The notes beneath the pieces were generated by a model, which was given only the letters and a program-made list of their open reading frames with translations, did no database searches and was not told the origin of the DNA. DNA of 64,000 nucleotides from NCBI GenBank assembly GCA_007693745.1, contig REDA01000006.1:1-64000 (forward strand). Direction: 5' to 3'. The position numbers and the translations under genes were made by a program. The DNA is from Balneolaceae bacterium (lineage in GTDB: Bacteria > Bacteroidota > Rhodothermia > Balneolales > Balneolaceae). Position 1 is the stretch's first letter; every line of letters starts with the position of its first letter. Positions 1 through 64,000 of the stretch are shown here, in pieces.

Positions 1-125
1 GAAGAAAAGAGGCTGAAGAGCGGGTTGGAAGAATGAAAAGATTCCTGCAGGAGCTATCAGATGAGATTGCTTCGAATCGGCAAGCGGGTCAGGCAGAGGG
101 AGCATTTTTCGGCAGACGCAGATAA
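1..125 (+). CDS. Possible 3' end of a gene cut by the window edge
   Basis: From base 3 a frame stays open to a TAA at 123-125. It encodes a charged, helix-like tail containing RFLQELSDEIASNRQAG. The stop lies inside the 3' end of the convergent histidine kinase, an overlap of 37 bp. A second frame beginning at base 1 ends at a TGA at 34-36 and is the alternative. Forty open codons are not enough to decide, and no family is recognised. Confidence 0.22.
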   Translation, partial: RKEAEERVGRMKRFLQELSDEIASNRQAGQAEGAFFGRRR

Positions 126-2182
126 AAATCAGACCCTTCACCCGGCTTGCTGCTGCAGGAGAGAGACCCGTTCTGTTTCTCTGCAAAGTCGTGGCAGATC
201 GAAAGGCCGATCCCCGCACCCGATTCTCCTTCAGTCCCTTGTTTGGAATGAACAAAGGCCTTGAAGAGGTTTGCCTGTTCTTTTGGTGTCATTCCCACTC
301 CTGAATCGGATATCGTGATCACTATGTCGGAATCCGCTTCGGCAGCACTGATCTCAATGTGGCCTCCATTCGACGTAAACTTGATAGCATTGGAGATCAG
401 ATTGCGAAGGATTACGCGCAAAAGCTGTATGTCAGCATAAACAGAGGTGCCGTTATTTTCAGCCAGGTTACGAATCTCTATCCCCTTACTCTTTTTTGCA
501 CTCTCCATCGTTTCCAGAATTTCCCCGATCAGCGGAGAAAGCTCCACCTGCTCAGGCGCAGGGGTAATTCCCGTTTGTTGACTTTTAGCCCACTCGAGAT
601 AATTACCCAGAGTCACAATTTCACTCCCTATACTGGCATCAATTTTTTCCAGGAGAGAATCCAGATCACCCTTCTCAAGCGTATTCAATTTCAAAAGCTC
701 AATGAGAGACTGAAGGCTGCTAAGGGGCGTTCGAAGATCATGAGAGAGCACAGACAGGAGCTGATTTCTCTTCTCATTCAGATCAGCCAATTCTTTAGAC
801 TGTCTGTTCAACAGCTTATTAATTTTGCGAATTTTGTAGTTGGAAAGAATCAGGAACAGAAATGCAGCGGCAAGTATGCCCAGAAGGGACAGAATAATTC
901 TTGTGTTCCTTTTTTGAGCTTCAAGAGCCTGCTCAGTAAGCTCCCGCGTCTCCTGTTCGAGCCTCAGCCCAAGAAGCACCTCTTGTCTTGCAAGAGCCTC
1001 ATCCCGCTCTGCAAGGTTAATCGTATCCCTCTTTGCAGTATATCTTTTCAGATAGAGAAAAGCAGCAGAAGTATCGGAAGAGACCTCATGAACTTCAGAA
1101 AGCCGCTGCAGGGATTCAAGGATGAGGTCTGTCGCATCAAAAGCTTCTGCCACTTCAAGGGCTTTTTCATAATTTGCAATCGCAAGGGAAGATTCACCCA
1201 GCTCCCTGTAAACACCCCCCAGTCCGGTACTGTTGTAATAAATACCCAGTCCAACCCCGTACTCCTGGCTTTTCTGCATGGAGTTATTAAAAAAACCAAC
1301 TGCCAGCTCAAAATTGCCCCTGTTTTTGTGTGCTTCACCGATATTGTAGAGCGCCTGAACTTCCGAGAAACGACTGCCAAGCTGCAGGCTCAGCTCCAGA
1401 ACATCTTCAAAAAGCTCAATAGCTGCTTCATGTCTTCCGGTGAGGTTGTAAATGATCCCCAGATTCAGAGAACTGGTAAGCTGATTGGTCAATATACCAT
1501 CACTCAACGCCATTTCCAGAGCTCTCGAAACATAGATCTCAGCCAGCTCAAAATTTTCAATTTCAGTGTTCAGGTTGCCAAGATTGTCAAGTAACACCAT
1601 CATCGCATTTCTGTCGTCACTGCCTTCCATCAGCTCAAGAGCTTCAAGATAGCTGTTTACTGCCGCATCCATATCTCCCAGTTGCCGGAAGGCGTTACCC
1701 ATATTCTGTCTGATCACATACTGATAGCGGATATTCCCCTCTTCTTTTGCTCGATTTAGCAGAAGCTGATGTAGTTCAATGGCACGAACATTCTGATTAC
1801 TCCTGTTGTAGGCAACGGCCAGCAGATTCCCGATCTGAATTCCTTTAGATGACTCCAGGAGTTCCGGAAAGATATCCTCGACATAATAGAGAAGAGAATC
1901 GGGCTGGCGCTGATAGAGATAGAAGGTGCTGAGGTTGAAATATGTGTCGGCACGGGCATCGGGATCATCGGTCTGTTCTGCCAGGTAGAGAGCCCTGTCG
2001 AGAGCCACCCTGGCGGAATCCATCACCGCCCTTTCGAGCCAGCTTTCGATCTGATCATTCAGATGATGGAGAAATGCAGCGTCACTCTCGTTTTCAGAAC
2101 CGGGCATCTCATGTTGACGAGCCTCGCCCACAGAGGCAATGCCAAAGAAAAAAAGTAACAAGAGAACGATTCTGCGATTCAT
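89..2182 (-). CDS. TPR-containing membrane sensor histidine kinase
   Basis: Two-component sensor kinase. The chosen ATG at 2182 begins a clear signal peptide (MNRRIVLLLLFFFGIASVG); the ORF extends 11 codons further upstream, but those residues do not look like part of an export signal. A long periplasmic segment is made of tetratricopeptide-like helical repeats (roughly residues 40-370). A single membrane helix (IILSLLGILAAAFLFLIL) and a short coiled coil follow. The kinase core has an H-box with His in LSHDLRTPLSSL (His481 from this start), an N-box (LISNAIKFT), a G1 box (DSGVGM) and a G2 region (GAGIGLSIC). This architecture, with periplasmic TPRs in front of HisKA and HATPase domains, is common in Bacteroidota. 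No response regulator lies next to it, so its partner and signal are unknown. It stands alone and converges on whatever lies left of the window. Confidence 0.93.
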   Translation of the reverse strand: MNRRIVLLLLFFFGIASVGEARQHEMPGSENESDAAFLHHLNDQIESWLERAVMDSARVALDRALYLAEQTDDPDARADTYFNLSTFYLYQRQPDSLLYYVEDIFPELLESSKGIQIGNLLAVAYNRSNQNVRAIELHQLLLNRAKEEGNIRYQYVIRQNMGNAFRQLGDMDAAVNSYLEALELMEGSDDRNAMMVLLDNLGNLNTEIENFELAEIYVSRALEMALSDGILTNQLTSSLNLGIIYNLTGRHEAAIELFEDVLELSLQLGSRFSEVQALYNIGEAHKNRGNFELAVGFFNNSMQKSQEYGVGLGIYYNSTGLGGVYRELGESSLAIANYEKALEVAEAFDATDLILESLQRLSEVHEVSSDTSAAFLYLKRYTAKRDTINLAERDEALARQEVLLGLRLEQETRELTEQALEAQKRNTRIILSLLGILAAAFLFLILSNYKIRKINKLLNRQSKELADLNEKRNQLLSVLSHDLRTPLSSLQSLIELLKLNTLEKGDLDSLLEKIDASIGSEIVTLGNYLEWAKSQQTGITPAPEQVELSPLIGEILETMESAKKSKGIEIRNLAENNGTSVYADIQLLRVILRNLISNAIKFTSNGGHIEISAAEADSDIVITISDSGVGMTPKEQANLFKAFVHSKQGTEGESGAGIGLSICHDFAEKQNGSLSCSSKPGEGSDFYLRLPKNAPSA

Positions 2183-2380
2183 TATGTGCCAAAAGTTGGG
2201 AGTTATTTTGTCCATTCATCAGGACACAATAGTCGTTAAGTGGAGAAGATAGTTAATATCCCTGAATGCTGTTGTTCTGAATATGTTTGGCAATTCAGAG
2301 TTTCTTCTGCAGAAAAGGATGCCGGCTTCTGTACCCCGTCGATTTCTGATTCGCTCAGGTAAAAGTACAAAGATATAGGG

Positions 2381-2514
2381 GGCTTTTAAAAACAAGGAGT
2401 TTTCTAACAGATCGGGACGGCACTCACTTTGAAACCGCAACCTGTTCACGACAGAGGAGGATTTACATATGAAAAAGCGACTATTTTGCGCAAAAAGAAC
2501 AGTTTTTAAATACC
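2381..2514 (-). repeat. Copy 1 of a 135-bp dispersed element with inverted-repeat ends
   Basis: Read on the minus strand, this 134-bp stretch aligns along its whole length with the elements at 46788-46922 and 53057-53191. Shared blocks are AAAAACTGTTCTTTT near the left end, AATCCTC in the middle, a GCGG..TTTAAAGT-type block, and AAAACTCC.TGTTTTT at the right end. The ends, GGTATTTAAAAAC and its partner GGCTTTTAAAAAC on the other strand, form an imperfect terminal inverted repeat. No coding capacity is evident. It lies between the divergently transcribed kinase and alkaline phosphatase genes. Confidence 0.75.
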
Positions 2515-2662
2515 CCTGTATGGCCAAAAAATTATTTGTGCATAAACCGGACGCCTCTGAAAAATGTAACAGAAATCGCTTTTTATAAAGATTTAACATA
2601 AGGTTCTCATATTATTCATACTATAACCTGAACCAAGAACATACATTTAAACAGTTATCATT

Positions 2663-4087
2663 ATGAGCCATCAATCACGAAGGGATTTTTTGAAAATCGG
2701 AGCACTTGGGTCCATGCTGCTCGGAACCGGCCTTTTTGCGGGCAGTGCCTGTACACCTGTTCAAAGCAGAGGAAAAGCGAAAAACATCATTTTTCTGGTC
2801 AGTGACGGAATGAGTATAGGCGCACTCTCCATGGCCGACCAGCTGCTTCGGCGGCGTGATGGACGCCCATCGAACTGGATACGGCTGCTTGAAGAGGGAA
2901 AAGTGACCCAGGCAAATATGGATATGGCTATGGCCAATGGTATTATCACGGATTCGGCAGCAGCGTCGAGCTCCTGGGGATGCGGGCACAGGGTGAATGG
3001 CGGCTCAGTGAACATAGGAACCAATAATGAGGTTCATAAACCCATATTACCCATTTTCAGGGATGCGGGGCGTTCAACCGGCCTGGTAACCACGGCCGAG
3101 ATTACCCATGCCACACCCGCCGGGTTTGCTGCTAATATGGAGTCGAGAAATATGGGGGAAGAGATTGCCGATCAGTATCTGGAGCGCCGTATCGATGTAC
3201 TGATGGGTGGAGGTGACCGCCACTACAATCCCGGGAAAAGAAGCGACCAGAAAGATCTTTACGCCGCCTACAGAGAGGGGGGGTACCGGGTGGTCACATC
3301 AAAAGAGGAGATCGGAGCCGCTTTGCCAGATACCCCGTTTCTGGGAGTTTTCGATAACGGCCATGTGCCTTATACCATCGATCATATCCATACACCTGAG
3401 CTGATCCGAACCGTTCCCACACTCGCTGAAATGACAGAGCTCGCTCTTGGAAAACTGTCGTCCAATCCGAATGGATTTATCCTGCAGGTGGAAGCGGCCC
3501 GTGTGGATCACGCTGCTCACGGCAATGATCCTGCCGGACTCGTTTTCGATCAGATCGCTTTTGATGAGGCAATTCAGGTGGCACTCGACTTTACAGAAAA
3601 CAGAGACGATACACTGGTCATTATTACCACAGACCATGGCAATTCCAATCCGGGATTGAGCAGCGGGCCGGATTCCAATTTCGATAAACTGCAGAACTTT
3701 AAGTACTCTGCTGAATGGGTGGGCAGACAGCTCGACGCTTCCAGTTCAGAAAACCGTATCAAAGAGGTGATGGAAGAGGCGACCCGTCTGCAGATTACAG
3801 ATATTGAAGCCGCAGCCATGCGCGATGTGCTGAGGGGTGAATATACCCACGTAGCCTCACGGCGAAGAGGAAGGTCTTCTGTTTATGGTGAGATACTCTC
3901 CAACCACACCAATATCACCTGGTCATCTACATCCCACACATCCGATTACGTGGAGCTCGCTTCCTACGGACCCGGCAGTGAAGCTCTTTCCGGTTTTGTG
4001 AAGAATACCGACCTCTTTACGGTGATGGTGGAGGCTGCAGGTATCGAAGAACGCTATCTCACCTTTGCTGAAGGGGAGGCCGCCTGA
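2663..4087 (+). CDS. Secreted alkaline phosphatase (first paralogue)
   Basis: Hydrolyses phosphate monoesters outside the cytoplasm. The N-terminus carries a twin-arginine signal (SRRDFLKIGALG) followed by a hydrophobic stretch and a cysteine (FAGSAC), so Tat export is likely and a lipid anchor is possible. The alkaline phosphatase fold is supported by the metal-binding start VSDGMS, the nucleophile motif TDSAAASSSWG (Asp97-Ser98, matching Asp101-Ser102 of the E. coli enzyme), the ligand block EAARVDHAAHGND, TTDHGN, and the late histidine in STSHTSDY. At 474 residues it is a normal length. A second copy begins at 6673 with the same architecture. A terminator follows at 4171. The presence of a Na/Pi symporter gene at 46945 suggests, but does not prove, a phosphate-scavenging role. 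Confidence 0.93.
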   Translation: MSHQSRRDFLKIGALGSMLLGTGLFAGSACTPVQSRGKAKNIIFLVSDGMSIGALSMADQLLRRRDGRPSNWIRLLEEGKVTQANMDMAMANGIITDSAAASSSWGCGHRVNGGSVNIGTNNEVHKPILPIFRDAGRSTGLVTTAEITHATPAGFAANMESRNMGEEIADQYLERRIDVLMGGGDRHYNPGKRSDQKDLYAAYREGGYRVVTSKEEIGAALPDTPFLGVFDNGHVPYTIDHIHTPELIRTVPTLAEMTELALGKLSSNPNGFILQVEAARVDHAAHGNDPAGLVFDQIAFDEAIQVALDFTENRDDTLVIITTDHGNSNPGLSSGPDSNFDKLQNFKYSAEWVGRQLDASSSENRIKEVMEEATRLQITDIEAAAMRDVLRGEYTHVASRRRGRSSVYGEILSNHTNITWSSTSHTSDYVELASYGPGSEALSGFVKNTDLFTVMVEAAGIEERYLTFAEGEAA

Positions 4088-4170
4088 TTGGTACTCTCTC
4101 ACTGAGAAAATCTGTAAGAGTGATGATGTGCACTTCACTGCACAAAAGGCGATGAGGAGATGAGAAACAA

Positions 4171-4203
4171 AAAAAGGGCAGGAGACAAATCCCGCCCTTT
4201 TTT
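4171..4203. terminator. Bidirectional intrinsic terminator
   Basis: Arms AAAAAGGGC (4171-4179) and GCCCTTTTT (4194-4202) form a hairpin that ends in T runs when read on either strand. Inside the main stem GGA and TCC can also pair. It sits between the convergent alkaline phosphatase (ends 4087) and S9 peptidase (ends 4247) and can stop both transcripts. Confidence 0.85.
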
Positions 4204-4246
4204 GTATGTGCAAATTAACTCAGATTAAAAATCTGTCTGCGGCTTA

Positions 4247-6316
4247 TTACTCTCTTTCCGGTACCGGAGCATCCCAGTGCGGAAGTTCAGCTGTGCGGTC
4301 GCCGGTCATCAGATAGGTATCAAACCACTGCAGCATACGGTAGTTGTAATCCAGCTTGGCCATGGCGCGGCTGTTGCCGTGTCCCTCACCCGGATAGAAA
4401 ACAAGCCGTGCCGGCACCTCCGGCTTACGCACTTTCAAGTGCCTGTAGAGCTCCAGCGACTGGGCAGGATGCACCCGTGTATCATTGGAGCCGTGCATGA
4501 TTAATATCGGGGTCTGAGCACGGTTTACCCAGTAGATCGGGCTTCGCTTCAGATAATCCATCCATCTTGCATCCGACTGCCACATACGATGGCGTGAGTG
4601 TACCAGATAGAGCTCTTCGGGAATATCGCTGGTTCCCCACTTGGAGAGATTGTTACTGATTCCCACAAACATCACAGCCGCTGCAAACCGGTCAGAGTAG
4701 TATGTGCTCATCCAGGCAGAAGCATAACCGCCATAGGAACCCCCGGTCACACCGATTCGGTCGGGATCTGCAATTCCCCGCTCAATCAGATAATCGACCC
4801 CATCCACAACATCATCAAACTCCTTGCCGGCAAGGTCGGCCTGACTGCTGTATATGAATTCAATACCCCGCCCGGTGCTGCCCCTGTAGTTGGGATAAAA
4901 AACCGCATACCCCATTGCTGCGGCCATCTGCCCGGGCATGGAATAGGCCGTCAGCCAGCCGTTGCTGTAGTGTGCTTCGGGTCCGCCATGTACCACTACA
5001 ATCACCGGAACCCGTGTCCCATCCTCATATCCTACAGGATAGATTAACATACCGTCAATGGTAAATGCTCCGTCACGGGCTTCATAGGATACCACCTCCT
5101 GCCGGCCCAGCTCCACACCGTTGAGCCAGGTGTTGTTGTAGGTTAAACGCTGGGGGGCTGTTGAGCTGTCAGCCATGTAAAAAAGCTCATTCGGGTGAGC
5201 AGGAGAGCTTGCAACAAAAGAAATTTCACCGGAACTGTTTCTTGAAAATGAGCCCATCGCATGTTCTTCAGTGAAGAAATAAGTGCGCTTGTCACTTCCG
5301 TTAAACCGAATCGATCCCAGTGCAGAAGCCGTACTTTCACTGGCACGAAACAGGATTCTGTCAGGTTCGGTCCACATAATCTGCTCATATTTCCCTTCAA
5401 AATCGCGGTCGATGATCTGGGGTGCACCACCTCTTGCACTTACGATCAGAATACGCCCGTCGATCGGATCATGAATATCTGCACCCGCACGAAGCGCAAG
5501 GCGTTCCCCGTCCGGGCTCCAGACCATCTGCCCGATTTTTCCTTCATTATTTACTTCGGCTGTCACTTCCCGTGTACGGTAATCCACAATAAACACCTGC
5601 TGAAACATGTAGGAATCATCCACTGTAGGTGTTGGGGCCGCTGAAACGGCGAGCTGGCTTCCGTTGGGACTCCATTCAATCATGTAGATAGAACCCTCGA
5701 TCTGGATCTGATGAGGTGTATGTCCCTCTCTGGCCACATTGGTAATGAAGCCTCTGCGGTGAGGCTGGTTTTCTTCAAATACCTCGGCCCGGTACGAAAG
5801 AGGGGATGTGGAGCGTTCCGCAGCATCAAAGGCTGTAAAAGCGACATGGTTTCCATCGTGATGCCACGTATAGCTGAGAATATTCCGGTCAAAGCTCAGC
5901 AGCTTTACCGCCTCGCCGCCATCCACCGGAATCTCATAAAGGGAACGGGTCGAATCTCCCGGCCGCTGTCCCAGAAAAGAGACGGTTCCGGTTCCCGGCC
6001 GAAACTGTATGGATGCCGCCGAAACAGAGGTGAGATAGGGTCTGGTTGTGCCATCGGTTACATTAAACACGTAAAGATGGCTCCGGTTGGGAGCATTCTC
6101 TACATAGGGGTCAGCCGGAACACTCACCGTGTAGGCAATATGGCGTCCATCTTCAGAAATGGCAGAGCTGGTTACGGTCTCCATTTTGGCGATATGCTCA
6201 GGTGTTACCACCTCCTGTGCTGCCGCCGGCAGCAAGAGAAACAGGAAGAGAACAAAAGAGAGCATCGCCCTTGCAGATCCCGGAACGAAATCGATAGGTT
6301 TGTTTTGTTTATTCAT
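4247..6316 (-). CDS. S9 family (prolyl oligopeptidase-type) secreted serine peptidase
   Basis: Cleaves peptides, probably oligopeptides outside the cytoplasmic membrane. A signal peptide is present (MLSFVLFLFLLLPAAAQ); the upstream ATG is kept because it supplies the positively charged n-region. Residues about 40-400 form a WD40/beta-propeller region with repeated ISEDGRHIAYT- and WSPDGERLAL-type blades. The C-terminal alpha/beta hydrolase domain has the nucleophile elbow GGSYGGYAS (Ser527), the acid loop HGSNDTRVHP and the catalytic histidine in GEGHGNS. The whole chain matches the acylaminoacyl-peptidase/dipeptidyl-peptidase branch of S9. It stands alone between two alkaline phosphatase genes, on the opposite strand. 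Exact cleavage preference cannot be told from sequence. Confidence 0.95.
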   Translation of the reverse strand: MNKQNKPIDFVPGSARAMLSFVLFLFLLLPAAAQEVVTPEHIAKMETVTSSAISEDGRHIAYTVSVPADPYVENAPNRSHLYVFNVTDGTTRPYLTSVSAASIQFRPGTGTVSFLGQRPGDSTRSLYEIPVDGGEAVKLLSFDRNILSYTWHHDGNHVAFTAFDAAERSTSPLSYRAEVFEENQPHRRGFITNVAREGHTPHQIQIEGSIYMIEWSPNGSQLAVSAAPTPTVDDSYMFQQVFIVDYRTREVTAEVNNEGKIGQMVWSPDGERLALRAGADIHDPIDGRILIVSARGGAPQIIDRDFEGKYEQIMWTEPDRILFRASESTASALGSIRFNGSDKRTYFFTEEHAMGSFSRNSSGEISFVASSPAHPNELFYMADSSTAPQRLTYNNTWLNGVELGRQEVVSYEARDGAFTIDGMLIYPVGYEDGTRVPVIVVVHGGPEAHYSNGWLTAYSMPGQMAAAMGYAVFYPNYRGSTGRGIEFIYSSQADLAGKEFDDVVDGVDYLIERGIADPDRIGVTGGSYGGYASAWMSTYYSDRFAAAVMFVGISNNLSKWGTSDIPEELYLVHSRHRMWQSDARWMDYLKRSPIYWVNRAQTPILIMHGSNDTRVHPAQSLELYRHLKVRKPEVPARLVFYPGEGHGNSRAMAKLDYNYRMLQWFDTYLMTGDRTAELPHWDAPVPERE

Positions 6317-6672
6317 TGTTTAAGGATTTGATTATTGGATAATTTTTAACAGGTTTGGTCAGGAAATACATTTTTCCGCATAATCAGCAAGAGAAACGAA
6401 AATAAAAGCGGTTCATTATCAGAATCATTGCAAAAACGCTCAGCCGGAACAGTCTGTTACAGCAGTTCAGTACACAATCAGGATTCATCAGCCACCCGCA
6501 GAAAGAGAGATCACGGTTTAGACTCCTGACCTGATAATATAAGGAAGCCATCCATTAAGAGAGAATCAAATCCGGAACCCTGAAGGGTAGGCACCCCGTA
6601 AACCGGATTGTAAGGTGCAAAAGAGTTGTTTTTTTTCTATTCTTGTTGTTGAACTAAATATGGAGCTGAATC
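6317..6672. other. Intergenic region with one small structured element
   Basis: This is the space between the divergent S9 peptidase and second alkaline phosphatase genes, so it should hold both promoters; none is clear enough to place. The only structure noted is a nested inverted repeat at 6569-6609. AATCCGG (6569-6575) pairs with CCGGATT (6603-6609), enclosing a small CCC-TGAA-GGG hairpin (6578-6587). It lies 63 bp upstream of the phosphatase ATG. Confidence 0.4.
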
Positions 6673-8130
6673 ATGAGTGACAAAACATTTTCAAGACGCG
6701 ATTTCTTAAAAACCGGAGCGTTTTCAGCGGGAGCATTCGGGACGGGACTTTTTGGCAGCAGGGCAAACAGTCCAGTAACAAAGTCGGTTCCCGGAGAAGC
6801 AAGGAATGTCATCTTTCTGGTGTCTGACGGGATGAGCCACGGTACCCTTGCACTGGCAGACCAGATAAAAATTTCAGAAAGTGGTGAAAAATCTCACTGG
6901 CGTCAGCTCTATGAATCGGACAAAATATACCATCGCGGACTCATGGATATGATGCCGCTTGATTCGGTGGTGACCGACTCTTCTGCTGCATCCTCATCCT
7001 GGGGCAGTGGCCACAGAATCAATAACGGAGCGGTGAACTGGAGCCCTGAGAATGAACAATACAAAACAATCTGTGAAATCTTCAGGGATGCAGGTAAGGG
7101 AACCGGGTTGGTGACGACGACCCGCGTTACCCATGCAACACCGGCGGGTTTCGCCTCCAATGTTCCACAGAGGGGGATGGAGAATGAGATTGCTGTTCAG
7201 TATTATGAACGGGAGTATGACCTGATCATGGGGGGCGGTGCCAGGCACTTTTCAGCTGAATCAAGGCCCGACAGCCGCGATCTGTTTGGTGAATTTGCCG
7301 CGAAAGGATACCATTTGGCAAGAAACCGGCAGCAGATGAAAAATGCTCCTGAGGGAAAACTTCTCGGACTTTTTTATGACTCTCACCTGCCTTACACAGT
7401 AGATCACAAAAACACTCCGGAACTGCAGCAGGAGGTACCCACTCTTGCAGAGATGTCTGAAGCAGCCCTGAAAAGACTGGAGCAAAACCCGAACGGCTTT
7501 ATCCTGCAGATTGAAGGTGGACGCGTGGATCATGCAGCGCACGGAAACTGCCCGTCCGGACTGATTTACGATCAGATCGCCTTTGATGATGCGATTAAAG
7601 TGGTGATGGATTTTACTGAAGGGCGAGACGATACACTGGTGATTCTGACCACCGATCATGGGAATGCCAACCCGGGGCTGAGCGGACTGGGGTCGGGTTA
7701 CCGGCAATCCCCCCTGATGCTGGACACCATCAAAGAATACCGGCACAGTTTTGAGTGGATTTACGCGGAACTCAACTTCCACTGGTCACAACAATCTGTA
7801 TCGGACCATGTTACCGTAAACAGGGTCAGGGAACTGGTGGAGTACGCATGCAATACAAAGATCTATGAAGATGAGGCGATCATGATTTTCAACGCCTTCA
7901 ACGGCGATTACAGGGCACCGTTTCGCGACCGGCAGGGTCCGGGCGCCGTAATGGCGGGTGTGATGGCCAACTATAACGGCATCTATTTTATCGGAACCAA
8001 CCACACGTCCGACTATGTGGAAATCGCAGCCTGGGGGCCGGGCCATGACCGCATCCCGACACTGGTTCGTAATACCGATCTTTTCGATCTGATGGTAGAT
8101 ATGGCGGGTGTCAGGCAGTACGCCGGCTGA
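6673..8130 (+). CDS. Secreted alkaline phosphatase (second paralogue)
   Basis: A paralogue of the phosphatase at 2663 with the same order of motifs. These are a Tat-type signal (SRRDFLKTGAFSAG), VSDGMSHG, the nucleophile block TDSSAASSSWG (Asp102-Ser103), EGGRVDHAAHGN, TTDHGNANPG and NHTSDY. Unlike the first copy it has no cysteine after the signal, so it is probably released or periplasmic and not lipidated. It also carries inserts around residues 340-380 and 420-440. At 485 residues it is of normal length. Its 3' end overlaps the convergent symporter gene by 20 bp. The two copies are diverged enough to look like an old duplication; different substrate preferences are possible. Confidence 0.93.
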   Translation: MSDKTFSRRDFLKTGAFSAGAFGTGLFGSRANSPVTKSVPGEARNVIFLVSDGMSHGTLALADQIKISESGEKSHWRQLYESDKIYHRGLMDMMPLDSVVTDSSAASSSWGSGHRINNGAVNWSPENEQYKTICEIFRDAGKGTGLVTTTRVTHATPAGFASNVPQRGMENEIAVQYYEREYDLIMGGGARHFSAESRPDSRDLFGEFAAKGYHLARNRQQMKNAPEGKLLGLFYDSHLPYTVDHKNTPELQQEVPTLAEMSEAALKRLEQNPNGFILQIEGGRVDHAAHGNCPSGLIYDQIAFDDAIKVVMDFTEGRDDTLVILTTDHGNANPGLSGLGSGYRQSPLMLDTIKEYRHSFEWIYAELNFHWSQQSVSDHVTVNRVRELVEYACNTKIYEDEAIMIFNAFNGDYRAPFRDRQGPGAVMAGVMANYNGIYFIGTNHTSDYVEIAAWGPGHDRIPTLVRNTDLFDLMVDMAGVRQYAG

Positions 8131-9490
8131 TTCTTTCAAGTAACGTGACTAGAAGATAAGCAGAGACGGCACTGATCAGTGAGAGTGTAAACGCCCAGGA
8201 AACATCGAACAGGAATGTGGCTGCAAGCCAGACACCCATCGCTGTAATGAGTGCAGTGGCTGCCGCCGCAGCCCCACCGATTCGTGTGAAGAGAGCAAAC
8301 ACCACCACAGTGAATATTCCGGCAGTACCAAAGGAAGCGGCATCCACCACCAGGTTGTATACCCCCTCTGCACGGATAGCTATGACCCAGGCCAGAATCC
8401 CGAAAAAAACAACAAAAAGACGAGCCCAGGCAACTTTGGATGATTCTGCCATGTCTGGTTTTCTTCTGACCACAATGTTGTGAGAAACCAGAGAAGAAGC
8501 AACCAGCAGTGTGGAATCCACGGTGGACAAAATCGCCGATACCAGAGCACCGGCAAAAATGATGTAGAGAGCGGCGGGCATATAGGCCTGAGCTACCAGT
8601 GGTATGATCTGTTCACTGTCTTCAAGTCCTGGAATCAGGTGAAGGCCAATAATCCCGATGAAAGCGGGGATCAGCCCGAATCCCAGATACATCGACCCGG
8701 CAGTCAGTGAAGAACGCCTTGCCACCTCCGGTGATCGGGTGGCAATCACCCTGGCTACCAGTTCATGCGCCACAACGGAGCCACAGATTGGAATCAGCCA
8801 GATATCAATCCGATCAATCAGCAGCGTTCCGTCAGGTTGCCTGAGCGTGAGCCGTGACGGATCCACGGAAGCCCAGACGGATGCAAGGTCAGGTGTGTTA
8901 AACAGCACAAGAAAAAGCAGGGAGAGCAGTCCGGCAATCAATACCAGCCCCTGAATAATATCTGTATAGGCAACGGCCAGAAGTCCGCCAAGAACGGTAT
9001 AGAGAATCACAATCGTGGCTGCAATTGCAATCGCAAATTCCAGCTCGAGGGTCGAAGAGGCGGTAAGAACCTGTCCGAACGCACGTATTTGGGCTGCCGA
9101 CCAGACAATCGTAGAGGGAATCATGATGAAAACGGCAAGTTTTTCTATACCAGGAGAGTAGCGCTGCCTGAAAAGATCGGCCAGGGTGGTCAGTTTACGT
9201 TTCCACAGGGGAACGGCAAAGATCAGACCCATCAGCACAATGCATAGTCCGAATCCAAACGGATCGGCGGTCGCGCCTGCGAGACCGCCTGAATAGATAG
9301 CCCCGGAAGAGCCGATCACACTCTCGGCGCCAAACCAGGTGGCAAAAATGGTGAACGTACCAAGCAGATAACCAAGTTTACGCCCCGCAAGCAGATAATC
9401 CAGCTCAGTCTTGATGGAACGGGAAACCCACCATCCGATCAGAAGCTGAATCAAAATATAAACCAGAATACCGGTAAGCAGAAGAGTCAA
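8111..9490 (-). CDS. Sodium:solute symporter (SSS family)
   Basis: Integral membrane transporter that takes up a solute together with Na+. The 459-residue protein is almost wholly hydrophobic, with about 13 predicted membrane spans. It shows typical SSS features near the start: YLLAGRKLGYLLGTFTIFATWFGAESVIGSSGA, broken here only by family variation, and a later GALVSAILSTVDSTLL segment, the usual Na+-site helix. The substrate cannot be told from sequence. The gene overlaps the alkaline phosphatase tail to tail. The thioredoxin-like gene at 9542-10027 lies upstream on the same strand and may be co-transcribed across a 51-bp gap. Confidence 0.92.
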   Translation of the reverse strand: MTLLLTGILVYILIQLLIGWWVSRSIKTELDYLLAGRKLGYLLGTFTIFATWFGAESVIGSSGAIYSGGLAGATADPFGFGLCIVLMGLIFAVPLWKRKLTTLADLFRQRYSPGIEKLAVFIMIPSTIVWSAAQIRAFGQVLTASSTLELEFAIAIAATIVILYTVLGGLLAVAYTDIIQGLVLIAGLLSLLFLVLFNTPDLASVWASVDPSRLTLRQPDGTLLIDRIDIWLIPICGSVVAHELVARVIATRSPEVARRSSLTAGSMYLGFGLIPAFIGIIGLHLIPGLEDSEQIIPLVAQAYMPAALYIIFAGALVSAILSTVDSTLLVASSLVSHNIVVRRKPDMAESSKVAWARLFVVFFGILAWVIAIRAEGVYNLVVDAASFGTAGIFTVVVFALFTRIGGAAAAATALITAMGVWLAATFLFDVSWAFTLSLISAVSAYLLVTLLERISRRTA

Positions 9491-9541
9491 TGCAATCTAA
9501 TTAATCACAGGTTCGTCATTAAATCACAGGGTGTTGAAGGT

Positions 9542-10027
9542 TCAGGAGGGGCTCTCAGACGGCTGCCGGGCACTGTTCAGAAAACGTGTAAACCCAACCA
9601 CATCCTGATACCCCCTGCGCCTGTCCATAACCGTTCCATCCGGCTTCATCAAAACGACAAAAGGATAGGCAGACACACCCATTCGAACAGCAAACTCTCT
9701 TTCCATCATCTCCTCTCCGAGAAAGGTGAGCATCCGCTCCGAATGGCCGTTGATCTTCACTGCATAGTAACCCCGGTCCAGGGCTGCCCTGACGGAGGGA
9801 GCCGGGTATGTTTCACGATCCATCTTCCTGCAAAACTGACAACCCACTTCAAATATATCAATCATCACATACTTATCAGAAGCAGCAGCCCTCTCGAGTG
9901 CAGCGTCAAGACTCATCCATTCCGGAGCATTTTCAATCTCTTCTGGAACGATCTGGTGGATTGAAAACCAGGTAAACAGTGCGATAAACAAGGTGATGAT
10001 AATTCCAAAAAGTACTTTCCGCGACAT
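9542..10027 (-). CDS. Membrane-anchored thioredoxin-like protein
   Basis: Short protein with an N-terminal membrane helix (VLFGIIITLFIALFTWF) and a thioredoxin-like domain. The redox motif CQFC is at Cys63 and Cys66, in the context MIDIFEVGCQFCRKM. A later cis-proline-type segment (VSAYPFVVLMKPDG) also fits. The arrangement resembles the thioredoxin_7/DUF255-like group, which acts in extracytoplasmic disulfide or thiol chemistry. With 161 residues it is a single domain. It lies upstream of the symporter on the same strand. Substrate and partner are unknown. Confidence 0.85.
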   Translation of the reverse strand: MSRKVLFGIIITLFIALFTWFSIHQIVPEEIENAPEWMSLDAALERAAASDKYVMIDIFEVGCQFCRKMDRETYPAPSVRAALDRGYYAVKINGHSERMLTFLGEEMMEREFAVRMGVSAYPFVVLMKPDGTVMDRRRGYQDVVGFTRFLNSARQPSESPS

Positions 10028-10127
10028 AGTGATTGATTTTAAACCTTTTTAAACCTTTTAACAACAGAAATGGAATGAATTAACTCAATTAATGGTAGAC
10101 TTTCCATACGATTTAACGAAAAAGACG

Positions 10128-11447
10128 ATGAGAATATATATAAAAATTGGAATGATTATTTTGGCACTGCTGCTGATCAGCGGGTGCAGCGGCAGCGGAG
10201 AGCAGACAGAGAACAGAGGAGGTGGGGTGATCCCTGCGGTGGAAGCAGTTCAGGCACAATTTGGCGGTCTTCCGCTGGAGGAACGCCTCAACGGTATTGT
10301 GAGGGCAAGCAATCAGGTAGATATTTACCCAAGAATCGCCGCACCGATTGAAGAGATTTTTGTACAAAATGGCGATCAGGTCAGAGAAGGGGAACCCCTG
10401 ATCCGTCTTAGAGATCTTGAATACAGGGAGCGCTTGAGACAGGCCGAGGCCAGCCTGAGGATTTCAATTGCGCAGAGAAGGCAGGCAGAAGCTGCACTCG
10501 GAGAGATCAGATCTGAACTGCGCAGAGCAAGAATACTGGCGGAACGGGAACTCAGCAGTGAACTGGAGATGGAACAGCTGGAAGCAAGGCTTGAGTCGGC
10601 TGAAGCCAGCCTGGAACTGGCAGAGGCACAGGTGGAACAGGCACGTTCGAATGTTGCAGAGCAGAATGAAGCACTTTCACAAACCGTTATTCTCTCACCG
10701 GTTGACGGAACCATAGGGCAGCGGGCAGCGGAAGTTGGCATGCAGGTAAATGCAAATACAAGATTGTTTACTGTGGGTGATTTAAGTCAGTCCCGGATTA
10801 CAATCAATCTCACGGAGCGAATGCTTGGCTACGTCCGAACAGGTCACACCGCCCGGATTTTTAGTGAAAACATGCCGGATACCGTACTGGTATCAGAGAT
10901 TTCAAGAATCTCACCCTTCCTTGGGGCCGGTAATTTCAGCACGGAAGCCGAAATTGATATTGAAAACGCGGGCGGTCTTCTTCTTCCGGGAATGTTTGTG
11001 ACTGTGGATGTTCTCTATGGTGAGAGTGAGCAGACCACAGTAGTTCCACTGAGCGCTCTCTACAGAAATCCCCAGACCGGGGCAACCGGAGTGTACAGAG
11101 CTACAGGCTTTGGACTGGAAGCGAGCCTGCTGACGGAACTCGATGCAGGGAATGAAATTAGGGATTTGAGTAACCCCACAACGGTTGAGTTTGTTCCGGT
11201 TGACATCGTAGCCAGAGGACGCGATGCGGCCGGAGTTACGGGAATACGGAGCGGTGACTGGGTGGTGACGGTAGGGCAAAACCTTCTGGTTCGCGACAAC
11301 AGCGAAGTGGCAAGGGTTCGCCCGGCAAGCTGGCAAAATATCATGGAAATGCAGCGGCTTCGACCGCAGGATCTCCTTCGTGAGATCATGAATGACAGCA
11401 ATGTTGCAAATCAGCTGCGCAACGACACCATTGTAAATGTAAATTGA
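10128..11447 (+). CDS. RND efflux periplasmic adaptor lipoprotein (membrane fusion protein)
   Basis: Adaptor of a tripartite efflux pump, linking an inner-membrane RND transporter to an outer-membrane channel. The start at 10128 is chosen because it begins a compact lipoprotein signal (MRIYIKIGMIILALLLISGC); the ORF runs 12 codons further upstream. The lipobox is LISGC. After it come the barrel-sandwich/biotinyl-like half motif (YPRIAAPIEEIFVQNGDQV), a long alpha-helical hairpin rich in Ala, Glu and Arg (about residues 95-185), and the second lipoyl half (ILSPVDGTIGQR). Beta-barrel and membrane-proximal domains complete it. The pump gene starts 7 bp downstream, so the two form an operon. A TolC-type gene is not in the cluster. 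Confidence 0.93.
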   Translation: MRIYIKIGMIILALLLISGCSGSGEQTENRGGGVIPAVEAVQAQFGGLPLEERLNGIVRASNQVDIYPRIAAPIEEIFVQNGDQVREGEPLIRLRDLEYRERLRQAEASLRISIAQRRQAEAALGEIRSELRRARILAERELSSELEMEQLEARLESAEASLELAEAQVEQARSNVAEQNEALSQTVILSPVDGTIGQRAAEVGMQVNANTRLFTVGDLSQSRITINLTERMLGYVRTGHTARIFSENMPDTVLVSEISRISPFLGAGNFSTEAEIDIENAGGLLLPGMFVTVDVLYGESEQTTVVPLSALYRNPQTGATGVYRATGFGLEASLLTELDAGNEIRDLSNPTTVEFVPVDIVARGRDAAGVTGIRSGDWVVTVGQNLLVRDNSEVARVRPASWQNIMEMQRLRPQDLLREIMNDSNVANQLRNDTIVNVN

Positions 11448-11454
11448 GCTTCCT

Positions 11455-14400
11455 ATGGGAATGACAGAAACATCCATTAAACGACCCATAGCAACGGCTA
11501 TGGTCTATCTGATTGTGGTAGTCCTCGGCATTGCAGGATTCCGCTATCTGCCGGTTGACCTGCTTCCGCCAATCGAGTTTCCCCGGATCTCGATTTCCGT
11601 GGATTATCCCAATGTGGGGCCGGAAGAGATTGAGGTGATCATCACCGATCAGATTGAAAATGCAATCGCCGGAGTGGCTAATGTGGAAGAAGTAACCTCC
11701 AGATCCGAAGAGGGCCGCAGTACAGTGACGATGAATTTTTCCCAGAATGTAAATCTGGATGAAGCAGCCAATGATGTACGGGCTGCCCTCGACAGGGTTC
11801 GGCGGTCACTTCCCGAGGAAGCGGATACGCCGCGTGTCAGAAAATTTGATCCGAATAACGCTCCGATTGTTATTCTGGGAGCACAGTCGGATCGTGCACT
11901 CGACGAACTGACCCGGCTGCTGGAGCGTGATATTTCAAAACGGCTGGAACAGATTCCGGGTGTGGGGTCGATAGATGTGTGGGGCGGAGTCTATCGCGAA
12001 ATTCTGGTAAACCTGAAACGCGACCGGCTGATTGCGAGCGGACTCACCGCCGTACAGGTTCAAAACGCGATTGTCGCTGAAAACAATACACTTCCGGGTG
12101 GAAACGTAAAAGATGGACTCACCGAGCTTTATGTGCGTACGCTGGGGGAGTTTACCTCCGTTAATGACATTGCCGCGACGATTATTACGAGAATCGACGG
12201 GGTGCCGGTTCGGGTGCGTGATGTGGCAACCGTTGAAGACGCTTTTGCCGATATCTGGCGGGTAACCACCGTAAATGACGTGCCGATGATCCGGATGGGA
12301 ATCCGGAAACAAACAGGTGCCAATACGGTGGAGGTGTCCAGACAGATCCACCGCGAAGTGGAGCGGATCAACAACGAGCGGCAGGACCTGAACCTGCTGG
12401 TGGTTACCGATCAGAGTGATTTCATTCAGAACTCGATCGACAATGTACAGCAGGCCGCAATGTGGGGGGCTCTTCTGGCAATCTTTATTCTCTATCTCTT
12501 TCTCAGAAATGGTTCCACAACTTTTATTATCTCCCTGGCAATACCGGTTTCCATCATCGCCACTTTCGGGCTGCTCTACTTTAACGGCCTGACACTCAAT
12601 CAGATGAGCTTTGGAGGTCTCGCACTCGGAGTGGGTCTGATTGTGGATAATGCCATCGTTGTACTTGAGAATATTGTCCGGCTTCGAAGTCAGGGGAAGA
12701 GTCGCGCAGTAAGTTCACTCCAGGGAACCAAAGAGGTGGGGGGAGCCATCATCGCTTCCACAATTACCACCTCTGTAATCTTCCTTCCGGTAGTCTTTAT
12801 GCAGACGATCACCGGAACCATGTTCCAGGAGCTGGCTCTGGTGGTTGTTTTTGCTCTCCTTTGTTCACTGCTCATTGCCCTGACACTGGTACCGATGCTC
12901 GCGAGTAAATTTTTAAGTGTTCGTCCCGACAGTGAGCTTGCCAAAAAAGATAAGGGTCGTTTCCAGCTCTTTTTTGAACGCTTTGAAAACCAATACAGTG
13001 ATTTCCTGAGTAAAGCCATCCGCAGAAAGGGATGGGTGTTTGGCATTGCCGCAACACTGATCGTAGTATCCGTGTATGGTGCAGGTTTTATCGACACCGA
13101 ACTGGCACCGCAGACGGAAGCCGATGAAATCAGCATTGAATTTTTTCTGCCTGACGGAATGAATATCGCAGTGGCCAACCGTTATCTTGAGGAACTGAAA
13201 GAGAAGGTGACTGCGATAACACCCATGGATCAGGTAAAATACATCAGTACAGAAGTGCGAAACGGACGCGCACAGGTAGAACTGAATCTGGTGGATGTAA
13301 GCGAACGCACCATCAGTTCCTATGTTCTTGCCGATCAGATTCGCGATCAGATTGAGGGCAGTATCCCCGGAGGGTTTTTCAGGGTGAGAGCTCAGAGCGG
13401 CCTCTGGATTCTCCGGCGGATTTTCGGATCGGGCGGTGATGAGGCAGTACAGATTCAGCTGAGAGGTTATGATCTGGACCTGGCCAATGAACTTGCAGAT
13501 GATATCCGCCGTCGTATGGAAACGATCCCTGAAGTAAGAGGAGTGCGGTCTGACCGGGAAGAGGGAAGACCGGAACAGAATATCATTTTTGATCGTGAGA
13601 AAATTGCAGAACTCGGACTCACCGCCCGGGAAGTGGCACAGGCCATTCAGGCCAATGTGGGGGGTGCAAGGGCGGGTGTTTACCGGGATGGAGGCGACGA
13701 ATTCCCCATCACAGTGAGACTTCAGGAACAGGACCGGATGAGTACACTCGACCTTGAAAATATCTCAGTTCGTACTGCCTCCGGTGCCACAGTACCCATC
13801 TCAACGGTGATAGACCAGCAGGCATCCCGCGGACCGGTGACAATCAACCGTGTGAACGGACAGAGGGTTACATTCATCACAGCCAATCTGGAAAGTGGTG
13901 TACCGCTGGGTCAGGCAGTTGAGAAGATACAGACTTCACTCTCGGATCTGACATTGCCGGCCGGATTTTCCATCGTTTACAGCGGCGAATATGAAGAACA
14001 GCAGAAAGCACAACGGGATTTTATCATCTCTATCCTGATGGCACTAGGCCTGATCTATATGGTGATGGCGGCACAGTTTGAGCGCTTCCTGGATCCTCTG
14101 ATTGTGATGTTTGCCGTGCCGGTGGCTGTCATCGGGATTATCCCAACCATGATTCTGACCAATACCACGTTCAATATGCAGAGTATCATGGGGGTAATTA
14201 TGCTTGTCGGGATCGTTGTAAATAATGCGATTGTACTGGTGGATTACATCAACCTGATGCGAAGGGAGCGAAATATGCCGCTTATCCAGGCAGTACTGGA
14301 GTCGGGCAGGCTCCGGCTGCGGCCCATTCTCATGACCACGCTCACGACGGTACTGGGGCTCCTGCCTCTCTCCTTTGGCTGGGGAGCCGGGGGTGAAATT

Positions 14401-14577
14401 CAGGCCGCACTGGCAAGAGTGGTGATCGGCGGACTCACCGCTTCAACGCTCATCACCCTGGTACTGATTCCGGTTGTTTACATCACAGCTCACGGGATCA
14501 AGGAGTATCTCCTGGAGAAAAAAGCAGAATGGCAGGCGGCTTCCGAAGCTGCAGTACCTCAACCTGCTCAGGGATAA
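11455..14577 (+). CDS. RND family efflux transporter (AcrB/HAE1-like)
   Basis: Inner-membrane proton-driven exporter of the resistance-nodulation-division family. The 1040 residues are the usual length. It shows an N-terminal membrane helix (TAMVYLIVVVLGIAGF), two large periplasmic loops, and two clusters of membrane helices. The proton-relay aspartate region is GLALGVGLIVDNAIVVLEN in the first half, and VGIVVNNAIVLVDYIN is its counterpart in the second. The C-terminal repeat MTTLTTVLGLLPLSFGWGAGGE is typical. It is transcribed with the adaptor gene immediately upstream. Substrates could be drugs, detergents, lipids or metals; the sequence resembles the hydrophobic/amphiphilic efflux branch more than the heavy-metal branch. 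Confidence 0.95.
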   Translation: MGMTETSIKRPIATAMVYLIVVVLGIAGFRYLPVDLLPPIEFPRISISVDYPNVGPEEIEVIITDQIENAIAGVANVEEVTSRSEEGRSTVTMNFSQNVNLDEAANDVRAALDRVRRSLPEEADTPRVRKFDPNNAPIVILGAQSDRALDELTRLLERDISKRLEQIPGVGSIDVWGGVYREILVNLKRDRLIASGLTAVQVQNAIVAENNTLPGGNVKDGLTELYVRTLGEFTSVNDIAATIITRIDGVPVRVRDVATVEDAFADIWRVTTVNDVPMIRMGIRKQTGANTVEVSRQIHREVERINNERQDLNLLVVTDQSDFIQNSIDNVQQAAMWGALLAIFILYLFLRNGSTTFIISLAIPVSIIATFGLLYFNGLTLNQMSFGGLALGVGLIVDNAIVVLENIVRLRSQGKSRAVSSLQGTKEVGGAIIASTITTSVIFLPVVFMQTITGTMFQELALVVVFALLCSLLIALTLVPMLASKFLSVRPDSELAKKDKGRFQLFFERFENQYSDFLSKAIRRKGWVFGIAATLIVVSVYGAGFIDTELAPQTEADEISIEFFLPDGMNIAVANRYLEELKEKVTAITPMDQVKYISTEVRNGRAQVELNLVDVSERTISSYVLADQIRDQIEGSIPGGFFRVRAQSGLWILRRIFGSGGDEAVQIQLRGYDLDLANELADDIRRRMETIPEVRGVRSDREEGRPEQNIIFDREKIAELGLTAREVAQAIQANVGGARAGVYRDGGDEFPITVRLQEQDRMSTLDLENISVRTASGATVPISTVIDQQASRGPVTINRVNGQRVTFITANLESGVPLGQAVEKIQTSLSDLTLPAGFSIVYSGEYEEQQKAQRDFIISILMALGLIYMVMAAQFERFLDPLIVMFAVPVAVIGIIPTMILTNTTFNMQSIMGVIMLVGIVVNNAIVLVDYINLMRRERNMPLIQAVLESGRLRLRPILMTTLTTVLGLLPLSFGWGAGGEIQAALARVVIGGLTASTLITLVLIPVVYITAHGIKEYLLEKKAEWQAASEAAVPQPAQG

Positions 14578-15037
14578 CAGCTAAGAAAGAGACCGCCTGC
14601 CCTATGTCAACGGCCGCGGATCACCCGCAGATTCCGGCGGTCCCGGCCGGGATTACCCGTTAACCGGCTCCTTCATCCGAAGGGCCGGATTCCAGGCCTT
14701 TCAGCGAATTCGGCAATGAGAGGCATGCGCTCTCAGTTGCTCTTATTCAAAAAAAGGGAGTGAATGATGAAGGAAAGAGTCAGTTGAAATAACAGGTGTA
14801 CACTTTCAGTTCGGGATGCGGAAATCAGTCAAAGGAAGGGTGATTTTTCTGCGGCGGTATCCAGTGAAAGAGAGGCGGCTGCGTTCCGGATTTTAAAGTA
14901 ACTCCTAATAATATAAGCTCAAGAGGTACAGCCGGACAAATCTCATTTGACATTCTCAGGTAAACGCAATTATTATATAAGTAATAGTAATTAATATACT
15001 ATCTTTAGCTCTTATTAATAGTCTAAAAAGTCTTCAA
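14578..15037. other. 460-bp intergenic region, GC-rich left part and AT-rich right part
   Basis: No coding frame of substance was found. The left 350 bp contain several short CCGG/GGCC-rich inverted words but no clear terminator for the efflux operon. The right 100 bp are strongly AT-rich and contain the promoter-like site listed at 14947-14976. The function of the middle part is unknown. Confidence 0.4.
14947..14976 (+). promoter_or_regulatory. Sigma-70-like promoter for the HTH gene at 15038
   Basis: TTGACA at 14947-14952, an 18-bp spacer and TATTAT at 14971-14976, inside an AT-rich tract and 60 bp before the start codon of the downstream gene. This matches the E. coli-type consensus, which is not the usual Bacteroidota TTTG/TAnnTTTG pattern, so it is noted as a candidate only. 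Confidence 0.4.
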
Positions 15038-15439
15038 ATGCCCAGGAAAATCGGTTCCCTAACGCTCTATTCGGTTGATGATCTGCATGAAATGCTTGGA
15101 ATCAGTAAAATGACACTCCGGACCTACCTGAGGGAAGGCCGGCTCAGAGGCCGAAAACTCGGGGTGCAGTGGTATGTTACGGAAGAGGCGATTCGGGACT
15201 ATTTTGAAGAGGAGAAACCAAAACAGCCGGCGGATGAAAAACCGGTTTACCGCTATATTGTTCAGGGAGTAAACGACCTGGTCAGCGAAACCGAAGAGTG
15301 TACTACCGTTCCGGAAGCTCTGGAATGTCTTCAGAGTCAGGCGATCATCAGCCTTTTCCAGGTACAGATTATTAATGTGAGTACCAATGAGGTGGTGGAG
15401 GTTGTGAAAGCACGCGACTTTATGGAGCGGCACAACTGA
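15038..15439 (+). CDS. Small DNA-binding protein with MerR/excisionase-type helix-turn-helix
   Basis: 133 residues. The N-terminal 55 residues fit the HTH_17/excisionase family: LYSVDDLHEMLGISKMTLR is the helix-turn-helix and TYLREGRLRGRKLGVQWYV the wing. Such domains bind DNA in plasmid, phage and integrative-element control, but also occur in stand-alone chromosomal regulators. The C-terminal 70 residues (from KPVYRYIVQG) are not recognised and may be a sensory or dimerisation part. No integrase or phage gene is nearby. It is followed at 90 bp by a small unknown gene and then by an SdpI-like gene on the same strand, possibly one transcript. Confidence 0.75.
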   Translation: MPRKIGSLTLYSVDDLHEMLGISKMTLRTYLREGRLRGRKLGVQWYVTEEAIRDYFEEEKPKQPADEKPVYRYIVQGVNDLVSETEECTTVPEALECLQSQAIISLFQVQIINVSTNEVVEVVKARDFMERHN

Positions 15440-15529
15440 TTTGTGCCGGTAACCGGGTATAAAGGGCCGGGGATCTTCCCCACCCTTTCGAATACCCTGA
15501 ACAGGATCAGGCAGAAATAAAAAAAGAGT

Positions 15530-15841
15530 ATGAAATTTCAGGATACAACGCTTCAGATCATTGAATTTGGCGATGACCCCTCCGACCGGTTTTACTGCCT
15601 GGTGGATGAGAGGGTGAGTCCGGGTGGGTTAAACATCGAAAAGATGAGACTTACCGATCCCAGAAACATCGACCTGCAATTCCGTGAAGCGGGCAGTATC
15701 CTGATGCTGACAGGGGATGAAGCAGAAGAACTTTTCCTCCGGGGAGAACTTGACCGTGATCAGCTTCACAAGTCTCTTTTTACTCTTGCCGAAAAAGAGG
15801 GGGTGATCCGTGTTGACACAGATCAATCCAAAAACCGATAG
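15530..15841 (+). CDS. Small conserved-looking protein of unknown function
   Basis: 103 residues, no signal peptide, no membrane helix, acidic. The sequence begins MKFQDTTLQIIEFGDDPSDR and ends in a charged tail. I do not recognise a family. The frame is well formed: it starts at an ATG after a purine-rich AAAAAAGAG stretch and ends 12 bp before the next gene, which supports it being real. It probably belongs with the neighbouring SdpI-like gene. Confidence 0.65.
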   Translation: MKFQDTTLQIIEFGDDPSDRFYCLVDERVSPGGLNIEKMRLTDPRNIDLQFREAGSILMLTGDEAEELFLRGELDRDQLHKSLFTLAEKEGVIRVDTDQSKNR

Positions 15842-15853
15842 AGAGAGAAGGTT

Positions 15854-16183
15854 ATGGCCACAGTCATACAGGGACTTATTGCACTTATCATAGTACTGGC
15901 AGGTTGGATACAGAAAAAATGGCCACCCAAAACGATCAATTCCTGGTATGGCTACCGGACAGGAAGAGCCATGCGGACTCAGGAAGTGTGGGACTTCGCA
16001 CAGCACTACTCTGCAGTGATGATGATCCGCTACGGGTTTATCTGCGGAGCAGTGGCGCCACTCTGGCTGCTTACGGATGCCAATTCTACTCTCTGTTTTC
16101 TGATTGCGACATTTTTCTCAGGCGGCTGTTTGCTCATTCCCATCTGGTTAACTGAGCAGAAACTGAAAAAGAAATTCGGATAG
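15854..16183 (+). CDS. SdpI/YhfL-family small membrane protein
   Basis: 109 residues with three hydrophobic helices (residues 2-18, about 58-75 and 80-98). Between the first two lies the family signature: NSWYGYRTGRAMRTQEVWDFA matches the SdpI-type GYRT...s...W motif, and only the key words are given here. In Bacillus SdpI is an immunity protein against the SdpC toxin; most bacterial homologues of this short form have unknown roles. It follows the small unknown gene at 12 bp, so co-transcription is likely. The next gene is convergent and ends 4 bp away. Confidence 0.8.
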   Translation: MATVIQGLIALIIVLAGWIQKKWPPKTINSWYGYRTGRAMRTQEVWDFAQHYSAVMMIRYGFICGAVAPLWLLTDANSTLCFLIATFFSGGCLLIPIWLTEQKLKKKFG

Positions 16184-16187
16184 GGGA

Positions 16188-16793
16188 TCAGCGCCCCAGG
16201 TTCACCTCAAAAGGCCCATGCTCAAGCCACCACTGCTTTACCTGTATCAGTGTGGTGATGGTTTTTGCGTCGGTCAGCTCGCCATTGTGAATCATCTTTA
16301 TTGCATCCCGGAAGGGAATCCGAAGAGGCTGAAGAAACTCATCGGCATCCTCATTTTGTGATTCTATGGAGAGATCCCAGGCCACATAACTGTGGATGAT
16401 CTCGTCGGCATAACCGATAGCCGGATAGAAATATCCTGTTTTTTCGAGCTGTGTGCAGCGGATGCCACTCTCTTCCAGCAGTTCCCTTCGCGCTGTTTCG
16501 AGCGGATCTTCTCCCGGATCGATCTTGCCGGCCGGCACCTCTAAAAAGGTAACCCCGGCGGGAAAGCGAAACTGCCTGAGCAACATAATGGTGCCATCCT
16601 TAAATACGGGAACCACAGCACAGGCGCCGGGATGTTTGATCCACTCCCGGGTTGAAGTGGTACCGTCGGGGAGACGCACCTCATCCAGCCAGACATCCAG
16701 GAGTTTACCCTTAAAGACCTGTTTTGAAGAGAGAGACGTTTCGGTCAGTTCTCCGCTGTTATGTGAGGAGTGAGGAGTGCCGGGTTGATTCAT
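16188..16793 (-). CDS. Nudix hydrolase, ADP-ribose pyrophosphatase type
   Basis: Hydrolyses nucleoside diphosphate derivatives, probably ADP-ribose or similar sugars, in the cytoplasm. The start at 16793 (MNQPGTPHSS) is preferred; the ORF extends 21 codons further but those residues overlap the divergent gene's 5' region. The Nudix box is complete: GKIDPGEDPLETARRELLEE, with the metal-binding REXXEE core. An N-terminal beta sheet and a preceding PAG (FLEVPAGKIDPG) fit the ADPRase group. About 200 residues is the usual length. It converges on the SdpI-like gene. Confidence 0.9.
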   Translation of the reverse strand: MNQPGTPHSSHNSGELTETSLSSKQVFKGKLLDVWLDEVRLPDGTTSTREWIKHPGACAVVPVFKDGTIMLLRQFRFPAGVTFLEVPAGKIDPGEDPLETARRELLEESGIRCTQLEKTGYFYPAIGYADEIIHSYVAWDLSIESQNEDADEFLQPLRIPFRDAIKMIHNGELTDAKTITTLIQVKQWWLEHGPFEVNLGR

Positions 16794-16895
16794 AATAAAA
16801 AACTGCTTTAAAAAGTGTATTTTTCTTCCGGTGATCAGAAGGTATTGTTTTCGCAAAGCAACAAAATAGCTGATTATTCACTGAAATCGCATCGC

Positions 16896-17486
16896 ATGGG
16901 AGAATTTACAAACATCGACGGGAAAAAGGTCTTGGTAAAGGATGATATCCTTACATTGTCGAACCTTATCTCCCTCTCGCGGGTACTTGTCGTGATTCCT
17001 GTGATCTGGATTCATACCGGAAATGAGAGGGAAGTCAATGCACTGATCTGGGCACTGATCGGTTATGGTATTTTTTCGGACTATCTGGATGGCCTTGCAG
17101 CCCGCCTGCGCAATGAGATATCAGAGTTGGGCAAAGTGCTCGATCCGGTTGCCGACAAGCTGATGGCCTTCTTTCTCTTTCTCTATACGGTATGGATTGG
17201 CTGGATTCCGCTCTGGTTTTTTGCGGTGGGAGTGCTGCGCGACCTGTTGATTATGGCCGGTTCGGCGCAGATCAAAAAAAGAAGGGGGAAGGTGGCCATG
17301 TCGATCATGTCGGGTAAGATTTCGGTGAATATACTGGCCGCCTACTGGATGGCCGTCTTCTTTTTCAGAGATGCCGTGATGGTACATGAGCTGCTGATGT
17401 ACCTCTCGCTGCTGGCAATGATCTACTCCTTCATCAACTACGTAATCCGTTACCGGCAGATCCTTGACGGGGCAGAATTTAATTAA
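16896..17486 (+). CDS. CDP-alcohol phosphatidyltransferase (PgsA-like)
   Basis: Membrane enzyme that moves a phosphatidyl group from CDP-diacylglycerol to an alcohol, most often glycerol 3-phosphate, in phospholipid synthesis. The start at 16896 (MGEFTNIDGKK) is preferred over an upstream ATG at 16815, because the latter would place 27 polar residues in the divergent promoter region. The catalytic motif is visible: DYLDGLAAR, then G and LDPVADK, matching DGxxAR..G..D..D. Four to five further membrane helices follow. The length of 196 residues is usual. It is followed 85 bp later by ftsY. Confidence 0.9.
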   Translation: MGEFTNIDGKKVLVKDDILTLSNLISLSRVLVVIPVIWIHTGNEREVNALIWALIGYGIFSDYLDGLAARLRNEISELGKVLDPVADKLMAFFLFLYTVWIGWIPLWFFAVGVLRDLLIMAGSAQIKKRRGKVAMSIMSGKISVNILAAYWMAVFFFRDAVMVHELLMYLSLLAMIYSFINYVIRYRQILDGAEFN

Positions 17487-17571
17487 AAAAAAAGAGGTAA
17501 ATTAAACGGCAGAGAGCCTTGGGAGTTCACCCCATGATGCAGATCTGGAATATCATTCGAAAACTAAGAAA

Positions 17572-18537
17572 ATGGGCTGGTTAGATAAGTTAGGGTTAAA
17601 ACGAAAAGAGAAACTTGAACAGGGTGTCGAAAAAAGCCGGGAGGGATTGCTCAATAAAATCGGCAAGAGCATCGCGGGAAAAGACCGGATCGACGATGAG
17701 ACGCTGGATGAGTTGGAAGACGCCCTGATCACATCCGATGTTGGGGTCAAAACCACGGTCGAGATTATACGAAGGCTGGAGGGGCGGGTAGCCCGCGACA
17801 AATTTGTGACTCAAAACGAACTTCAGCAGATCATGAGGGAAGAGATTACCGCCCTTCTGATGGAAAACCGGCCGGATCAGCCCGCCGGCTTTGATGCAGC
17901 ATTTCCGCACAAGCCCCATGTGATCCTTATCGTGGGAGTGAACGGCGTTGGAAAAACCACAACCATCGGCAAGCTGGCTCATCTCTACAAACAAGCAGGC
18001 AAGCAGGTAGTTTTGGGTGCGGCAGATACCTTCAGGGCGGCAGCGGTGGATCAGCTTACGATCTGGAGTGAACGGGCAGGAGTTCCGATTATTCAGCAGG
18101 GGCAGAACGCGGATCCGGCTGCAGTGGCATACGATACGGTAAGTTCAGCAGTTTCCAGGGGAGCCGATGTGGCGCTGATCGATACCGCCGGCCGTCTTCA
18201 CAACAAAAAGTCGCTGATGGAAGAGCTGGGCAAGATCAAACGGGTGATGAGCAAAGTAACAGAGGAGGCTCCTCATGAAATCCTGCTGGTGCTCGACGCC
18301 TCTACCGGACAAAACGCGCTGCTTCAGGCCAGGGCGTTTACCGAAGTGGTGGACGTGACGGGCCTTGTACTCACCAAGCTCGACGGCACAGCGAAGGGGG
18401 GAATTGTGATCGGCATCTCGAATGAGCTGAAGGTTCCGGTGAAATTCATTGGCGTAGGTGAACAGATTGAAGACCTGCAGGTATTCGACCGGGCCGACTT
18501 TGTGGATGCGCTGTTTGGAAGCCGGCAAAAGGATTAA
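17572..18537 (+). CDS. ftsY: Signal recognition particle receptor FtsY
   Basis: GTPase that receives the SRP-ribosome complex at the membrane for co-translational insertion. The 321 residues consist of the N domain (helical, residues 1-95) and G domain only; the long acidic A domain of the E. coli protein is absent, as is common outside enterobacteria. G-motifs are clear: G1 GVNGVGKTTTIGKL, a DTFRAAA insertion-box segment, G3 DTAGRLHN, G4 TKLDGTAKGG and the closing GVGEQIEDLQVFD. The start ATG is the first in frame and gives a basic amphipathic N-terminus. Confidence 0.97.
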   Translation: MGWLDKLGLKRKEKLEQGVEKSREGLLNKIGKSIAGKDRIDDETLDELEDALITSDVGVKTTVEIIRRLEGRVARDKFVTQNELQQIMREEITALLMENRPDQPAGFDAAFPHKPHVILIVGVNGVGKTTTIGKLAHLYKQAGKQVVLGAADTFRAAAVDQLTIWSERAGVPIIQQGQNADPAAVAYDTVSSAVSRGADVALIDTAGRLHNKKSLMEELGKIKRVMSKVTEEAPHEILLVLDASTGQNALLQARAFTEVVDVTGLVLTKLDGTAKGGIVIGISNELKVPVKFIGVGEQIEDLQVFDRADFVDALFGSRQKD

Positions 18538-18614
18538 TTGAATCCAATGAGCTGCCGATAAGTTCATCTTGAGACCCGCAACACTGAGTAAAGCGTTATG
18601 ACATCCCCGGGGGC

Positions 18615-21600
18615 GTGAGAGAATTGTACATTACTGGGCTTTTAATTATTTCGTTCATCTCTTCTGTAACCATCACGGTACAAGTTGAGGAAGAGGATCC
18701 GTTATTTGAAGCGAAAGAGCTCTACTACATCCAGGAGTTTGAGCAGGCGATTGAACGGTTTAAGGATTTGGAGAGGGAGTTCTGTGATCAACCAGCGCCC
18801 GGTGCATACTGTATTTACGCAAAGATATATCTGGGCAGAATCTACACAACGTTAAATCGGCACCGTTATGCAGAGGAGTATTTTACGGGTGCACAAAGAG
18901 CAGCAGATCTGTACAGAGGTGCAGATCCGAACCTTTTTGCACAGCTAAATTCATATCGGACGCAACTTAGCCTGGACCGCGGGAATCGCCTTGAAGCAGA
19001 GAGATGGCTTGCCAGAGCCGAATCCGCACTAAGGAGTGCAGACACCTCTTTGGCGTCTGTTTTTTCCTATCATCTCGTTGCAGGCAACCATCAGCATTAC
19101 ACAGGAAACTACAGAGAAGCCATTGATCATTTTGAGCAGATTCTGAATCGGGCTTCGGACATGGAAAGAAGTACTCAGACAATCAGTTATCTGATTCAGG
19201 CACAACACAATACAGGGATCAGTTATTCACAGGCAGGAGAAATCAACCGTGCTCTTTATCACTTTGAATTGAGCAGAAAACTGACAGAGGAGTTTTTGAC
19301 ACCGGAGAGCATTGCGTTAGGGTTCATCTACAACGGTTTTGGCTCTCTCTATTATCAAAAAGGAGACTATAACAGGGCGGGGAGCTACTTTTTCATGGCC
19401 TCATCGATTTTCAGCAAGAACAGTGATTTTGAGCAAATCAGTGCAGGGATCCTCAATAATGCTGCGGCTGCCTATCTGAAAACAGGAAATTATGAGAGAG
19501 CAGGCGACTTATTTGACAGGGCACTTGAAATTCAGACAACAATTCCGGAAAAAAATCATCCCGAAATCGCTGTCACATATCAAAACCTGGCTCTTGTTGA
19601 GTGGCTTTCCGGGAGAGAGCGTGAGGCAGACAGATATTATGAAGCCTCTATCCGTATCCGAAGAGATCACTACGGACCCGATCATCCAATGCTGATTGAG
19701 TCCTACAGACAGGCCGGGGAGTTTTATGCAGAGATCGGGGACAGAAACCGGCCTTCAGAACTCTTTGAGGAAGCTCTCAGGATAACAGAGCATAATTTTG
19801 GAAAAAAGCACCCCCACTACTGGAGAATCCACATGAGTGCGGGCAGGTACCATGCTGAAATGGGTTTTTTTGATCGGGCCGGTGACCATCTGTATAAAGC
19901 CCGGGATCAGCTTATGGATAACAGCGGCTTCTCATTGGTGTCAGAGATAGATTTTTTAAGGGTTTCATACCCCGTGGATCTGGTGGCAGTAGCAAAATCG
20001 CTGGGTGTCTATAAGATGAAAAGATATGATTCGGAAGGCTCTATGCATCATCTGATGGAGTCGGTTTTCTATTTCGATCTGGCCATACAGGCCGTAGATC
20101 ATCTGCATTTGGAGTATGAAACAGAAGCTGCCCGTTTACATCTGCAGGAAAGGAATCGGGATCTGTATGGAAGAGCAGTTGAAACAGCATACACTCTTTA
20201 TCAGGCAACAGGGGAGACAGTGTGGATCGATAAAATGCTTGAATTCAGTGAAAAGGGGCGTTCCCGGATCGCTCTGGAGCTGATGAAAGAGACCATTATC
20301 CGGCAGTCGGCTGCTCTTCCGGAGGAATTACGCAAGGAGGAGAGGAGGATCACGGGTTTGGTCAGGAACCTTACCAGGGAGATCGAATCCCTGGAGATCA
20401 GCGGATTGCACGAAGATGAAGAGCAGATTTTCGAAAAAAAGGAGGCTCTCTTTAATGCCAAAAGGGAGTGGCAAATATTTTCAGGAAGATTAAGACAACA
20501 CGATCCGGAGTTTCACTCCTGGCGCTTTGAATCGGATCCCGTGAGCCGCCCTGTTCTCAGTACTCTCCTTGATGTGGATGAACTGATGATCAGTTATATA
20601 TCCGGACACAGGGATCTGTTTGCAGTGACGGTGGATCATCAGGGAGCGAGGGCTTTTAAACTCGGTGAAATGGAGGCGATTGCAGCCCATATCAAAATCA
20701 TCCGTAAAGCGATTGAAGCGGACAGCCCGTCAGACTTTATCTCCTCCTCCAAATGGCTGTACAAGCGGCTTCTGGATCCGTTACCGGTCAATCCGGAGGT
20801 CAGTTCCCTGCTCATTCTTGCAGATCAGGAGCTTCACTACCTCCCGTTTGAATTGCTTCTTACCGGGTCTCCCGCCGGAACCCGGTTTCATGAGATGCCG
20901 TTCCTGCTGCGGGACTACTCTGTCAGATACAGCCCTTCTGCTTCCGTTCTGAGTCTTAACAAAACGAACAGAAAGCCGGAGACAGACCATATACTGCTGG
21001 TTTCGCCGTTTGAACAATCGATGGGAAGCGGGGCATTTCTCTACGGAGACGATCCCTATCTGAGTGAACTGCTTCCCCTCTCTCTTACTGGCTATGAAAC
21101 GGATACCATTGCGGATCTGTTTCTCAAACGCCGTTCATTGCGGGACCACCTCGTTCCTCAGCAGATTAAACGATTCAGAAATGATCAGGCTGCAATCGGC
21201 GCGCTTCTGTCGGAGGATCTCCTGAAGTACGGCTATATCCACCTTGCAACTCATGCATTTGTGAATCCGGATCACCCTTCCTATGCCGGAATCCTGCTTT
21301 GGGGCGGAGAGTATGATGACGGAATTCTCTATCTGGCGGATATCTACAAGCTGAACCTGAATGCTAGCCTTGTGGTGCTGAGCGCCTGTGAAACAGGGCT
21401 TGGGAAGGTATATCCGGGTGAGGGTATGGTGGGCTTCACCCGGGCCTTTCTGCACGCCGGTGCTTCCAGCCTCCTGGTCTCGTCATGGAAGGTGAATGAT
21501 CAGTCGGCCGCCCGGCTGATGACCGGGTTTTACAGGTTTATGAGAGAGGGAAATTCATATGCGGAATCCCTGCGAATGGCCAAACTGGAACTGATCAGCC

Positions 21601-21656
21601 ACCCGCTGTACGCTTCTCCGCGAAACTGGGCAGCCTTCCAGCTTCACGGTATCTGA
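18615..21656 (+). CDS. Exported TPR-CHAT protein (caspase-like peptidase)
   Basis: Large protein (1013 residues) starting at a GTG with a signal-like hydrophobic N-terminus (LYITGLLIISFISSVTI). Residues about 30-440 are tetratricopeptide repeats (for example ISYSQAGEINRALYHFE and NNAAAAYLKTGNYERAGDLF), followed by a helical linker. The last third, from about residue 690, is a CHAT domain, a clan CD cysteine peptidase fold related to caspases and separases. The catalytic dyad is visible: His880 in HLATHAF and Cys925 in VLSACETG, followed by GEGMVGFTRAFLHAGA. The protein is probably exported because of the signal. Related TPR-CHAT proteins are partners in type III-E CRISPR systems, but no cas gene is near. 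Most stand-alone members are uncharacterised. An attC-like hairpin lies just downstream (21684-21739). Confidence 0.88.
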   Translation: MRELYITGLLIISFISSVTITVQVEEEDPLFEAKELYYIQEFEQAIERFKDLEREFCDQPAPGAYCIYAKIYLGRIYTTLNRHRYAEEYFTGAQRAADLYRGADPNLFAQLNSYRTQLSLDRGNRLEAERWLARAESALRSADTSLASVFSYHLVAGNHQHYTGNYREAIDHFEQILNRASDMERSTQTISYLIQAQHNTGISYSQAGEINRALYHFELSRKLTEEFLTPESIALGFIYNGFGSLYYQKGDYNRAGSYFFMASSIFSKNSDFEQISAGILNNAAAAYLKTGNYERAGDLFDRALEIQTTIPEKNHPEIAVTYQNLALVEWLSGREREADRYYEASIRIRRDHYGPDHPMLIESYRQAGEFYAEIGDRNRPSELFEEALRITEHNFGKKHPHYWRIHMSAGRYHAEMGFFDRAGDHLYKARDQLMDNSGFSLVSEIDFLRVSYPVDLVAVAKSLGVYKMKRYDSEGSMHHLMESVFYFDLAIQAVDHLHLEYETEAARLHLQERNRDLYGRAVETAYTLYQATGETVWIDKMLEFSEKGRSRIALELMKETIIRQSAALPEELRKEERRITGLVRNLTREIESLEISGLHEDEEQIFEKKEALFNAKREWQIFSGRLRQHDPEFHSWRFESDPVSRPVLSTLLDVDELMISYISGHRDLFAVTVDHQGARAFKLGEMEAIAAHIKIIRKAIEADSPSDFISSSKWLYKRLLDPLPVNPEVSSLLILADQELHYLPFELLLTGSPAGTRFHEMPFLLRDYSVRYSPSASVLSLNKTNRKPETDHILLVSPFEQSMGSGAFLYGDDPYLSELLPLSLTGYETDTIADLFLKRRSLRDHLVPQQIKRFRNDQAAIGALLSEDLLKYGYIHLATHAFVNPDHPSYAGILLWGGEYDDGILYLADIYKLNLNASLVVLSACETGLGKVYPGEGMVGFTRAFLHAGASSLLVSSWKVNDQSAARLMTGFYRFMREGNSYAESLRMAKLELISHPLYASPRNWAAFQLHGI

Positions 21657-21683
21657 AAAACGGGGATTGAATGGATATGTGCC

Positions 21684-21739
21684 GTCTAACGTTCGGGTTG
21701 GGCCGAAGCCAGCCGGAGGGCTTTGCAAACCCGTTACGA
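21684..21739 (+). other. attC-like imperfect inverted repeat downstream of the CHAT gene
   Basis: A left core GTCTAAC (21684-21690) fits the integron R'' consensus RYYYAAC. The right core GTTACGA (21733-21739) keeps only the GTTA of R'. Between them TAACG(ttc)GGGTT pairs with AACCCGTTA through a three-base bulge, and AAGCC pairs with GGCTT inside. The size of 56 bp and the bulged hairpin fit attC sites. No integrase gene and no second full site is seen, so this is a candidate. Confidence 0.35.
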
Positions 21740-21809
21740 TTTATTTCGCCATTATTCTGAAAAATGCTATCATTAAGCCGAACAATTTATTTTAATTAAA
21801 TATCAAGAT

Positions 21810-23690
21810 ATGAGTACGAAAGAGAAACCTGTCTTTAATTTTCAGCTTCCTGCAGATTTTAAAGAGTTGATGGATGCAGCTCCAAGTGTGGCAGTTGCAA
21901 AAAATGTGAATGACCTTGTAGATCTTGCCGCCGGAGGCGAAGGAAGTATGTCTCATGAGGTGTACTACGATCTGCCGGACGGAGAGCGGAAAAAAGAGGC
22001 GATCGTTCACAGGGTCAAGAACGGGATTGCCGCCAATTATACCGAAGTTTACATGCGGCGAAGAGACCCAAACTGCATGGTGATCGCAGATGAATATCCT
22101 ACGGATAAAGATACGTTTGACAGCCGTTTTGAGTTTGGGTTTAACGATCTGCGAAAGGAGACATTTGACTGGCTGAAAACCCAGGATCTTGCACTCTTTT
22201 TCTTTCAGGCAGGCAAGAAGGGCATGGGGTATGACGCCGTGGCTGTTATTCCGGCCAACGCAGGTTTTTTTGGCCTCGGACTGGCACTGCTTCAGGGCAT
22301 TTTGGATCCGGATGAACTGGACGATGACTTTAAGCCTACCGCGTTTATCTATACTGCACCCCCGTTCAGGCATACACATTTTGACGGGAAGCAGGTGGTT
22401 GTACACAACCGGCAGCCCGGAAACTATGAGCTCTTCAGCTACAACCTCTATCCGGGGCCAAGCGCCAAAAAGGGGGTCTATGGCATGCTGATTGGCCAGG
22501 GAGAGGCCGAAGGATGGGTAACCGCCCACTGCTCTGCCGTGAAGGTGAAAACCCCGTACGACAATATCGTCACCTTTATGCATGAGGGAGCCAGCGGTGG
22601 CGGAAAGAGTGAAATGCTGCAGCCACCTCACCGACTGCCCGACGGGCGGCTGCTGCTGGGGGACAACCTTTTTAAGGAAGACAAACGGTTTCTGGAGCTT
22701 TCTCAATCGTGTGAGCTTCTTCCGGTAACCGATGACATGGCCCTTTGCCATCCCTCCCTTCAAAAAGGGGATAAAAAATTGTGGCTGGAGGATGCCGAGG
22801 CGGGCTGGTTTGTCCGCGTGGATCACATTACCACTTACGGAACCGATCCCGAACTGGAGAAACTGACGGCAGTACCGCCAAAACCGCTGCTTTTCCTGAA
22901 TATTGAATCGGTGCCGGGCGGACGCGCCATGATCTGGGATCATACGTTCGATGAGCCCGGCAAGCCATGTCCCAATCCCAGAGTGATCCTTCCCAGGGAT
23001 ATCGTTCCGGGTATAATTTCAGAACCTGTACGCATAGATATCAGAAGCATTGGCCTTCGGACTCCACCCTGTACAGCCGAAGAGCCCAACTATGGGATCG
23101 TAGGCCTGATGCATCTGCTTCCGCCCTCTCTCGCCTGGCTATGGCGGCTGGTCGCTCCGCGTGGTCATGCGAACCCGAGCATTATTCAGACTCAGGGAAT
23201 CAGCAGTGAAGGAGTAGGCAGCTACTGGCCGTTTGCCACCGGTAAGAAAGTAAAACAGGCCAATCTGTTGCTGGAACAGATTGTTGAGACACCGGATGTA
23301 CAGTATGTGCTCACCCCAAATCAAAATATCGGCGCCTGGAGAACAGGGTTTATGCCGCAGTGGGTTGTGCGGGATTATCTGGCCAGAAAGGGCAATGCTA
23401 CGTTTGTACCGGAGCAGATCACTCCTGCCCGCTGCAGTGTGCTGGGTTACGCCCTCAAATATATGACCTTCGAAGGAAAAACGATTCCGCCATGGATGCT
23501 GCAGGTTGAGCTTCAGAGAGAGGTGGGAGACGAAGGATATGACAAGGGGGCAGAAATCCTTCTCGAATTCTTCTTCCGAATGCTGCATGAATTCAAATCG
23601 CCCGAACTCAGTGACCTCGGCAATCAAATTATCGACTGCTGCCTCGACGGCGGAACCGTTGAAGATTATGAGAAGCTGATCGGAAAGTGA
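21810..23690 (+). CDS. DUF4914-family protein with a P-loop-like motif
   Basis: 626-residue cytoplasmic protein that I place in the DUF4914 family, whose function is not established to my knowledge. A glycine-rich loop, HEGASGGGKSE (His258-Glu268), resembles a phosphate-binding loop and recalls the P-loop of PEP carboxykinases (SGTGKT). Downstream, LFLNIESVPGG and DEPGKPCPNPR may form the rest of a nucleotide site. Tentatively it is a kinase- or PEPCK-like enzyme. There is no signal peptide or membrane helix. It stands alone on the plus strand, followed by a strong hairpin at 23728 and a convergent operon. Confidence 0.8.
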   Translation: MSTKEKPVFNFQLPADFKELMDAAPSVAVAKNVNDLVDLAAGGEGSMSHEVYYDLPDGERKKEAIVHRVKNGIAANYTEVYMRRRDPNCMVIADEYPTDKDTFDSRFEFGFNDLRKETFDWLKTQDLALFFFQAGKKGMGYDAVAVIPANAGFFGLGLALLQGILDPDELDDDFKPTAFIYTAPPFRHTHFDGKQVVVHNRQPGNYELFSYNLYPGPSAKKGVYGMLIGQGEAEGWVTAHCSAVKVKTPYDNIVTFMHEGASGGGKSEMLQPPHRLPDGRLLLGDNLFKEDKRFLELSQSCELLPVTDDMALCHPSLQKGDKKLWLEDAEAGWFVRVDHITTYGTDPELEKLTAVPPKPLLFLNIESVPGGRAMIWDHTFDEPGKPCPNPRVILPRDIVPGIISEPVRIDIRSIGLRTPPCTAEEPNYGIVGLMHLLPPSLAWLWRLVAPRGHANPSIIQTQGISSEGVGSYWPFATGKKVKQANLLLEQIVETPDVQYVLTPNQNIGAWRTGFMPQWVVRDYLARKGNATFVPEQITPARCSVLGYALKYMTFEGKTIPPWMLQVELQREVGDEGYDKGAEILLEFFFRMLHEFKSPELSDLGNQIIDCCLDGGTVEDYEKLIGK

Positions 23691-23727
23691 CCGTTCACTT
23701 TTCTGTGTAAAGTAAAAGATGCCGGTC

Positions 23728-23755
23728 TTCCGGACAGGCAGAAGCCTGTCCGGAA
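23728..23755. terminator. Perfect 12-bp hairpin between convergent genes
   Basis: TTCCGGACAGGC (23728-23739), loop AGAA, GCCTGTCCGGAA (23744-23755). The stem is perfect and stable, placed between the DUF4914 gene (ends 23690) and the GntP permease gene (ends 23775 on the minus strand). There is no T run on either side, so termination without Rho or another factor is uncertain. The core CCGG.CAGG...CCTGTCCGG is shared with the terminator at 43929. Confidence 0.55.
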
Positions 23756-23774
23756 ACAATTCGGCAGCAATAGG

Positions 23775-25097
23775 TTACAGTATCACCCAGGCCAGGATCT
23801 GAATGGTCAGAAGCCCGGTGATCCCCATGATCAGAGTGGCAATGGTGTGCGTTCGAAGTGCTGTGGATGTATCCATCTCTGAAAATTTGGCCACAACCCA
23901 GAAGTAGCTGTCGTTGACGTGCGAGACGGTTAACGAACCGGCGCCCACCGCAAGTACAGTAAGGGCCTTGCCAAGCACGGAATCGAGTCCGAGCGGAGCC
24001 AGCAGCGGCGCAGTGATAGCTGCGGCCGTGATGATGGCAACCGTGGAAGATCCCTGGGCAGTCTTCAGAAAAGCAGCAATCAGAAAAGGAATCAGCACCC
24101 CAAGGCCGCCGATCTCTGCAAAACCGGCTGCAAAAAGTCCGAGATCGGTTTCCCTAAGCACAGACCCAAACGCCCCTCCGGCTCCGGTGATCAGAATGAT
24201 GATACCCGCTTTCCTGAGAGCCTCTTCGAGCCATTCATTTTGAATTCGTTTCTGCCCGCCTTTAACCATGAGAAAAGCTAACATCACCCCGAAAAGCAGA
24301 GCCATAATGGGGTCTCCTAAAAAGAGAAGTGTGTTGTAGAACCACCCTTCACCAAAAGGGAGACTGCCAAGCTGCGCGATCGATTTCAGTGCGATCAGAA
24401 GGATCGGGGCAAGAATTGGAATGAGCGCCAGAAAGAAGGAGGGTGAATGGGAGGGCGTTTCGGCGGTGAGCTCTTCATGGTCGAAGCTGATCTCAAACCG
24501 GCTGCAGTAGCGGGTGGCAAAGATCAGTGCGGCAATCATAACCGGTACGGAAACAAGCAAACCGAGGATGAGTACCCACCCCACGTCAGCTCCGAGAGTC
24601 GCTGCTGCTGCCAGCGGCCCCGGAGTGGGAGGCACGAAAACGTGTGTAGCGTAGAGTCCGGAGGCCAGTGCTACAGCAAGCACGGCAAGCGATATGCCCG
24701 CACGTTTGGCGATTGCTTTGTTGAGTGCAGAGAGTACGATAAAACCGGAATCACAAAAAACCGGAATGGAAACGATATAGCCGGTGAAACTCATGGAGAT
24801 GGGCGAGTTTTTCTCTCCAACCAGGGATAGGATTTTGTTCGCCAGAACCTTCGCACCGCCGCTGCGATCCAGATATTCCCCGATAATGGCACCGGCAGCA
24901 ATCACAATCCCAATGCTCCTCAGCGTATTCCCAAAACCGTCGGCCAGGGCTCCTGCCAGCACCGCAATTTCGAGTCTCGCCAGAAACCCCATCAGAATCG
25001 CCCCGAAAAGGAGCGCCAGAAAAGGGTGAAGATTCATCCGCACCGTCAGCCATACAATCACAGCAACCACAAAAAGCAGCCATAAAAAGAGTCCCAT
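23775..25097 (-). CDS. GntP-family permease (gluconate-type H+ symporter)
   Basis: Membrane transporter for gluconate or a related sugar acid or hydroxyacid. 440 residues, about 12-14 membrane helices. GntP-family signatures are present: IPVFCDSGFIVLSALNKAIA, LYATHVFVPPTPGPLAAA, and AQGSSTVAIITAAA near the end. The gene follows the M28 peptidase by 29 bp and is probably the last gene of the scpA - peptidase - permease transcript. No gluconate kinase or dehydratase is near, so the substrate is open; D-glycerate and other small acids are alternatives. Confidence 0.92.
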   Translation of the reverse strand: MGLFLWLLFVVAVIVWLTVRMNLHPFLALLFGAILMGFLARLEIAVLAGALADGFGNTLRSIGIVIAAGAIIGEYLDRSGGAKVLANKILSLVGEKNSPISMSFTGYIVSIPVFCDSGFIVLSALNKAIAKRAGISLAVLAVALASGLYATHVFVPPTPGPLAAAATLGADVGWVLILGLLVSVPVMIAALIFATRYCSRFEISFDHEELTAETPSHSPSFFLALIPILAPILLIALKSIAQLGSLPFGEGWFYNTLLFLGDPIMALLFGVMLAFLMVKGGQKRIQNEWLEEALRKAGIIILITGAGGAFGSVLRETDLGLFAAGFAEIGGLGVLIPFLIAAFLKTAQGSSTVAIITAAAITAPLLAPLGLDSVLGKALTVLAVGAGSLTVSHVNDSYFWVVAKFSEMDTSTALRTHTIATLIMGITGLLTIQILAWVIL

Positions 25098-25126
25098 AGA
25101 GTATTCTGTTTGAAAAAGGTTATGGT

Positions 25127-26812
25127 TTATCGTGCCATACGCCTGGTAATTTCAATAAACTCCTCGTTATCCACAAGCGGACGATTGTCGAGATTGGCGG
25201 TTTTTACTGCGGTACTGTAGATCAGTTGTGTTATACGGGTGAGCTTTTCGTAGTCGATTTTGTCAGCTGTATCGGTTGGCCGGTGGTAATCTTCATGGAC
25301 ACCTGTAAAGAAAAAGACAAAGGGGACCTCCAGGCGCCCCAGGTTCCAGTGATCACTGCGGCGATAGAACTGATTCCGGTCTCGAAGATCGTTGTAATAG
25401 CGATCGAGACGCATATTTACACTCATTTCATTGGCTCTCACAACGGTTTCATCAAGTTTTGACGAGATGATATCGCCGCCAATCAGATAGACGTAATCAG
25501 TGTCGCCCTCTTCTATATTACGCGGATCACTACGCCCGATCATATCGGCATTAAAGGCGGCAACAGTCTGTTCAATGGGGAAGAGAGGATGATCCGAATA
25601 GAAGCGTGATCCCAGCAGACCGATCTCCTCTGCCGACACGTGAAGAAAGAGAATGCTGCGCCGTGGACGATACCCCTCCTGCGAGGCCCTGAAGAAGGCA
25701 TTGGCGGCGGCGACCAGGGCAACCGTACCACTGCCGTTGTCGTCAGCTCCGTTAAAAATAATTGTTTCCCCGCCGGAGCCGGTTTCATAGCCGATATGAT
25801 CGTAATGAGCCAGAAGTATCACCACCTCCCCGCTCAATTCGGGATCTGCACCTTCCAGAAAGGCCACCACATTTTTGGTGGTAATTGTTTCGGTGAAATA
25901 GGGAGTATATTCCAGGTAATGGTTCAGAGGGGCAAGAAACGCCCGGTCGGTTTCACGGGCAAGGTCATCTCTGAATCCGGAAAGCTGAGATTCGTTCTGC
26001 AGACCCAGAAGCTCTGCTGCTGCCACCGGATGAATGTAGAGAATGGTTTGCCCGGCGGAAGCCTCCCGGGCCGTCTCCCTGTTCATATATGCGAGACGGG
26101 GACGCGGACCCGAACTGCTGAATCTGGGATTGATACCCATAAACTGATCAAATTCATCTGCGCTCAGTTCCGGGATCAGTAAGATACCGGCCGGATTGTA
26201 CTGTTCGTAAACAGAATTGATCCGGTTGCTGAGGTCCCGCTCTGCGGTTTCACCGGCAGCAACCGGCACCTCTTCAAACAGGAGAATCCAGTCTCCCTGT
26301 TCTGAAAGAGGATCTTCCTCTGCCTGCGGTTTGCTTGTTCCATGCCCATTTACATCAAAACCGCCCAGGCGGAGGGAACCGGAGAGGGGTTGGGGGCCGG
26401 ACACCAGGCTGAAAAAAGAGCCGGCGCTGTCAGCCGATTCCAATGCAGAAAGGGTCAGTGTCGTGTCGTTTTCTGAAAGGGTAAACAGCGAGTAGCGGAT
26501 ACTGTCGGTGCGGCTGACCGAAAGATCGAAATGCTGAAAATAGGTTCCTTCATCTCCCGGTGGGGTAAACTGGAATCGGTTGTATTGTTCCGCGAGATAG
26601 TCAGCGGCTATGCGGAGCCCTTCGCTGCCGGTATCCCTGCCCATCAGGGAGTCGTGGGCAATCACCTCAAGATGAGACTGAAGAAGCCCCGGGGTGATTT
26701 CATGTCTGAATTCGAGCAGCTCATCGGTGGAGCTGTTCCATTGCAGCGATTCGGTTGAAGCACAGCTTCCGGTAAAGAGAAGCAGAACAAATAGAGAAGT
26801 TCTGAGTGTCAT
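25127..26812 (-). CDS. M28-family zinc aminopeptidase, lipoprotein
   Basis: Exopeptidase, probably at the cell surface or in the periplasm. The N-terminus has a lipoprotein signal with lipobox FTGSC (MTLRTSLFVLLLFTGSCAS). A protease-associated-type insert occupies about residues 130-290. The zinc ligands of the M28 family are visible: His in LLAHYDHIG, Asp in GADDNGSGT, the catalytic Glu pair in SAEEIGLLGSR, Asp in NADMIGR and the late His in RRSDHWNLG. At 561 residues it is a typical two-domain member. Its ATG overlaps the stop of scpA (ATGA, 26809-26812), so translation is probably coupled, though the functions seem unrelated. Confidence 0.93.
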   Translation of the reverse strand: MTLRTSLFVLLLFTGSCASTESLQWNSSTDELLEFRHEITPGLLQSHLEVIAHDSLMGRDTGSEGLRIAADYLAEQYNRFQFTPPGDEGTYFQHFDLSVSRTDSIRYSLFTLSENDTTLTLSALESADSAGSFFSLVSGPQPLSGSLRLGGFDVNGHGTSKPQAEEDPLSEQGDWILLFEEVPVAAGETAERDLSNRINSVYEQYNPAGILLIPELSADEFDQFMGINPRFSSSGPRPRLAYMNRETAREASAGQTILYIHPVAAAELLGLQNESQLSGFRDDLARETDRAFLAPLNHYLEYTPYFTETITTKNVVAFLEGADPELSGEVVILLAHYDHIGYETGSGGETIIFNGADDNGSGTVALVAAANAFFRASQEGYRPRRSILFLHVSAEEIGLLGSRFYSDHPLFPIEQTVAAFNADMIGRSDPRNIEEGDTDYVYLIGGDIISSKLDETVVRANEMSVNMRLDRYYNDLRDRNQFYRRSDHWNLGRLEVPFVFFFTGVHEDYHRPTDTADKIDYEKLTRITQLIYSTAVKTANLDNRPLVDNEEFIEITRRMAR

Positions 26813-27576
26813 GTTTGCAGGGGTTCGGTTTCGGGACTTCCAATGATCTCATCCACACCCTTCAGGTCGATGTAGAACTGCAGCGGGTCATCATGTTCGA
26901 TAAAGAGATTGATCTGCTGCTCTTTCAGCATTTCAAGTACAGCAAGAAAAGTGACAACAATAGCCACTCTGGATTTAAGCTCCAGGCAGATCTTCCGGAA
27001 AGAGGAGCGGCCCTGCCGCTGAAGAGTCTCAATGATAAACTCAGCCTGTTCCTCCACGGTCATGGTCACTTTCTCGACCGAATGGTAGCTGTGCTGGCTT
27101 TTGATATCAGCAAGAACCTTTCTGAAGGCACTCATCAGATCAAAAATGGTAACATCCTTCAGGGCTTCGCCGGATGCCTGGGTATCGATATCGTCGGCCG
27201 CAGGATTTCCCCGTGTATATTTTTTCCGTGTATCCTCATCCATGATGAAGAGCTTCTCAGACATCTCCTTGTATCGTTTGTACTGGAGAAGCTTCTGAAC
27301 CAGCTCATATCTGGGGTCGCTTTCATCGAGCTCTTCATCCTCTTCCTTCTCTCTTGGAAGCATCATTTTTGCCTTGATGGACATGAGCAGGCTGGCCATG
27401 TAGATAAATTCACTGGCTACATCCAGATCCAGCTCCTCCATCAGCCGGATGTAGGAGAGGAACTCTTCCGTGATGTGGGAGATCGGGATGTCGTAAATAT
27501 TCAGCTCGTCTCTTTTAATGAAAAAGAGCAGCAGATCGAGCGGTCCTTCAAAATTTTTTAACTGTACTCTGTACAT
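26809..27576 (-). CDS. scpA: Segregation and condensation protein A
   Basis: Kleisin subunit of the SMC-ScpAB condensin complex, which organises and separates chromosomes. The N-terminus MYRVQLKNFEGPLDLLLFFI is the standard ScpA start (F.GPLDLLL). The middle is charged and helical (REKEEDEELDESDPRYELVQ), and the C-terminal winged helix is marked by VVTFLAVLEMLKEQ. 255 residues is normal. scpB and smc are not adjacent in this window. It heads a minus-strand operon with the M28 peptidase and GntP permease. Confidence 0.95.
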   Translation of the reverse strand: MYRVQLKNFEGPLDLLLFFIKRDELNIYDIPISHITEEFLSYIRLMEELDLDVASEFIYMASLLMSIKAKMMLPREKEEDEELDESDPRYELVQKLLQYKRYKEMSEKLFIMDEDTRKKYTRGNPAADDIDTQASGEALKDVTIFDLMSAFRKVLADIKSQHSYHSVEKVTMTVEEQAEFIIETLQRQGRSSFRKICLELKSRVAIVVTFLAVLEMLKEQQINLFIEHDDPLQFYIDLKGVDEIIGSPETEPLQT

Positions 27577-27922
27577 AGAGATCCGGATCAGTAAACCGGT
27601 CGGAGGGGGTTGTTTATAAGCTGATCATCATCGGTTCTGCCCAACTTCTGAAAAGCGCATCAGTCCGGTTTGGTTTTTTAAAATATCGCAATAAACAGGC
27701 TCATTTCGAAACCATATTTAATGAAGCAGGAGCTTCCGCACCCGAAAGGTTCACTGTTGCAGATGCGGAAAAAATTTTTATATTGTATGTACAACCATTT
27801 GTGTCCGGTTGGCTGGTGTCTGGCAGGAGCCGGCCGTTATGCATCCCGGAGAAACCCGAACGGATGAACAGAGCTCTTCCGGAACAGGGCGATGGATTCA
27901 TCTCTCATAAAAAGACCAGAAC
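27577..27922. other. Divergent intergenic region with a candidate MarR operator
   Basis: This lies between scpA (minus) and the MarR gene (plus). It holds a perfect inverted repeat TTGTA-TG-TACAA at 27783-27794 next to an AT-rich tract (AAAAAATTTTTATATTG). That fits a promoter and operator of a MarR-type regulator 128 bp before its start codon. A 23-codon frame at 27839 ends before the MarR gene and is not considered real. Confidence 0.4.
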
Positions 27923-28345
27923 ATGCATGCAGAAGCGAACCGGTTCAGCCGGGAACTAAGCAGATATTTTGATTCCTGTTTTGAAGGGGAGAAGCTGGCA
28001 GCGCCCTATGCGGAGCTGATGCTGACATTGAAGGAATCCGGAGAAGTGGGACAGACAGAACTGGCGGAGCGGCATCATCTTGCACCGTCTACCATCACGA
28101 GGTTTCTTGCAAAGCTGGAGAAGAGAGGTTGGGTGGAGAAGAAGGCTTCGGGTCGCATGGTACAGGCAGGTCTTACAGCGGAGGGGCTGAGAAAGGCAGA
28201 AGAGCTTGAAAAAATCTATCAAAAGGCTCTTTCAGGGCTGCAGGAGATCCTCGGCAGGAAATATGTGGAGACGCTGAAACCGCTGCTGCACCACGGATCT
28301 CAGCTGATGGCGGATGCGGCCGCCGGGAAGGAGGGGCAGTCATAG
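27923..28345 (+). CDS. MarR-family transcriptional regulator
   Basis: 140-residue winged-helix DNA-binding protein. The MarR pattern is visible: a helical start, the recognition helix in QTELAERHHLAPSTITRFLA, a wing with LEKRGWVEKKASGRMVQAGL, and a long C-terminal dimerisation helix. MarR proteins usually repress neighbouring genes and dissociate on binding a small ligand. Here the nearest genes are convergent, so autoregulation from the palindrome at 27783 is the simplest guess. The target is unknown. Confidence 0.88.
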   Translation: MHAEANRFSRELSRYFDSCFEGEKLAAPYAELMLTLKESGEVGQTELAERHHLAPSTITRFLAKLEKRGWVEKKASGRMVQAGLTAEGLRKAEELEKIYQKALSGLQEILGRKYVETLKPLLHHGSQLMADAAAGKEGQS

Positions 28346-28464
28346 TATTGCCCGGATCAGAGTTGGACGGGAATGGAGTTTCTTTACGTCAGCTGTAAGA
28401 ATTAGCGCTGCTAAACCGCGCGCGGAAAGAGATATCAGCCATTATTTTCGCATGTGTGCAATCA

Positions 28465-28499
28465 GGGTCACAGTGGTTGTCCTGATTCTGCTGTGACCC
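28465..28499. terminator. 9-bp hairpin between convergent genes, possible terminator
   Basis: GGGTCACAG (28465-28473) pairs perfectly with CTGTGACCC (28491-28499) across a 17-nt loop. It lies between the marR-type gene and the convergent M14 peptidase gene. No T run follows, so intrinsic termination is uncertain. Confidence 0.4.
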
Positions 28500-28562
28500 C
28501 GTTGACTCATTCAGATGAACGCCTTAGTACCATTTCATAAAACGTGCTGCTGATCAGCGATT

Positions 28563-31154
28563 CTACTCCGTACTCATTCCATCAATGGTACTTCCAAAGA
28601 AGAGAGCATTGGCGAAGAGTTTGTTTTTCCCATACCAGAAGGCCCGGAAGTTGGGATTGTCCACAAAGCTGATGATGCGTCCCCTGCCCAGGCTGCTGAC
28701 GATCACCGACGGTGTGTCGGCAGCCAGTTCGAGATTGTAACCTGAGATATAACCGCTGGCGAGCGGCTCGGAGGTGAGTATCAGAGGACTTGCTGTACGG
28801 TTTGAAGGAGCTTCCAGAAAGAGGGTGCTGTTTTTGAATATTTTGAGATCATGGTTTCTGTATCCATACGCCAGCGGATGCGTCAGATCCAGCCGGGCAT
28901 GGAAGATGGAACCGCCGATCACATGCGCTCCCCTTGCCGCTCTCACTTCTTCGTAGGTGAGTGAATCGGAAAAGGTGAGGGGCTCACGCTCCTTGAGTTC
29001 TGTGCGGATCAGGTTTTGATTTCTGGCCCAGTTAATCGCGCTGCGCTGCAGAATCAGGTTGCCTCCGTTGCGAATCCAGTCGCGAAGAGACTCCGCCACC
29101 GCGTCAGGCAGGTCGGAGTAATTACCGTTCACCATGATGATGGTATTGTATCGGCTCAGATCCACCCCGCCAAAACGGTGTTTATCGATGATGGTAAGCG
29201 GAATTTGGTACCGTTGATCGAGCTGATGCCAGATTTCACCCACCTCCAGGTTGCTGATACCGGAGCCCGCAAGTATAGCCACGGATGGTTTCTCAAGCAC
29301 ATTCATATTGGGGCTGCCCAGGTCGATACCGGCTGCGGCCAGTCCGCGGGTTACGGAATAGATATCCACACCATCCTCACGTGCGGCGGTCTGAAGAGTC
29401 TGATAGATCAACTCCTCACTCACTTCCTGAATTCCAAGCGGCACCAGAATGGCGCCATAGCGAAATTCCCTGAGTCCGGTGGCTGTATGAGCCGTGAGCG
29501 GCCGGGAGGCAACGGATGTGCGCACACCCAGCTGCTGGAGCCGGTAAAGGGTTCGGGGGGCATAATACTCATCCCAGTTGAACAGATAGGCGTAGTTACT
29601 CCTGCCCCCGCTGAACGAGCCCTCAGGCAGCGTTGGAGTTATGATTCTCTCACCCAGCAGTGAGCTGCTGAATTCCCGCCGTCCGAGTTCGGCGTGGGGG
29701 AGATTGAAGGCATAGGGGAGGGTCCAGGTCGAAACGTCGTAAAAGAGGCTGTCTGTAAATTCGGTTCGGGTTTCGAACATCGCCTCGATGAATTTATATT
29801 CGGGCTGATCGGTGGGAATTACAAATGCGCGTCCGGCTTCGAACCTCACACCGCCTGCTTCAATATCCCGGGCCAGCTCATAGAATTCAACGGAGTGATG
29901 GCTCATCAGGTCGGCAAAATGAAAATTACGGCCCCGGTCGAAACGGTCGCCGATCACGTATGCGCGGGTTGACAGACGGCCCGTTTCCGCTTTCACATCG
30001 CGGTATACCGACCGCCGGTACTCATGCAGATCGGTTCGCAGGTTGTAAGCGGCCTCCACGGTGGAGAGGGAGGTGAGAAACTGATTCCGGATGGTGAAGG
30101 GGAAACTGACAACCCCGCGGACGCTTTCCTGGGCATGTCCCCGGGAGCTGGCCTGCTCGAACAGGATACCTACGGTTCCGAAAGCGTCGGGATAGGTGGA
30201 ACCTTTACCGTAATAGAAATCATCAAAGCTCTCGCGGGCATAGTAGAGCGCCTGTACTTCATCGAGATAATCGGCATGATATTCGGCGATGGCAGCTGTC
30301 AGATCCTGATTGATCTGAGGCGTTAGCGGATGGGTTCGCGAGGGGATGCCCGGCTGGAAAAAGTAGGTGGAATTGGTTCCCATCTCATGATGATCGGTGA
30401 GTACATTTGGCCTCCATTCATGAAACATGTTTACCCTGCCGCGGCTCTCCGGATGCACCACCGGCATCCAGTCGCGGTTGAGATCGAACCAGTAGTGGTT
30501 GGTACGTCCGTTGGGCCACACCTCGTGAAATTCCCGGGATGCGGGATCGGTAACGGCAGTAAAGCTCTTGTGCATATTTACCCAGCTGGCAAAACGGTTC
30601 ACTCCGTCGGGATTGAGAGCGGGATCGATCAGGATCACGGCAGACTCCAGCAGGGCCTCCATTTCACTTCCGGTTGCCGCAGTGTAGTGATAGGCAGAGA
30701 GCAGGGCGGCGTTCACACCGCTCGGTTCATTTCCGTGTACAGAGTATCCGAGATTGACGATGACGGGCATAGAATCAATGTCAAGGGATTCGGATTGATC
30801 TGCAAGGCTCAGCCGCCGCTGGTTCTCTTTGATCGATTCGATACGGGCGTGATTTTCCGGGGAGGTAATCACAAGCAGCAGGAGCGGCCGCTGCTCATAG
30901 GAACGGGCGTATTCTGTGAGGGTGACCCGGTCGGAGGCATCAGCCAGAGCCTTCATGTAATTGACCACAGCATCGTGGGTGGCATGCCACTCTCCCACTT
31001 CATAACCCAGAATATCAGAGGGAACAGGTATATCGGAGTTGTAGGTCACATCTGCGGGAAGATAGTAACTGAGCTGAACCTGTCTTGCGCTGATGTTTGC
31101 GGTGAAAGAGAGGATAAAAAAGGAGAAGAGGATAGATTTCATAAGAGAGTTCAT
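28563..31154 (-). CDS. Secreted M14-family zinc carboxypeptidase
   Basis: Metallocarboxypeptidase, exported (signal MKSILFSFFILSFTANISA; the ATG four codons later is an equally good start). The catalytic domain is in the N-terminal half. Zinc ligands are His and Glu of VHGNEPSG and the later His in LTDHHEMG; Asn/Arg substrate residues are likely in LNRDW. About 400 further residues C-terminal include a Rossmann-like segment (ILAGSGISNLEVGEIWHQL) typical of the long 850-900 residue Bacteroidota form. Cleaves C-terminal residues of peptides, possibly from cell-wall or environmental protein. It lies 80 bp downstream of the beta-lactamase-fold gene on the same strand. Confidence 0.92.
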   Translation of the reverse strand: MNSLMKSILFSFFILSFTANISARQVQLSYYLPADVTYNSDIPVPSDILGYEVGEWHATHDAVVNYMKALADASDRVTLTEYARSYEQRPLLLLVITSPENHARIESIKENQRRLSLADQSESLDIDSMPVIVNLGYSVHGNEPSGVNAALLSAYHYTAATGSEMEALLESAVILIDPALNPDGVNRFASWVNMHKSFTAVTDPASREFHEVWPNGRTNHYWFDLNRDWMPVVHPESRGRVNMFHEWRPNVLTDHHEMGTNSTYFFQPGIPSRTHPLTPQINQDLTAAIAEYHADYLDEVQALYYARESFDDFYYGKGSTYPDAFGTVGILFEQASSRGHAQESVRGVVSFPFTIRNQFLTSLSTVEAAYNLRTDLHEYRRSVYRDVKAETGRLSTRAYVIGDRFDRGRNFHFADLMSHHSVEFYELARDIEAGGVRFEAGRAFVIPTDQPEYKFIEAMFETRTEFTDSLFYDVSTWTLPYAFNLPHAELGRREFSSSLLGERIITPTLPEGSFSGGRSNYAYLFNWDEYYAPRTLYRLQQLGVRTSVASRPLTAHTATGLREFRYGAILVPLGIQEVSEELIYQTLQTAAREDGVDIYSVTRGLAAAGIDLGSPNMNVLEKPSVAILAGSGISNLEVGEIWHQLDQRYQIPLTIIDKHRFGGVDLSRYNTIIMVNGNYSDLPDAVAESLRDWIRNGGNLILQRSAINWARNQNLIRTELKEREPLTFSDSLTYEEVRAARGAHVIGGSIFHARLDLTHPLAYGYRNHDLKIFKNSTLFLEAPSNRTASPLILTSEPLASGYISGYNLELAADTPSVIVSSLGRGRIISFVDNPNFRAFWYGKNKLFANALFFGSTIDGMSTE

Positions 31155-31234
31155 GGAATTCAGGTCATATCGTGGGTTAGAAAAATGTAAATCTAATCAA
31201 TTGAAGAGAATCGTGAAGAATCTTTTCCAATTTT

Positions 31235-32137
31235 TTACAGGCTGTTAATCAGGTTGTTGTAGATCATTTCAGAGACCAGAGCCCCTGTTTCGGTTCCGAT
31301 ATCATTGTCGGGAAGTTCCTTTGAGAGGAAAATAAGCACATAGGAGTCGCCGTTTGGGAGCCAGACGATGGCTGAGTCGTGGATCACGCCGCTGATGAAG
31401 CCGGTTTTATTAGCCACAGGCAGGGATTCGGGCAGTAGGGACGGGATCACGTCGCGGTAGAACTGATCCTTAAGGACAGAGATCATGAGAGAGTCCATCT
31501 CCGGGCTTATGGCGTTACCCTCTGCGATCCGGCGGAAAAGGGTTCCGAGTCCGCGGGCCGTAGTTCGGTTACTGAGGCCGAGTTCAAACGCCTTCATGTC
31601 GTACAGCCCCCGGATTACCTCGACGCCACCGGCGCCGAGGTTCTGCATGGTTTGGGTTGTCTGTGCAGCGCCGGTAATCTGAAGTATCAGGTTGGTGGCA
31701 ATATTGCTGCTGTAGGTGATCATGGCGTGATTGAGATCCCCCAGGGTTGCCATCTCCCCTGCTCTGCGTTCGAAGGGGTCATCGCCGTACGGATCCAGTG
31801 GCAGCTGAAATTCAGAACCGTCCACAATGCTGTAAAACCGGTTTTCGATCCGGATGGAGTCAGAGAGGGATAAATCGCCCAGTTCAGCGCGGCGGAAGAG
31901 TTCGGCCATGACGGCTGTTTTCATTGTACTTGCCGCGTGAAAGATCGTGTCGGGATTCACGGAGAAACTCAGCTCAGGTTGCTGCAAATGTTCGAACCAT
32001 ACAGCGTAGGTTCCCTCACGGGATTCCAAAAATCGTTCAATATCCATTTTCAGGGAGTGGGTGGAGCCGGTATCTGATCCGGAACCGGAAATCAATAAAA
32101 ACAGAAGAAAGAGCATAGGATGAAGCATAGTGTTCAC
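31235..32137 (-). CDS. Serine hydrolase with class A beta-lactamase fold
   Basis: 300 residues with a signal-like hydrophobic start (MLFLLFLLISGSG). The beta-lactamase/transpeptidase signatures are present: S-x-x-K as Ser70-Thr-Met-Lys73 (HAASTMKTAVM), a second motif YSSN in place of SDN, and K-T-G in NKTGFISGV. A canonical omega-loop E-x-x-L-N is not obvious. True beta-lactamase activity is therefore doubtful, and a peptidase or other hydrolase role is equally possible. It lies upstream of the M14 peptidase on the same strand. Confidence 0.85.
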   Translation of the reverse strand: MNTMLHPMLFLLFLLISGSGSDTGSTHSLKMDIERFLESREGTYAVWFEHLQQPELSFSVNPDTIFHAASTMKTAVMAELFRRAELGDLSLSDSIRIENRFYSIVDGSEFQLPLDPYGDDPFERRAGEMATLGDLNHAMITYSSNIATNLILQITGAAQTTQTMQNLGAGGVEVIRGLYDMKAFELGLSNRTTARGLGTLFRRIAEGNAISPEMDSLMISVLKDQFYRDVIPSLLPESLPVANKTGFISGVIHDSAIVWLPNGDSYVLIFLSKELPDNDIGTETGALVSEMIYNNLINSL

Positions 32138-32372
32138 ATGAATTTTGGAAGTAGATTTAAAAAAGAGCGTTCAAAGTCCTCGAATGAAGAGCAGGCAAGC
32201 CGTTCCTTGACCCGCCTTTAAGGCTGTCAAAAATTTAAAAAACCCCGGGCATTGAAACGATGATTTGATTCATAATTTTCAGTGAGTGCGATGGTTTACA
32301 AGGAGCACGGTTATTCAGAGCCTTATTAAAGTAACAATGATATAGCCAAATAGAGAAACCGGAGGGCAAAAA

Positions 32373-32403
32373 AAAACCCCGCACTTTTTGATTGCGGGGT
32401 TTT
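32373..32403 (-). terminator. Intrinsic terminator of the susC-susD operon
   Basis: On the minus strand AAAACCCCGCA pairs with TGCGGGGTTTT around a 9-nt loop, followed by a run of T. The hairpin starts 21 bp after the SusD stop codon. The stem of 11 bp and the T tract make this a strong terminator. Confidence 0.92.
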
Positions 32404-32424
32404 GACATAAAGAAACAGAGGGGG

Positions 32425-33825
32425 TTAGTTGTATCCCGGATTTTGAACCAGGCTAGAATTCACATTCATTTCCCGTTCGGGGATTGGGAACACCATTCGG
32501 TTACTGTTCCAGGGAATGACTTCCTGATTCAGATCGGTGGTGGAAATTTCCAGTCTCTTCAGGTCATTCAACAGCTGCCCTTCAAACATCAGTTCATTTC
32601 GTCGTTCGCGAAGCACGTCCCCAAGCGTCACAGTTGCGAGCGGGTCGAGGCCGACTCTGGCGCGAATAGCATTGATATCATCTTCCGGGGTTGCTCCGCC
32701 GATGCCGGGAGTGCCGGATCCGGTTAGCCTCACGTTGGCTTCAGCCCGAATCAGGTGCATCTCTGCGAGCCGAAGGACGGTGATGTTGGTACGTCGCGGG
32801 TCAACAGAGGGATCTTCAGAGGCATATTTCATGGTCATGCGCCCCCGGGTTGTCTCCACAAAGAGAGTGGCGCGGGCATCACCGGCCTCGTAATTGGCGA
32901 GATGCGGATCACGGATCTGTACATCGGCGCGGCCGAAGGAAAATGTAGGTGCGTAGAATACAGCCATGTCATTACTGAATGAGGTCGGTGTATTCTGAAT
33001 GGCAAAAATCGTTTCTGCGCCATTCTGTGTACGCACGTAATTTTCGCTGATATCGGCGAAGAGTGCATAGTTTCCGGATGCGATGACCCGCTGGGCATGT
33101 GCCCCGGCCTGAGCGAAGTTGCCCATGCTCAGATATACTCTTGAAAGCATGGCACTTGCCACATAGGTATTGGCCAGGAATCCGTTGGATGCAGGCAGGT
33201 TATCCATTGCGGCATTCAGATCCGTAAGCACCAGGTCGTAGATTTCTGCCACAGAGGCTCTGGGTACCGCCAGGGTTTCATCTGCAGTACGGGTAGGTGT
33301 CAGGATCAGGGGAACACCCGGGTTGGTCTGCGGGTTCCCGTCGTTGTATGCCTTTCCATAAGCCACGACGAGGTTATAGTAAGCGGTCGCGCGCAGAAAA
33401 CGGGCCTCGGCTTCAACCCGGCTTCGGCGGGCGGCATCATTTCCAAATACATCCAGGGCGTCCAGTACGTTGTTCGCCCGGTTGATGATGTTGAAACTGG
33501 TTGCCCAGAAACCGGCCATGTAGCTGTTGTCAATGAGAATGGATTTCGCATTGATTTCTCTTGGCTGAGTAAAGGTTCCGTTAAAGAAAACCTCATCTGC
33601 CGGAGCCGCATAGATGTCGGTCAGAAAAATGTAGTGGCCGCCATATGCATTGGAACCACCCAGAGCTGCATACCCACCGATCAGGGCGGTTTCAACGTTA
33701 TCCGGGGTGGACAGAGCGATGTCATCCGAGATGGAAGCCTGCGGCTCCAGATCGAGGAGATCATCACATCCGGTGAAAGCAACTCCAAGGATGAGTGCTA
33801 AAAATAAGTGTTTAGTTTTTTTCAT
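32425..33825 (-). CDS. RagB/SusD-family nutrient-binding outer-membrane lipoprotein
   Basis: Surface lipoprotein that captures a substrate and passes it to its SusC partner. A lipoprotein signal is present (LFLALILGVAFTGC), then the SusD start DDLLDLEPQASISDD. Helical TPR-like features (ARFLRATAYYNLVVAYGKAY and SRVYLSMGNFAQAGAHAQRV) and the C-terminal RERRNELMFEGQLLNDLKRL block are classical for the family. 466 residues is normal. It follows susC by 40 bp and ends at a terminator. No glycoside hydrolase gene is adjacent; a peptide or glycan substrate cannot be decided. Confidence 0.95.
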   Translation of the reverse strand: MKKTKHLFLALILGVAFTGCDDLLDLEPQASISDDIALSTPDNVETALIGGYAALGGSNAYGGHYIFLTDIYAAPADEVFFNGTFTQPREINAKSILIDNSYMAGFWATSFNIINRANNVLDALDVFGNDAARRSRVEAEARFLRATAYYNLVVAYGKAYNDGNPQTNPGVPLILTPTRTADETLAVPRASVAEIYDLVLTDLNAAMDNLPASNGFLANTYVASAMLSRVYLSMGNFAQAGAHAQRVIASGNYALFADISENYVRTQNGAETIFAIQNTPTSFSNDMAVFYAPTFSFGRADVQIRDPHLANYEAGDARATLFVETTRGRMTMKYASEDPSVDPRRTNITVLRLAEMHLIRAEANVRLTGSGTPGIGGATPEDDINAIRARVGLDPLATVTLGDVLRERRNELMFEGQLLNDLKRLEISTTDLNQEVIPWNSNRMVFPIPEREMNVNSSLVQNPGYN

Positions 33826-33865
33826 AATGAATTATATCGTGATGTTCTTGTTTATAAACTCCTGA

Positions 33866-36800
33866 TTAAAACCCGATATCAATCCCGAAAGTAAGTGTGC
33901 GGGACTGCGGAGCGGTATAAAAGTCAGTTCCCTGTGAAATGTTGCCAGCCAGGAAGTCTGTATTCATTTCAGGATCCCAACCTTCATAATTCGTCCAGGT
34001 GAGCAGGTTCACACCGGTAACATAGAGGCGGACTTTGTTGAAGCCAAGCTGCCGTACTCTGTTGACCGGGAGTTCATAACCAAGGGTAACATTTTTGAGA
34101 CGCAGGTAAGAGCCGTCTGAAATATATCGTGAAGAGTGCTGATTTCCGTTTGAGACAATATAACGGGCCTCAGGCACATTGGTATTTGTGTTTTGCGGAG
34201 TCCAGCTGTTGAGCTGATCACGCATGGAGTTGTCTTCGAAAATACCGTTGCCCCGGCTCCAGCGGCCATGGCCACCGATATAGGCGTCATTACCGTACAC
34301 GAACTGGAAGAGAACATTCAGTTCAAAACCGCGGTAACGGACGGTATTGCCAAGTCCGCCCACAAATTTCGGATTTGGATTTCCGATTACGCAGCGCGTT
34401 GCGGCGTTGTAGCTGGTGGTTGTCTCCACGAAGTTTTTACAGGTATCCTCATCATCATAAATGCTGAAAAGAGCATTTCCGTTTTCAGGATCTACACCGA
34501 AAAATTCAGGAGCGTAGAAAACCCCGATGGAGTAGCCTTCCATCGCCCGGTTGAGTCCGGCAAGTCCGGCCGTGATCACCTGCCCGTCGAGGTTGGTCAC
34601 CGTGTTCTTGTTGGAAGAGATGTTGAAGTTACTTGTCCAGCTGAGTCTTCCGTCCAGATTGATGGTGTTTACAACAAGTTCCCACCCTTTGTTCTCCATA
34701 TTTCCAACATTTCTGAGTGTAGTGCTGAATCCGGAGCTTGAGGGAATCTGAACACTCAGCAGGAGATCTTCGGTCTCCTTGATATAGTAGTCAAATTCAC
34801 CGCTGATTCGGTTGTTAAAGAAACCATAATCGAAACCGATGTTGAACTGCTTTGTGGTTTCCCATGTCAGGTTCGGGTTTGGAATCTGAGACGGATTGGT
34901 ACCGGAAAGACCACCATAGGAAGTACCGCCCCAGAGACCCAGGGAGCCGAAGTTGCTGATCGCGGCGTTTCCGGTGATTCCGTAGCTGGTACGGATCTTC
35001 AGGTAGGTAAGGTAGTCAGTGATGGACTCGGCGAAACCTTCATCTGTAAGAATCCACCCAACGGAAGCTGCGGGGAAAAATCCGTAGCGGTTGTCGCGTC
35101 CAAAGCGAGAAGAGCCGTCCACACGTCCGCTGACCGAAACAAGATAGCGGTCGAGAAGGGAGTAGTTACCCCGTGCAAAATAGGAGAGGAAGCTGTACTC
35201 CGATCCGGTTGTGGAACCTGCCAGTACGTTGGCCGCGCTTGTCAGTCTCTGGAAGGAGTCGTTAGGGAATCCGGATCCGGATGTAAAGCTGTAGTTATAG
35301 TCATTATACTGATAGCTTACACCCGCTGTGGTGTTAAGATTCGAATTTTGAGTGAGCGCTGCATTGTAGCTCAGGAAATGAGTGGTGGTGTAGGAGGCTG
35401 TCTGCTGCCATGCAACAGAGGCGAAACCGCCATTGGCTGCTGTTGCAAAACCACGTGCCACCCGCGGGCTGTACCACTGATCATCTTTTCCGGTTACGAT
35501 ATCAGCTGAAAATTCTGATCTCCACTCAAGATCGGGCATAATGCTATATCCGAGGTGGAAATTACCTGTGGTTCTCATCGTGGTTACTTCATATTTCGTA
35601 AAATCGCGATGAAGAAGACCGTTGTAGTAGAAGGTATCGTCATTCAGCACGTCGGTGGGCACATAATTCGGAAGAGAGCCTTGCTCCGGGTAGTAGATCG
35701 GACTGATCGGCATCAATGCGATGAGCTGGATCGGAGTTGAGAAGGCGTTATCTGTTGAAAGCCTCTGATGGAAACTACGACCTGTAGAGAGGTTCATCCC
35801 AAGATTTACCCGCTCTGACGCTTTGTGATCCAGATTCATTCGAGCTGAGATTCTCTGAAAACGGTCGTTGATCAGAATTCCGTCCTGATCGCCGTAATGG
35901 CCGCTTACAAAGAACCGTGTGGATTCATTTCCGCCGGAAGCAGAGAGGTCGTGGGAGAACATACTGGCATCCTGGAAAGCCTCACTCTGCCAGTCGGTAT
36001 CAACCGGGCAGTCGAGTCCGGCCCCGCCAAACTGTGTATCCAGACATCTTCTCCAGTCTGTTCCGAGAGAGTAGGTATCCATTACCCATTCGATTTCGGG
36101 CACTCTCCATGAACTGCCTGCAAACCGGTCGCCGTTTACGGCGGCCTGATACATGTAATTGACAAATTCACTTGCGTTCATCATGTCCACTTTGTTGGTC
36201 GGTTCGCTGAAACCCTGCTGATAAGAGTAATTAAACTGGGTTCGGCCCGGCCGTCCCTGACGGGTTGTGATCAGAACCACCCCGTTGGCTGCCCGTGAAC
36301 CATAGATGGCTGCCGCGGAAGCATCCTTGAGTACCTGAATGGACTCTACATCATTAAAGTTAAACTGTGCCAGCGGATTTGTCGCTGCTGCACTGATGGA
36401 GAAGTTATCCATGACAATAGGCACCCCATCAATCACATAAAGGGGTTGATTGCTCGCTGTTACCGAAGAAGCTCCCCGGATTCGCATCTGGATGCCCTGT
36501 CCAAGCTTACCGCTGTTCTGCTGGATAAAGACACCGGCAGTACGGCCCTGGATGGCATTTTCCACACTGTTTACCGGAGCAAACTGAATGTCGGCTCCAC
36601 GCACGGAGGCAATCGCGCCGGTCACTTCCCGCCGGGAAATTTCACCATAACCGACCACAACCACCTGATCCAGACCCACAACATCCAGGCGAAGCTCGAT
36701 ATCCAGTGTTACATTGGAATTGGTGATTGTAATGGTACGGCTGAAACGCTGATAGCCGATAAATGTAACTACGACCTGATGTTCACCTGCGGGCAGGTCA

Positions 36801-36991
36801 ATAGAGTATTGGCCGTCGAGATCGGTGATACCGCCCCTGTTCAGGGCAGGTATGGCAACGGTGGTTCCGGGCAGCGCTTCACCGGTTGAGGCATCTGTAA
36901 CCGTGCCGGAAACCGTGTAACCCTGTCCGTAGGCTTCCGTTGCAGCGAAGCAAAAGAGAGCCAGTAAGAGTATGTAAAGTTTACTATTCAT
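33866..36991 (-). CDS. SusC/RagA-family TonB-linked outer-membrane transporter
   Basis: TonB-dependent importer for oligomeric nutrients; 1041 residues. Order of parts: signal peptide (LYILLLALFCFAATEAYG); carboxypeptidase-like regulatory domain (TVSGTVTDASTGEALPGTTV); plug with VVVVGYGEISRREVTGAIAS and the NAIQGRTAGVFIQQNSG segment; then a 22-strand beta barrel to the C-terminus ending in an aromatic pattern (RTLTFGIDIGF). The SusC-specific pair YVIDGVPI and KDASAAAIYGSRAANGVVLI is clear. It forms an operon with the SusD gene. The promoter must lie in the AT-rich region 36992-37312. Confidence 0.96.
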   Translation of the reverse strand: MNSKLYILLLALFCFAATEAYGQGYTVSGTVTDASTGEALPGTTVAIPALNRGGITDLDGQYSIDLPAGEHQVVVTFIGYQRFSRTITITNSNVTLDIELRLDVVGLDQVVVVGYGEISRREVTGAIASVRGADIQFAPVNSVENAIQGRTAGVFIQQNSGKLGQGIQMRIRGASSVTASNQPLYVIDGVPIVMDNFSISAAATNPLAQFNFNDVESIQVLKDASAAAIYGSRAANGVVLITTRQGRPGRTQFNYSYQQGFSEPTNKVDMMNASEFVNYMYQAAVNGDRFAGSSWRVPEIEWVMDTYSLGTDWRRCLDTQFGGAGLDCPVDTDWQSEAFQDASMFSHDLSASGGNESTRFFVSGHYGDQDGILINDRFQRISARMNLDHKASERVNLGMNLSTGRSFHQRLSTDNAFSTPIQLIALMPISPIYYPEQGSLPNYVPTDVLNDDTFYYNGLLHRDFTKYEVTTMRTTGNFHLGYSIMPDLEWRSEFSADIVTGKDDQWYSPRVARGFATAANGGFASVAWQQTASYTTTHFLSYNAALTQNSNLNTTAGVSYQYNDYNYSFTSGSGFPNDSFQRLTSAANVLAGSTTGSEYSFLSYFARGNYSLLDRYLVSVSGRVDGSSRFGRDNRYGFFPAASVGWILTDEGFAESITDYLTYLKIRTSYGITGNAAISNFGSLGLWGGTSYGGLSGTNPSQIPNPNLTWETTKQFNIGFDYGFFNNRISGEFDYYIKETEDLLLSVQIPSSSGFSTTLRNVGNMENKGWELVVNTINLDGRLSWTSNFNISSNKNTVTNLDGQVITAGLAGLNRAMEGYSIGVFYAPEFFGVDPENGNALFSIYDDEDTCKNFVETTTSYNAATRCVIGNPNPKFVGGLGNTVRYRGFELNVLFQFVYGNDAYIGGHGRWSRGNGIFEDNSMRDQLNSWTPQNTNTNVPEARYIVSNGNQHSSRYISDGSYLRLKNVTLGYELPVNRVRQLGFNKVRLYVTGVNLLTWTNYEGWDPEMNTDFLAGNISQGTDFYTAPQSRTLTFGIDIGF

Positions 36992-37312
36992 AGAAGGTTA
37001 TTTTGGTTGATATGTAGTTGGTTCGATAAAAAAGAGCAGCTTTTTTTGATCTCAGAGAGCAGAATCCGTAAAAAACTACCGGGGTAATTCAACGAATAAG
37101 TCAGCTTAAGTACAGGAGATGCAGTTAAGCAAACATCCGAATTCTGATACAGAACACGATTCGAACACAATGGATAAGGCTTATTTCTTATAAATGCAAT
37201 AAAAAATTCCTTTCAACAATATTTATTTTATAAAAAAGCGCTTTTAATATTAAATATTAATTCGGGAGGTCGTTGTTTCAATCTTTTTCAATCCCATTCG
37301 TTGTTCGGGTGT
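36992..37312. promoter_or_regulatory. AT-rich upstream region of susCD with two adjacent palindromes
   Basis: This stretch lies after argH (ends 37313) and before susC, on the same strand. It has two touching perfect palindromes: AAAAGCGCTTTT at 37234-37245 and TTAATATT-A-AATATTAA at 37244-37260. The first contains AAGCGCTT, which resembles half-sites of LacI-type operators (AAnCGnTT). A promoter could not be placed. No convincing terminator for argH was seen, so read-through into susC is possible. Confidence 0.4.
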
Positions 37313-38623
37313 TCAAAACTGAAGCAGGGCAACACGGTTTAATAGTTCTTTTACTCCCGGATTTCCGGGCGATCCCAGATGGGTGTAGCTACTCATAATT
37401 TCATCCCAGTTCAGAGCAGTTTCCGTTTCACTCTTTCCCTTTACAACTCTGTAGGCTTCGCGGAAACTAATACCCTCTTCACGCACCAGCCTGTAGGCCT
37501 GCTCTGCGGCAAAGAGTTCGGATGTACAGGCCTGCCTTAACGCTTCCGGGTTGGGCTTCATGTGGGTAATGAGAAGCCTGACGGCATCCAGGATCTCAAG
37601 GGATTGACGGAAGGCCAGGATTACCGGCTCTTTGGTGAGCTGCAGATCCCGGTGATAACCACTGGTGAGGTTGGAGGTGAGTGCCTGGAGTGTGGCAGAA
37701 GAGCCGCACAGTTCGGCATGGCGACCGCGGATCAGCTCGGCAAGATCGGGATTTTTTTTCTGTGGCATAATGGATGAACCGGTGGTGATCTCTTCATGGA
37801 GCTGAAAATAGGGAAAGCCTTCCCCGCTGAAGAGGATCACATCCGAGGCAAACCGGCTGATCACCGATGTAACAGCCTGAAGGTACTGAACCAGCTGTAA
37901 TTCGGTCCACCCCCTGGAGAGCTGTGCGGTGGTGGAGCAGAAAAAGGGGAGATCAAACCCGAGTTCTTCAGCTTCTTCGGGGCGGTTGATGGGAAATGTG
38001 GTGCCGAAACCGGCCGCCGTGCCCAGGGGTGAGCGGCTGATCAGAGACCGGATGCCGGGGGAGGCTTCAAGCTGACAGACCAGAAGTTCGGCATAGCCAC
38101 CCGCCCAGAGTGCCACGCTGCTGAGCATCGCCTTCCGGGTGTGGGTAAAACCCGGCATCGGGAGGGCGGAATGCGCACCGGCAAACTCGAGAAGCAGCAG
38201 TGCGGTATCCCGCATCGATCCCAGCACTTCATTCAGCTTCTCTTTTTCAAAAAGACGCAAAGCTGTTAACACCTGATCGTTTCTGGATCGTCCGGTATGG
38301 ATCTTTTTCCCCGTTTCTCCAATCATCTCCACCAGATAATTCTCAATGGCTGTATGCATGTCTTCATCCTGAATCCGAATCACAAACTCCCCCCGTTCCC
38401 ACAGTTTTTGCAGTTCAGAAAGGGAGGCCCTGATTGAAACGAGCTCCTCGCCGGAAAGCACGCCGGCCTTTTGGAGTGCGGCCGCATGCACAGCCGAGGC
38501 TTTCAGGTCGAAGGGAACCAGTTCCTGGTCCAGCAGATAATCCCGCCCCACTGTAAAAGTTTCCATTTTCACTTTTGCATCGCTCCGATGCCCGTCATGA
38601 TCACTATCCCAAAGTTTCGACAT
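37313..38623 (-). CDS. argH: Argininosuccinate lyase
   Basis: Last enzyme of arginine synthesis: argininosuccinate to arginine and fumarate. The fumarase/aspartase superfamily signature GSSIMPQKKNP is exact. Other ASL blocks are IHTGRSRNDQV, MPGFTHTRKAM and SPLGTAAGFGTTF. The length of 436 residues is slightly shorter than the usual 455-465. It is the third gene of the argF-argG-argH order on the minus strand, 159 bp after argG. Confidence 0.96.
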   Translation of the reverse strand: MSKLWDSDHDGHRSDAKVKMETFTVGRDYLLDQELVPFDLKASAVHAAALQKAGVLSGEELVSIRASLSELQKLWERGEFVIRIQDEDMHTAIENYLVEMIGETGKKIHTGRSRNDQVLTALRLFEKEKLNEVLGSMRDTALLLLEFAGAHSALPMPGFTHTRKAMLSSVALWAGGYAELLVCQLEASPGIRSLISRSPLGTAAGFGTTFPINRPEEAEELGFDLPFFCSTTAQLSRGWTELQLVQYLQAVTSVISRFASDVILFSGEGFPYFQLHEEITTGSSIMPQKKNPDLAELIRGRHAELCGSSATLQALTSNLTSGYHRDLQLTKEPVILAFRQSLEILDAVRLLITHMKPNPEALRQACTSELFAAEQAYRLVREEGISFREAYRVVKGKSETETALNWDEIMSSYTHLGSPGNPGVKELLNRVALLQF

Positions 38624-38782
38624 GGTTTAATCTACCCGTTTTACATTTACGATTGGTTGCGCGGATGGTTCATGAGTTTTATACGTTTTCGAAGATGCAT
38701 TGATACCCCGTCGTATAAACGAATAAACGGTTAAACGGATAAACCCATAAACCAAACATCCTCTTTCGTATCTTCTCTATTC

Positions 38783-40042
38783 CTACTCTGAAAGCTGCTT
38801 TTTAAGCTGGTAAGCCGTCTTCTGAGGCAGATTCCAGAGTTCAATGAAACCGGCAGAAGCGTTCTGATTGAATGCAGCCGATTTATTGAAGGTAGCCAGA
38901 TTTTCATCAAAGAGAGAATGGGGCGACGTCAGGGCCACCACATCGCAATTCCCCTTGTAGAGCCTTAAAGTTACCTCACCGGTCACCTTTTTGTTCTGTT
39001 CATTGATATAAGCCCGGATATTGTCGAGCACAGGCTCAAAATATTTAGCGCCATATACCAGATAAGCCCATTTCTGGTCCATCAGGGTTTTCATCTCATT
39101 CTCTTCTCTGGTTGAGACCAGCTGCTCCAGGTTTTTATGAGCCTGAATCAGAATATGGGCAGCAGGGTTTTCATAGACCCCCCGGACCTTCAGGCCCACT
39201 ACACGATCTTCAATCAGGTGAAAACAGCCGACAGCGTGCTCTCCTCCGATCTTGTTGAGACTCTGGATCAACTCTGTTTTTGGATAGGCCGTGCCGTCGA
39301 GTGTTACCGGTATTCCCTTTTCAAACCCGATTTTAACCAGTTTTTCTTCATCAGGTGCCTGTTTCGGGGTTTTGCACCATTTCAGGATATTTTCGAGGGG
39401 CGGAATCAGTTCGGGTTTTTCAATTTCTCCTCCTTCGGCAGTATTGACCCACATATTTTCATCGTAGGAATAGGGATTCTTTTTGGTCTGTTCAACAGGG
39501 ATACCGTGTTTTATGGCATACTCGATCTCTTCTTCCCGTCCCATGCCCCACTCCCGCACCGGCGCAATGGTTTTCAGTTCCGGGTTGAGAGTTGTGATAT
39601 AGCTTTCAAACCGCACCTGGTCATTTCCCTTGCCGGTACACCCGTGTGCAATCACCTCACACCCGAATTCTGCCGCAAACTGAACAGCCAGTTTCGAAAT
39701 GACAACCCGGCCAAGCGGACATCCCAGAGCATAGCCTCCCTGATAATCGGCGTTGGCCTTCACCGCTTCAGCGCAAAGTTCGGCAAATTCAGGTTTTGCA
39801 TCGTAAACAATGACCTCTTTGGCACCCAGCCGAAGCCCCTTTTTCCGGATCTCTTCCAGATTGTCTGCCCTTTGGCCAATATCCACGGTGAGGGCAATCA
39901 CCTCACATTGATACTCCTCCTGGATCCATTTGATCATGACACTGGTGTCGAGTCCGCCGGAATAGAGAAGCAGGCACCGGTTGAAGGTTCCCTTTTCAGC
40001 TTCGTGGGATGCGACTTTTTTGTAGGTTGTTCCTTGTTCCAT
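38783..40042 (-). CDS. argG: Argininosuccinate synthase
   Basis: Joins citrulline and aspartate with ATP to give argininosuccinate. The PP-loop YSGGLDTSVM is near the N-terminus, after a short extension of about 25 residues. Other recognised blocks are AHGCTGKGNDQVRFE, APVREWGMGREEE and KNPYSYDENMWVNTAEGGE. The 419 residues fit the type-II-like form found in Bacteroidota. It starts 71 bp after argF and belongs to the arginine operon controlled by the leader at 41144-41280. Confidence 0.96.
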   Translation of the reverse strand: MEQGTTYKKVASHEAEKGTFNRCLLLYSGGLDTSVMIKWIQEEYQCEVIALTVDIGQRADNLEEIRKKGLRLGAKEVIVYDAKPEFAELCAEAVKANADYQGGYALGCPLGRVVISKLAVQFAAEFGCEVIAHGCTGKGNDQVRFESYITTLNPELKTIAPVREWGMGREEEIEYAIKHGIPVEQTKKNPYSYDENMWVNTAEGGEIEKPELIPPLENILKWCKTPKQAPDEEKLVKIGFEKGIPVTLDGTAYPKTELIQSLNKIGGEHAVGCFHLIEDRVVGLKVRGVYENPAAHILIQAHKNLEQLVSTREENEMKTLMDQKWAYLVYGAKYFEPVLDNIRAYINEQNKKVTGEVTLRLYKGNCDVVALTSPHSLFDENLATFNKSAAFNQNASAGFIELWNLPQKTAYQLKKQLSE

Positions 40043-40113
40043 AATAATTCTGATATCGAGTTTACTTGTTTAGGTTTTGTTTAAAACGTGGGATGAGCAG
40101 AGCCGGAGCTCTT

Positions 40114-41061
40114 TTACGGATGGTGTGTCCCGTTTCGGGTGAAGATGGCAGCAAATACGCCGAGCGAGACAATCATCCGGTTTTTTGCCTGCTGATAGAT
40201 CCAGGATTCGGGGTGGTCGATCACTGCATCTGTCACTTCAATTCCCCGGTGTGCCGGCAGACAATGCATAAAACCGGTATGGTTTTTTCCGGTTGCAGAG
40301 AAGAGTTTTTCGTTTACCTGATAGGGCTCGAAATGCATGATTTTATCCTCATAAAGGTGCTCTTCACCCATGGATATAAAGGTATCGGTATAGATGACAT
40401 CGCTCCCTTTAACGGCTTGAAAAGGATCTGAAGTTGCCGTAAACGAACCTCCATGTTCAACGGCAAGAAGTGAGAAGTAGCTCAGGTTGTCCTGACTCCA
40501 GGAGTAGTTTTCAGGTCCGCTGAATTTCATCTGATACCCCATTTTTAAACCAATTTCCGTCAGGGAAAAAGCCACGTTATTCGCATCTCCGACAAAAGTG
40601 ATGGTGAGATCATCTTTTCCGGGAAATTTTTGCTGAATGGTCAGAAGGTCGGCCAGTGCCTGCATGGGATGGTGAAGATTGCAGAGCGCATTGATAACAG
40701 GAATGGTACCGTACTGGCTCATTTTTTCAAGACTGGTATGCGAATAGACTCTTGCAAAGAGGGCGTCGCACCACTGAGAAACGTTCATCATGGCGTCCTG
40801 GAGAGACTCCCGGCTTGTGAAGGGAACCGCCTTACCGTTTGCGAAAAGAAGATCCGATTCAATATGCACCACATCGCCGCCGAGCCGGTTGATGGCCACT
40901 TCCGTCCCGATTTTGGTTCTCAGTGATGGTTTCTCAAAAACAAAGCCGATATTTTTACCCGAGAGCAGGGGCTGAGGTGACTGATGCAGCTTCAGGCTTC
41001 GCTCCAGGATGGATTCAATTTCCTCAGGTTCCAGTTCGCCGATAGTTAGAAAATCTTTCAT
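40114..41061 (-). CDS. argF: Ornithine carbamoyltransferase
   Basis: Makes citrulline from ornithine and carbamoyl phosphate. The carbamoyl-phosphate loop is EKPSLRTKIG (S-L-R-T in place of S-T-R-T, a variant also found in other family members). The second site is LHHPMQALADLLT. The ornithine-loop TDTFISMGEE keeps the SMG motif of ornithine-specific enzymes, and HCLPAHRG is the usual C-terminal signature. These argue for ornithine over the acetyl- or succinylornithine used in some Bacteroidota, but that is inference. 315 residues is normal. It is the first structural gene after the arginine leader and terminator. Confidence 0.92.
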   Translation of the reverse strand: MKDFLTIGELEPEEIESILERSLKLHQSPQPLLSGKNIGFVFEKPSLRTKIGTEVAINRLGGDVVHIESDLLFANGKAVPFTSRESLQDAMMNVSQWCDALFARVYSHTSLEKMSQYGTIPVINALCNLHHPMQALADLLTIQQKFPGKDDLTITFVGDANNVAFSLTEIGLKMGYQMKFSGPENYSWSQDNLSYFSLLAVEHGGSFTATSDPFQAVKGSDVIYTDTFISMGEEHLYEDKIMHFEPYQVNEKLFSATGKNHTGFMHCLPAHRGIEVTDAVIDHPESWIYQQAKNRMIVSLGVFAAIFTRNGTHHP

Positions 41062-41143
41062 AAGTTTGTTGAATATGTAAACGATTGAGTTGTTCTTTTT
41101 CCGGGAGGGCGGGGGCAGGGATTTCAGTTCCGGAGTGACTGAT

Positions 41144-41179
41144 AAAAAAAAAGCCCGCTCAGTTTGAAGTGAGCGGGCT
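41144..41179 (-). terminator. Leader terminator (attenuator) upstream of argF
   Basis: On the minus strand AGCCCGCTCA (41179-41170), loop CTTCAAAC, TGAGCGGGCT (41161-41152), then eight T (41151-41144). The 10-bp stem is perfect. It stops a minus-strand transcript about 80 bp before the argF start codon, and there is no gene upstream on that strand that it would otherwise serve. It is therefore best read as the terminator of an attenuator. Confidence 0.92.
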
Positions 41180-41195
41180 GGTGTTTAAATCCCTG

Positions 41196-41219
41196 GCAGT
41201 CTGTGGACTGCACACATTT
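41196..41219 (-). promoter_or_regulatory. Leader RNA hairpin and long-range pairing arm
   Basis: On the minus strand GCAGTC-CACA-GACTGC (41211-41196) forms a perfect 6-bp hairpin. Directly before it AAATGTGT (41219-41212) is complementary to ACACATTT (41267-41260) inside the leader peptide codons. This gives a long-range 8-bp pairing that encloses the arginine codons. These are candidate pause and switch elements of the attenuator. Confidence 0.6.
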
Positions 41220-41220
41220 T

Positions 41221-41280
41221 TCACACGCCCGACGGGCGACGGCGGCGAACTGCTAAGACAAATGTGTAAATCTTTTTCAT
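41221..41280 (-). CDS. Arginine leader peptide of the argFGH operon
   Basis: A 19-codon frame, MKKIYTFVLAVRRRRPSGV, with ATG at 41280-41278 and TGA at 41223-41221. Codons 12-15 (41247-41236) are four consecutive arginine codons, CGC CGC CGT CGC. It is followed within 42 nt by an intrinsic terminator and then by argF. This is the layout of amino-acid attenuators such as those of his, trp and leu operons: low arginyl-tRNA would stall the ribosome on the Arg run and keep the terminator from forming. A 5-bp hairpin CGCCC-GTC-GGGCG (41238-41226) begins in the last Arg codon. When its left arm is covered, CGGGC could pair with GCCCG of the terminator's left arm. No Shine-Dalgarno site precedes the ATG, as elsewhere here. 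Confidence 0.8.
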   Translation of the reverse strand: MKKIYTFVLAVRRRRPSGV

Positions 41281-41648
41281 GATTTCGAATTTGGACTTTT
41301 TTCAGTTAAAAAGCAACAGATTTTTAAAAATAGATGCAGGAAGGAGTTTTTCTCTGATGAAAGTATCTCACATCGCCGGAAGGCGGGAAGAGTCAATCAT
41401 TAGAGCACAGGCCCCCTGTACCTCAATCTGTGACAGCTGCCTTGTTTTAGGGTGATTTAAACTGAGAGCAGCAAAATTTTTATCTGAGAAGGGTGTAAAC
41501 AGCGCATTGCGACCAACCCGATCCGTTCGGTTGAGTTTGAGCAGAACGATCCGGATGCATCAATTTAACCTGAAATTAGCTATATTTACAGTTCCTGATT
41601 TGGGTCGGAGTTGCGGAACCCTGCACTCTTTTTTTTAATTTAGTTACT
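41281..41648. other. Divergent promoter region of the arg leader and nfeD
   Basis: Transcripts must start here for the minus-strand arginine leader (ATG at 41280) and the plus-strand NfeD gene (ATG at 41649). The 60 bp before each start are A/T-rich, but no promoter box could be assigned with confidence. No gene-like frame was found. Confidence 0.4.
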
Positions 41649-42986
41649 ATGATCAATAAACAAATTTTGTTATCTCTGCTGCTTCTGATTACAGGTACTG
41701 CTTTCGTTTTGCAGGATTCTGATTCTGAAATCCTCCCGGAAGAGCCGGCGGAGACAACGGTGAGTGTGATTCGTGTGGATGGTATCATCGGCCCGACCAG
41801 CTCCCAGTATATCACCCGTGGCCTTGGCAAATCGATTCAGAATGGAGATGAAGCCTTAATTATTGTACTGGATACACCCGGCGGACTGCTGGACTCTACA
41901 CAGGAAATCGTTCAAACCCTGCTTGGGACTGAGCACCCGACAGTGGTTTATGTCTCTCCCAGCGGAGCCAATGCGGGAAGTGCCGGGACATTTATTACCC
42001 TGGCCGCGCATATCGCAGCGATGGCACCTGCCACGAACATAGGAGCAGCTTCTCCGGTTTCCATGGGGGGCGGAGAGATGGATACCGTTGCGCAGAAAAA
42101 GATTTTCAACTTCTCCGAGAGCTTTATTGAGTCGATCGCGGAGGAGAGGGGGCGCAATACAGAATGGGCCAAACTGGCCGTCAGTGATGGCGCTTCCATT
42201 ACAGCAAATGAAGCCCTGGAGCTGAATGTGATCGATCTGATCGCAGATAATTTGCAGGATCTGCTTGAAAAAATTGACGGAATGGATGTGGATGGCCGTA
42301 TTCTGGTCACAAAAAATGCCACGCCTGTCGAGATTCCCCGAACGCTGGCTGAGATTTTCTTTAGTTTTATCATCCGTCCCGAAGTGATGCTGATCCTTAC
42401 TCTTATCGCCATTTACGGAATCATCGGAGAGGTAACCAATCCGGGAGGTATTGTACCCGGGGTATCGGGTGTGATTGCACTGATCCTGCTCCTCTACGGA
42501 GTTGCCGCAATGCCGATCAACATGGCCGGGTTTCTGCTTATTGGGCTCGCCATCATTCTGTTTATTGCGGAAGCATTTACGCCCGCATTTGGTTTGCTGA
42601 TCGGGGCGGGAGCCGTTTCATTCTTTCTCGGCGCGCTGATGCTCTTCCAGGACCTTCCCGCAGAGATACAGCTCTCTCTCTACTGGCTCATACCCGCAAC
42701 CCTGCTTACCGCGGCATTTTTTGGATGGATTGTTACCTATGCGATCAAATCTCTGTTTAAACCCCCGGTGACGGGACTGGAATCAAGTTATGGCAAACGG
42801 GCAGATGTAACCGATTCAATCTCCCCGGGTCAGCCGGGACGCGTATTTTTTGACGGAGAGTACTGGACGGCTGAAAGTGATTCAGAGATCAGGGAAGGAG
42901 AAAAAGCCGAAATTGTGGAGTACAGGGGGTTGAGGGTGATTGTGAAGCCTTTTGCTCCGGCAAAAAAGGACGTTTCAGGGAAGTAG
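41649..42986 (+). CDS. NfeD-family membrane serine protease (long form)
   Basis: Membrane-bound ClpP-class protease. Signal-like N-terminus (ILLSLLLLITGTAFVL), then the ClpP-like domain: PSGANAGSAGTFITLAAH with probable nucleophile Ser111, and the general-base lysine expected in VAQKKIFN. Four to five membrane helices follow (about residues 235-370), then a C-terminal OB-fold NfeD domain (GKRADVTDSISPGQPGRVFF). The adjacent slipin gene at 43133 is the classical partner; in archaeal homologues the protease cleaves the stomatin C-terminus. Role in bacteria is membrane-quality or microdomain related. Confidence 0.93.
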   Translation: MINKQILLSLLLLITGTAFVLQDSDSEILPEEPAETTVSVIRVDGIIGPTSSQYITRGLGKSIQNGDEALIIVLDTPGGLLDSTQEIVQTLLGTEHPTVVYVSPSGANAGSAGTFITLAAHIAAMAPATNIGAASPVSMGGGEMDTVAQKKIFNFSESFIESIAEERGRNTEWAKLAVSDGASITANEALELNVIDLIADNLQDLLEKIDGMDVDGRILVTKNATPVEIPRTLAEIFFSFIIRPEVMLILTLIAIYGIIGEVTNPGGIVPGVSGVIALILLLYGVAAMPINMAGFLLIGLAIILFIAEAFTPAFGLLIGAGAVSFFLGALMLFQDLPAEIQLSLYWLIPATLLTAAFFGWIVTYAIKSLFKPPVTGLESSYGKRADVTDSISPGQPGRVFFDGEYWTAESDSEIREGEKAEIVEYRGLRVIVKPFAPAKKDVSGK

Positions 42987-43132
42987 AATCATCGGATTTC
43001 TTGCCTGAGAAGGCAGCTGCTGTGCCTTTTCAGTGCAGAATACCGGGAGCCCCCGACTATAGAGGGGCGGATCGAACCCGATGAAAAATTTATCAATAAC
43101 AACAATAATGAATAAACAAATGGTGAAAAATT

Positions 43133-43909
43133 ATGACTGATCCGGGAGCATTAACCAACATGCTGGTATGGGTTATCACACTGGTGATTTTCCTGTCGGT
43201 AATATTGCCGCAGGTATTCAAAATAATGAGGGAATATGAGCGTGGTGTTGTATTCCGTCTTGGAAAATTTCAAAGCACAAAAGGGCCGGGACTTATCATT
43301 CTGATCCCCTTTATTGATAAAGTGGAACGGGTGGATCTTCGGGTTCTAACCATCAATGTGGAAAGGCAGGAGGTGATTACCAAAGACAACGTCACCGTTA
43401 ATGTAGATGCCATCACCTTTTTCCGGGTAGTTGATGCCGAAAAAGCGGTGATTCAGGTAGAGCGTTATATCGCAGCTACATCCATGCTTGCACAGACCAC
43501 CCTAAGGAGTGTGCTCGGGCAGTTTGAACTGGATGAGATTTTGAGTGACCGTGAAAAAATCAACAAGCAGATTCAGGATATCATCGACCGCCAGACCGAT
43601 CCATGGGGTATTAAAGTGGTATCGGTGGAAGTGAAAGATGTGATACTGCCCGAATCCATGAAGCGCGCCATGGCACGGCAGGCCGAGTCGGAGCGTGATC
43701 GCCGCGCTAAAGTGATTAATGCCATGGCTGAATATGAGGCAGCTACCAAACTGGTGGAAGCCGGTGCGATGATTGAGAAGACCCCGACAGCCCTTCAGCT
43801 GCGATATCTGCAGTCGATGGTTGAAATCAGCAATGAAAACTCAACCTTTACTTTTGTACCCCTGCCGATGGACTTTATGGATGCATTCCGTCCGAAGAGT
43901 AAGAAATAG
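43133..43909 (+). CDS. Slipin (stomatin/SPFH-domain membrane protein)
   Basis: 258 residues with one N-terminal membrane helix ([19 protein letters not shown]) and a cytoplasmic SPFH/band-7 domain: [41 protein letters not shown], and the oligomerisation helix with [20 protein letters not shown]. The C-terminal [13 protein letters not shown] resembles the hydrophobic stretch cleaved by NfeD proteases. It follows NfeD by 146 bp and is closed by a terminator at 43929, so the two probably form a transcription unit. Confidence 0.95.
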
Positions 43910-43928
43910 GGAGTATAAAACTTTCTTT

Positions 43929-43965
43929 AAAACCCGGTCAGGCATACCTGTCCGGGTTTTTTTTT
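43929..43965 (+). terminator. Intrinsic terminator after the nfeD-slipin unit
   Basis: AAAACCCGGTCAGG, loop CATA, CCTGTCCGGGTTTT with one T-T mismatch, followed by further T (nine in a row, 43957-43965). It begins 20 bp after the slipin stop codon. Confidence 0.9.
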
Positions 43966-44129
43966 GCACAGAACAGAAGTACCCCGCGAGCGGGGTATTG
44001 GCTTTTGGCGGGCAAAAATTATGTAAGGAGATCGGGAAAGTGTTGTCATTAAAGAATATCTTTTACAGGTTGTCTTAATTTCTTCAGGGAAATTCAATTT
44101 TTCTCAAATCACGTTTAACATCTCATTTT

Positions 44130-45149
44130 ATGAAATTTTATCTCCTTTCAGTCATACTGCTATTTACAATAATCACGGGCTGCTCTCCTTCAGAACCTGC
44201 AAAAGCAGAGTGGGCCCTTGCGCTCCACGGAGGGGCAGGAACCATCTCGAAAGAGATGCCGGATTCTTTAAAGGAGGCCTATTATGACGGCCTTCGGGAG
44301 GCGCTCCGGGTGGGGGAGATCATTCTTCGTGAGGGAGGGTCTGCTCTCGACGCTGTTGAGCAGGTAGTTCGGAGGCTGGAGGATAACCCGCTGTTCAATG
44401 CGGGAAAAGGCGCTGTTTTTACCCTTGAAGGAACCCATGAACTGGATGCGGCCATCATGGACGGGAGTACCCTCGCTGCAGGCGCTGTAACCGGACTGAC
44501 CACAGTAAAGAATCCGGTTTCTCTTGTACGAATGATCATGGAAGAGTCTCCCCATATCTTCTTTTCGGGTGCAGGCGCCGAAACGTTTGCTGATATGACC
44601 GGCGTGGAACGCGTTGAAAACAGCTATTTCTTTACCGAAAATCGTTACCGCCAGTGGCAGCGTACCCAAACCGGCGAGGCAACTCTGCTCAATGATCAAG
44701 AGAATTCAATTGCCGGCCCTCTGTTCACGGAAGGAGAGAAATTCGGAACTGTAGGGGCCGTTGCGCTGGATAAGAACGGGAATCTGGCTGCTGCCACATC
44801 CACCGGGGGCATGACCAACAAGCAGTTTGGCCGGGTGGGTGATGTTCCCATCATCGGCTCGGGAACCTACGCGAACAGCCTGGTAGCCGTTTCGGCAACG
44901 GGCTGGGGTGAGCAGATTATGCGGAACGTTTCTGCAGCAACCATAGCCAACTACATGGAATTTAGAAATACGAGCCTCGAAAACGCGATGCGTTTTGTAC
45001 TGAATGAACGGCTGAATCCCGGTGATGCCGGTTTTGTGGCGGTTGACAGAGAAGGCAACATCTCGATGCAGATGAACACGGCCGGCATGTACAGGGGAGC
45101 CGTAAACTCTCTTGGAGAACGCAGTGTAATGATCTGGGAAGAGGAGTAA
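44130..45149 (+). CDS. Isoaspartyl peptidase/L-asparaginase (Ntn hydrolase), lipoprotein
   Basis: N-terminal nucleophile hydrolase that releases aspartate from beta-aspartyl peptides or asparagine. Lipoprotein signal with lipobox ITGC (MKFYLLSVILLFTIITGCS). The autocleavage site FGTVGAVALD places Thr207 as the nucleophile of the beta subunit. The glycine-rich STGGMTNKQFGRVGD and GSGTYA blocks are those of the plant-type asparaginase family. 339 residues after export signal is normal. The GNAT-nitrilase gene starts 5 bp after its stop, so the two are co-transcribed. Confidence 0.94.
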   Translation: MKFYLLSVILLFTIITGCSPSEPAKAEWALALHGGAGTISKEMPDSLKEAYYDGLREALRVGEIILREGGSALDAVEQVVRRLEDNPLFNAGKGAVFTLEGTHELDAAIMDGSTLAAGAVTGLTTVKNPVSLVRMIMEESPHIFFSGAGAETFADMTGVERVENSYFFTENRYRQWQRTQTGEATLLNDQENSIAGPLFTEGEKFGTVGAVALDKNGNLAAATSTGGMTNKQFGRVGDVPIIGSGTYANSLVAVSATGWGEQIMRNVSAATIANYMEFRNTSLENAMRFVLNERLNPGDAGFVAVDREGNISMQMNTAGMYRGAVNSLGERSVMIWEEE

Positions 45150-45154
45150 GCAGT

Positions 45155-46696
45155 ATGAACCCGATCGAAAGAGTAGAGCTCGAACCCCTCCGAAGCGGCG
45201 ATTTTGAAGCCGTTCAGGAGTTGATGATAACCTGTTATCCGAACATGGATCAACCATCCTGGAGCAGCAAACAGCTCCGGAAACTGATTCGGGTTTTTCC
45301 TGCCGGACAGATGGTGATTCGTGTGGATGATGTGATTGTGGCCTGCTCATTCAGTATTGTGATCGATTCCCGGAAGATCGAAGATGAGCATACCTACCTC
45401 GATATCACCGGTAACGACACGTTCGATACCCATACCGACAACGGAGATATTCTCTACGGACTTGACGTTATGGTACATCCAGACTACCGGGGACTGAGGC
45501 TGGGCCGGCGGATTTACGATTACCGCAAGGAGCTGTGTGAGGAGCTGAACCTGAAATCGATATTTTTGGGAGGGCGTCTGCCAAATTTCCACAAATTTGA
45601 TGATCTCTCCGCAAGAGAGTACATCAAAAAGGTGAAACAGAAAGAGATTCACGATCCTGTACTCAACTTTCAGCTCTCCAATGACTTTCATGTACGTAAA
45701 GTTGTGAAAAACTATCTGCCGGAAGACAGCGCCTCGGAATCGTACGCTGCCATTCTCGAGTGGTCGAATATCTACTACACCAAGCCAGCCCGAATCTATA
45801 AGCCTGAAAAATCAGTCGTGAGGCTGGGGCTGGTTCAGTGGGGAATGCGGCCGTATAAAAGCTATGCAGAGCTGACCGAGCAGATCGAGTATTTCGTAGA
45901 GGCGCTCTCGAACTACCGTGCCGATTTCGCTCTCTTTCCGGAATATGTCAATGCCCCGCTGATGGCCGCATACAACGATCTTTCAGAACCTGATGCGATT
46001 CGCGCCCTTGCCGATTATACCGACAGGCTGAAAGACACATTTGCGGAGTTTGCCATCTCCTACAACATCAATATTATCACCGGGAGCATGCCCGAAGTGA
46101 AGGAGGATCAGCTGCGAAATGTAGGCTATTTGTGCAAGCGCAACGGAGAGACAGAGCGGTACGAAAAAATCCATGTAACTCCGGATGAAGTGAAGATATG
46201 GGGAATGACAGGCGGTTCCCAGATCAGGACCTTTGATACGGACGCCGGTAAAATCGGGATATTGATCTGTTATGATGTGGAATTCCCTGAACTGAGCCGT
46301 ATTCTTGCCAAAGAGGGGATGGAGATTCTTTTTGTTCCGTTTCTCACCGATACGCAGAACGGTTACTCCAGAGTGAGAAACTGTGCCATGGCCAGGGCCA
46401 TTGAGAATGAGTGTTATGTAGCGGTGGCAGGATGTGTCGGGAACCTGCCGAAAGTGTACAATATGGATATTTCCTTTGCGCAATCGGTGGTTTTTACGCC
46501 TTGTGATTTTTCTTTCCCCACAAACGGAATCAAGGCGGAGGCGACACCCAACACCGAAATGATTCTGATTGTGGATGTGGATCTGGATCAGCTGAAGGAG
46601 CTCCACGAGCAGGGAAGCGTGAGAACGATGAAGGACCGGCGCACGGATCTCTATGATGTGATTGTAAAAAAGAGAACGACAGTCGAATCAAAATAA
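45155..46696 (+). CDS. GNAT acetyltransferase - carbon-nitrogen hydrolase fusion
   Basis: Two-domain enzyme of 513 residues. Residues about 5-180 are a GNAT-type acetyltransferase with the acetyl-CoA loop VMVHPDYRGLRLGRRIYD. Residues about 225-505 are a nitrilase-superfamily domain with the Glu-Lys-Cys triad: Glu in FALFPEYVN, Lys in YEKIHVTPDE and Cys372 in LICYDVEFPE. This fusion is a known arrangement in several bacterial phyla, but its substrate is not established. It probably acts on a cytoplasmic amide, and may hand an amine from one domain to the other. It follows the asparaginase gene directly. Confidence 0.93.
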   Translation: MNPIERVELEPLRSGDFEAVQELMITCYPNMDQPSWSSKQLRKLIRVFPAGQMVIRVDDVIVACSFSIVIDSRKIEDEHTYLDITGNDTFDTHTDNGDILYGLDVMVHPDYRGLRLGRRIYDYRKELCEELNLKSIFLGGRLPNFHKFDDLSAREYIKKVKQKEIHDPVLNFQLSNDFHVRKVVKNYLPEDSASESYAAILEWSNIYYTKPARIYKPEKSVVRLGLVQWGMRPYKSYAELTEQIEYFVEALSNYRADFALFPEYVNAPLMAAYNDLSEPDAIRALADYTDRLKDTFAEFAISYNINIITGSMPEVKEDQLRNVGYLCKRNGETERYEKIHVTPDEVKIWGMTGGSQIRTFDTDAGKIGILICYDVEFPELSRILAKEGMEILFVPFLTDTQNGYSRVRNCAMARAIENECYVAVAGCVGNLPKVYNMDISFAQSVVFTPCDFSFPTNGIKAEATPNTEMILIVDVDLDQLKELHEQGSVRTMKDRRTDLYDVIVKKRTTVESK

Positions 46697-46787
46697 GTGA
46701 CGCTGAAATTTGGTAACATTAATTTAACTTTCAGAGTGGTTGGTTTATTCCGAATATTTGTAGTTTTAGCGGGGGCTATTGATAGAA

Positions 46788-46922
46788 GGTTTTGTAAAAC
46801 TGTTCTTTTGTCCTATATCTTTGGTGTCGCAAATTTATATTCCTCACGGAGAGTCAATACGTTGTGGTATTTAAATAGCTTTCGTATCGGTCCTGAGCCA
46901 AAATCCTGGTTTTTTTAAAGCC
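46788..46922 (+). repeat. Copy 2 of the 135-bp dispersed element
   Basis: 135 bp long, exactly as copy 3 (53057-53191) with which it shares AAACTGTTCTTTTG, CCTATATCTTT, GTGTCGCA, TCCTCACG, AATACG and CCTGGTTTTT blocks in the same order and spacing. Its ends GGTTTTGTAAAAC and GTTTTTTTAAAGCC form a degenerate inverted repeat. It lies between the GNAT-nitrilase gene and the Na/Pi cotransporter gene, ending 22 bp before the latter's start codon, so it is part of that gene's upstream region. Confidence 0.85.
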
Positions 46923-46944
46923 CTCTGATAATGAAATCTGATCG

Positions 46945-48678
46945 ATGAATTACTCATTTTTTGATTTTTTACAGCTGATCGGATCGCTGGGTATTTTCAT
47001 ATTCGGGATGAAAATTTTCAGCGACGGCTTGCAGAAATTCGCTGGAAGCAAGCTTCGGTCCATTCTCAAGGGAATGACTAAAAACCGCCTCAGTGGATTA
47101 GTGACCGGCTTTGCTGCCACCACGATTACCCAGTCTTCTACCACCACCACGGTGCTGGTTGTCAGTTTTGTGAATGCCGGTCTCATCACCTTTATTGAAT
47201 CGACAGGGGTGATTATGGGTGCCAATATCGGCACCACGGTAACCGCCTGGATGGTCTCCATTTTCGGCTTCCAGATGAAGATCACCCCGATTGCCATCAG
47301 CCTGATCGGGATATTTTTCCCATTTCTCTTTTTTGGGCGTGAAAAGCTCCGCAATATGGCGGAAGCGATGATCGGTTTCGGGATTCTGTTTATCGGGCTG
47401 GAGTTTATAAAAGAGGCGGTGCCGAATATCCAGGACAACCCGGAGATGTTTGCGGCTCTGGACGGGCTGACCGGTTTCGGTTTTGGATCCATTATACTGT
47501 TTGTGTTTGTGGGCACAATTCTGACGCTGCTGACGCAGTCCTCCTCTGCGGCTATGGCCATTACACTCGTAATGCTGTTTCATGGATGGATAACGTTTCC
47601 CATTGCCGCAGCGATGATTCTGGGCGAGAATATCGGCACCACGGTTACGGCGAATATTGCGGCTATTGTGGGCAATGTTCACGCCAAGCGGGCGGCCCGG
47701 TTCCATTTTGTTTTCAATGTGATCGGGGTTTTATGGATGATAACCCTGATCAATCCCTTTCTGAACGGTATCGATTCGATCATGCTCTACTTTAATCCGG
47801 AAGCAGGATCCATTTACGGCGATTCACAGGAAGCCAGAGCTGCTGCAACACTTGGCCTCTCCCTGTTTCACACAACCTTTAATGTGATGAATGTTGTATT
47901 GCTGTTCGGTTTTGTGCCAGCCATTATCAGGTTTGTGGAGAAGTTTCAGAAAGACGGGGATGCAGACCAGGCGTTCCGGCTGCAGTACATTTCCGGGGGA
48001 CTCATGTCTTCGCCTGAGTTATCGATTGCGCAGGCTCAGAAGGAGATCGAGCTGTTTGGCAAACTGATTGAGAAGATGCACTACAGTTTTTCGGGGCTGT
48101 TTTTCCAAAAGCAGAAAAAACAGCAGAAGTTTTTAAAGAAGATCCGCGACCGGGAACAGATTACGGACAATATCGAGCTGGAAGTCTCAGAATATCTGAC
48201 CAAAATATCGAGCACAAGTCTCACGCAAAACGCAACCCGAAAAATCCGTTCGATGCTGAGCATTGTGAACGATCTGGAGAGGATCGGAGATCTTTACTAC
48301 CAGCTCTCCAAGACATTTGAAGCGATGATGAATCTGGAGGTTGCCCTGCCAAGAGAGGCAATTGATGAGATAAGTGACTATCTGGATGTGATTCTGAAGG
48401 CGATCAAACTGATGCGGGAGAATATGCAAAATGTGAATGGAGAGGTGAGCCTTGAAGAAGCTGTTGCAATGGAGAACCAGATCAATGATGTAAGGGACAG
48501 TATGAAGGAAGCGCACTACAAGCGTCTTGAAAAAGGGGTATATACATCACAGGCCGGAGTCATATTCCTCGATTACATCACCCGATTGGAGAAAATCGGA
48601 GACCACATCTTTAATGTTCAGGAGTCGCTGGCAGGCAAGAAGCTGAAAACCCACTCCGATCTGGTAGTGGGACGTTAA
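46945..48678 (+). CDS. Na+/phosphate cotransporter with C-terminal PhoU domain
   Basis: Sodium-driven phosphate transporter of the NptA/YjbB type. Two inverted repeats each carry the signature Q-S-S: TQSSTTTTVLVVSFVNAG in the first half and TQSSSAAMAITLVMLF in the second. About eight membrane helices end near residue 340. The last 200 residues are a cytoplasmic helical PhoU-like domain (IRSMLSIVNDLERIGDLYYQ and YITRLEKIGDHIFNVQESL), as usual in the 560-600 residue form. Together with the two secreted alkaline phosphatases it could form a phosphate-salvage path. The repeat element directly upstream may affect its expression. Confidence 0.95.
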   Translation: MNYSFFDFLQLIGSLGIFIFGMKIFSDGLQKFAGSKLRSILKGMTKNRLSGLVTGFAATTITQSSTTTTVLVVSFVNAGLITFIESTGVIMGANIGTTVTAWMVSIFGFQMKITPIAISLIGIFFPFLFFGREKLRNMAEAMIGFGILFIGLEFIKEAVPNIQDNPEMFAALDGLTGFGFGSIILFVFVGTILTLLTQSSSAAMAITLVMLFHGWITFPIAAAMILGENIGTTVTANIAAIVGNVHAKRAARFHFVFNVIGVLWMITLINPFLNGIDSIMLYFNPEAGSIYGDSQEARAAATLGLSLFHTTFNVMNVVLLFGFVPAIIRFVEKFQKDGDADQAFRLQYISGGLMSSPELSIAQAQKEIELFGKLIEKMHYSFSGLFFQKQKKQQKFLKKIRDREQITDNIELEVSEYLTKISSTSLTQNATRKIRSMLSIVNDLERIGDLYYQLSKTFEAMMNLEVALPREAIDEISDYLDVILKAIKLMRENMQNVNGEVSLEEAVAMENQINDVRDSMKEAHYKRLEKGVYTSQAGVIFLDYITRLEKIGDHIFNVQESLAGKKLKTHSDLVVGR

Positions 48679-48727
48679 TCGGGCACTTCTCAACCCCTCA
48701 GCAGGGCAGAGAAGAGTGAGAGGACGA

Positions 48728-49840
48728 TCATTCCCTGTTCTGAATCCCGGGGTTCAGCGGACGTTTCGGGTCGCCGGCCAGATGGATGGTCTGAGTCGGG
48801 AAGGCAAAATCGATCTCCTCTTCATTAAACCGCCTGAAGATCTCACGATTTACCCACTCAGTAAAGCGCATATACTCCCAGAAATCCGGCGGGTGATACC
48901 AGTAGAAACATTTGAGGTTCAGTGAATCGGCGTTCAGGTCGTCAAAAAAGACTCTTGGCGGCATGGCTTCATTCATCCCCTCATGGTTGTCCAGAATCTC
49001 TTTAAGAATCTCCACTGCGCGATCTACTCTATCGGGCGGGGTGTCGTAGGTGATGGTTATATCAAAAACCCGCCGGATAAACTCCCTCTTCCCGATGTTG
49101 TGGATGGTCATATTTGCGAGATTTCCGTTGGGAACGGTGAGCATATGACCATCCAGGGTTTTTATTTTGGTGGTTCTGACTCCCACCTCCACAACAGAAC
49201 CCAGCTGATTGTCCAGATTGATCAGTTCGCCCACGTTAAAAGGCTTGTCCGCAAAAATCATGAGCGAGCCGAAGAAATTACGGATGGTGTCCTGCGCCGC
49301 GAGCCCCAGAGCAAGACCCCCGATTCCGATCCCTGCCAGAATGCTGGTAATGGGTTGATCACTCAGTGTCTGAGCCGACTGCAATACCACCAGAATCACC
49401 ACGGCAACACGGATCGATTTTCCAACGATAGGGATCAGCATGTCGTCGATGTTGGCCGATTCATCTCTTGAGAAACGCCTGAGCCAGATATCAATCACAT
49501 CCACCTGGCGATAGACAAAATGTCCGATAGCCAGAATGATGAGCAGGGAAAGGACAGTGAAGAGCAGGCTCTGGAATCCCTCCGGAATAATCAGAAAAGA
49601 GATGGCTGTTCGCAGACCAAAGGCAAAAAACAGAAATGTTACGGACATTGAAGCTGCCTCAGCGGATACGGAGAGTAACTTTTGATCCAGTTTTTCCAGT
49701 TTAGCCTTGAGCCTTTTGAGGACAAACTTCAGGATTCTTCCACCCAGAAGGGCAGCGGTGATTACGGTAACAAGGATCACTATCCGCCAGGCCTCGTTGC
49801 CGGCAAACATATATCCGGATGTTTCAGAAAGAAAATCCAT
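48728..49840 (-). CDS. MscS-family mechanosensitive ion channel
   Basis: Small-conductance mechanosensitive channel that releases solutes on osmotic downshock. 370 residues; four or five membrane helices. The pore helix is SILAGIGIGGLALGLAAQDTI, shown here only by its Gly/Ala pattern, followed by FFGSLMIFADKPFNVGELI and the beta domain (VVEVGVRTTKIKTLDGHMLTVPNG). These are the usual MscS landmarks. It follows the acidic unknown gene on the minus strand at 50 bp. Confidence 0.95.
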   Translation of the reverse strand: MDFLSETSGYMFAGNEAWRIVILVTVITAALLGGRILKFVLKRLKAKLEKLDQKLLSVSAEAASMSVTFLFFAFGLRTAISFLIIPEGFQSLLFTVLSLLIILAIGHFVYRQVDVIDIWLRRFSRDESANIDDMLIPIVGKSIRVAVVILVVLQSAQTLSDQPITSILAGIGIGGLALGLAAQDTIRNFFGSLMIFADKPFNVGELINLDNQLGSVVEVGVRTTKIKTLDGHMLTVPNGNLANMTIHNIGKREFIRRVFDITITYDTPPDRVDRAVEILKEILDNHEGMNEAMPPRVFFDDLNADSLNLKCFYWYHPPDFWEYMRFTEWVNREIFRRFNEEEIDFAFPTQTIHLAGDPKRPLNPGIQNRE

Positions 49841-49890
49841 AAGAGAGGTGTGTAAATAGTTTACGATCGGAGAATTGTGCCCGAAAGCGT

Positions 49891-50667
49891 TTATTCAAGG
49901 CCGGATTCGAAGCGGTCTCTGAGCTCTTGCACATAGATACCGATGTCGTTGCGGATTTCAAACAGCCGGCTGTAGAACCCGGCATAGATGCCTTCGGCAA
50001 AAAAGTGATCTGTTTTCATTTTTTGAAGGGAGAGCAGTGCTTCGTTGGCACTGAAGAGAGCCTTTTTGGTGTAGGCGATATTTCCACCCAGAACATCCTG
50101 TTCAAACCCGAAGGAGTATCCCCCGGCCAGTTTGGAGGTTACTTTGAGGGCGTGAATAATAAAATCATTCACAACCTTGACCTGAAGGTGCGGGGGAAGG
50201 GATTCAGCCCACTTCAGAGCGTCCACTGCATATTCCCGTGCTTCCCGGTACACGTCGAGATGTTCAATCGAACCGTAGTCGGAGTAGGTAAAGTCTTCGC
50301 TCAGCTCTTTCCAGTCCTCTCCGTAGTCGAAGTCGTCTTCATCAGAATCTTCATCCAGGAATGGAAAATCATCGCTCTGAAAAAAGAAGTCATCATCTTC
50401 AAATTCATCTTCATCTTCTTCCCAGTCATCTTCATCTTCCGGAAAGTAGGCATCGTCAAGAAGAAGCTCCTCTTCGATGAATGCTTCAACAGCGTCCAGT
50501 TCATCCAGGCTTTCCCTCAGGAGTGTGACCCATCGGGGCACATTTTCATGGGGGTCTGTAGTGATAAAGCGGCGGAGCTGCTCACTTCTTTTTTCGATTT
50601 CGTCGAGATGAGATTCCCATTGAAATTCATTCCAGATAGGTTCTCCGTCAAAATCGTCTGGACTCAT
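49891..50667 (-). CDS. Acidic protein of unknown function
   Basis: 258 residues, no signal peptide or membrane helix. The middle (about residues 75-120) is an extremely Asp/Glu-rich low-complexity stretch (for example EDEDDWEEDEDEFEDDDFFF). The flanking parts look folded: a helical N-terminus with RWVTLLRESLDELDAVEAF and a helical C-terminus with HALKVTSKLAGGYSFGFEQD. I do not recognise a family. The frame is long and its codon pattern natural, so it is a real gene. Position between punA and mscS suggests co-transcription on the minus strand but not a function. Confidence 0.75.
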   Translation of the reverse strand: MSPDDFDGEPIWNEFQWESHLDEIEKRSEQLRRFITTDPHENVPRWVTLLRESLDELDAVEAFIEEELLLDDAYFPEDEDDWEEDEDEFEDDDFFFQSDDFPFLDEDSDEDDFDYGEDWKELSEDFTYSDYGSIEHLDVYREAREYAVDALKWAESLPPHLQVKVVNDFIIHALKVTSKLAGGYSFGFEQDVLGGNIAYTKKALFSANEALLSLQKMKTDHFFAEGIYAGFYSRLFEIRNDIGIYVQELRDRFESGLE

Positions 50668-50791
50668 TCAGTGATCTGCTAAATTAAATTTAGGGGTTGG
50701 ATTATGTAAACAAATCCTTCAATAACTTTCAAGAAGAAAATACGCTTTTTTTTAAAGAAATAACAGGCAGGGATGAGGGTGCGGGGTCTGT

Positions 50792-51628
50792 TCAGAGCTT
50801 TTCGAGAACGCCGATAATTACCTTGGTCATTTTAGGTTCGGCCATAGCTGCAGCCTGAAGGATGTCTTCGAGATTTACAGGTTCGAGAGCTTCGGGGAAG
50901 CACTCGTCGGTAATAACAGAAATTCCCAGTACGTCCATCTGCATATGTACGGCTGCAATCACTTCGGGCACGGTGCTCATTCCCACTACATCACCGCCGA
51001 TGAGCCTCAGGTAACGGTATTCAGCCCGGGTTTCCAGCATGGGTCCTGATACGGCTGCATAGACACCCTGATGCATGGGTACAGCCCCTGCAAGAGCCAC
51101 ATTCTGAGCTGTTTCCCGAAGGCTCTCTGTGTAAGGATCGCTCATGTCGGGAAAACGCGGCCCCAGTTCATCATCATTCGGGCCCATCAGGGGATTATCT
51201 CCGAGCAGATTGATATGGTCATTGATCAGCATGATATCCCCCTTCTTGAAATTGGGGTTCATTCCCCCGCAGGCATTGCTGACAATCAGGGTATGTGCGC
51301 CATTGGCTTTGAGTACCCGAACGGGAAAGACAATCTGCCGCATTGTGTAGCCTTCATAATAATGAAAACGACCCTGCATGGCGACAACCTCCTTGCCGCC
51401 CAGTTTTCCGAAAAGTAATTTTCCTGCATGACTCTCGACAGTGGAGACGGGAAAATGGGGGATCTCTTCGTAGGGAATTTCTGTTTCCACGTCGATTTCG
51501 TCCGCAAGCTGTCCGAGGCCTGTACCCAGGATCAGCAGATAATTGGGCCGGCTGGTTGTCTTTGATCGAATAAATTCAAGAGCTTCACGTCGCATTAGAC
51601 GCTCCTCTTCCACACTGTTTATACTCAT
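50792..51628 (-). CDS. Purine-nucleoside phosphorylase
   Basis: Splits inosine or guanosine with phosphate to base and ribose 1-phosphate in purine salvage. Family signatures: [13 protein letters not shown] at the N-terminus, the phosphate-site [28 protein letters not shown], and [13 protein letters not shown]. 278 residues matches the trimeric PNP family (PunA/DeoD-II type). It starts 18 bp after the DivIVA-like gene on the same strand. Confidence 0.94.
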
Positions 51629-51646
51629 TTATTTCTGATGGCTTGG

Positions 51647-52270
51647 TTAAGAATCCAGTTGATCTAAAATATCGTCAATTTTTTTTCGGGAAGAGATGTC
51701 TGCATTGAGTTCATCGAGTTCCGCACTGTTTCTTTTATTTTTTTTAGGGGTGGGGGTCATATTCTCTCCCGCACTGGAGGAGGTCAAGTCGGATGATTCC
51801 GGCAGAGTAAAAAGGGTTTGATGGTCAGCACTGAATGTATCAAGGGATCGGGCCGCATTTTCAAGATAGGTTTTAAAGCTCCGGATCATCTCTTCGCGCT
51901 TTTCGATCATTTGAAGCAGTTGCTGCCGGATTTTCCAGCGCTCACGGTGTGCTTCCTGAAGAATGGTTTCAGCCTCAAGTTCACTCTTCTCGATAATGTG
52001 GCGGGCTTCATTCCGGGCAGTGTTAAGCTTCTCTTCTGCAGAAGATCTGGCCGTTTGCAATGTTTCATGCAGCGCCTCTTCCACGCGTTCATAATGTTTA
52101 ATCTTCTCGTTCAGCTGGTCGACCCTCGCCTCAAGCTCTCTGTTTTTGCCCACCAGATGTTCCCACTCCGTAGCCAGCAGGTTAAGAAAAGAGTGGACTT
52201 CAGCAGTATCATAACCCCGAAGGGTCTTTTCAAATTGCTGCTGTTTGATTTCCAATGCTGTAAGTTTCAT
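51647..52270 (-). CDS. DivIVA-domain coiled-coil protein
   Basis: 207 residues. The start MKLTALEIKQQQFEKTLRGY with YDTAEVHSFLNLLATEWEHL is the DivIVA/GpsB N-terminal domain that binds curved membrane. A long coiled coil follows (about residues 35-150, with EARHIIEKSELEAETILQEA), then a polar tail. DivIVA proteins place division or wall-growth factors at poles and septa; in Bacteroidota-like phyla their role is little studied. It lies upstream of punA and downstream of two small membrane-protein genes. Confidence 0.9.
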   Translation of the reverse strand: MKLTALEIKQQQFEKTLRGYDTAEVHSFLNLLATEWEHLVGKNRELEARVDQLNEKIKHYERVEEALHETLQTARSSAEEKLNTARNEARHIIEKSELEAETILQEAHRERWKIRQQLLQMIEKREEMIRSFKTYLENAARSLDTFSADHQTLFTLPESSDLTSSSAGENMTPTPKKNKRNSAELDELNADISSRKKIDDILDQLDS

Positions 52271-52367
52271 AATGGGGTATTGAGGTAGCGATGTGAGTTT
52301 GGTTTGCTTACTACTAATGGATCAGAACTGAAAATGTTTCATAAAAGAGTAAAAAGGGTGTAAAATA

Positions 52368-52727
52368 TTACTGATTCAGCATATTTTTTAATTTACTGCT
52401 TTTGGAAGATTCGCCTGTATCACTGCTGCTCTCATTATCAAGTTCAATTTCAATGACACTTTTCTGCCCGGAAGCGGATTTACTTTTTTTTGCCGGAGCG
52501 GCCTCCTGAGGTTTGTCATCCGTAACGATGGCTTCAAGATTGGCCAGCCGGCGGTCTGTCTTCTCCTTAAACTCCCGCAGAGCTGCAAGAAACTCCTGAT
52601 TCTCAGCAATGCTGTTTCCCGATCCTTTTTTGATCCATGAACGTATGATACTTCCGATTGTAGCCAAAAACACAATACTAATAATGCTTCCGAAGACAAT
52701 AGCGACGATAAAGACATCTTCTCCCAT
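52368..52727 (-). CDS. Small membrane protein with coiled coil (PspB-like), copy A
   Basis: 119 residues: one N-terminal membrane helix (VFIVAIVFGSIISIVFLATIG) followed by a charged helical part ending in DRRLANLEAIVTDD and a Ser/Lys-rich tail. The helix plus LEAIV pattern resembles PspB-type small membrane proteins, which assist the phage-shock response, but the match is loose. The neighbouring gene (52743-53030) has the same plan and nearly the same motif, IEHLEAIVTDE, suggesting a tandem duplication. The gap between them is 15 bp. Confidence 0.75.
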   Translation of the reverse strand: MGEDVFIVAIVFGSIISIVFLATIGSIIRSWIKKGSGNSIAENQEFLAALREFKEKTDRRLANLEAIVTDDKPQEAAPAKKSKSASGQKSVIEIELDNESSSDTGESSKSSKLKNMLNQ

Positions 52728-52742
52728 AATCTGTAAGTAATT

Positions 52743-53030
52743 TTAGGTTTTAATTTTACTGCGTTTCTGCCCGTCAGAACCGAGATGCTTTTCACCGGCC
52801 CGGCTTTGAGTACTGTATGGTGCCTGCTCATCAAAAGATTCATCCGTAACGATCGCCTCCAGATGCTCAATACGGCGTGTCAGTCTTTGTAATTCCCCGC
52901 GCAGTTCATCCGTGTCCCTGCCAGCCTCACCCTGTTCGGCCTGCCATTTCAGCTTGTTTTTCTGGTAATCAATAATATATCCCCCGATAATAGCTGCCAG
53001 GGCGATAATGGCGATCACTGTACCACTCAT
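52743..53030 (-). CDS. Small membrane protein with coiled coil (PspB-like), copy B
   Basis: 95 residues from the ATG at 53030 (MSGTVIAIIALAAIIGGYII). The frame runs 29 codons further upstream but those lie partly inside the 135-bp repeat at 53057-53191 and would add a basic extension before the membrane helix, so they are left out. After the helix a charged coiled coil ends in TRRIEHLEAIVTDESFDEQ, matching RRLANLEAIVTDD of copy A. A PspB-like role in membrane stress is possible; nothing else in the window belongs to a Psp system. Confidence 0.72.
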   Translation of the reverse strand: MSGTVIAIIALAAIIGGYIIDYQKNKLKWQAEQGEAGRDTDELRGELQRLTRRIEHLEAIVTDESFDEQAPYSTQSRAGEKHLGSDGQKRSKIKT

Positions 53031-53056
53031 GAAGAGAACCCTATGTTTTCTATGGA

Positions 53057-53191
53057 GGCTTTGAAAAACTGTTCTTTTGCCCAATATCTTTCGTTGTCGC
53101 ATCTTTAAAATCCTCACGTATGGTAAATACGCTGCGGGTTTAAAGTTGCTTCCGCCTTGATCTTGTGCAAAACTCCTGGTTTTTCAAAGCC
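53057..53191 (+). repeat. Copy 3 of the 135-bp dispersed element, best-preserved ends
   Basis: The ends GGCTTTGAAAAAC (53057-53069) and GTTTTTCAAAGCC (53179-53191) are perfect 13-bp inverted repeats. The interior shares ordered blocks with the copies at 2381-2514 and 46788-46922. A small inner hairpin CGTAT-GGTAA-ATACG is present here. It lies between yggS plus its small downstream frame and the PspB-like gene. No coding frame belongs to it. Confidence 0.88.
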
Positions 53192-53220
53192 ACATCTGTG
53201 AATCTTTCAGTTCTGACTGT

Positions 53221-53340
53221 TTACACGATCTTCCTCTGCCGTCTCAAGCTGCGGAATCGGAGATTCGCGGAAACATAATGAAGTAAAGTAAGAAAAATCA
53301 GAAATACAATTTCATACAAACCATGAAAAGGATTATCCAT
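53221..53340 (-). CDS. Possible 39-residue membrane microprotein after yggS
   Basis: An ATG at 53340 overlaps the yggS stop codon (ATGGATAA). The 39-residue frame encodes one hydrophobic helix (EIVFLIFLTLLHYVSANL) and a basic tail (RFRSLRRQRKIV). The helix with positive-inside tail looks natural, and the overlap would allow coupled translation. The size is small enough for chance. Confidence 0.4.
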   Translation of the reverse strand: MDNPFHGLYEIVFLIFLTLLHYVSANLRFRSLRRQRKIV

Positions 53341-54034
53341 AGTTGCGTGATCCAAATATGGCGGTGCCCACGCGCAGCATGGTAGATCCCTCTTCCACCG
53401 CGACTTCCAGATCATTTGTCATTCCCATGGAAAGGTGTTTCAGGTTCACGGAACCTTCGTTCATGAAAAGGTGCTCATCCCTTAAACTGCGAAGGATTCG
53501 GAATTCGGGCCGTACCTTCTCCGGGTCGTCCGTGAATGTGGCCATTCCCATCAGTCCCAGTACCCGCAGGTGTTTCATTTGCTGAGCCTGCTTCAGCAGC
53601 CCGGGCAGCTCCTCCGGTTCACAGCCGCTCTTCTGGTCTTCCTGACTGATATTCACCTGTATCAGGGTATTGATCACTCTTCCGGCCTCCAAAGCGCGCC
53701 TGTCGATTTCCACGAGTGCTTTGGATTTATGAACCGACTGAATCCAGTTCACCCTGTGAGCCATATACTTAATCTTGTTTGTCTGCAGTGTGCCGATAAA
53801 GTGCCATTGGACGGCCGGGTCGTTCAGCGTTTCAAATCGCTTCGTCAGGGCTTGCACCCTGTTTTCCCCAAAGTGAACTTGTCCGGCATCCATGAGAGCA
53901 CGCACATCCTCGTCCGGTTTGGTTTTACTCACTGCAATCAGGGAGATCTCTTCCGGATTTCTGTTGCAGTTCCGGCAAGCGGCTTTGATTCTGCCGTTTA
54001 GAAGTGTAAATCGATCCTGAATGGTGCGGGACAT
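53333..54034 (-). CDS. YggS-family pyridoxal-phosphate homeostasis protein
   Basis: PLP-binding barrel protein without known catalytic activity that keeps free PLP and amino-acid pools balanced. 233 residues. The PLP lysine is Lys37 in LIAVSKTKP. Other family blocks: VHFGENRVQ, WHFIGTLQTNK, QVNISQEDQKSG, LMGMATF and LSMGMTNDLEVAVEEGSTMLRVGTAIFG (key words only). It is the first gene of the minus-strand block. Confidence 0.95.
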   Translation of the reverse strand: MSRTIQDRFTLLNGRIKAACRNCNRNPEEISLIAVSKTKPDEDVRALMDAGQVHFGENRVQALTKRFETLNDPAVQWHFIGTLQTNKIKYMAHRVNWIQSVHKSKALVEIDRRALEAGRVINTLIQVNISQEDQKSGCEPEELPGLLKQAQQMKHLRVLGLMGMATFTDDPEKVRPEFRILRSLRDEHLFMNEGSVNLKHLSMGMTNDLEVAVEEGSTMLRVGTAIFGSRNYG

Positions 54035-54378
54035 AGGCCGTTTGAAGGTGGTTGGTTATCGGATATACAAAGGTAACGTTATCGGGGCATCAATTCATTC
54101 AAAGCCCCCTAAGAATAAGAGAGAGATCTCTGCTGACCGGAAGGTTCTTCTGATTCACATGAGAAGCGGGCGGTGTTGACGGTTGTGTCAAAAAAAGCAG
54201 GTAATTAAATTATCCACATTCATGCTTTTAACGGAACAAAATCATTCGTATTTTTTAACTCTGTAAAATAAAATATGGTTGCATATAGTCATTTACTACA
54301 TCATAAGTCCTCCGGGGGCACCGCGCCTGCCCTCACAGTCAAAAGGTTCTGTCTGACGAAAGCGGGGGGAAAACAGAC
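54035..54378. other. Divergent intergenic region between yggS and the Nif3-like gene
   Basis: 344 bp holding presumably two promoters. It has an A/T-rich centre (54190-54300) and a short GGGGC/GCCCC inverted repeat near 54085-54110. No gene-like frame, terminator or known RNA motif was found. Confidence 0.4.
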
Positions 54379-55422
54379 TTGAGCATACAGGTTTGTCATA
54401 TAACCGACTTTATACATCAATGGGCACCTCCCGGTATAAAGATGAATTATGACAATGTCGGACTGCTTGTGGGAGATCCTTCAGCAACGGTAAAAAGTGT
54501 TCTGGTCTGTCTGGATGTAACGGAACAGGTTGTAGAGGAAGCGATTGAAAAGAAGTGCGGGCTTATTGTTTCTCATCATCCGCTCATTTTCAAGAAGCTG
54601 GCAGCGATCAATCCGACCCATGAGCAGGGCAGAATTATCTACAAGCTCATCAAAAACGGCATTTCACTTCTCTCTGCGCACACCAATCTGGATGCAGCCC
54701 TGGATGGCGTCTCTTTTATACTCGCCAATCATCTCGGGCTGGACAATCTGGAGTTTCTTGACAAATCCTACAATGTAAGCCGCAAGATTGCCCTGACAAC
54801 GGATCATGAAGATACACAGGATGTGCTCAAGCTTCTGAATTACCACTCTGCAGAGGAGGCTCATTTTTTTGAAGTAAGCGGCCGCAAGAAAGGATACAAG
54901 CATTTTGAGGCATTAATCGACAGCCATAATGTGGCGCCTCTGAGACGGGCTCTGGAAAAAGAAGGATGGCTCAAGAAAGGGACAATTCAGGAGTCGGAGC
55001 TCACCAATCCAACCAACAATTTTGGCCTGGGGGTTCTTGGAACCTATCCGGAAAACGGTATTGCAAAAGAGGAATTTCTGCATCTCGTAAGCAGAGCCCT
55101 CGATGTACCCTCGCTTCGCTATTCCGGTCATGCAGAGCGAATTAAAAAAGTAGCGGTTTGCGGCGGCGCAGGGTCCATGCTCAAGGAGCATGCCATCCGG
55201 GCCGGTGCCGATGCATTTGTTACGGCAGACATCAGGTACCACGACTTTTTTACCGAGAAACTGAATTTTATGATGATTGATGCCGGTCATTTTGAAACCG
55301 AATTTCCCGTTGTGGAAGCCATACGAAAAGAGATCGCTGAAGCATTCGACCAGCTCAACGTTGAGACGGCTGAAACAGTGACCAATCCGGTTCGAACCTA
55401 CATCACAGACTTTAAAAAATAG
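54379..55422 (+). CDS. Nif3-like dinuclear metal-centre protein
   Basis: 347 residues of the NIF3/DUF34 family, toroidal hexamers with a two-metal site; their reaction is unproven, though GTP cyclohydrolase-like chemistry has been suggested. The start is a TTG at 54379, chosen because MSIQVCHITDFIHQWAPPG lines up with the usual N-terminus and a GGGGGGA stretch precedes it. Metal ligands are visible in IVSHHPLIF (His pair), LLSAHTNLDAA, and the C-terminal DAGHFETE. The middle insert (PII-like) is the long form of the family. The next gene starts 28 bp later. Confidence 0.92.
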   Translation: MSIQVCHITDFIHQWAPPGIKMNYDNVGLLVGDPSATVKSVLVCLDVTEQVVEEAIEKKCGLIVSHHPLIFKKLAAINPTHEQGRIIYKLIKNGISLLSAHTNLDAALDGVSFILANHLGLDNLEFLDKSYNVSRKIALTTDHEDTQDVLKLLNYHSAEEAHFFEVSGRKKGYKHFEALIDSHNVAPLRRALEKEGWLKKGTIQESELTNPTNNFGLGVLGTYPENGIAKEEFLHLVSRALDVPSLRYSGHAERIKKVAVCGGAGSMLKEHAIRAGADAFVTADIRYHDFFTEKLNFMMIDAGHFETEFPVVEAIRKEIAEAFDQLNVETAETVTNPVRTYITDFKK

Positions 55423-55450
55423 AAATCACTAATTCTTGTCCTTCAATACT

Positions 55451-56185
55451 ATGCAAGAGGTACTTCAACAACTCGCCAATCTTCAGTACATAGACAGCAG
55501 AATCGATGAAATTCGCCAGCTCAGGGGAGATTTGCCCGAGGAGGTTCTGGATATTGAAACCAACATGAATCGATTTGAATCCAGGATCCGGCAGCTTGAG
55601 GAGGAGAAAGAGTCGCTCGCAGCGGAAAAAGGAAGGTTGCGCCTTGAAATTGAGACGTCGCTGGATAAAATCAAGAAATATGAAGAGCAGCAGCTCACGG
55701 TGAGAAATAACCGGGAGTATGATGCACTGACCAAGGAGATTGAGGCTCAGAAGCTTTTTGCGGAAACGTCGGAGCGGAGAATTGAGGAGATCGGGATTCG
55801 GCAGGAGGAGGTGGAAACGGATCTTGTGCTGAAAAATGAGAACCTGACCGAAACGAAAGAGCTTCACTCACAGAAAAAGATAAATCTCGACAGCGTTATA
55901 GAGAGCACGAAAACGGAGGAGGATAAGTTGCTTGAAAAGCGCAAAGAGCTTGAAAAAGAACTGGACACCCGGTTTGTGAGGAGTTATAACCGGCTTCGGG
56001 AAGGCCTGACCAATGGCATCGCTGTGGTACCCATGGAGAGAGGTGCCGCTTTGGGGATGTCCCTTCCCCCGCAGACACAGGTAGAGGTGCGCCGTAAAAA
56101 CAAAGTGATCATTGATGAGCACAGCGGCCGGATTGTTATTGATCCCACCTTTTTTGCAGAGGCAAGAAAACAGCTCAAGCTCTGA
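55451..56185 (+). CDS. Coiled-coil protein of the C4 zinc-ribbon (DUF164) family, cysteines lost
   Basis: 244 residues from the ATG at 55451 (MQEVLQQLANLQ); a TTG five codons upstream is an alternative. Residues about 5-170 form a long antiparallel coiled coil. The C-terminal 50 residues correspond to the family's zinc ribbon but all four zinc cysteines are replaced: where GACGGC is expected it reads GAALGM (Ala200, Met203), and where CEHCGR is expected it reads DEHSGR (Asp222, Ser225). The fold may persist without metal. It follows the Nif3-like gene, a frequent neighbour in this group, and precedes rnpB. Confidence 0.9.
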   Translation: MQEVLQQLANLQYIDSRIDEIRQLRGDLPEEVLDIETNMNRFESRIRQLEEEKESLAAEKGRLRLEIETSLDKIKKYEEQQLTVRNNREYDALTKEIEAQKLFAETSERRIEEIGIRQEEVETDLVLKNENLTETKELHSQKKINLDSVIESTKTEEDKLLEKRKELEKELDTRFVRSYNRLREGLTNGIAVVPMERGAALGMSLPPQTQVEVRRKNKVIIDEHSGRIVIDPTFFAEARKQLKL

Positions 56186-56233
56186 TAAGATCAGGAAAGA
56201 CTATTTCATCCGTTAATTCGTTATCTTTTCGAT

Positions 56234-56604
56234 GCAGAGGTTTTGGGTAATCGCCGCCTGATCATTCAGGGGGAGGAAAGTCCGAACACCGACGGGTACC
56301 GTGCTTCCTAACAGGAAGGGCTCTTCGTATTAAGGAGGGTACAGACAGTGCCACAGAAAACAGACCGCCCCGCCATGCGGGGTAAGGGTGAAAAGGTGAG
56401 GTAAGAGCTCACCGTCCCGGACGGCGACGACCGGGTGCAGGGTAAACCTCACGGGGTGCAAGTTCATGCAGGTTGTGTGCCACACGTCACTATACAACCG
56501 GGTAGAACGCTCAGATCTCAGTGGCAACATTGAGACCAGATAAATGATTACCCTCTCCGCCTTTAAGGCAGAGAGACAGAATTCGGCTTACAGAAACCTC
56601 TGCA
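56234..56604 (+). ncRNA. rnpB: RNase P RNA (class A)
   Basis: Catalytic RNA that matures tRNA 5' ends. The P1 helix closes the ends: GCAGAGGTTT (56234-56243) pairs with AAACCTCTGC (56595-56604). The universally conserved 5' core GAGGAAAGTCCGAACACC and the 3' core ACAGAATTCGGCTTACAG are present, as is the internal AGGGTGAAAAGGTGAGGTAAGAGCTCACC-type P10/P11 region (given in part). About 370 nt is normal for a bacterial type-A RNA. Confidence 0.97.
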
Positions 56605-56901
56605 ACTATTTGGTAAGGCGCCCTGAAAAATCAGGATTTAGAATTGAGTTTATTGATATGATCGTCATGAAGACTCAGATTTATGAATCTGCAGAAGCTT
56701 TTCACTGAAAGCATCGCAGCAGACGATTTAAAAGTATTTTCCAAAGCGCCCTCGTTATGGTTCGTTGCATGAACACGATCTCTCTTTTGCATTTGGCCTT
56801 CAAATGCCCGACTTTTTCATGAAAATGGATGCATACATTTTTCCATACGATCTGATCGGTCAGATTGTTCTTAATTCAAATATTCATACAAATTTTACAG
56901 A
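56605..56901. other. Intergenic region between rnpB and the DUF4168 gene
   Basis: 297 bp with no gene-like frame. The last 60 bp before the next ATG are A/T-rich and probably hold its promoter. A clear terminator for rnpB was not found. Confidence 0.35.
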
Positions 56902-57402
56902 ATGAAATTTATTCAGATAGCCACACTACAAACTATATTCTTACTTCTTTTTACCGCTTCAGCATTTTCTCAAATTGGTTTTCCGCAAAACAACGATCTG
57001 ATCACCAGTGCAGATGTGAGTGATGAAGAGCTCTCCCTGCTTGTAAAAACCATCTATGAACTGGAGCCCATTCAGATAGAAGCGCAGGAAAAAATGCTGG
57101 TAGCCATTGAAGCTGAAGAGATAACCGTTGAGAGATTTCAGCAGATGATGATGGCAAGCCAGAATCCCCAAATGGCGGATCAGGTAAACATTACGGAAGA
57201 GGAGATGGAGAAACTTGTGGCAATTCAGCCGGCACTTATGGAGATTCAGGGGGATGCGGATCGCAAGATGTCGGAAAAGATTGAAGAGAACGGGTTTACC
57301 ATGGAGCGTTACAGGGGGATCGTTATGGGCGCACAGCAGGACCCGGAACTGATGGCACGCATTGAAACGGAACTCGATCTGCAGGAAGAAGGGCAAGAGT
57401 AA
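56902..57402 (+). CDS. Exported DUF4168-domain protein
   Basis: 166 residues with a signal peptide (FLLLFTASAFSQIG). The mature part has two similar helical segments, roughly residues 35-90 and 95-155, each containing an IEAEEITVERFQQMM- or IEENGFTMERYRGIV-type block, typical of DUF4168. The family is periplasmic and uncharacterised. It stands alone between rnpB and hflK. Confidence 0.85.
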   Translation: MKFIQIATLQTIFLLLFTASAFSQIGFPQNNDLITSADVSDEELSLLVKTIYELEPIQIEAQEKMLVAIEAEEITVERFQQMMMASQNPQMADQVNITEEEMEKLVAIQPALMEIQGDADRKMSEKIEENGFTMERYRGIVMGAQQDPELMARIETELDLQEEGQE

Positions 57403-57584
57403 CGCAAATCACAACAGCAGAGCAAAATCTGCGATGCTGATACCGTTCATGGTGCCGGGCAGCTCTGTTAAGAGCTCACTCCTTCCCTTCGCTTCTAAAT
57501 CAGCAGCTCCCAGAGAGAAATGAGGCTTTTTGAATGGCCGCGGGAATCGGTACATTGCATCTTTATTAAAATAAAAACAGTGAT

Positions 57585-58595
57585 ATGTCTGAATTTAAGG
57601 ATGCGTTTGAGGGGATGGAGATTCCCGAACAGTTAAAAGGCCTGTTGGGGAATATAAAACTGATTATTGGCGGTATTGCCGGGGTCATTTTTCTTTTTTC
57701 GTCACTCTATACCGTAGAGCCTGAAGAGGTGGGTGTAGTACAGCGTTTTGGTGAGTATGTACGAACTGCTGAACCCGGGCTCAACTTTAAAATTCCACTG
57801 ATGGAAACAGCCAGAATTGTTCCGGTTGAACGCCAGCTAAAGCAGGAGTTCGGCTACAGAACAGTTCAATCCGGAATTCAGTCACAGTACCGAAAAGCAG
57901 GTTTTCAGGATGAATCGCTTATGCTTACAGGCGATCTGAATCTTGCGGATGTGGAGTGGGTAGTTCAGTATCGTATATCCGATCCCTACAATTACCTTTT
58001 TAAAGTCCGAAATCCTGAAAAAACACTCCGCGATATGTCAGAAGCAGCCATGCGGCAGGTGGTGGGGAATCGTACGGTAAATGAAGTACTTACCATTGGT
58101 CGGGCAGCCGTTGCACTTAGGGTTCAGGAAATACTTCAGGAGCTGAATATTGAGTATGAAACCGGTGTGCGAATCGAGCAGGTTGTACTGCAGGATTTAA
58201 ATCCGCCGGATCCGGTAAAACCCTCTTTTAATGCGGTTAACGAAGCGCAGCAGCAACGAGAAACGCTTATTAATCAGGCGAGATCCGATTACAATCGTGT
58301 GATTCCGCGGGCAAGAGGCCAGGCTCTGCAGACCATCCAGCAGGCAGAGGGCTATGCCATCAATCGCACAAATACTGCACTGGGTGAAGTTGCGGCTTTT
58401 AATGCCGTGCATCTGGAATACCTGAGGGCACCCGAAATTACAAAAAGAAGGATCTACTATGAAACGATGCAGGATCTGCTTCCCAGGCTAGGGAATAAAG
58501 TGATCACCGATCAGGATGGTACAAATGTGCTGCCGCTGCTCCAGATGCAAATGAATAGCACAAATCCGGCAACACAAAATCAAACAGGTAATTAG
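57585..58595 (+). CDS. hflK: FtsH protease modulator HflK
   Basis: One half of the HflK-HflC complex, an SPFH-domain cage that encloses the membrane protease FtsH. 336 residues: short cytoplasmic start, one membrane helix (IIGGIAGVIFLFSSLYTV), then the SPFH domain with VEPEEVGVVQRFGEYVRTAE, VEWVVQYRISDPYNYLFKVR and the coiled coil with NEAQQQRETLINQARSDYNR. The C-terminal Met/Gln-rich tail is usual. hflC begins at the next base after its stop. Confidence 0.93.
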   Translation: MSEFKDAFEGMEIPEQLKGLLGNIKLIIGGIAGVIFLFSSLYTVEPEEVGVVQRFGEYVRTAEPGLNFKIPLMETARIVPVERQLKQEFGYRTVQSGIQSQYRKAGFQDESLMLTGDLNLADVEWVVQYRISDPYNYLFKVRNPEKTLRDMSEAAMRQVVGNRTVNEVLTIGRAAVALRVQEILQELNIEYETGVRIEQVVLQDLNPPDPVKPSFNAVNEAQQQRETLINQARSDYNRVIPRARGQALQTIQQAEGYAINRTNTALGEVAAFNAVHLEYLRAPEITKRRIYYETMQDLLPRLGNKVITDQDGTNVLPLLQMQMNSTNPATQNQTGN

Positions 58596-59549
58596 GTGAA
58601 ACAGATGGATAAAAAACAGACACTTCTTATTGCTGTATCCGTGATAGCTGCCTTTGTGGTTTTAAACAGTTTCTATACGGTTGATGAAACAGAGCAGGTC
58701 ATTCTCACTCAGTTTGGTGCGCCGGTGGGAGAAGCTGTTACCGACGCAGGTCTCAAGATGAAGATACCCTTTATTCAGAAGGTAAATCGTTTTGACAAAC
58801 GGTTTCTGGAGTGGGACGGGGATCAAAATCAGGTACCCACAAGGGATAAAAAATTCATTTTTGTGGACTCGTATGCCCGGTGGCATATCACCGATCCCCT
58901 TCAGTTTTTCCGTCGTCTCAGGGATGAACGCGGGGCACAATCCAGGCTGGATGATATTCTCGATGGTGAAACCCGTAATGCCGTCGCTTCGCACGATCTG
59001 GCGGAGCTGGTAAGAACATCAAACCGTGAGCCGGACATGGATGCCGATCTCTTTGATGTGATTGAAGATTCCCTCGAAACCATTTATGTAGGGCGTATCG
59101 CCATACAGGATATCGTACTTGAACTGGCCAATGAGCGGGCATCTGACCTCGGTATTGCCATACTCGATTTTCGCTTTAAGCGAATCAACTATGTGGAGGA
59201 TGTGCGCCTCACGGTGTACGACCGGATGATCAGTGAGCGTAATAAAATTGCCGATCTCTTCCGTTCGGAAGGGCAGGGTGAAGCCTCACGGATTGAAGGT
59301 GAAAAGGAGCGTGAATTGCTTGAGATTCAGTCAGAAGCATTCCGTCAGGCACGTGAAATACGCGGAGGCGGGGATGCCAGGGCTGCAGCGATCTATAATG
59401 AAGCGTATAACCGAAACGCATCCACCCGTGAATTCTATGATTTCATGAAGGCGATGGAGGCCTACGCCAATTCATTTGATGAAAATACATCGCTCTTTTT
59501 AACCACAGACAGTGAGTTCTTCAAATACCTGAAAAGTATTGAGCCGTAG
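58596..59549 (+). CDS. hflC: FtsH protease modulator HflC
   Basis: Partner of HflK. 317 residues from a GTG directly after the hflK stop; an ATG three codons later (58605) is equally possible. Membrane helix LLIAVSVIAAFVVLNSFY, then the SPFH domain with VDETEQVILTQFGAPVGE, FVDSYARWHITDPLQFF and ALDFRFKRINY-like text (ILDFRFKRINYVEDVRLTVY), and the coiled-coil RSEGQGEASRIEGEKERELL. No ftsH gene is in the window. Confidence 0.94.
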   Translation: MKQMDKKQTLLIAVSVIAAFVVLNSFYTVDETEQVILTQFGAPVGEAVTDAGLKMKIPFIQKVNRFDKRFLEWDGDQNQVPTRDKKFIFVDSYARWHITDPLQFFRRLRDERGAQSRLDDILDGETRNAVASHDLAELVRTSNREPDMDADLFDVIEDSLETIYVGRIAIQDIVLELANERASDLGIAILDFRFKRINYVEDVRLTVYDRMISERNKIADLFRSEGQGEASRIEGEKERELLEIQSEAFRQAREIRGGGDARAAAIYNEAYNRNASTREFYDFMKAMEAYANSFDENTSLFLTTDSEFFKYLKSIEP

Positions 59550-59626
59550 AGCAGGAAACAGCAGGGTTTTGGGGCCAAAGAGCGCACAAGACGAAACCAG
59601 TGATCTGATTTCAGGGGAACAGTAAA

Positions 59627-60121
59627 TCAAAGATTCACACTGTAGCTTCCCTTGACGCGACGGTCGATCTCCCGGCGCGCATCCTGCTCTTTGATATCTT
59701 CGCGCTTATCAAATTTTTTCTTACCCCTGGCCAGTCCGATCAGGATCTTCACCCTGCCGCCTTTGAAATAGAGCTTCAGGGGTACGAGGGTGAATCCCTT
59801 CTGACTGATCCGCTTATCCATTTCCCGGATCTCTTTTCGGTTGAGAAGCAGTTTTCGTTCACGCCGCTCTTCATGGTTGTGGTAGGAGCCAAACTCGTAG
59901 GGTTTGATATACATATTTACGAGCCATACTTCACCGAGTTTGATCTGGGCGTAGGACTCCTGAAGACTCGCCTTGCCATCCCGGATCGATTTTACTTCCG
60001 TCCCTTTCAGAACAATCCCTGCCTCATACGTTTCATCGATGTGGAAATCGTGCCGCGCCTTTCGGTTTTCGATTTTAGGCGGGGCTTTTTTAACGGGTTG
60101 CGATTCTTTCTTTTTGGTCAA
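59627..60121 (-). CDS. smpB: SsrA-binding protein SmpB
   Basis: Escorts tmRNA to stalled ribosomes. 164 residues; N-terminal Lys/Pro-rich extension, then the OB-fold: NRKARHDFHIDETYEAGIVL, GTEVKSIRDGKASLQESYA, and the C-terminal KKFDKREDIKEQDARREIDR tail that enters the decoding site. It is the last gene of the operon that starts with arcA. The ssrA gene itself was not found. Confidence 0.97.
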   Translation of the reverse strand: MTKKKESQPVKKAPPKIENRKARHDFHIDETYEAGIVLKGTEVKSIRDGKASLQESYAQIKLGEVWLVNMYIKPYEFGSYHNHEERRERKLLLNRKEIREMDKRISQKGFTLVPLKLYFKGGRVKILIGLARGKKKFDKREDIKEQDARREIDRRVKGSYSVNL

Positions 60122-60135
60122 AGCAGGGGTGTTAA

Positions 60136-60567
60136 TTACAATCCAAAACCCAATTCACGAAGCTGTTTCATCACTTCGGGATCCGGTGATCTGCCGGGTA
60201 TCATCTCATAAATGGAGAGGATCTGGCCGATCTGTTCAGCAGCTACAATATTATTTGGATTCAGTTTCAGTACCTCGGCAAAATGGATCAGGGCATTGTT
60301 CATTCTTGTCCGCATTTCAGTCTGATCGAAGGTATTCATGCTGTAGAGAGCATAATTGAGATGCGTTTTCTCAAGTGCAAGGCGGATGCCGGGATCTTCA
60401 CGATCCTCTCCGGCAAGAAGAGAGAGGGCCTGTTCGTACCGGTTCTGGTCGATCAGAAGATCCACCTGTACGGATAGCGGTAAATCGGGATCCGGCAGAG
60501 CCTCGTTGTCGGAGCTGCAGGCAATTCCTGAGAGAAGAAGGAGCGTAATTATAAGGAGATGCTTCAT
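60136..60567 (-). CDS. Small helical-repeat lipoprotein
   Basis: 143 residues; lipoprotein signal with lipobox LSGIAC (MKHLLIITLLLLSGIACSS). The remainder is helical with TPR-like spacing (QVDLLIDQNRYEQALSLLAG and NALIHFAEVLKLNPNNIVAA). Probably an outer-membrane-anchored protein. It sits 14 bp from smpB and 14 bp from the M50 peptidase gene, within the operon. Function unknown. Confidence 0.85.
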   Translation of the reverse strand: MKHLLIITLLLLSGIACSSDNEALPDPDLPLSVQVDLLIDQNRYEQALSLLAGEDREDPGIRLALEKTHLNYALYSMNTFDQTEMRTRMNNALIHFAEVLKLNPNNIVAAEQIGQILSIYEMIPGRSPDPEVMKQLRELGFGL

Positions 60568-60581
60568 AGCTTTTATATGGT

Positions 60582-61781
60582 TTAACTGATAAAGTAGATT
60601 GGATTCGGACTGATACAGAGAATAAAGACCACCATGCTGACCCAGCCCAGTTTTCGCCTGGCCGGACTCAGTGTTCGTTCATAGAGCACAGGCGGATGTT
60701 CTATTTTAACAAAAAATACGATAAAGAAACTCCAGAAAACCCAGATCATGGAACCTGTTTTTTCAATACCTGAACCAAACATCAGCGTGAGGGCAGCAAT
60801 GCCAAGGGCGAATGTCCATACCGGAGCGATCCATCGCAGATCGGATCTGTACCCCTTTTGAAGAAGAAACATAGCAACGATTCCCCAGAGAAGAAATGCA
60901 CTGAATCCCGGAATCGGAAGCCAGTCCTGTGTGAGTGAAAAAAGCATCGGGATCGCTTCCGTTCCGGCCAGTGTCAGAATGCCGCCAAAGGCAAGCCGTG
61001 CAACCCGTTGGTGTTTTCTGTAGCCGATCAGAGAATAGAGGATGTGTCCGCCATCGAGCTGCCCGACCGGAGTGAGGTTCAAAGCCGTAAAAAAGAGCCC
61101 GAGCCATCCTGCAAAAAGAAAAGGATAGTGGTACATCTCGTACATCGGGGGCACATGATCAAAAAAAGAGGCCAGAAAAGCGTAGAGCAAAGTATTCCCC
61201 AGAAAGATGGTTTCACTGTTTTCCGGCGCTTCCGGGGGAGTATCCGGAAAACGGCCGGTCTCTTCAACGACGCTCGCGATATGCTCATGACCCGCAAAAT
61301 TTTCGATAAAAGAGGGATCCGGCAGTGTGGCAAATCCGTAGAGCAGAATGATAAACGACACGATAAATCCTGCCACTGGTCCGGCAATACCGATATCAAA
61401 AAGAGACCGTGTATCGCGTATTCGTTCTTCAATGCGGATCACTGCACCGAGTGTGCCGATTCCAAACGGGACAGGAATAAAATAAGGAAGAGAGACCCTC
61501 ACCTTATGATAAACCGCGGCAAAATAGTGGCCAAATTCATGTGTTGCCAAAAAGGCCAGCAACAGTGTGGCAAAGAGAGCTCCCTGAGGCCACATTTCCC
61601 AGTATGTTTCTGCGTTTGCAGTGTGACCCACCCACATAATCCCAACAAATGTCACGGAGATGAAAGTCACTATAAAAAAAAGAAGATGCTTCAATGCCTG
61701 CCGGGGAGTCACGCGGTTTTTACGCGGGGGCTCTTCGGGAGGTGGAAGCTTTGAAATAGAGTCGTTTTCGGGGTAAGGCAA
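60582..61781 (-). CDS. M50-family site-2 membrane metalloprotease
   Basis: Intramembrane zinc protease, 399 residues, eight or so membrane helices. The zinc motif HEFGH is at residues 81-85 (ATHEFGHYFAA), and the third ligand lies in LTPVGQLDGGHIL. IPVPFGIGTLGAVIRI is also typical. There is no PDZ domain, so it differs from RseP and fits the PDZ-less group. The substrate is unknown. It follows arcA by 19 bp. Confidence 0.93.
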   Translation of the reverse strand: MPYPENDSISKLPPPEEPPRKNRVTPRQALKHLLFFIVTFISVTFVGIMWVGHTANAETYWEMWPQGALFATLLLAFLATHEFGHYFAAVYHKVRVSLPYFIPVPFGIGTLGAVIRIEERIRDTRSLFDIGIAGPVAGFIVSFIILLYGFATLPDPSFIENFAGHEHIASVVEETGRFPDTPPEAPENSETIFLGNTLLYAFLASFFDHVPPMYEMYHYPFLFAGWLGLFFTALNLTPVGQLDGGHILYSLIGYRKHQRVARLAFGGILTLAGTEAIPMLFSLTQDWLPIPGFSAFLLWGIVAMFLLQKGYRSDLRWIAPVWTFALGIAALTLMFGSGIEKTGSMIWVFWSFFIVFFVKIEHPPVLYERTLSPARRKLGWVSMVVFILCISPNPIYFIS

Positions 61782-61800
61782 GGCAGCGGAAAATTGTGAT

Positions 61801-63030
61801 TTAGGAATGAACAGGGTTTCTGAGCAGCGGAAGAGTCATGCAGCGTGCACCGCCGCGCCCGCGGCAGAGTTCGTGTCCTTCGAAACTGATGGCAATTTTT
61901 TTCTTCTTTTTCGGGTCGAGCCCGGTTCCGGCATACTCCTCAACAAACTCATACTGGGTCATGTGTGTATAGCCGTGATCCACCATAGTTTCAAATGTGC
62001 GGGTATTTCTTCCGTAACCGATTACCACCCCCGGAGCCAGTGCAAAAAGATTGGCGCCGTCTGTCCACTGTTCGCGGTACTGACTGATCTCATCCTCCCC
62101 TCCACATTTCATGAAGGTGAAACGGTTACCTGTGAGCTCTTCGAGAGCCCCTTTGAGAGTATGACACTGCCGGCTCTGCACATGGTCGCCTCCCCCGAAC
62201 AGATGAACCACATTATCCGTCTGATCCATGATGGCAGGAGGAAACGCAACGCACTCATTCTCGTCCGTAAAGGTAAAAATGGTATCCAGATGCATGGATG
62301 ACCGCTGCTTGGGAATATCCACAGCAAGGATATGTTCAATCCCATGATGTATGAGCTTTCCGGCTACATTCATAAGTCCGCTGAAGGAAGTTCGTTCACT
62401 CATACCGATGAGAACCAGATTGTGTCCGGCAACCAGCACATCCCCACCCTCAATAGACTGTTTTTTCCCGATGGAGATAATCTGATTGCGAACCGGTTCG
62501 AAAAGAGGATGATACTTCACAAGAATCCGGATCAGCAGAAACTCCCTGGAGCGGGCATGTTTAGCTGCCCGGGAGAGGATAATGCCATCACCCACGACCG
62601 CTGCCAGATCCCGGGTAAAGAGAAGGTTCGGGGCGGGATGCAGGTTGAACGTACCCTCAAGGGTGCCCTCCACGATAAAGCGCAGCAGTTTGGAGGGTTC
62701 AAGATCCAGAAGCTGATCCTTGATTGCATGGATATTTTCAAAAGGAAATTCGGAAATCATCATTTCCACGAATTCATGTCTTGCATCAGCCTGTTGAAAT
62801 GCCTCCAGTGCCAGATCCACAATTTCAAGAACCTGACCGTCGGCAGGCATTGCCGCCCGGAAAACCCTGAGCATCTCCAGATGCTCTGTACGGGCGTCAT
62901 TTTCAAAGATGATATCATCAAAAAGGAGATCTTCCTTGATTGCCGGATTGACCAGGGAGACTTCCCTGCCCGGTGTGTGGACAAGCACTGTTTTGAGGAG
63001 GCCGGTTTCGGATGAAATGTGTATCGCCAT
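61801..63030 (-). CDS. arcA: Arginine deiminase
   Basis: Hydrolyses arginine to citrulline and ammonia. The start at 63030 (MAIHISSETGLLKTVLVHTP) matches the family's N-terminus; the frame continues 78 codons upstream into unlike sequence and is trimmed. Catalytic features: FTRDLAAVVGDG, SIEGGDVLVAG with Glu and Asp, MHLDTIFTF with the catalytic His, and the nucleophile Cys397 in GRGGARCMTLPLLR. 409 residues is normal. No carbamate kinase or antiporter is adjacent, so the complete ADI pathway is not shown here. First gene of the arcA - M50 - lipoprotein - smpB run. Confidence 0.94.
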   Translation of the reverse strand: MAIHISSETGLLKTVLVHTPGREVSLVNPAIKEDLLFDDIIFENDARTEHLEMLRVFRAAMPADGQVLEIVDLALEAFQQADARHEFVEMMISEFPFENIHAIKDQLLDLEPSKLLRFIVEGTLEGTFNLHPAPNLLFTRDLAAVVGDGIILSRAAKHARSREFLLIRILVKYHPLFEPVRNQIISIGKKQSIEGGDVLVAGHNLVLIGMSERTSFSGLMNVAGKLIHHGIEHILAVDIPKQRSSMHLDTIFTFTDENECVAFPPAIMDQTDNVVHLFGGGDHVQSRQCHTLKGALEELTGNRFTFMKCGGEDEISQYREQWTDGANLFALAPGVVIGYGRNTRTFETMVDHGYTHMTQYEFVEEYAGTGLDPKKKKKIAISFEGHELCRGRGGARCMTLPLLRNPVHS

Positions 63031-63118
63031 GAGAAATGAGTTTAACCGTTTAAGGGTTAGGAAGATACAATTTTTAGCGCATCTTTTTGCGTGGTAAAAG
63101 GGAATGGGTGCCCACCGT

Positions 63119-63151
63119 CCGGTACAAATCAGATCTCCGGTACAAATCAGA
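63119..63151. repeat. 15-bp direct repeat upstream of arcA
   Basis: CCGGTACAAATCAGA occurs at 63119-63133 and again at 63137-63151, with an 18-bp period. It lies 89-121 bp before the arcA start codon. A regulatory use is possible but unsupported by further evidence. Confidence 0.6.
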
Positions 63152-63258
63152 GCTGATGTGAAAGAGATCCGGAGGGGCAAAACAAGAGCCGGACAGAAGA
63201 GCGGCCCCAAACCGGCGGTAAGGGGTAAACGAACCTGAGCCCGGGCAGAAAACTTTTG

Positions 63259-63276
63259 GTTCAAAATGTTTTGAAC
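63259..63276. promoter_or_regulatory. Perfect palindrome, probable operator of the GbsR-type regulator
   Basis: GTTCAAAA-TG-TTTTGAAC, two perfect 8-bp arms around a 2-bp centre, next to the A/T-rich tract TTATAAATTATTTTACTAA. It lies 158 bp before the regulator gene at 63435 and between it and the divergent arcA. The form suits a dimeric winged-helix repressor. Confidence 0.55.
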
Positions 63277-63310
63277 TTATAAATTATTTTACTAATTTTA
63301 ATTGAGGGAG

Positions 63311-63361
63311 TTTTGATAAACCCCGATGGGGGACCAGGCAGAACGCCGGGGCATATCAAAA
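63311..63361 (+). repeat. Long inverted repeat in the leader of the GbsR-type gene
   Basis: TTTTGATA-aa-CCCCG (63311-63325) pairs with CGGGG-ca-TATCAAAA (63347-63361): 8 bp, a 2x2 internal loop and 5 bp, around a 21-nt loop. In RNA it would form a stem-loop about 74 bases before the start codon. No T run follows, so it is not an ordinary terminator. Confidence 0.55.
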
Positions 63362-63434
63362 CAGCCCCCTGAGAAAAACAGAATGAGGGTTTTGCAAAGA
63401 GCCCCTGAACGTATAAACAGAAGAAATCGGATTA

Positions 63435-63938
63435 ATGGATAAAGAGAAGCTGGAATACATTGAAGAAGCCGGACTGGCATTTGAACTATTTGGAATGACC
63501 CGCATGGCTGGCCGTATTTTTGGTTATCTCGTGGTGAGTGATCAGGAAGTGGTATCCTTCGAACAGATCCGGGAAACACTGAAAGCAAGCAAGGGAAGCA
63601 TCAGCGGCACCACCAAGAACCTGATCCATGTGGGTTTTATTGAGCCGGTGTCTCTGCCGGGAGATCGTAAAACCTATTTCAGGATCAGCCGGCAGAAGGC
63701 GGGCCGCATCCTGAAAGAACGAACCGCGCTCTTTCTGAAATTTGGGTCCCTGCTGGACAGGGGAAGGGCTCTCAAGGCGGAGGAGGACAGGGTTTCGGAC
63801 TGGCTGCTTGAGATCTCCTCGTTCTATAAATGGATGGTTCACGAAGTGGATATGGTAACAGACAAGTGGGAAATGGTAAAAGAGGGCTACATGCAAAAAA
63901 TGAAAGGTGAAGAGGATGAAAACAGTGAGAAAAAATGA
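63435..63938 (+). CDS. GbsR/MarR-like transcriptional regulator
   Basis: 167 residues. The N-terminal EEAGLAFELFGMTRMAGRIF is the GbsR-type start, then the winged helix (EQIRETLKASKGSISGTTKN and GDRKTYFRISRQKAGRI), and a C-terminal helical dimerisation part. Members of this group often repress an efflux or transport operon beside them. Here a further frame begins at 63916, overlapping the regulator's end, which fits that pattern. The palindrome at 63259 is a likely binding site. Confidence 0.9.
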   Translation: MDKEKLEYIEEAGLAFELFGMTRMAGRIFGYLVVSDQEVVSFEQIRETLKASKGSISGTTKNLIHVGFIEPVSLPGDRKTYFRISRQKAGRILKERTALFLKFGSLLDRGRALKAEEDRVSDWLLEISSFYKWMVHEVDMVTDKWEMVKEGYMQKMKGEEDENSEKK

Positions 63939-64000
63939 GGAGTCTCTGTTTGGCAGAATCGCACAGAGGATCAGAAGCGCAGATCAGTTCATAGAGTTAC
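63916..64000 (+). CDS. 5' end of a gene cut by the window edge
   Basis: An ATG at 63916 opens a frame that remains open to the end of the window (28 codons, MKTVRKNEESLFGRIAQRI and on). It overlaps the regulator gene by 23 bp, and GGTGAAGAGG-like purines precede it. The other ATG overlapping the stop, at 63935, closes after 19 codons. No family can be recognised from this stretch. Confidence 0.45.
   Translation, partial: MKTVRKNEESLFGRIAQRIRSADQFIEL

Follow-up and report, generated by a model that had tools for sequence, protein, structure and literature searches.

Predicted ribosome-mediated transcription attenuator with an arginine-codon leader peptide upstream of argFGH in Balneolaceae

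Arginine biosynthesis is a textbook case of control by a repressor, ArgR. In the window, the 64,000-nucleotide stretch of DNA from a Balneolaceae bacterium analyzed here, argF is preceded by a short open reading frame (ORF) with four consecutive arginine codons and by an intrinsic terminator, which raises the question of whether these genes are controlled through a leader peptide instead. Judging from the sequence and from its comparison with relatives, positions 41280 to 41144 very probably act as a ribosome-mediated transcription attenuator by which argFGH transcription is tied to charged tRNA-Arg. Sequence and folding model together gave the features expected of an attenuator: a cluster of end-product codons in a short ORF, a terminator, a mutually exclusive antiterminator, and a geometry that fits them.

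Anatomy and conservation of the argF upstream region

The gene order argF-argG-argH was confirmed with NCBIfam models (Table 1), and the argF start codon, at 41061, lies 83 nt beyond the T run of the terminator. Checked base by base, the anatomy in the original prediction (ORF, arginine run, terminator, hairpins, and argF) was right at every coordinate. Across the 64 kb, on both strands, no other ATG-initiated ORF of 8 to 60 codons carries at least four consecutive arginine codons. Dinucleotide shuffles of the region yielded such an ORF in 9 of 20,000 cases, and never an ORF together with a terminator. The divergent neighbors, at 41649-43909 of the window, are a gene for an NfeD-type membrane protein and an SPFH/band-7 gene.

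Table 1. Features of the argFGH upstream region and operon, in window coordinates
Feature	Coordinates	Strand	Remarks
Promoter-like element	41288..41316	-	-35-like TTGCTT 41316-41311, 17-nt spacer, -10-like CAAATT 41293-41288
Leader peptide ORF, MKKIYTFVLAVRRRRPSGV then stop	ATG 41280 to TGA 41221	-	Read directly; conserved in relatives
Arg12-Arg15 codons, CGC CGC CGT CGC	41247-41236	-	Arg kept in relatives, third bases vary
Long-range helix, ACACATTT (41267-41260) with AAATGTGT (41219-41212)	41212..41267	-	Single-sequence folds
Hairpin 1:2, CGCCC-GTC-GGGCG	41226..41238	-	Predicted to hide antiterminator arm when ribosome is absent
Region 2, antiterminator 5' arm, CGGGC-GT-GTG	41222..41231	-	Includes part of stop codon
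Small hairpin, GCAGTC-CACA-GACTGC	41196..41211	-	Single-sequence folds
Region 3, antiterminator 3' arm, CAC-CA-GCCCG	41174..41183	-	Overlaps terminator 5' arm
Intrinsic terminator (3:4), perfect 10-bp stem and T8	41144..41179	-	Compensatory changes in relatives
Terminator arms, AGCCCGCTCA and TGAGCGGGCT, and T run	41179-41170 and 41161-41152; 8 T at 41151-41144	-
argF, ornithine carbamoyltransferase	40114..41061	-	TIGR00658 above cutoff
argG, argininosuccinate synthase	38783..40042	-	NF001770/TIGR00032 above cutoff
argH, argininosuccinate lyase	37313..38623	-	TIGR00838 above cutoff

The window genome belongs to the Balneolaceae, and its same-genus relatives include Rhodohalobacter sulfatireducens, whose cultured strain WB101 (L065) also has the element. 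An argF of the window's type was present in about 30 of 79 genomes. In the comparison originally proposed as a check, an arginine-rich leader ORF and a terminator precede this gene in relatives as well: they were found in the window and 26 relatives, that is, in all those with sufficient sequence upstream of argF (27/27). Leaders of the genus typically end in LRRRRPxGV or LRRRRPxGA; their N-terminal half drifts while the arginines stay, and ahead of the run the leucine at position -1 is the sole conserved residue. Most members of the genus spell the run CGC CGT CGC CGC, and the window spells it CGC CGC CGT CGC; it begins with CGA in L024 and consists of four CGG codons in L023 and of CGG CGG CGC in L029, and a CGG run occurs in another family. 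The weakest cluster, RR..R, belongs to L026. When we asked which amino acid occurs at least four times within six codons, arginine did so in 23 of the 27 loci, serine in 2, threonine in 1, and the other 17 in none, and shuffled argF upstream regions reached the arginine criterion in 0.4% of cases. About 45 outgroup argF upstream regions (Chloroflexi, Planctomycetes, Actinobacteria, and others) held no arginine-rich leader with a terminator; the few arginine-rich frames among them are expected because the DNA is GC rich.

The distribution of the element was also followed with a covariance model of the attenuator, R1, for which matches above 60 bits were considered strong and those below 40 bits were left uncounted. 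Of the order's 129 genomes, 25 each carried a single strong match. In 23 of these it stood immediately before argF; the other two matches were a locus at a contig end (L139) and an orphan (L155, genome G018). Among 296 Bacteroidota genomes, strong matches were confined to the Balneolaceae. Two weak matches, L159 and L208 (genome G321), look on reading like plain terminators. The orphan, at 1440-1610 of L155, has the leader MCMKFYGNILLMHTRRRRCLLGM followed by a stop and a decayed-looking terminator; its genome gave no match to an arginine-type argF or argG, and a SusC-like gene lies about 330 bp downstream.

A few loci outside the order were also of note. In the Cytophagaceae bacterium ECT2AJA-110-C (L081), an ORF encoding MTNSYNNIVNIRRSYRRYRRS ends in a stop and is found 167 nt before argF, with no T-run terminator. 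Balneolales-type argF genes (50 to 56% identity) occur without an arginine-run leader in Peregrinibacteria, Uhrbacteria, and Gracilibacteria bins (L073, L075, L077, L079, and L082), possibly through gene transfer or binning.

Alternative pairings, ribosome position, and start site

In the original prediction, the antiterminator was the pairing of CGGGC (41231-41227) with GCCCG (41178-41174). That pairing is present but was drawn too short, since the helix reaches into the leader stop codon through GTG (41224-41222) and CAC (41183-41181). In many sister genomes it comprises 10 to 11 pairs; the window's version (7 of 11 aligned pairs, -12.9 kcal/mol) is weaker than those of its sisters. Across much of the genus, region 2 reads GGGCGTGTGATA, and the leader stop codon is the TGA within it; region 3 reads TATCACAAGCCC, whose GCCC forms the base of the terminator 5' arm. 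Across 21 sequences, the antiterminator duplex had a mean energy of -15.8 kcal/mol, compared with -9.3 kcal/mol when region 3 was shuffled and -14.3 kcal/mol when the two arms were taken from different species; the permutation P value for this last comparison (5e-5) is optimistic because the test ignores phylogeny. Both antiterminator helices showed paired changes, with the first pair going from G-C to A-U and inner pairs from U-A to A-U or G-C and from A-U to U-A. In L024, L025, and L027, the same switch is made from different arms, AAATACTT:AAGTATT or GAAATAC:GTATTTC. The terminator stem has compensatory changes of its own. Thus, the covariation of the alternative pairing that had been proposed as a check was found in the relatives, as both paired changes and stronger pairing of cognate than of noncognate arms. 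In single-sequence folds, an ACACA/TGTGT pairing in relatives resembles the window's long-range helix, and a GTAG/CTAC hairpin resembles its small GCAGTC/GACTGC hairpin.

To place the ribosome on these structures, its footprint was taken to end 13 nt 3' of the A-site codon's first base; everything up to that edge was masked, and the remainder was folded as far as the terminator loop. When the A site was occupied by the first or second arginine codon (Arg1 or Arg2), GGGC:GCCC paired with a probability of 0.84 to 1.0 in nearly all sequences, the exception being L002 with Arg1 (0.36). With the ribosome at the stop codon, the antiterminator probability was 0, and without a ribosome it was mostly below 0.4 (exceptions: L010, L019, and L024). 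The geometry is nearly invariant: in almost all sequences, 4 nt (Arg1) or 1 nt (Arg2) separate the GGGC from the footprint edge, whose assumed position is good to a few bases. In this model, a ribosome stalled at Arg3 or Arg4 would itself mask the antiterminator arm, suggesting that sensing is left to the run's first half, two codons long. The earlier proposal that a stall on the run covers CGCCC and frees CGGGC thus holds in the model for Arg1 and Arg2 but fails for Arg3 and Arg4.

The position of the promoter-like element suggests where the transcript begins. In the window, 7 nt separate the -10-like CAAATT from the leader ATG, and in those class-1 relatives whose box the scan recognized, an A-tract with a TTGCAT-like box ends 29 to 31 nt before the ATG. 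This distance leaves room for a spacer of 17 nt, a -10 hexamer, and 6 to 7 nt more, so that transcription would begin with the A of the ATG or right beside it. The leader is therefore probably translated from a leaderless or nearly leaderless mRNA. A start downstream of 41180 had been named as an outcome that would speak against the attenuator; as far as the sequence can answer, the box spacing predicts a start close to the ATG. An internal promoter may lie between the terminator and argF.

On this anatomy, the switch could work as follows. The transcript would begin at the leader ATG or slightly ahead of it. When Arg-tRNA is ample, the ribosome would cross the four arginine codons and reach the stop codon, inside the antiterminator 5' arm; there it would cover region 2 and leave region 3 free, so that the terminator forms and transcription ends ahead of argF. 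A shortage of Arg-tRNA would instead stall the ribosome at the first or second arginine codon, where it covers the CGCCC of region 1 and leaves the GGGC of region 2 free to pair with region 3, so that no terminator forms and argFGH are read. If the leader is not translated at all, hairpin 1:2 would form, and the terminator with it.

Relation to ArgR, T-boxes, and known attenuators

Repression by ArgR/AhrC would likewise silence arginine genes in the presence of ample arginine; however, ArgR/AhrC is a DNA-binding repressor that was not found in this group. The ArgR domains PF01316 and PF02863 were detected in 0 of 79 and 0 of 59 genomes, respectively, but gave matches in the controls, taken from other phyla and from a Bacteroides. 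Among 146 genomes of the class, ArgR was not convincingly found; the single genome that matched had five equal short matches, which looks like a mobile element. Since ArgR is missing from the group, the attenuator would not be an addition to ArgR control, and membership of argFGH in an ArgR regulon was rejected because the repressor was not detected in the relatives. An arginine T-box was also discarded, as the window gave no Rfam T-box match at an E value of 5 or less. All Rfam matches of the window were subthreshold, with leader families below their cutoffs (trpB motif, 28.8 of 59 bits; Trp_leader, 17.3 of 41; Thr_leader, 16.6 of 55). A match to NsiR1 in L028 sits on the attenuator region and was taken as chance.

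The layout is that of the trp, his, leu, thr, ilv, and phe attenuators, in which a leader ORF with tandem end-product codons is combined with 1:2, 2:3, and 3:4 pairings and the stop codon is positioned such that a ribosome completing the leader prevents 2:3 from forming. Unlike these, the window element is predicted to sense arginine, precedes argFGH, and occurs in Balneolales. In the orf34-speF leader of Salmonella, which has two consecutive arginine codons, ribosome pausing at low arginine alters the mRNA fold (PMC6386406). That system differs in controlling an ornithine decarboxylase, through Rho termination, speF translation, and RNase G decay (PMC6386406); its output is not an intrinsic terminator and its target is not arginine biosynthesis, whereas the window has an intrinsic terminator before argFGH. 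The leaderless poly-Cys attenuators of mycobacteria (Canestrari 2020, cited in PMC9031893) share a short ORF with a run of codons for a single amino acid. Leaderless translation is shown there and predicted in the window, and those elements differ in using cysteine, in occurring in Mycobacterium, and in being described as acting on downstream translation. Arginine genes are also placed under leader-RNA control by tRNA charging through arginine T-boxes (PMC1262725), but a T-box binds uncharged tRNA directly, without the leader peptide that the window element has. The same survey, of Actinobacteria, mentions arginine T-boxes elsewhere and found no arginine element in its own set (PMC1262725), and a wide survey of terminators does not mention arginine (PMC2965389). 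In our literature search, which covered few subscription papers, no leader-peptide attenuator of arginine biosynthesis was found, the nearest system being orf34-speF. The mechanism is thus a textbook one, and its amino acid specificity, operon, and clade are apparently new; if read correctly, the element adds arginine to the amino acids under leader-peptide attenuation. Its antiterminator and terminator arms offer directly testable mutants.

Arginine leaders elsewhere in the class and competing explanations

Where the window-type argFGH is absent, other arginine leaders precede other arginine operons. In other Balneolales families (architecture B: L031-L034, L042, L043, and L046), leaders such as MTYNLCNDSRRRRFRRRLERDLCKDCV, ending in a stop, and a terminator precede argG, an uncharacterized gene, and argC, with a GAAGATT:AATCTTC antiterminator and an GGCAGAATCTTC terminator. 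The uncharacterized gene encodes a 359-amino-acid protein with just a weak CbiA-like stretch in Pfam. In other Balneolaceae (architecture C: L035-L041, L049, and L050), leaders mostly ending in PRRR directly before the stop precede GNAT-argG-argC. Most of these lack a T-run terminator. A hairpin follows the stop, and a covarying long-range helix (P = 1.5e-4) connects the first codons of the leader with a site some 60 nt ahead of the GNAT gene; architecture C probably has a different output from the terminator type. In other orders of the class (architecture D: L191-L206), argG is preceded by leaders such as MQPVRPIRPVRRPRRPRGGGTGASC..; most of them come with a terminator and long antiterminator arms, e.g., MQPVRPIRPVRRPRRPRGGGTGASCPVAVW.

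At least four arginines within six codons were found in 7 of 8 loci of B, 7 of 9 of C, and 13 of 17 of D, and no other residue came near arginine except glycine in 5 of D. The stretch of leader downstream of the arginine cluster pairs, in B and D, with the terminator 5' arm, over more than 15 bp in the strongest cases, and most of those leaders that have terminators also have antiterminators. Own arms paired more strongly than foreign ones (B, P = 0.0025; D, P = 1e-4), with the reservation that related sequences are not independent. The arginine cluster and stop were placed as the footprint model requires in 14 of 16 leaders of the other architectures.

These leaders also bear on explanations other than attenuation by tRNA-Arg shortage. 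One is an arrest peptide, in which the nascent leader, or arginine or ornithine bound to the ribosome, stalls translation as in SpeFL or the fungal AAP. RRRRP is indeed strongly conserved in the genus, and leaders with arginine codons can respond to related metabolites, as does the Salmonella speF leader (PMC6386406). However, conservation upstream of the run, unlike in arrest peptides, does not go beyond the leucine at -1, the other architectures retain nothing but arginine richness, and arrest on arginine codons at high arginine would turn biosynthesis on, which is the wrong sense; we consider this explanation very improbable. Even less credible is that the region is just a common structured leader, or that the terminator is unrelated, the arginine run being a by-product of a GC-rich CGCC..GGCG stem. 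Arg3, Arg4, and the end of Arg2 do take part in the 1:2 stem in folds from the genus, so that some of the codon conservation follows from structure, but Arg1 is kept although it lies outside the stem, CGG runs replace CGC/CGT, arginine enrichment recurs in other families with unrelated RNA sequence, the orientation and the downstream arg genes are constant, and a promoter-like box is present upstream. Translational attenuation, with the leader governing ribosome access to argF and the terminator secondary, has hardly any likelihood either: the GNAT-argG-argC leaders that lack a T-run terminator indicate that other outputs exist in the clade, but here a canonical T8 terminator competes directly with the antiterminator, and the argF start is outside the predicted switch.

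Transcription attenuation by tRNA-Arg charging is our preferred reading for argFGH, and for the class as a whole, as sampled in Balneolales and further orders, it seems likely that arginine-codon leader peptides, many of them translated from leaderless or nearly leaderless mRNAs, replace ArgR in the control of arginine biosynthesis. This broader reading has at least four builds, before argFGH, argG-argC, argG, and GNAT-argG-argC, the last of which, without a T-run terminator, must work by another output. A clade without detected ArgR that seemingly reads tRNA-Arg charging would be a natural experiment on RNA replacing a DNA-binding repressor, and a switch rebuilt repeatedly around new operons, arms, and codons is suited to studying how attenuators evolve. 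The argBDCJ operon of the window's own genome has no such arginine leader, so that only half of the pathway would be under the attenuator.

Two other pathways served as controls for the scan. In the same genomes, hisG, the negative control, gave no leaders, while trpE, the positive control, has leaders with WW or WWW tryptophan codons throughout the order (L226-L240) wherever upstream sequence exists, most with a terminator; together, these results calibrate the scan itself as well as the clade's reliance on attenuation. The trpE of the window's own genome (L240, on contig C51 of G000) is preceded by the tryptophan-codon leader MKVYWWNHSLRSEAVAIV.
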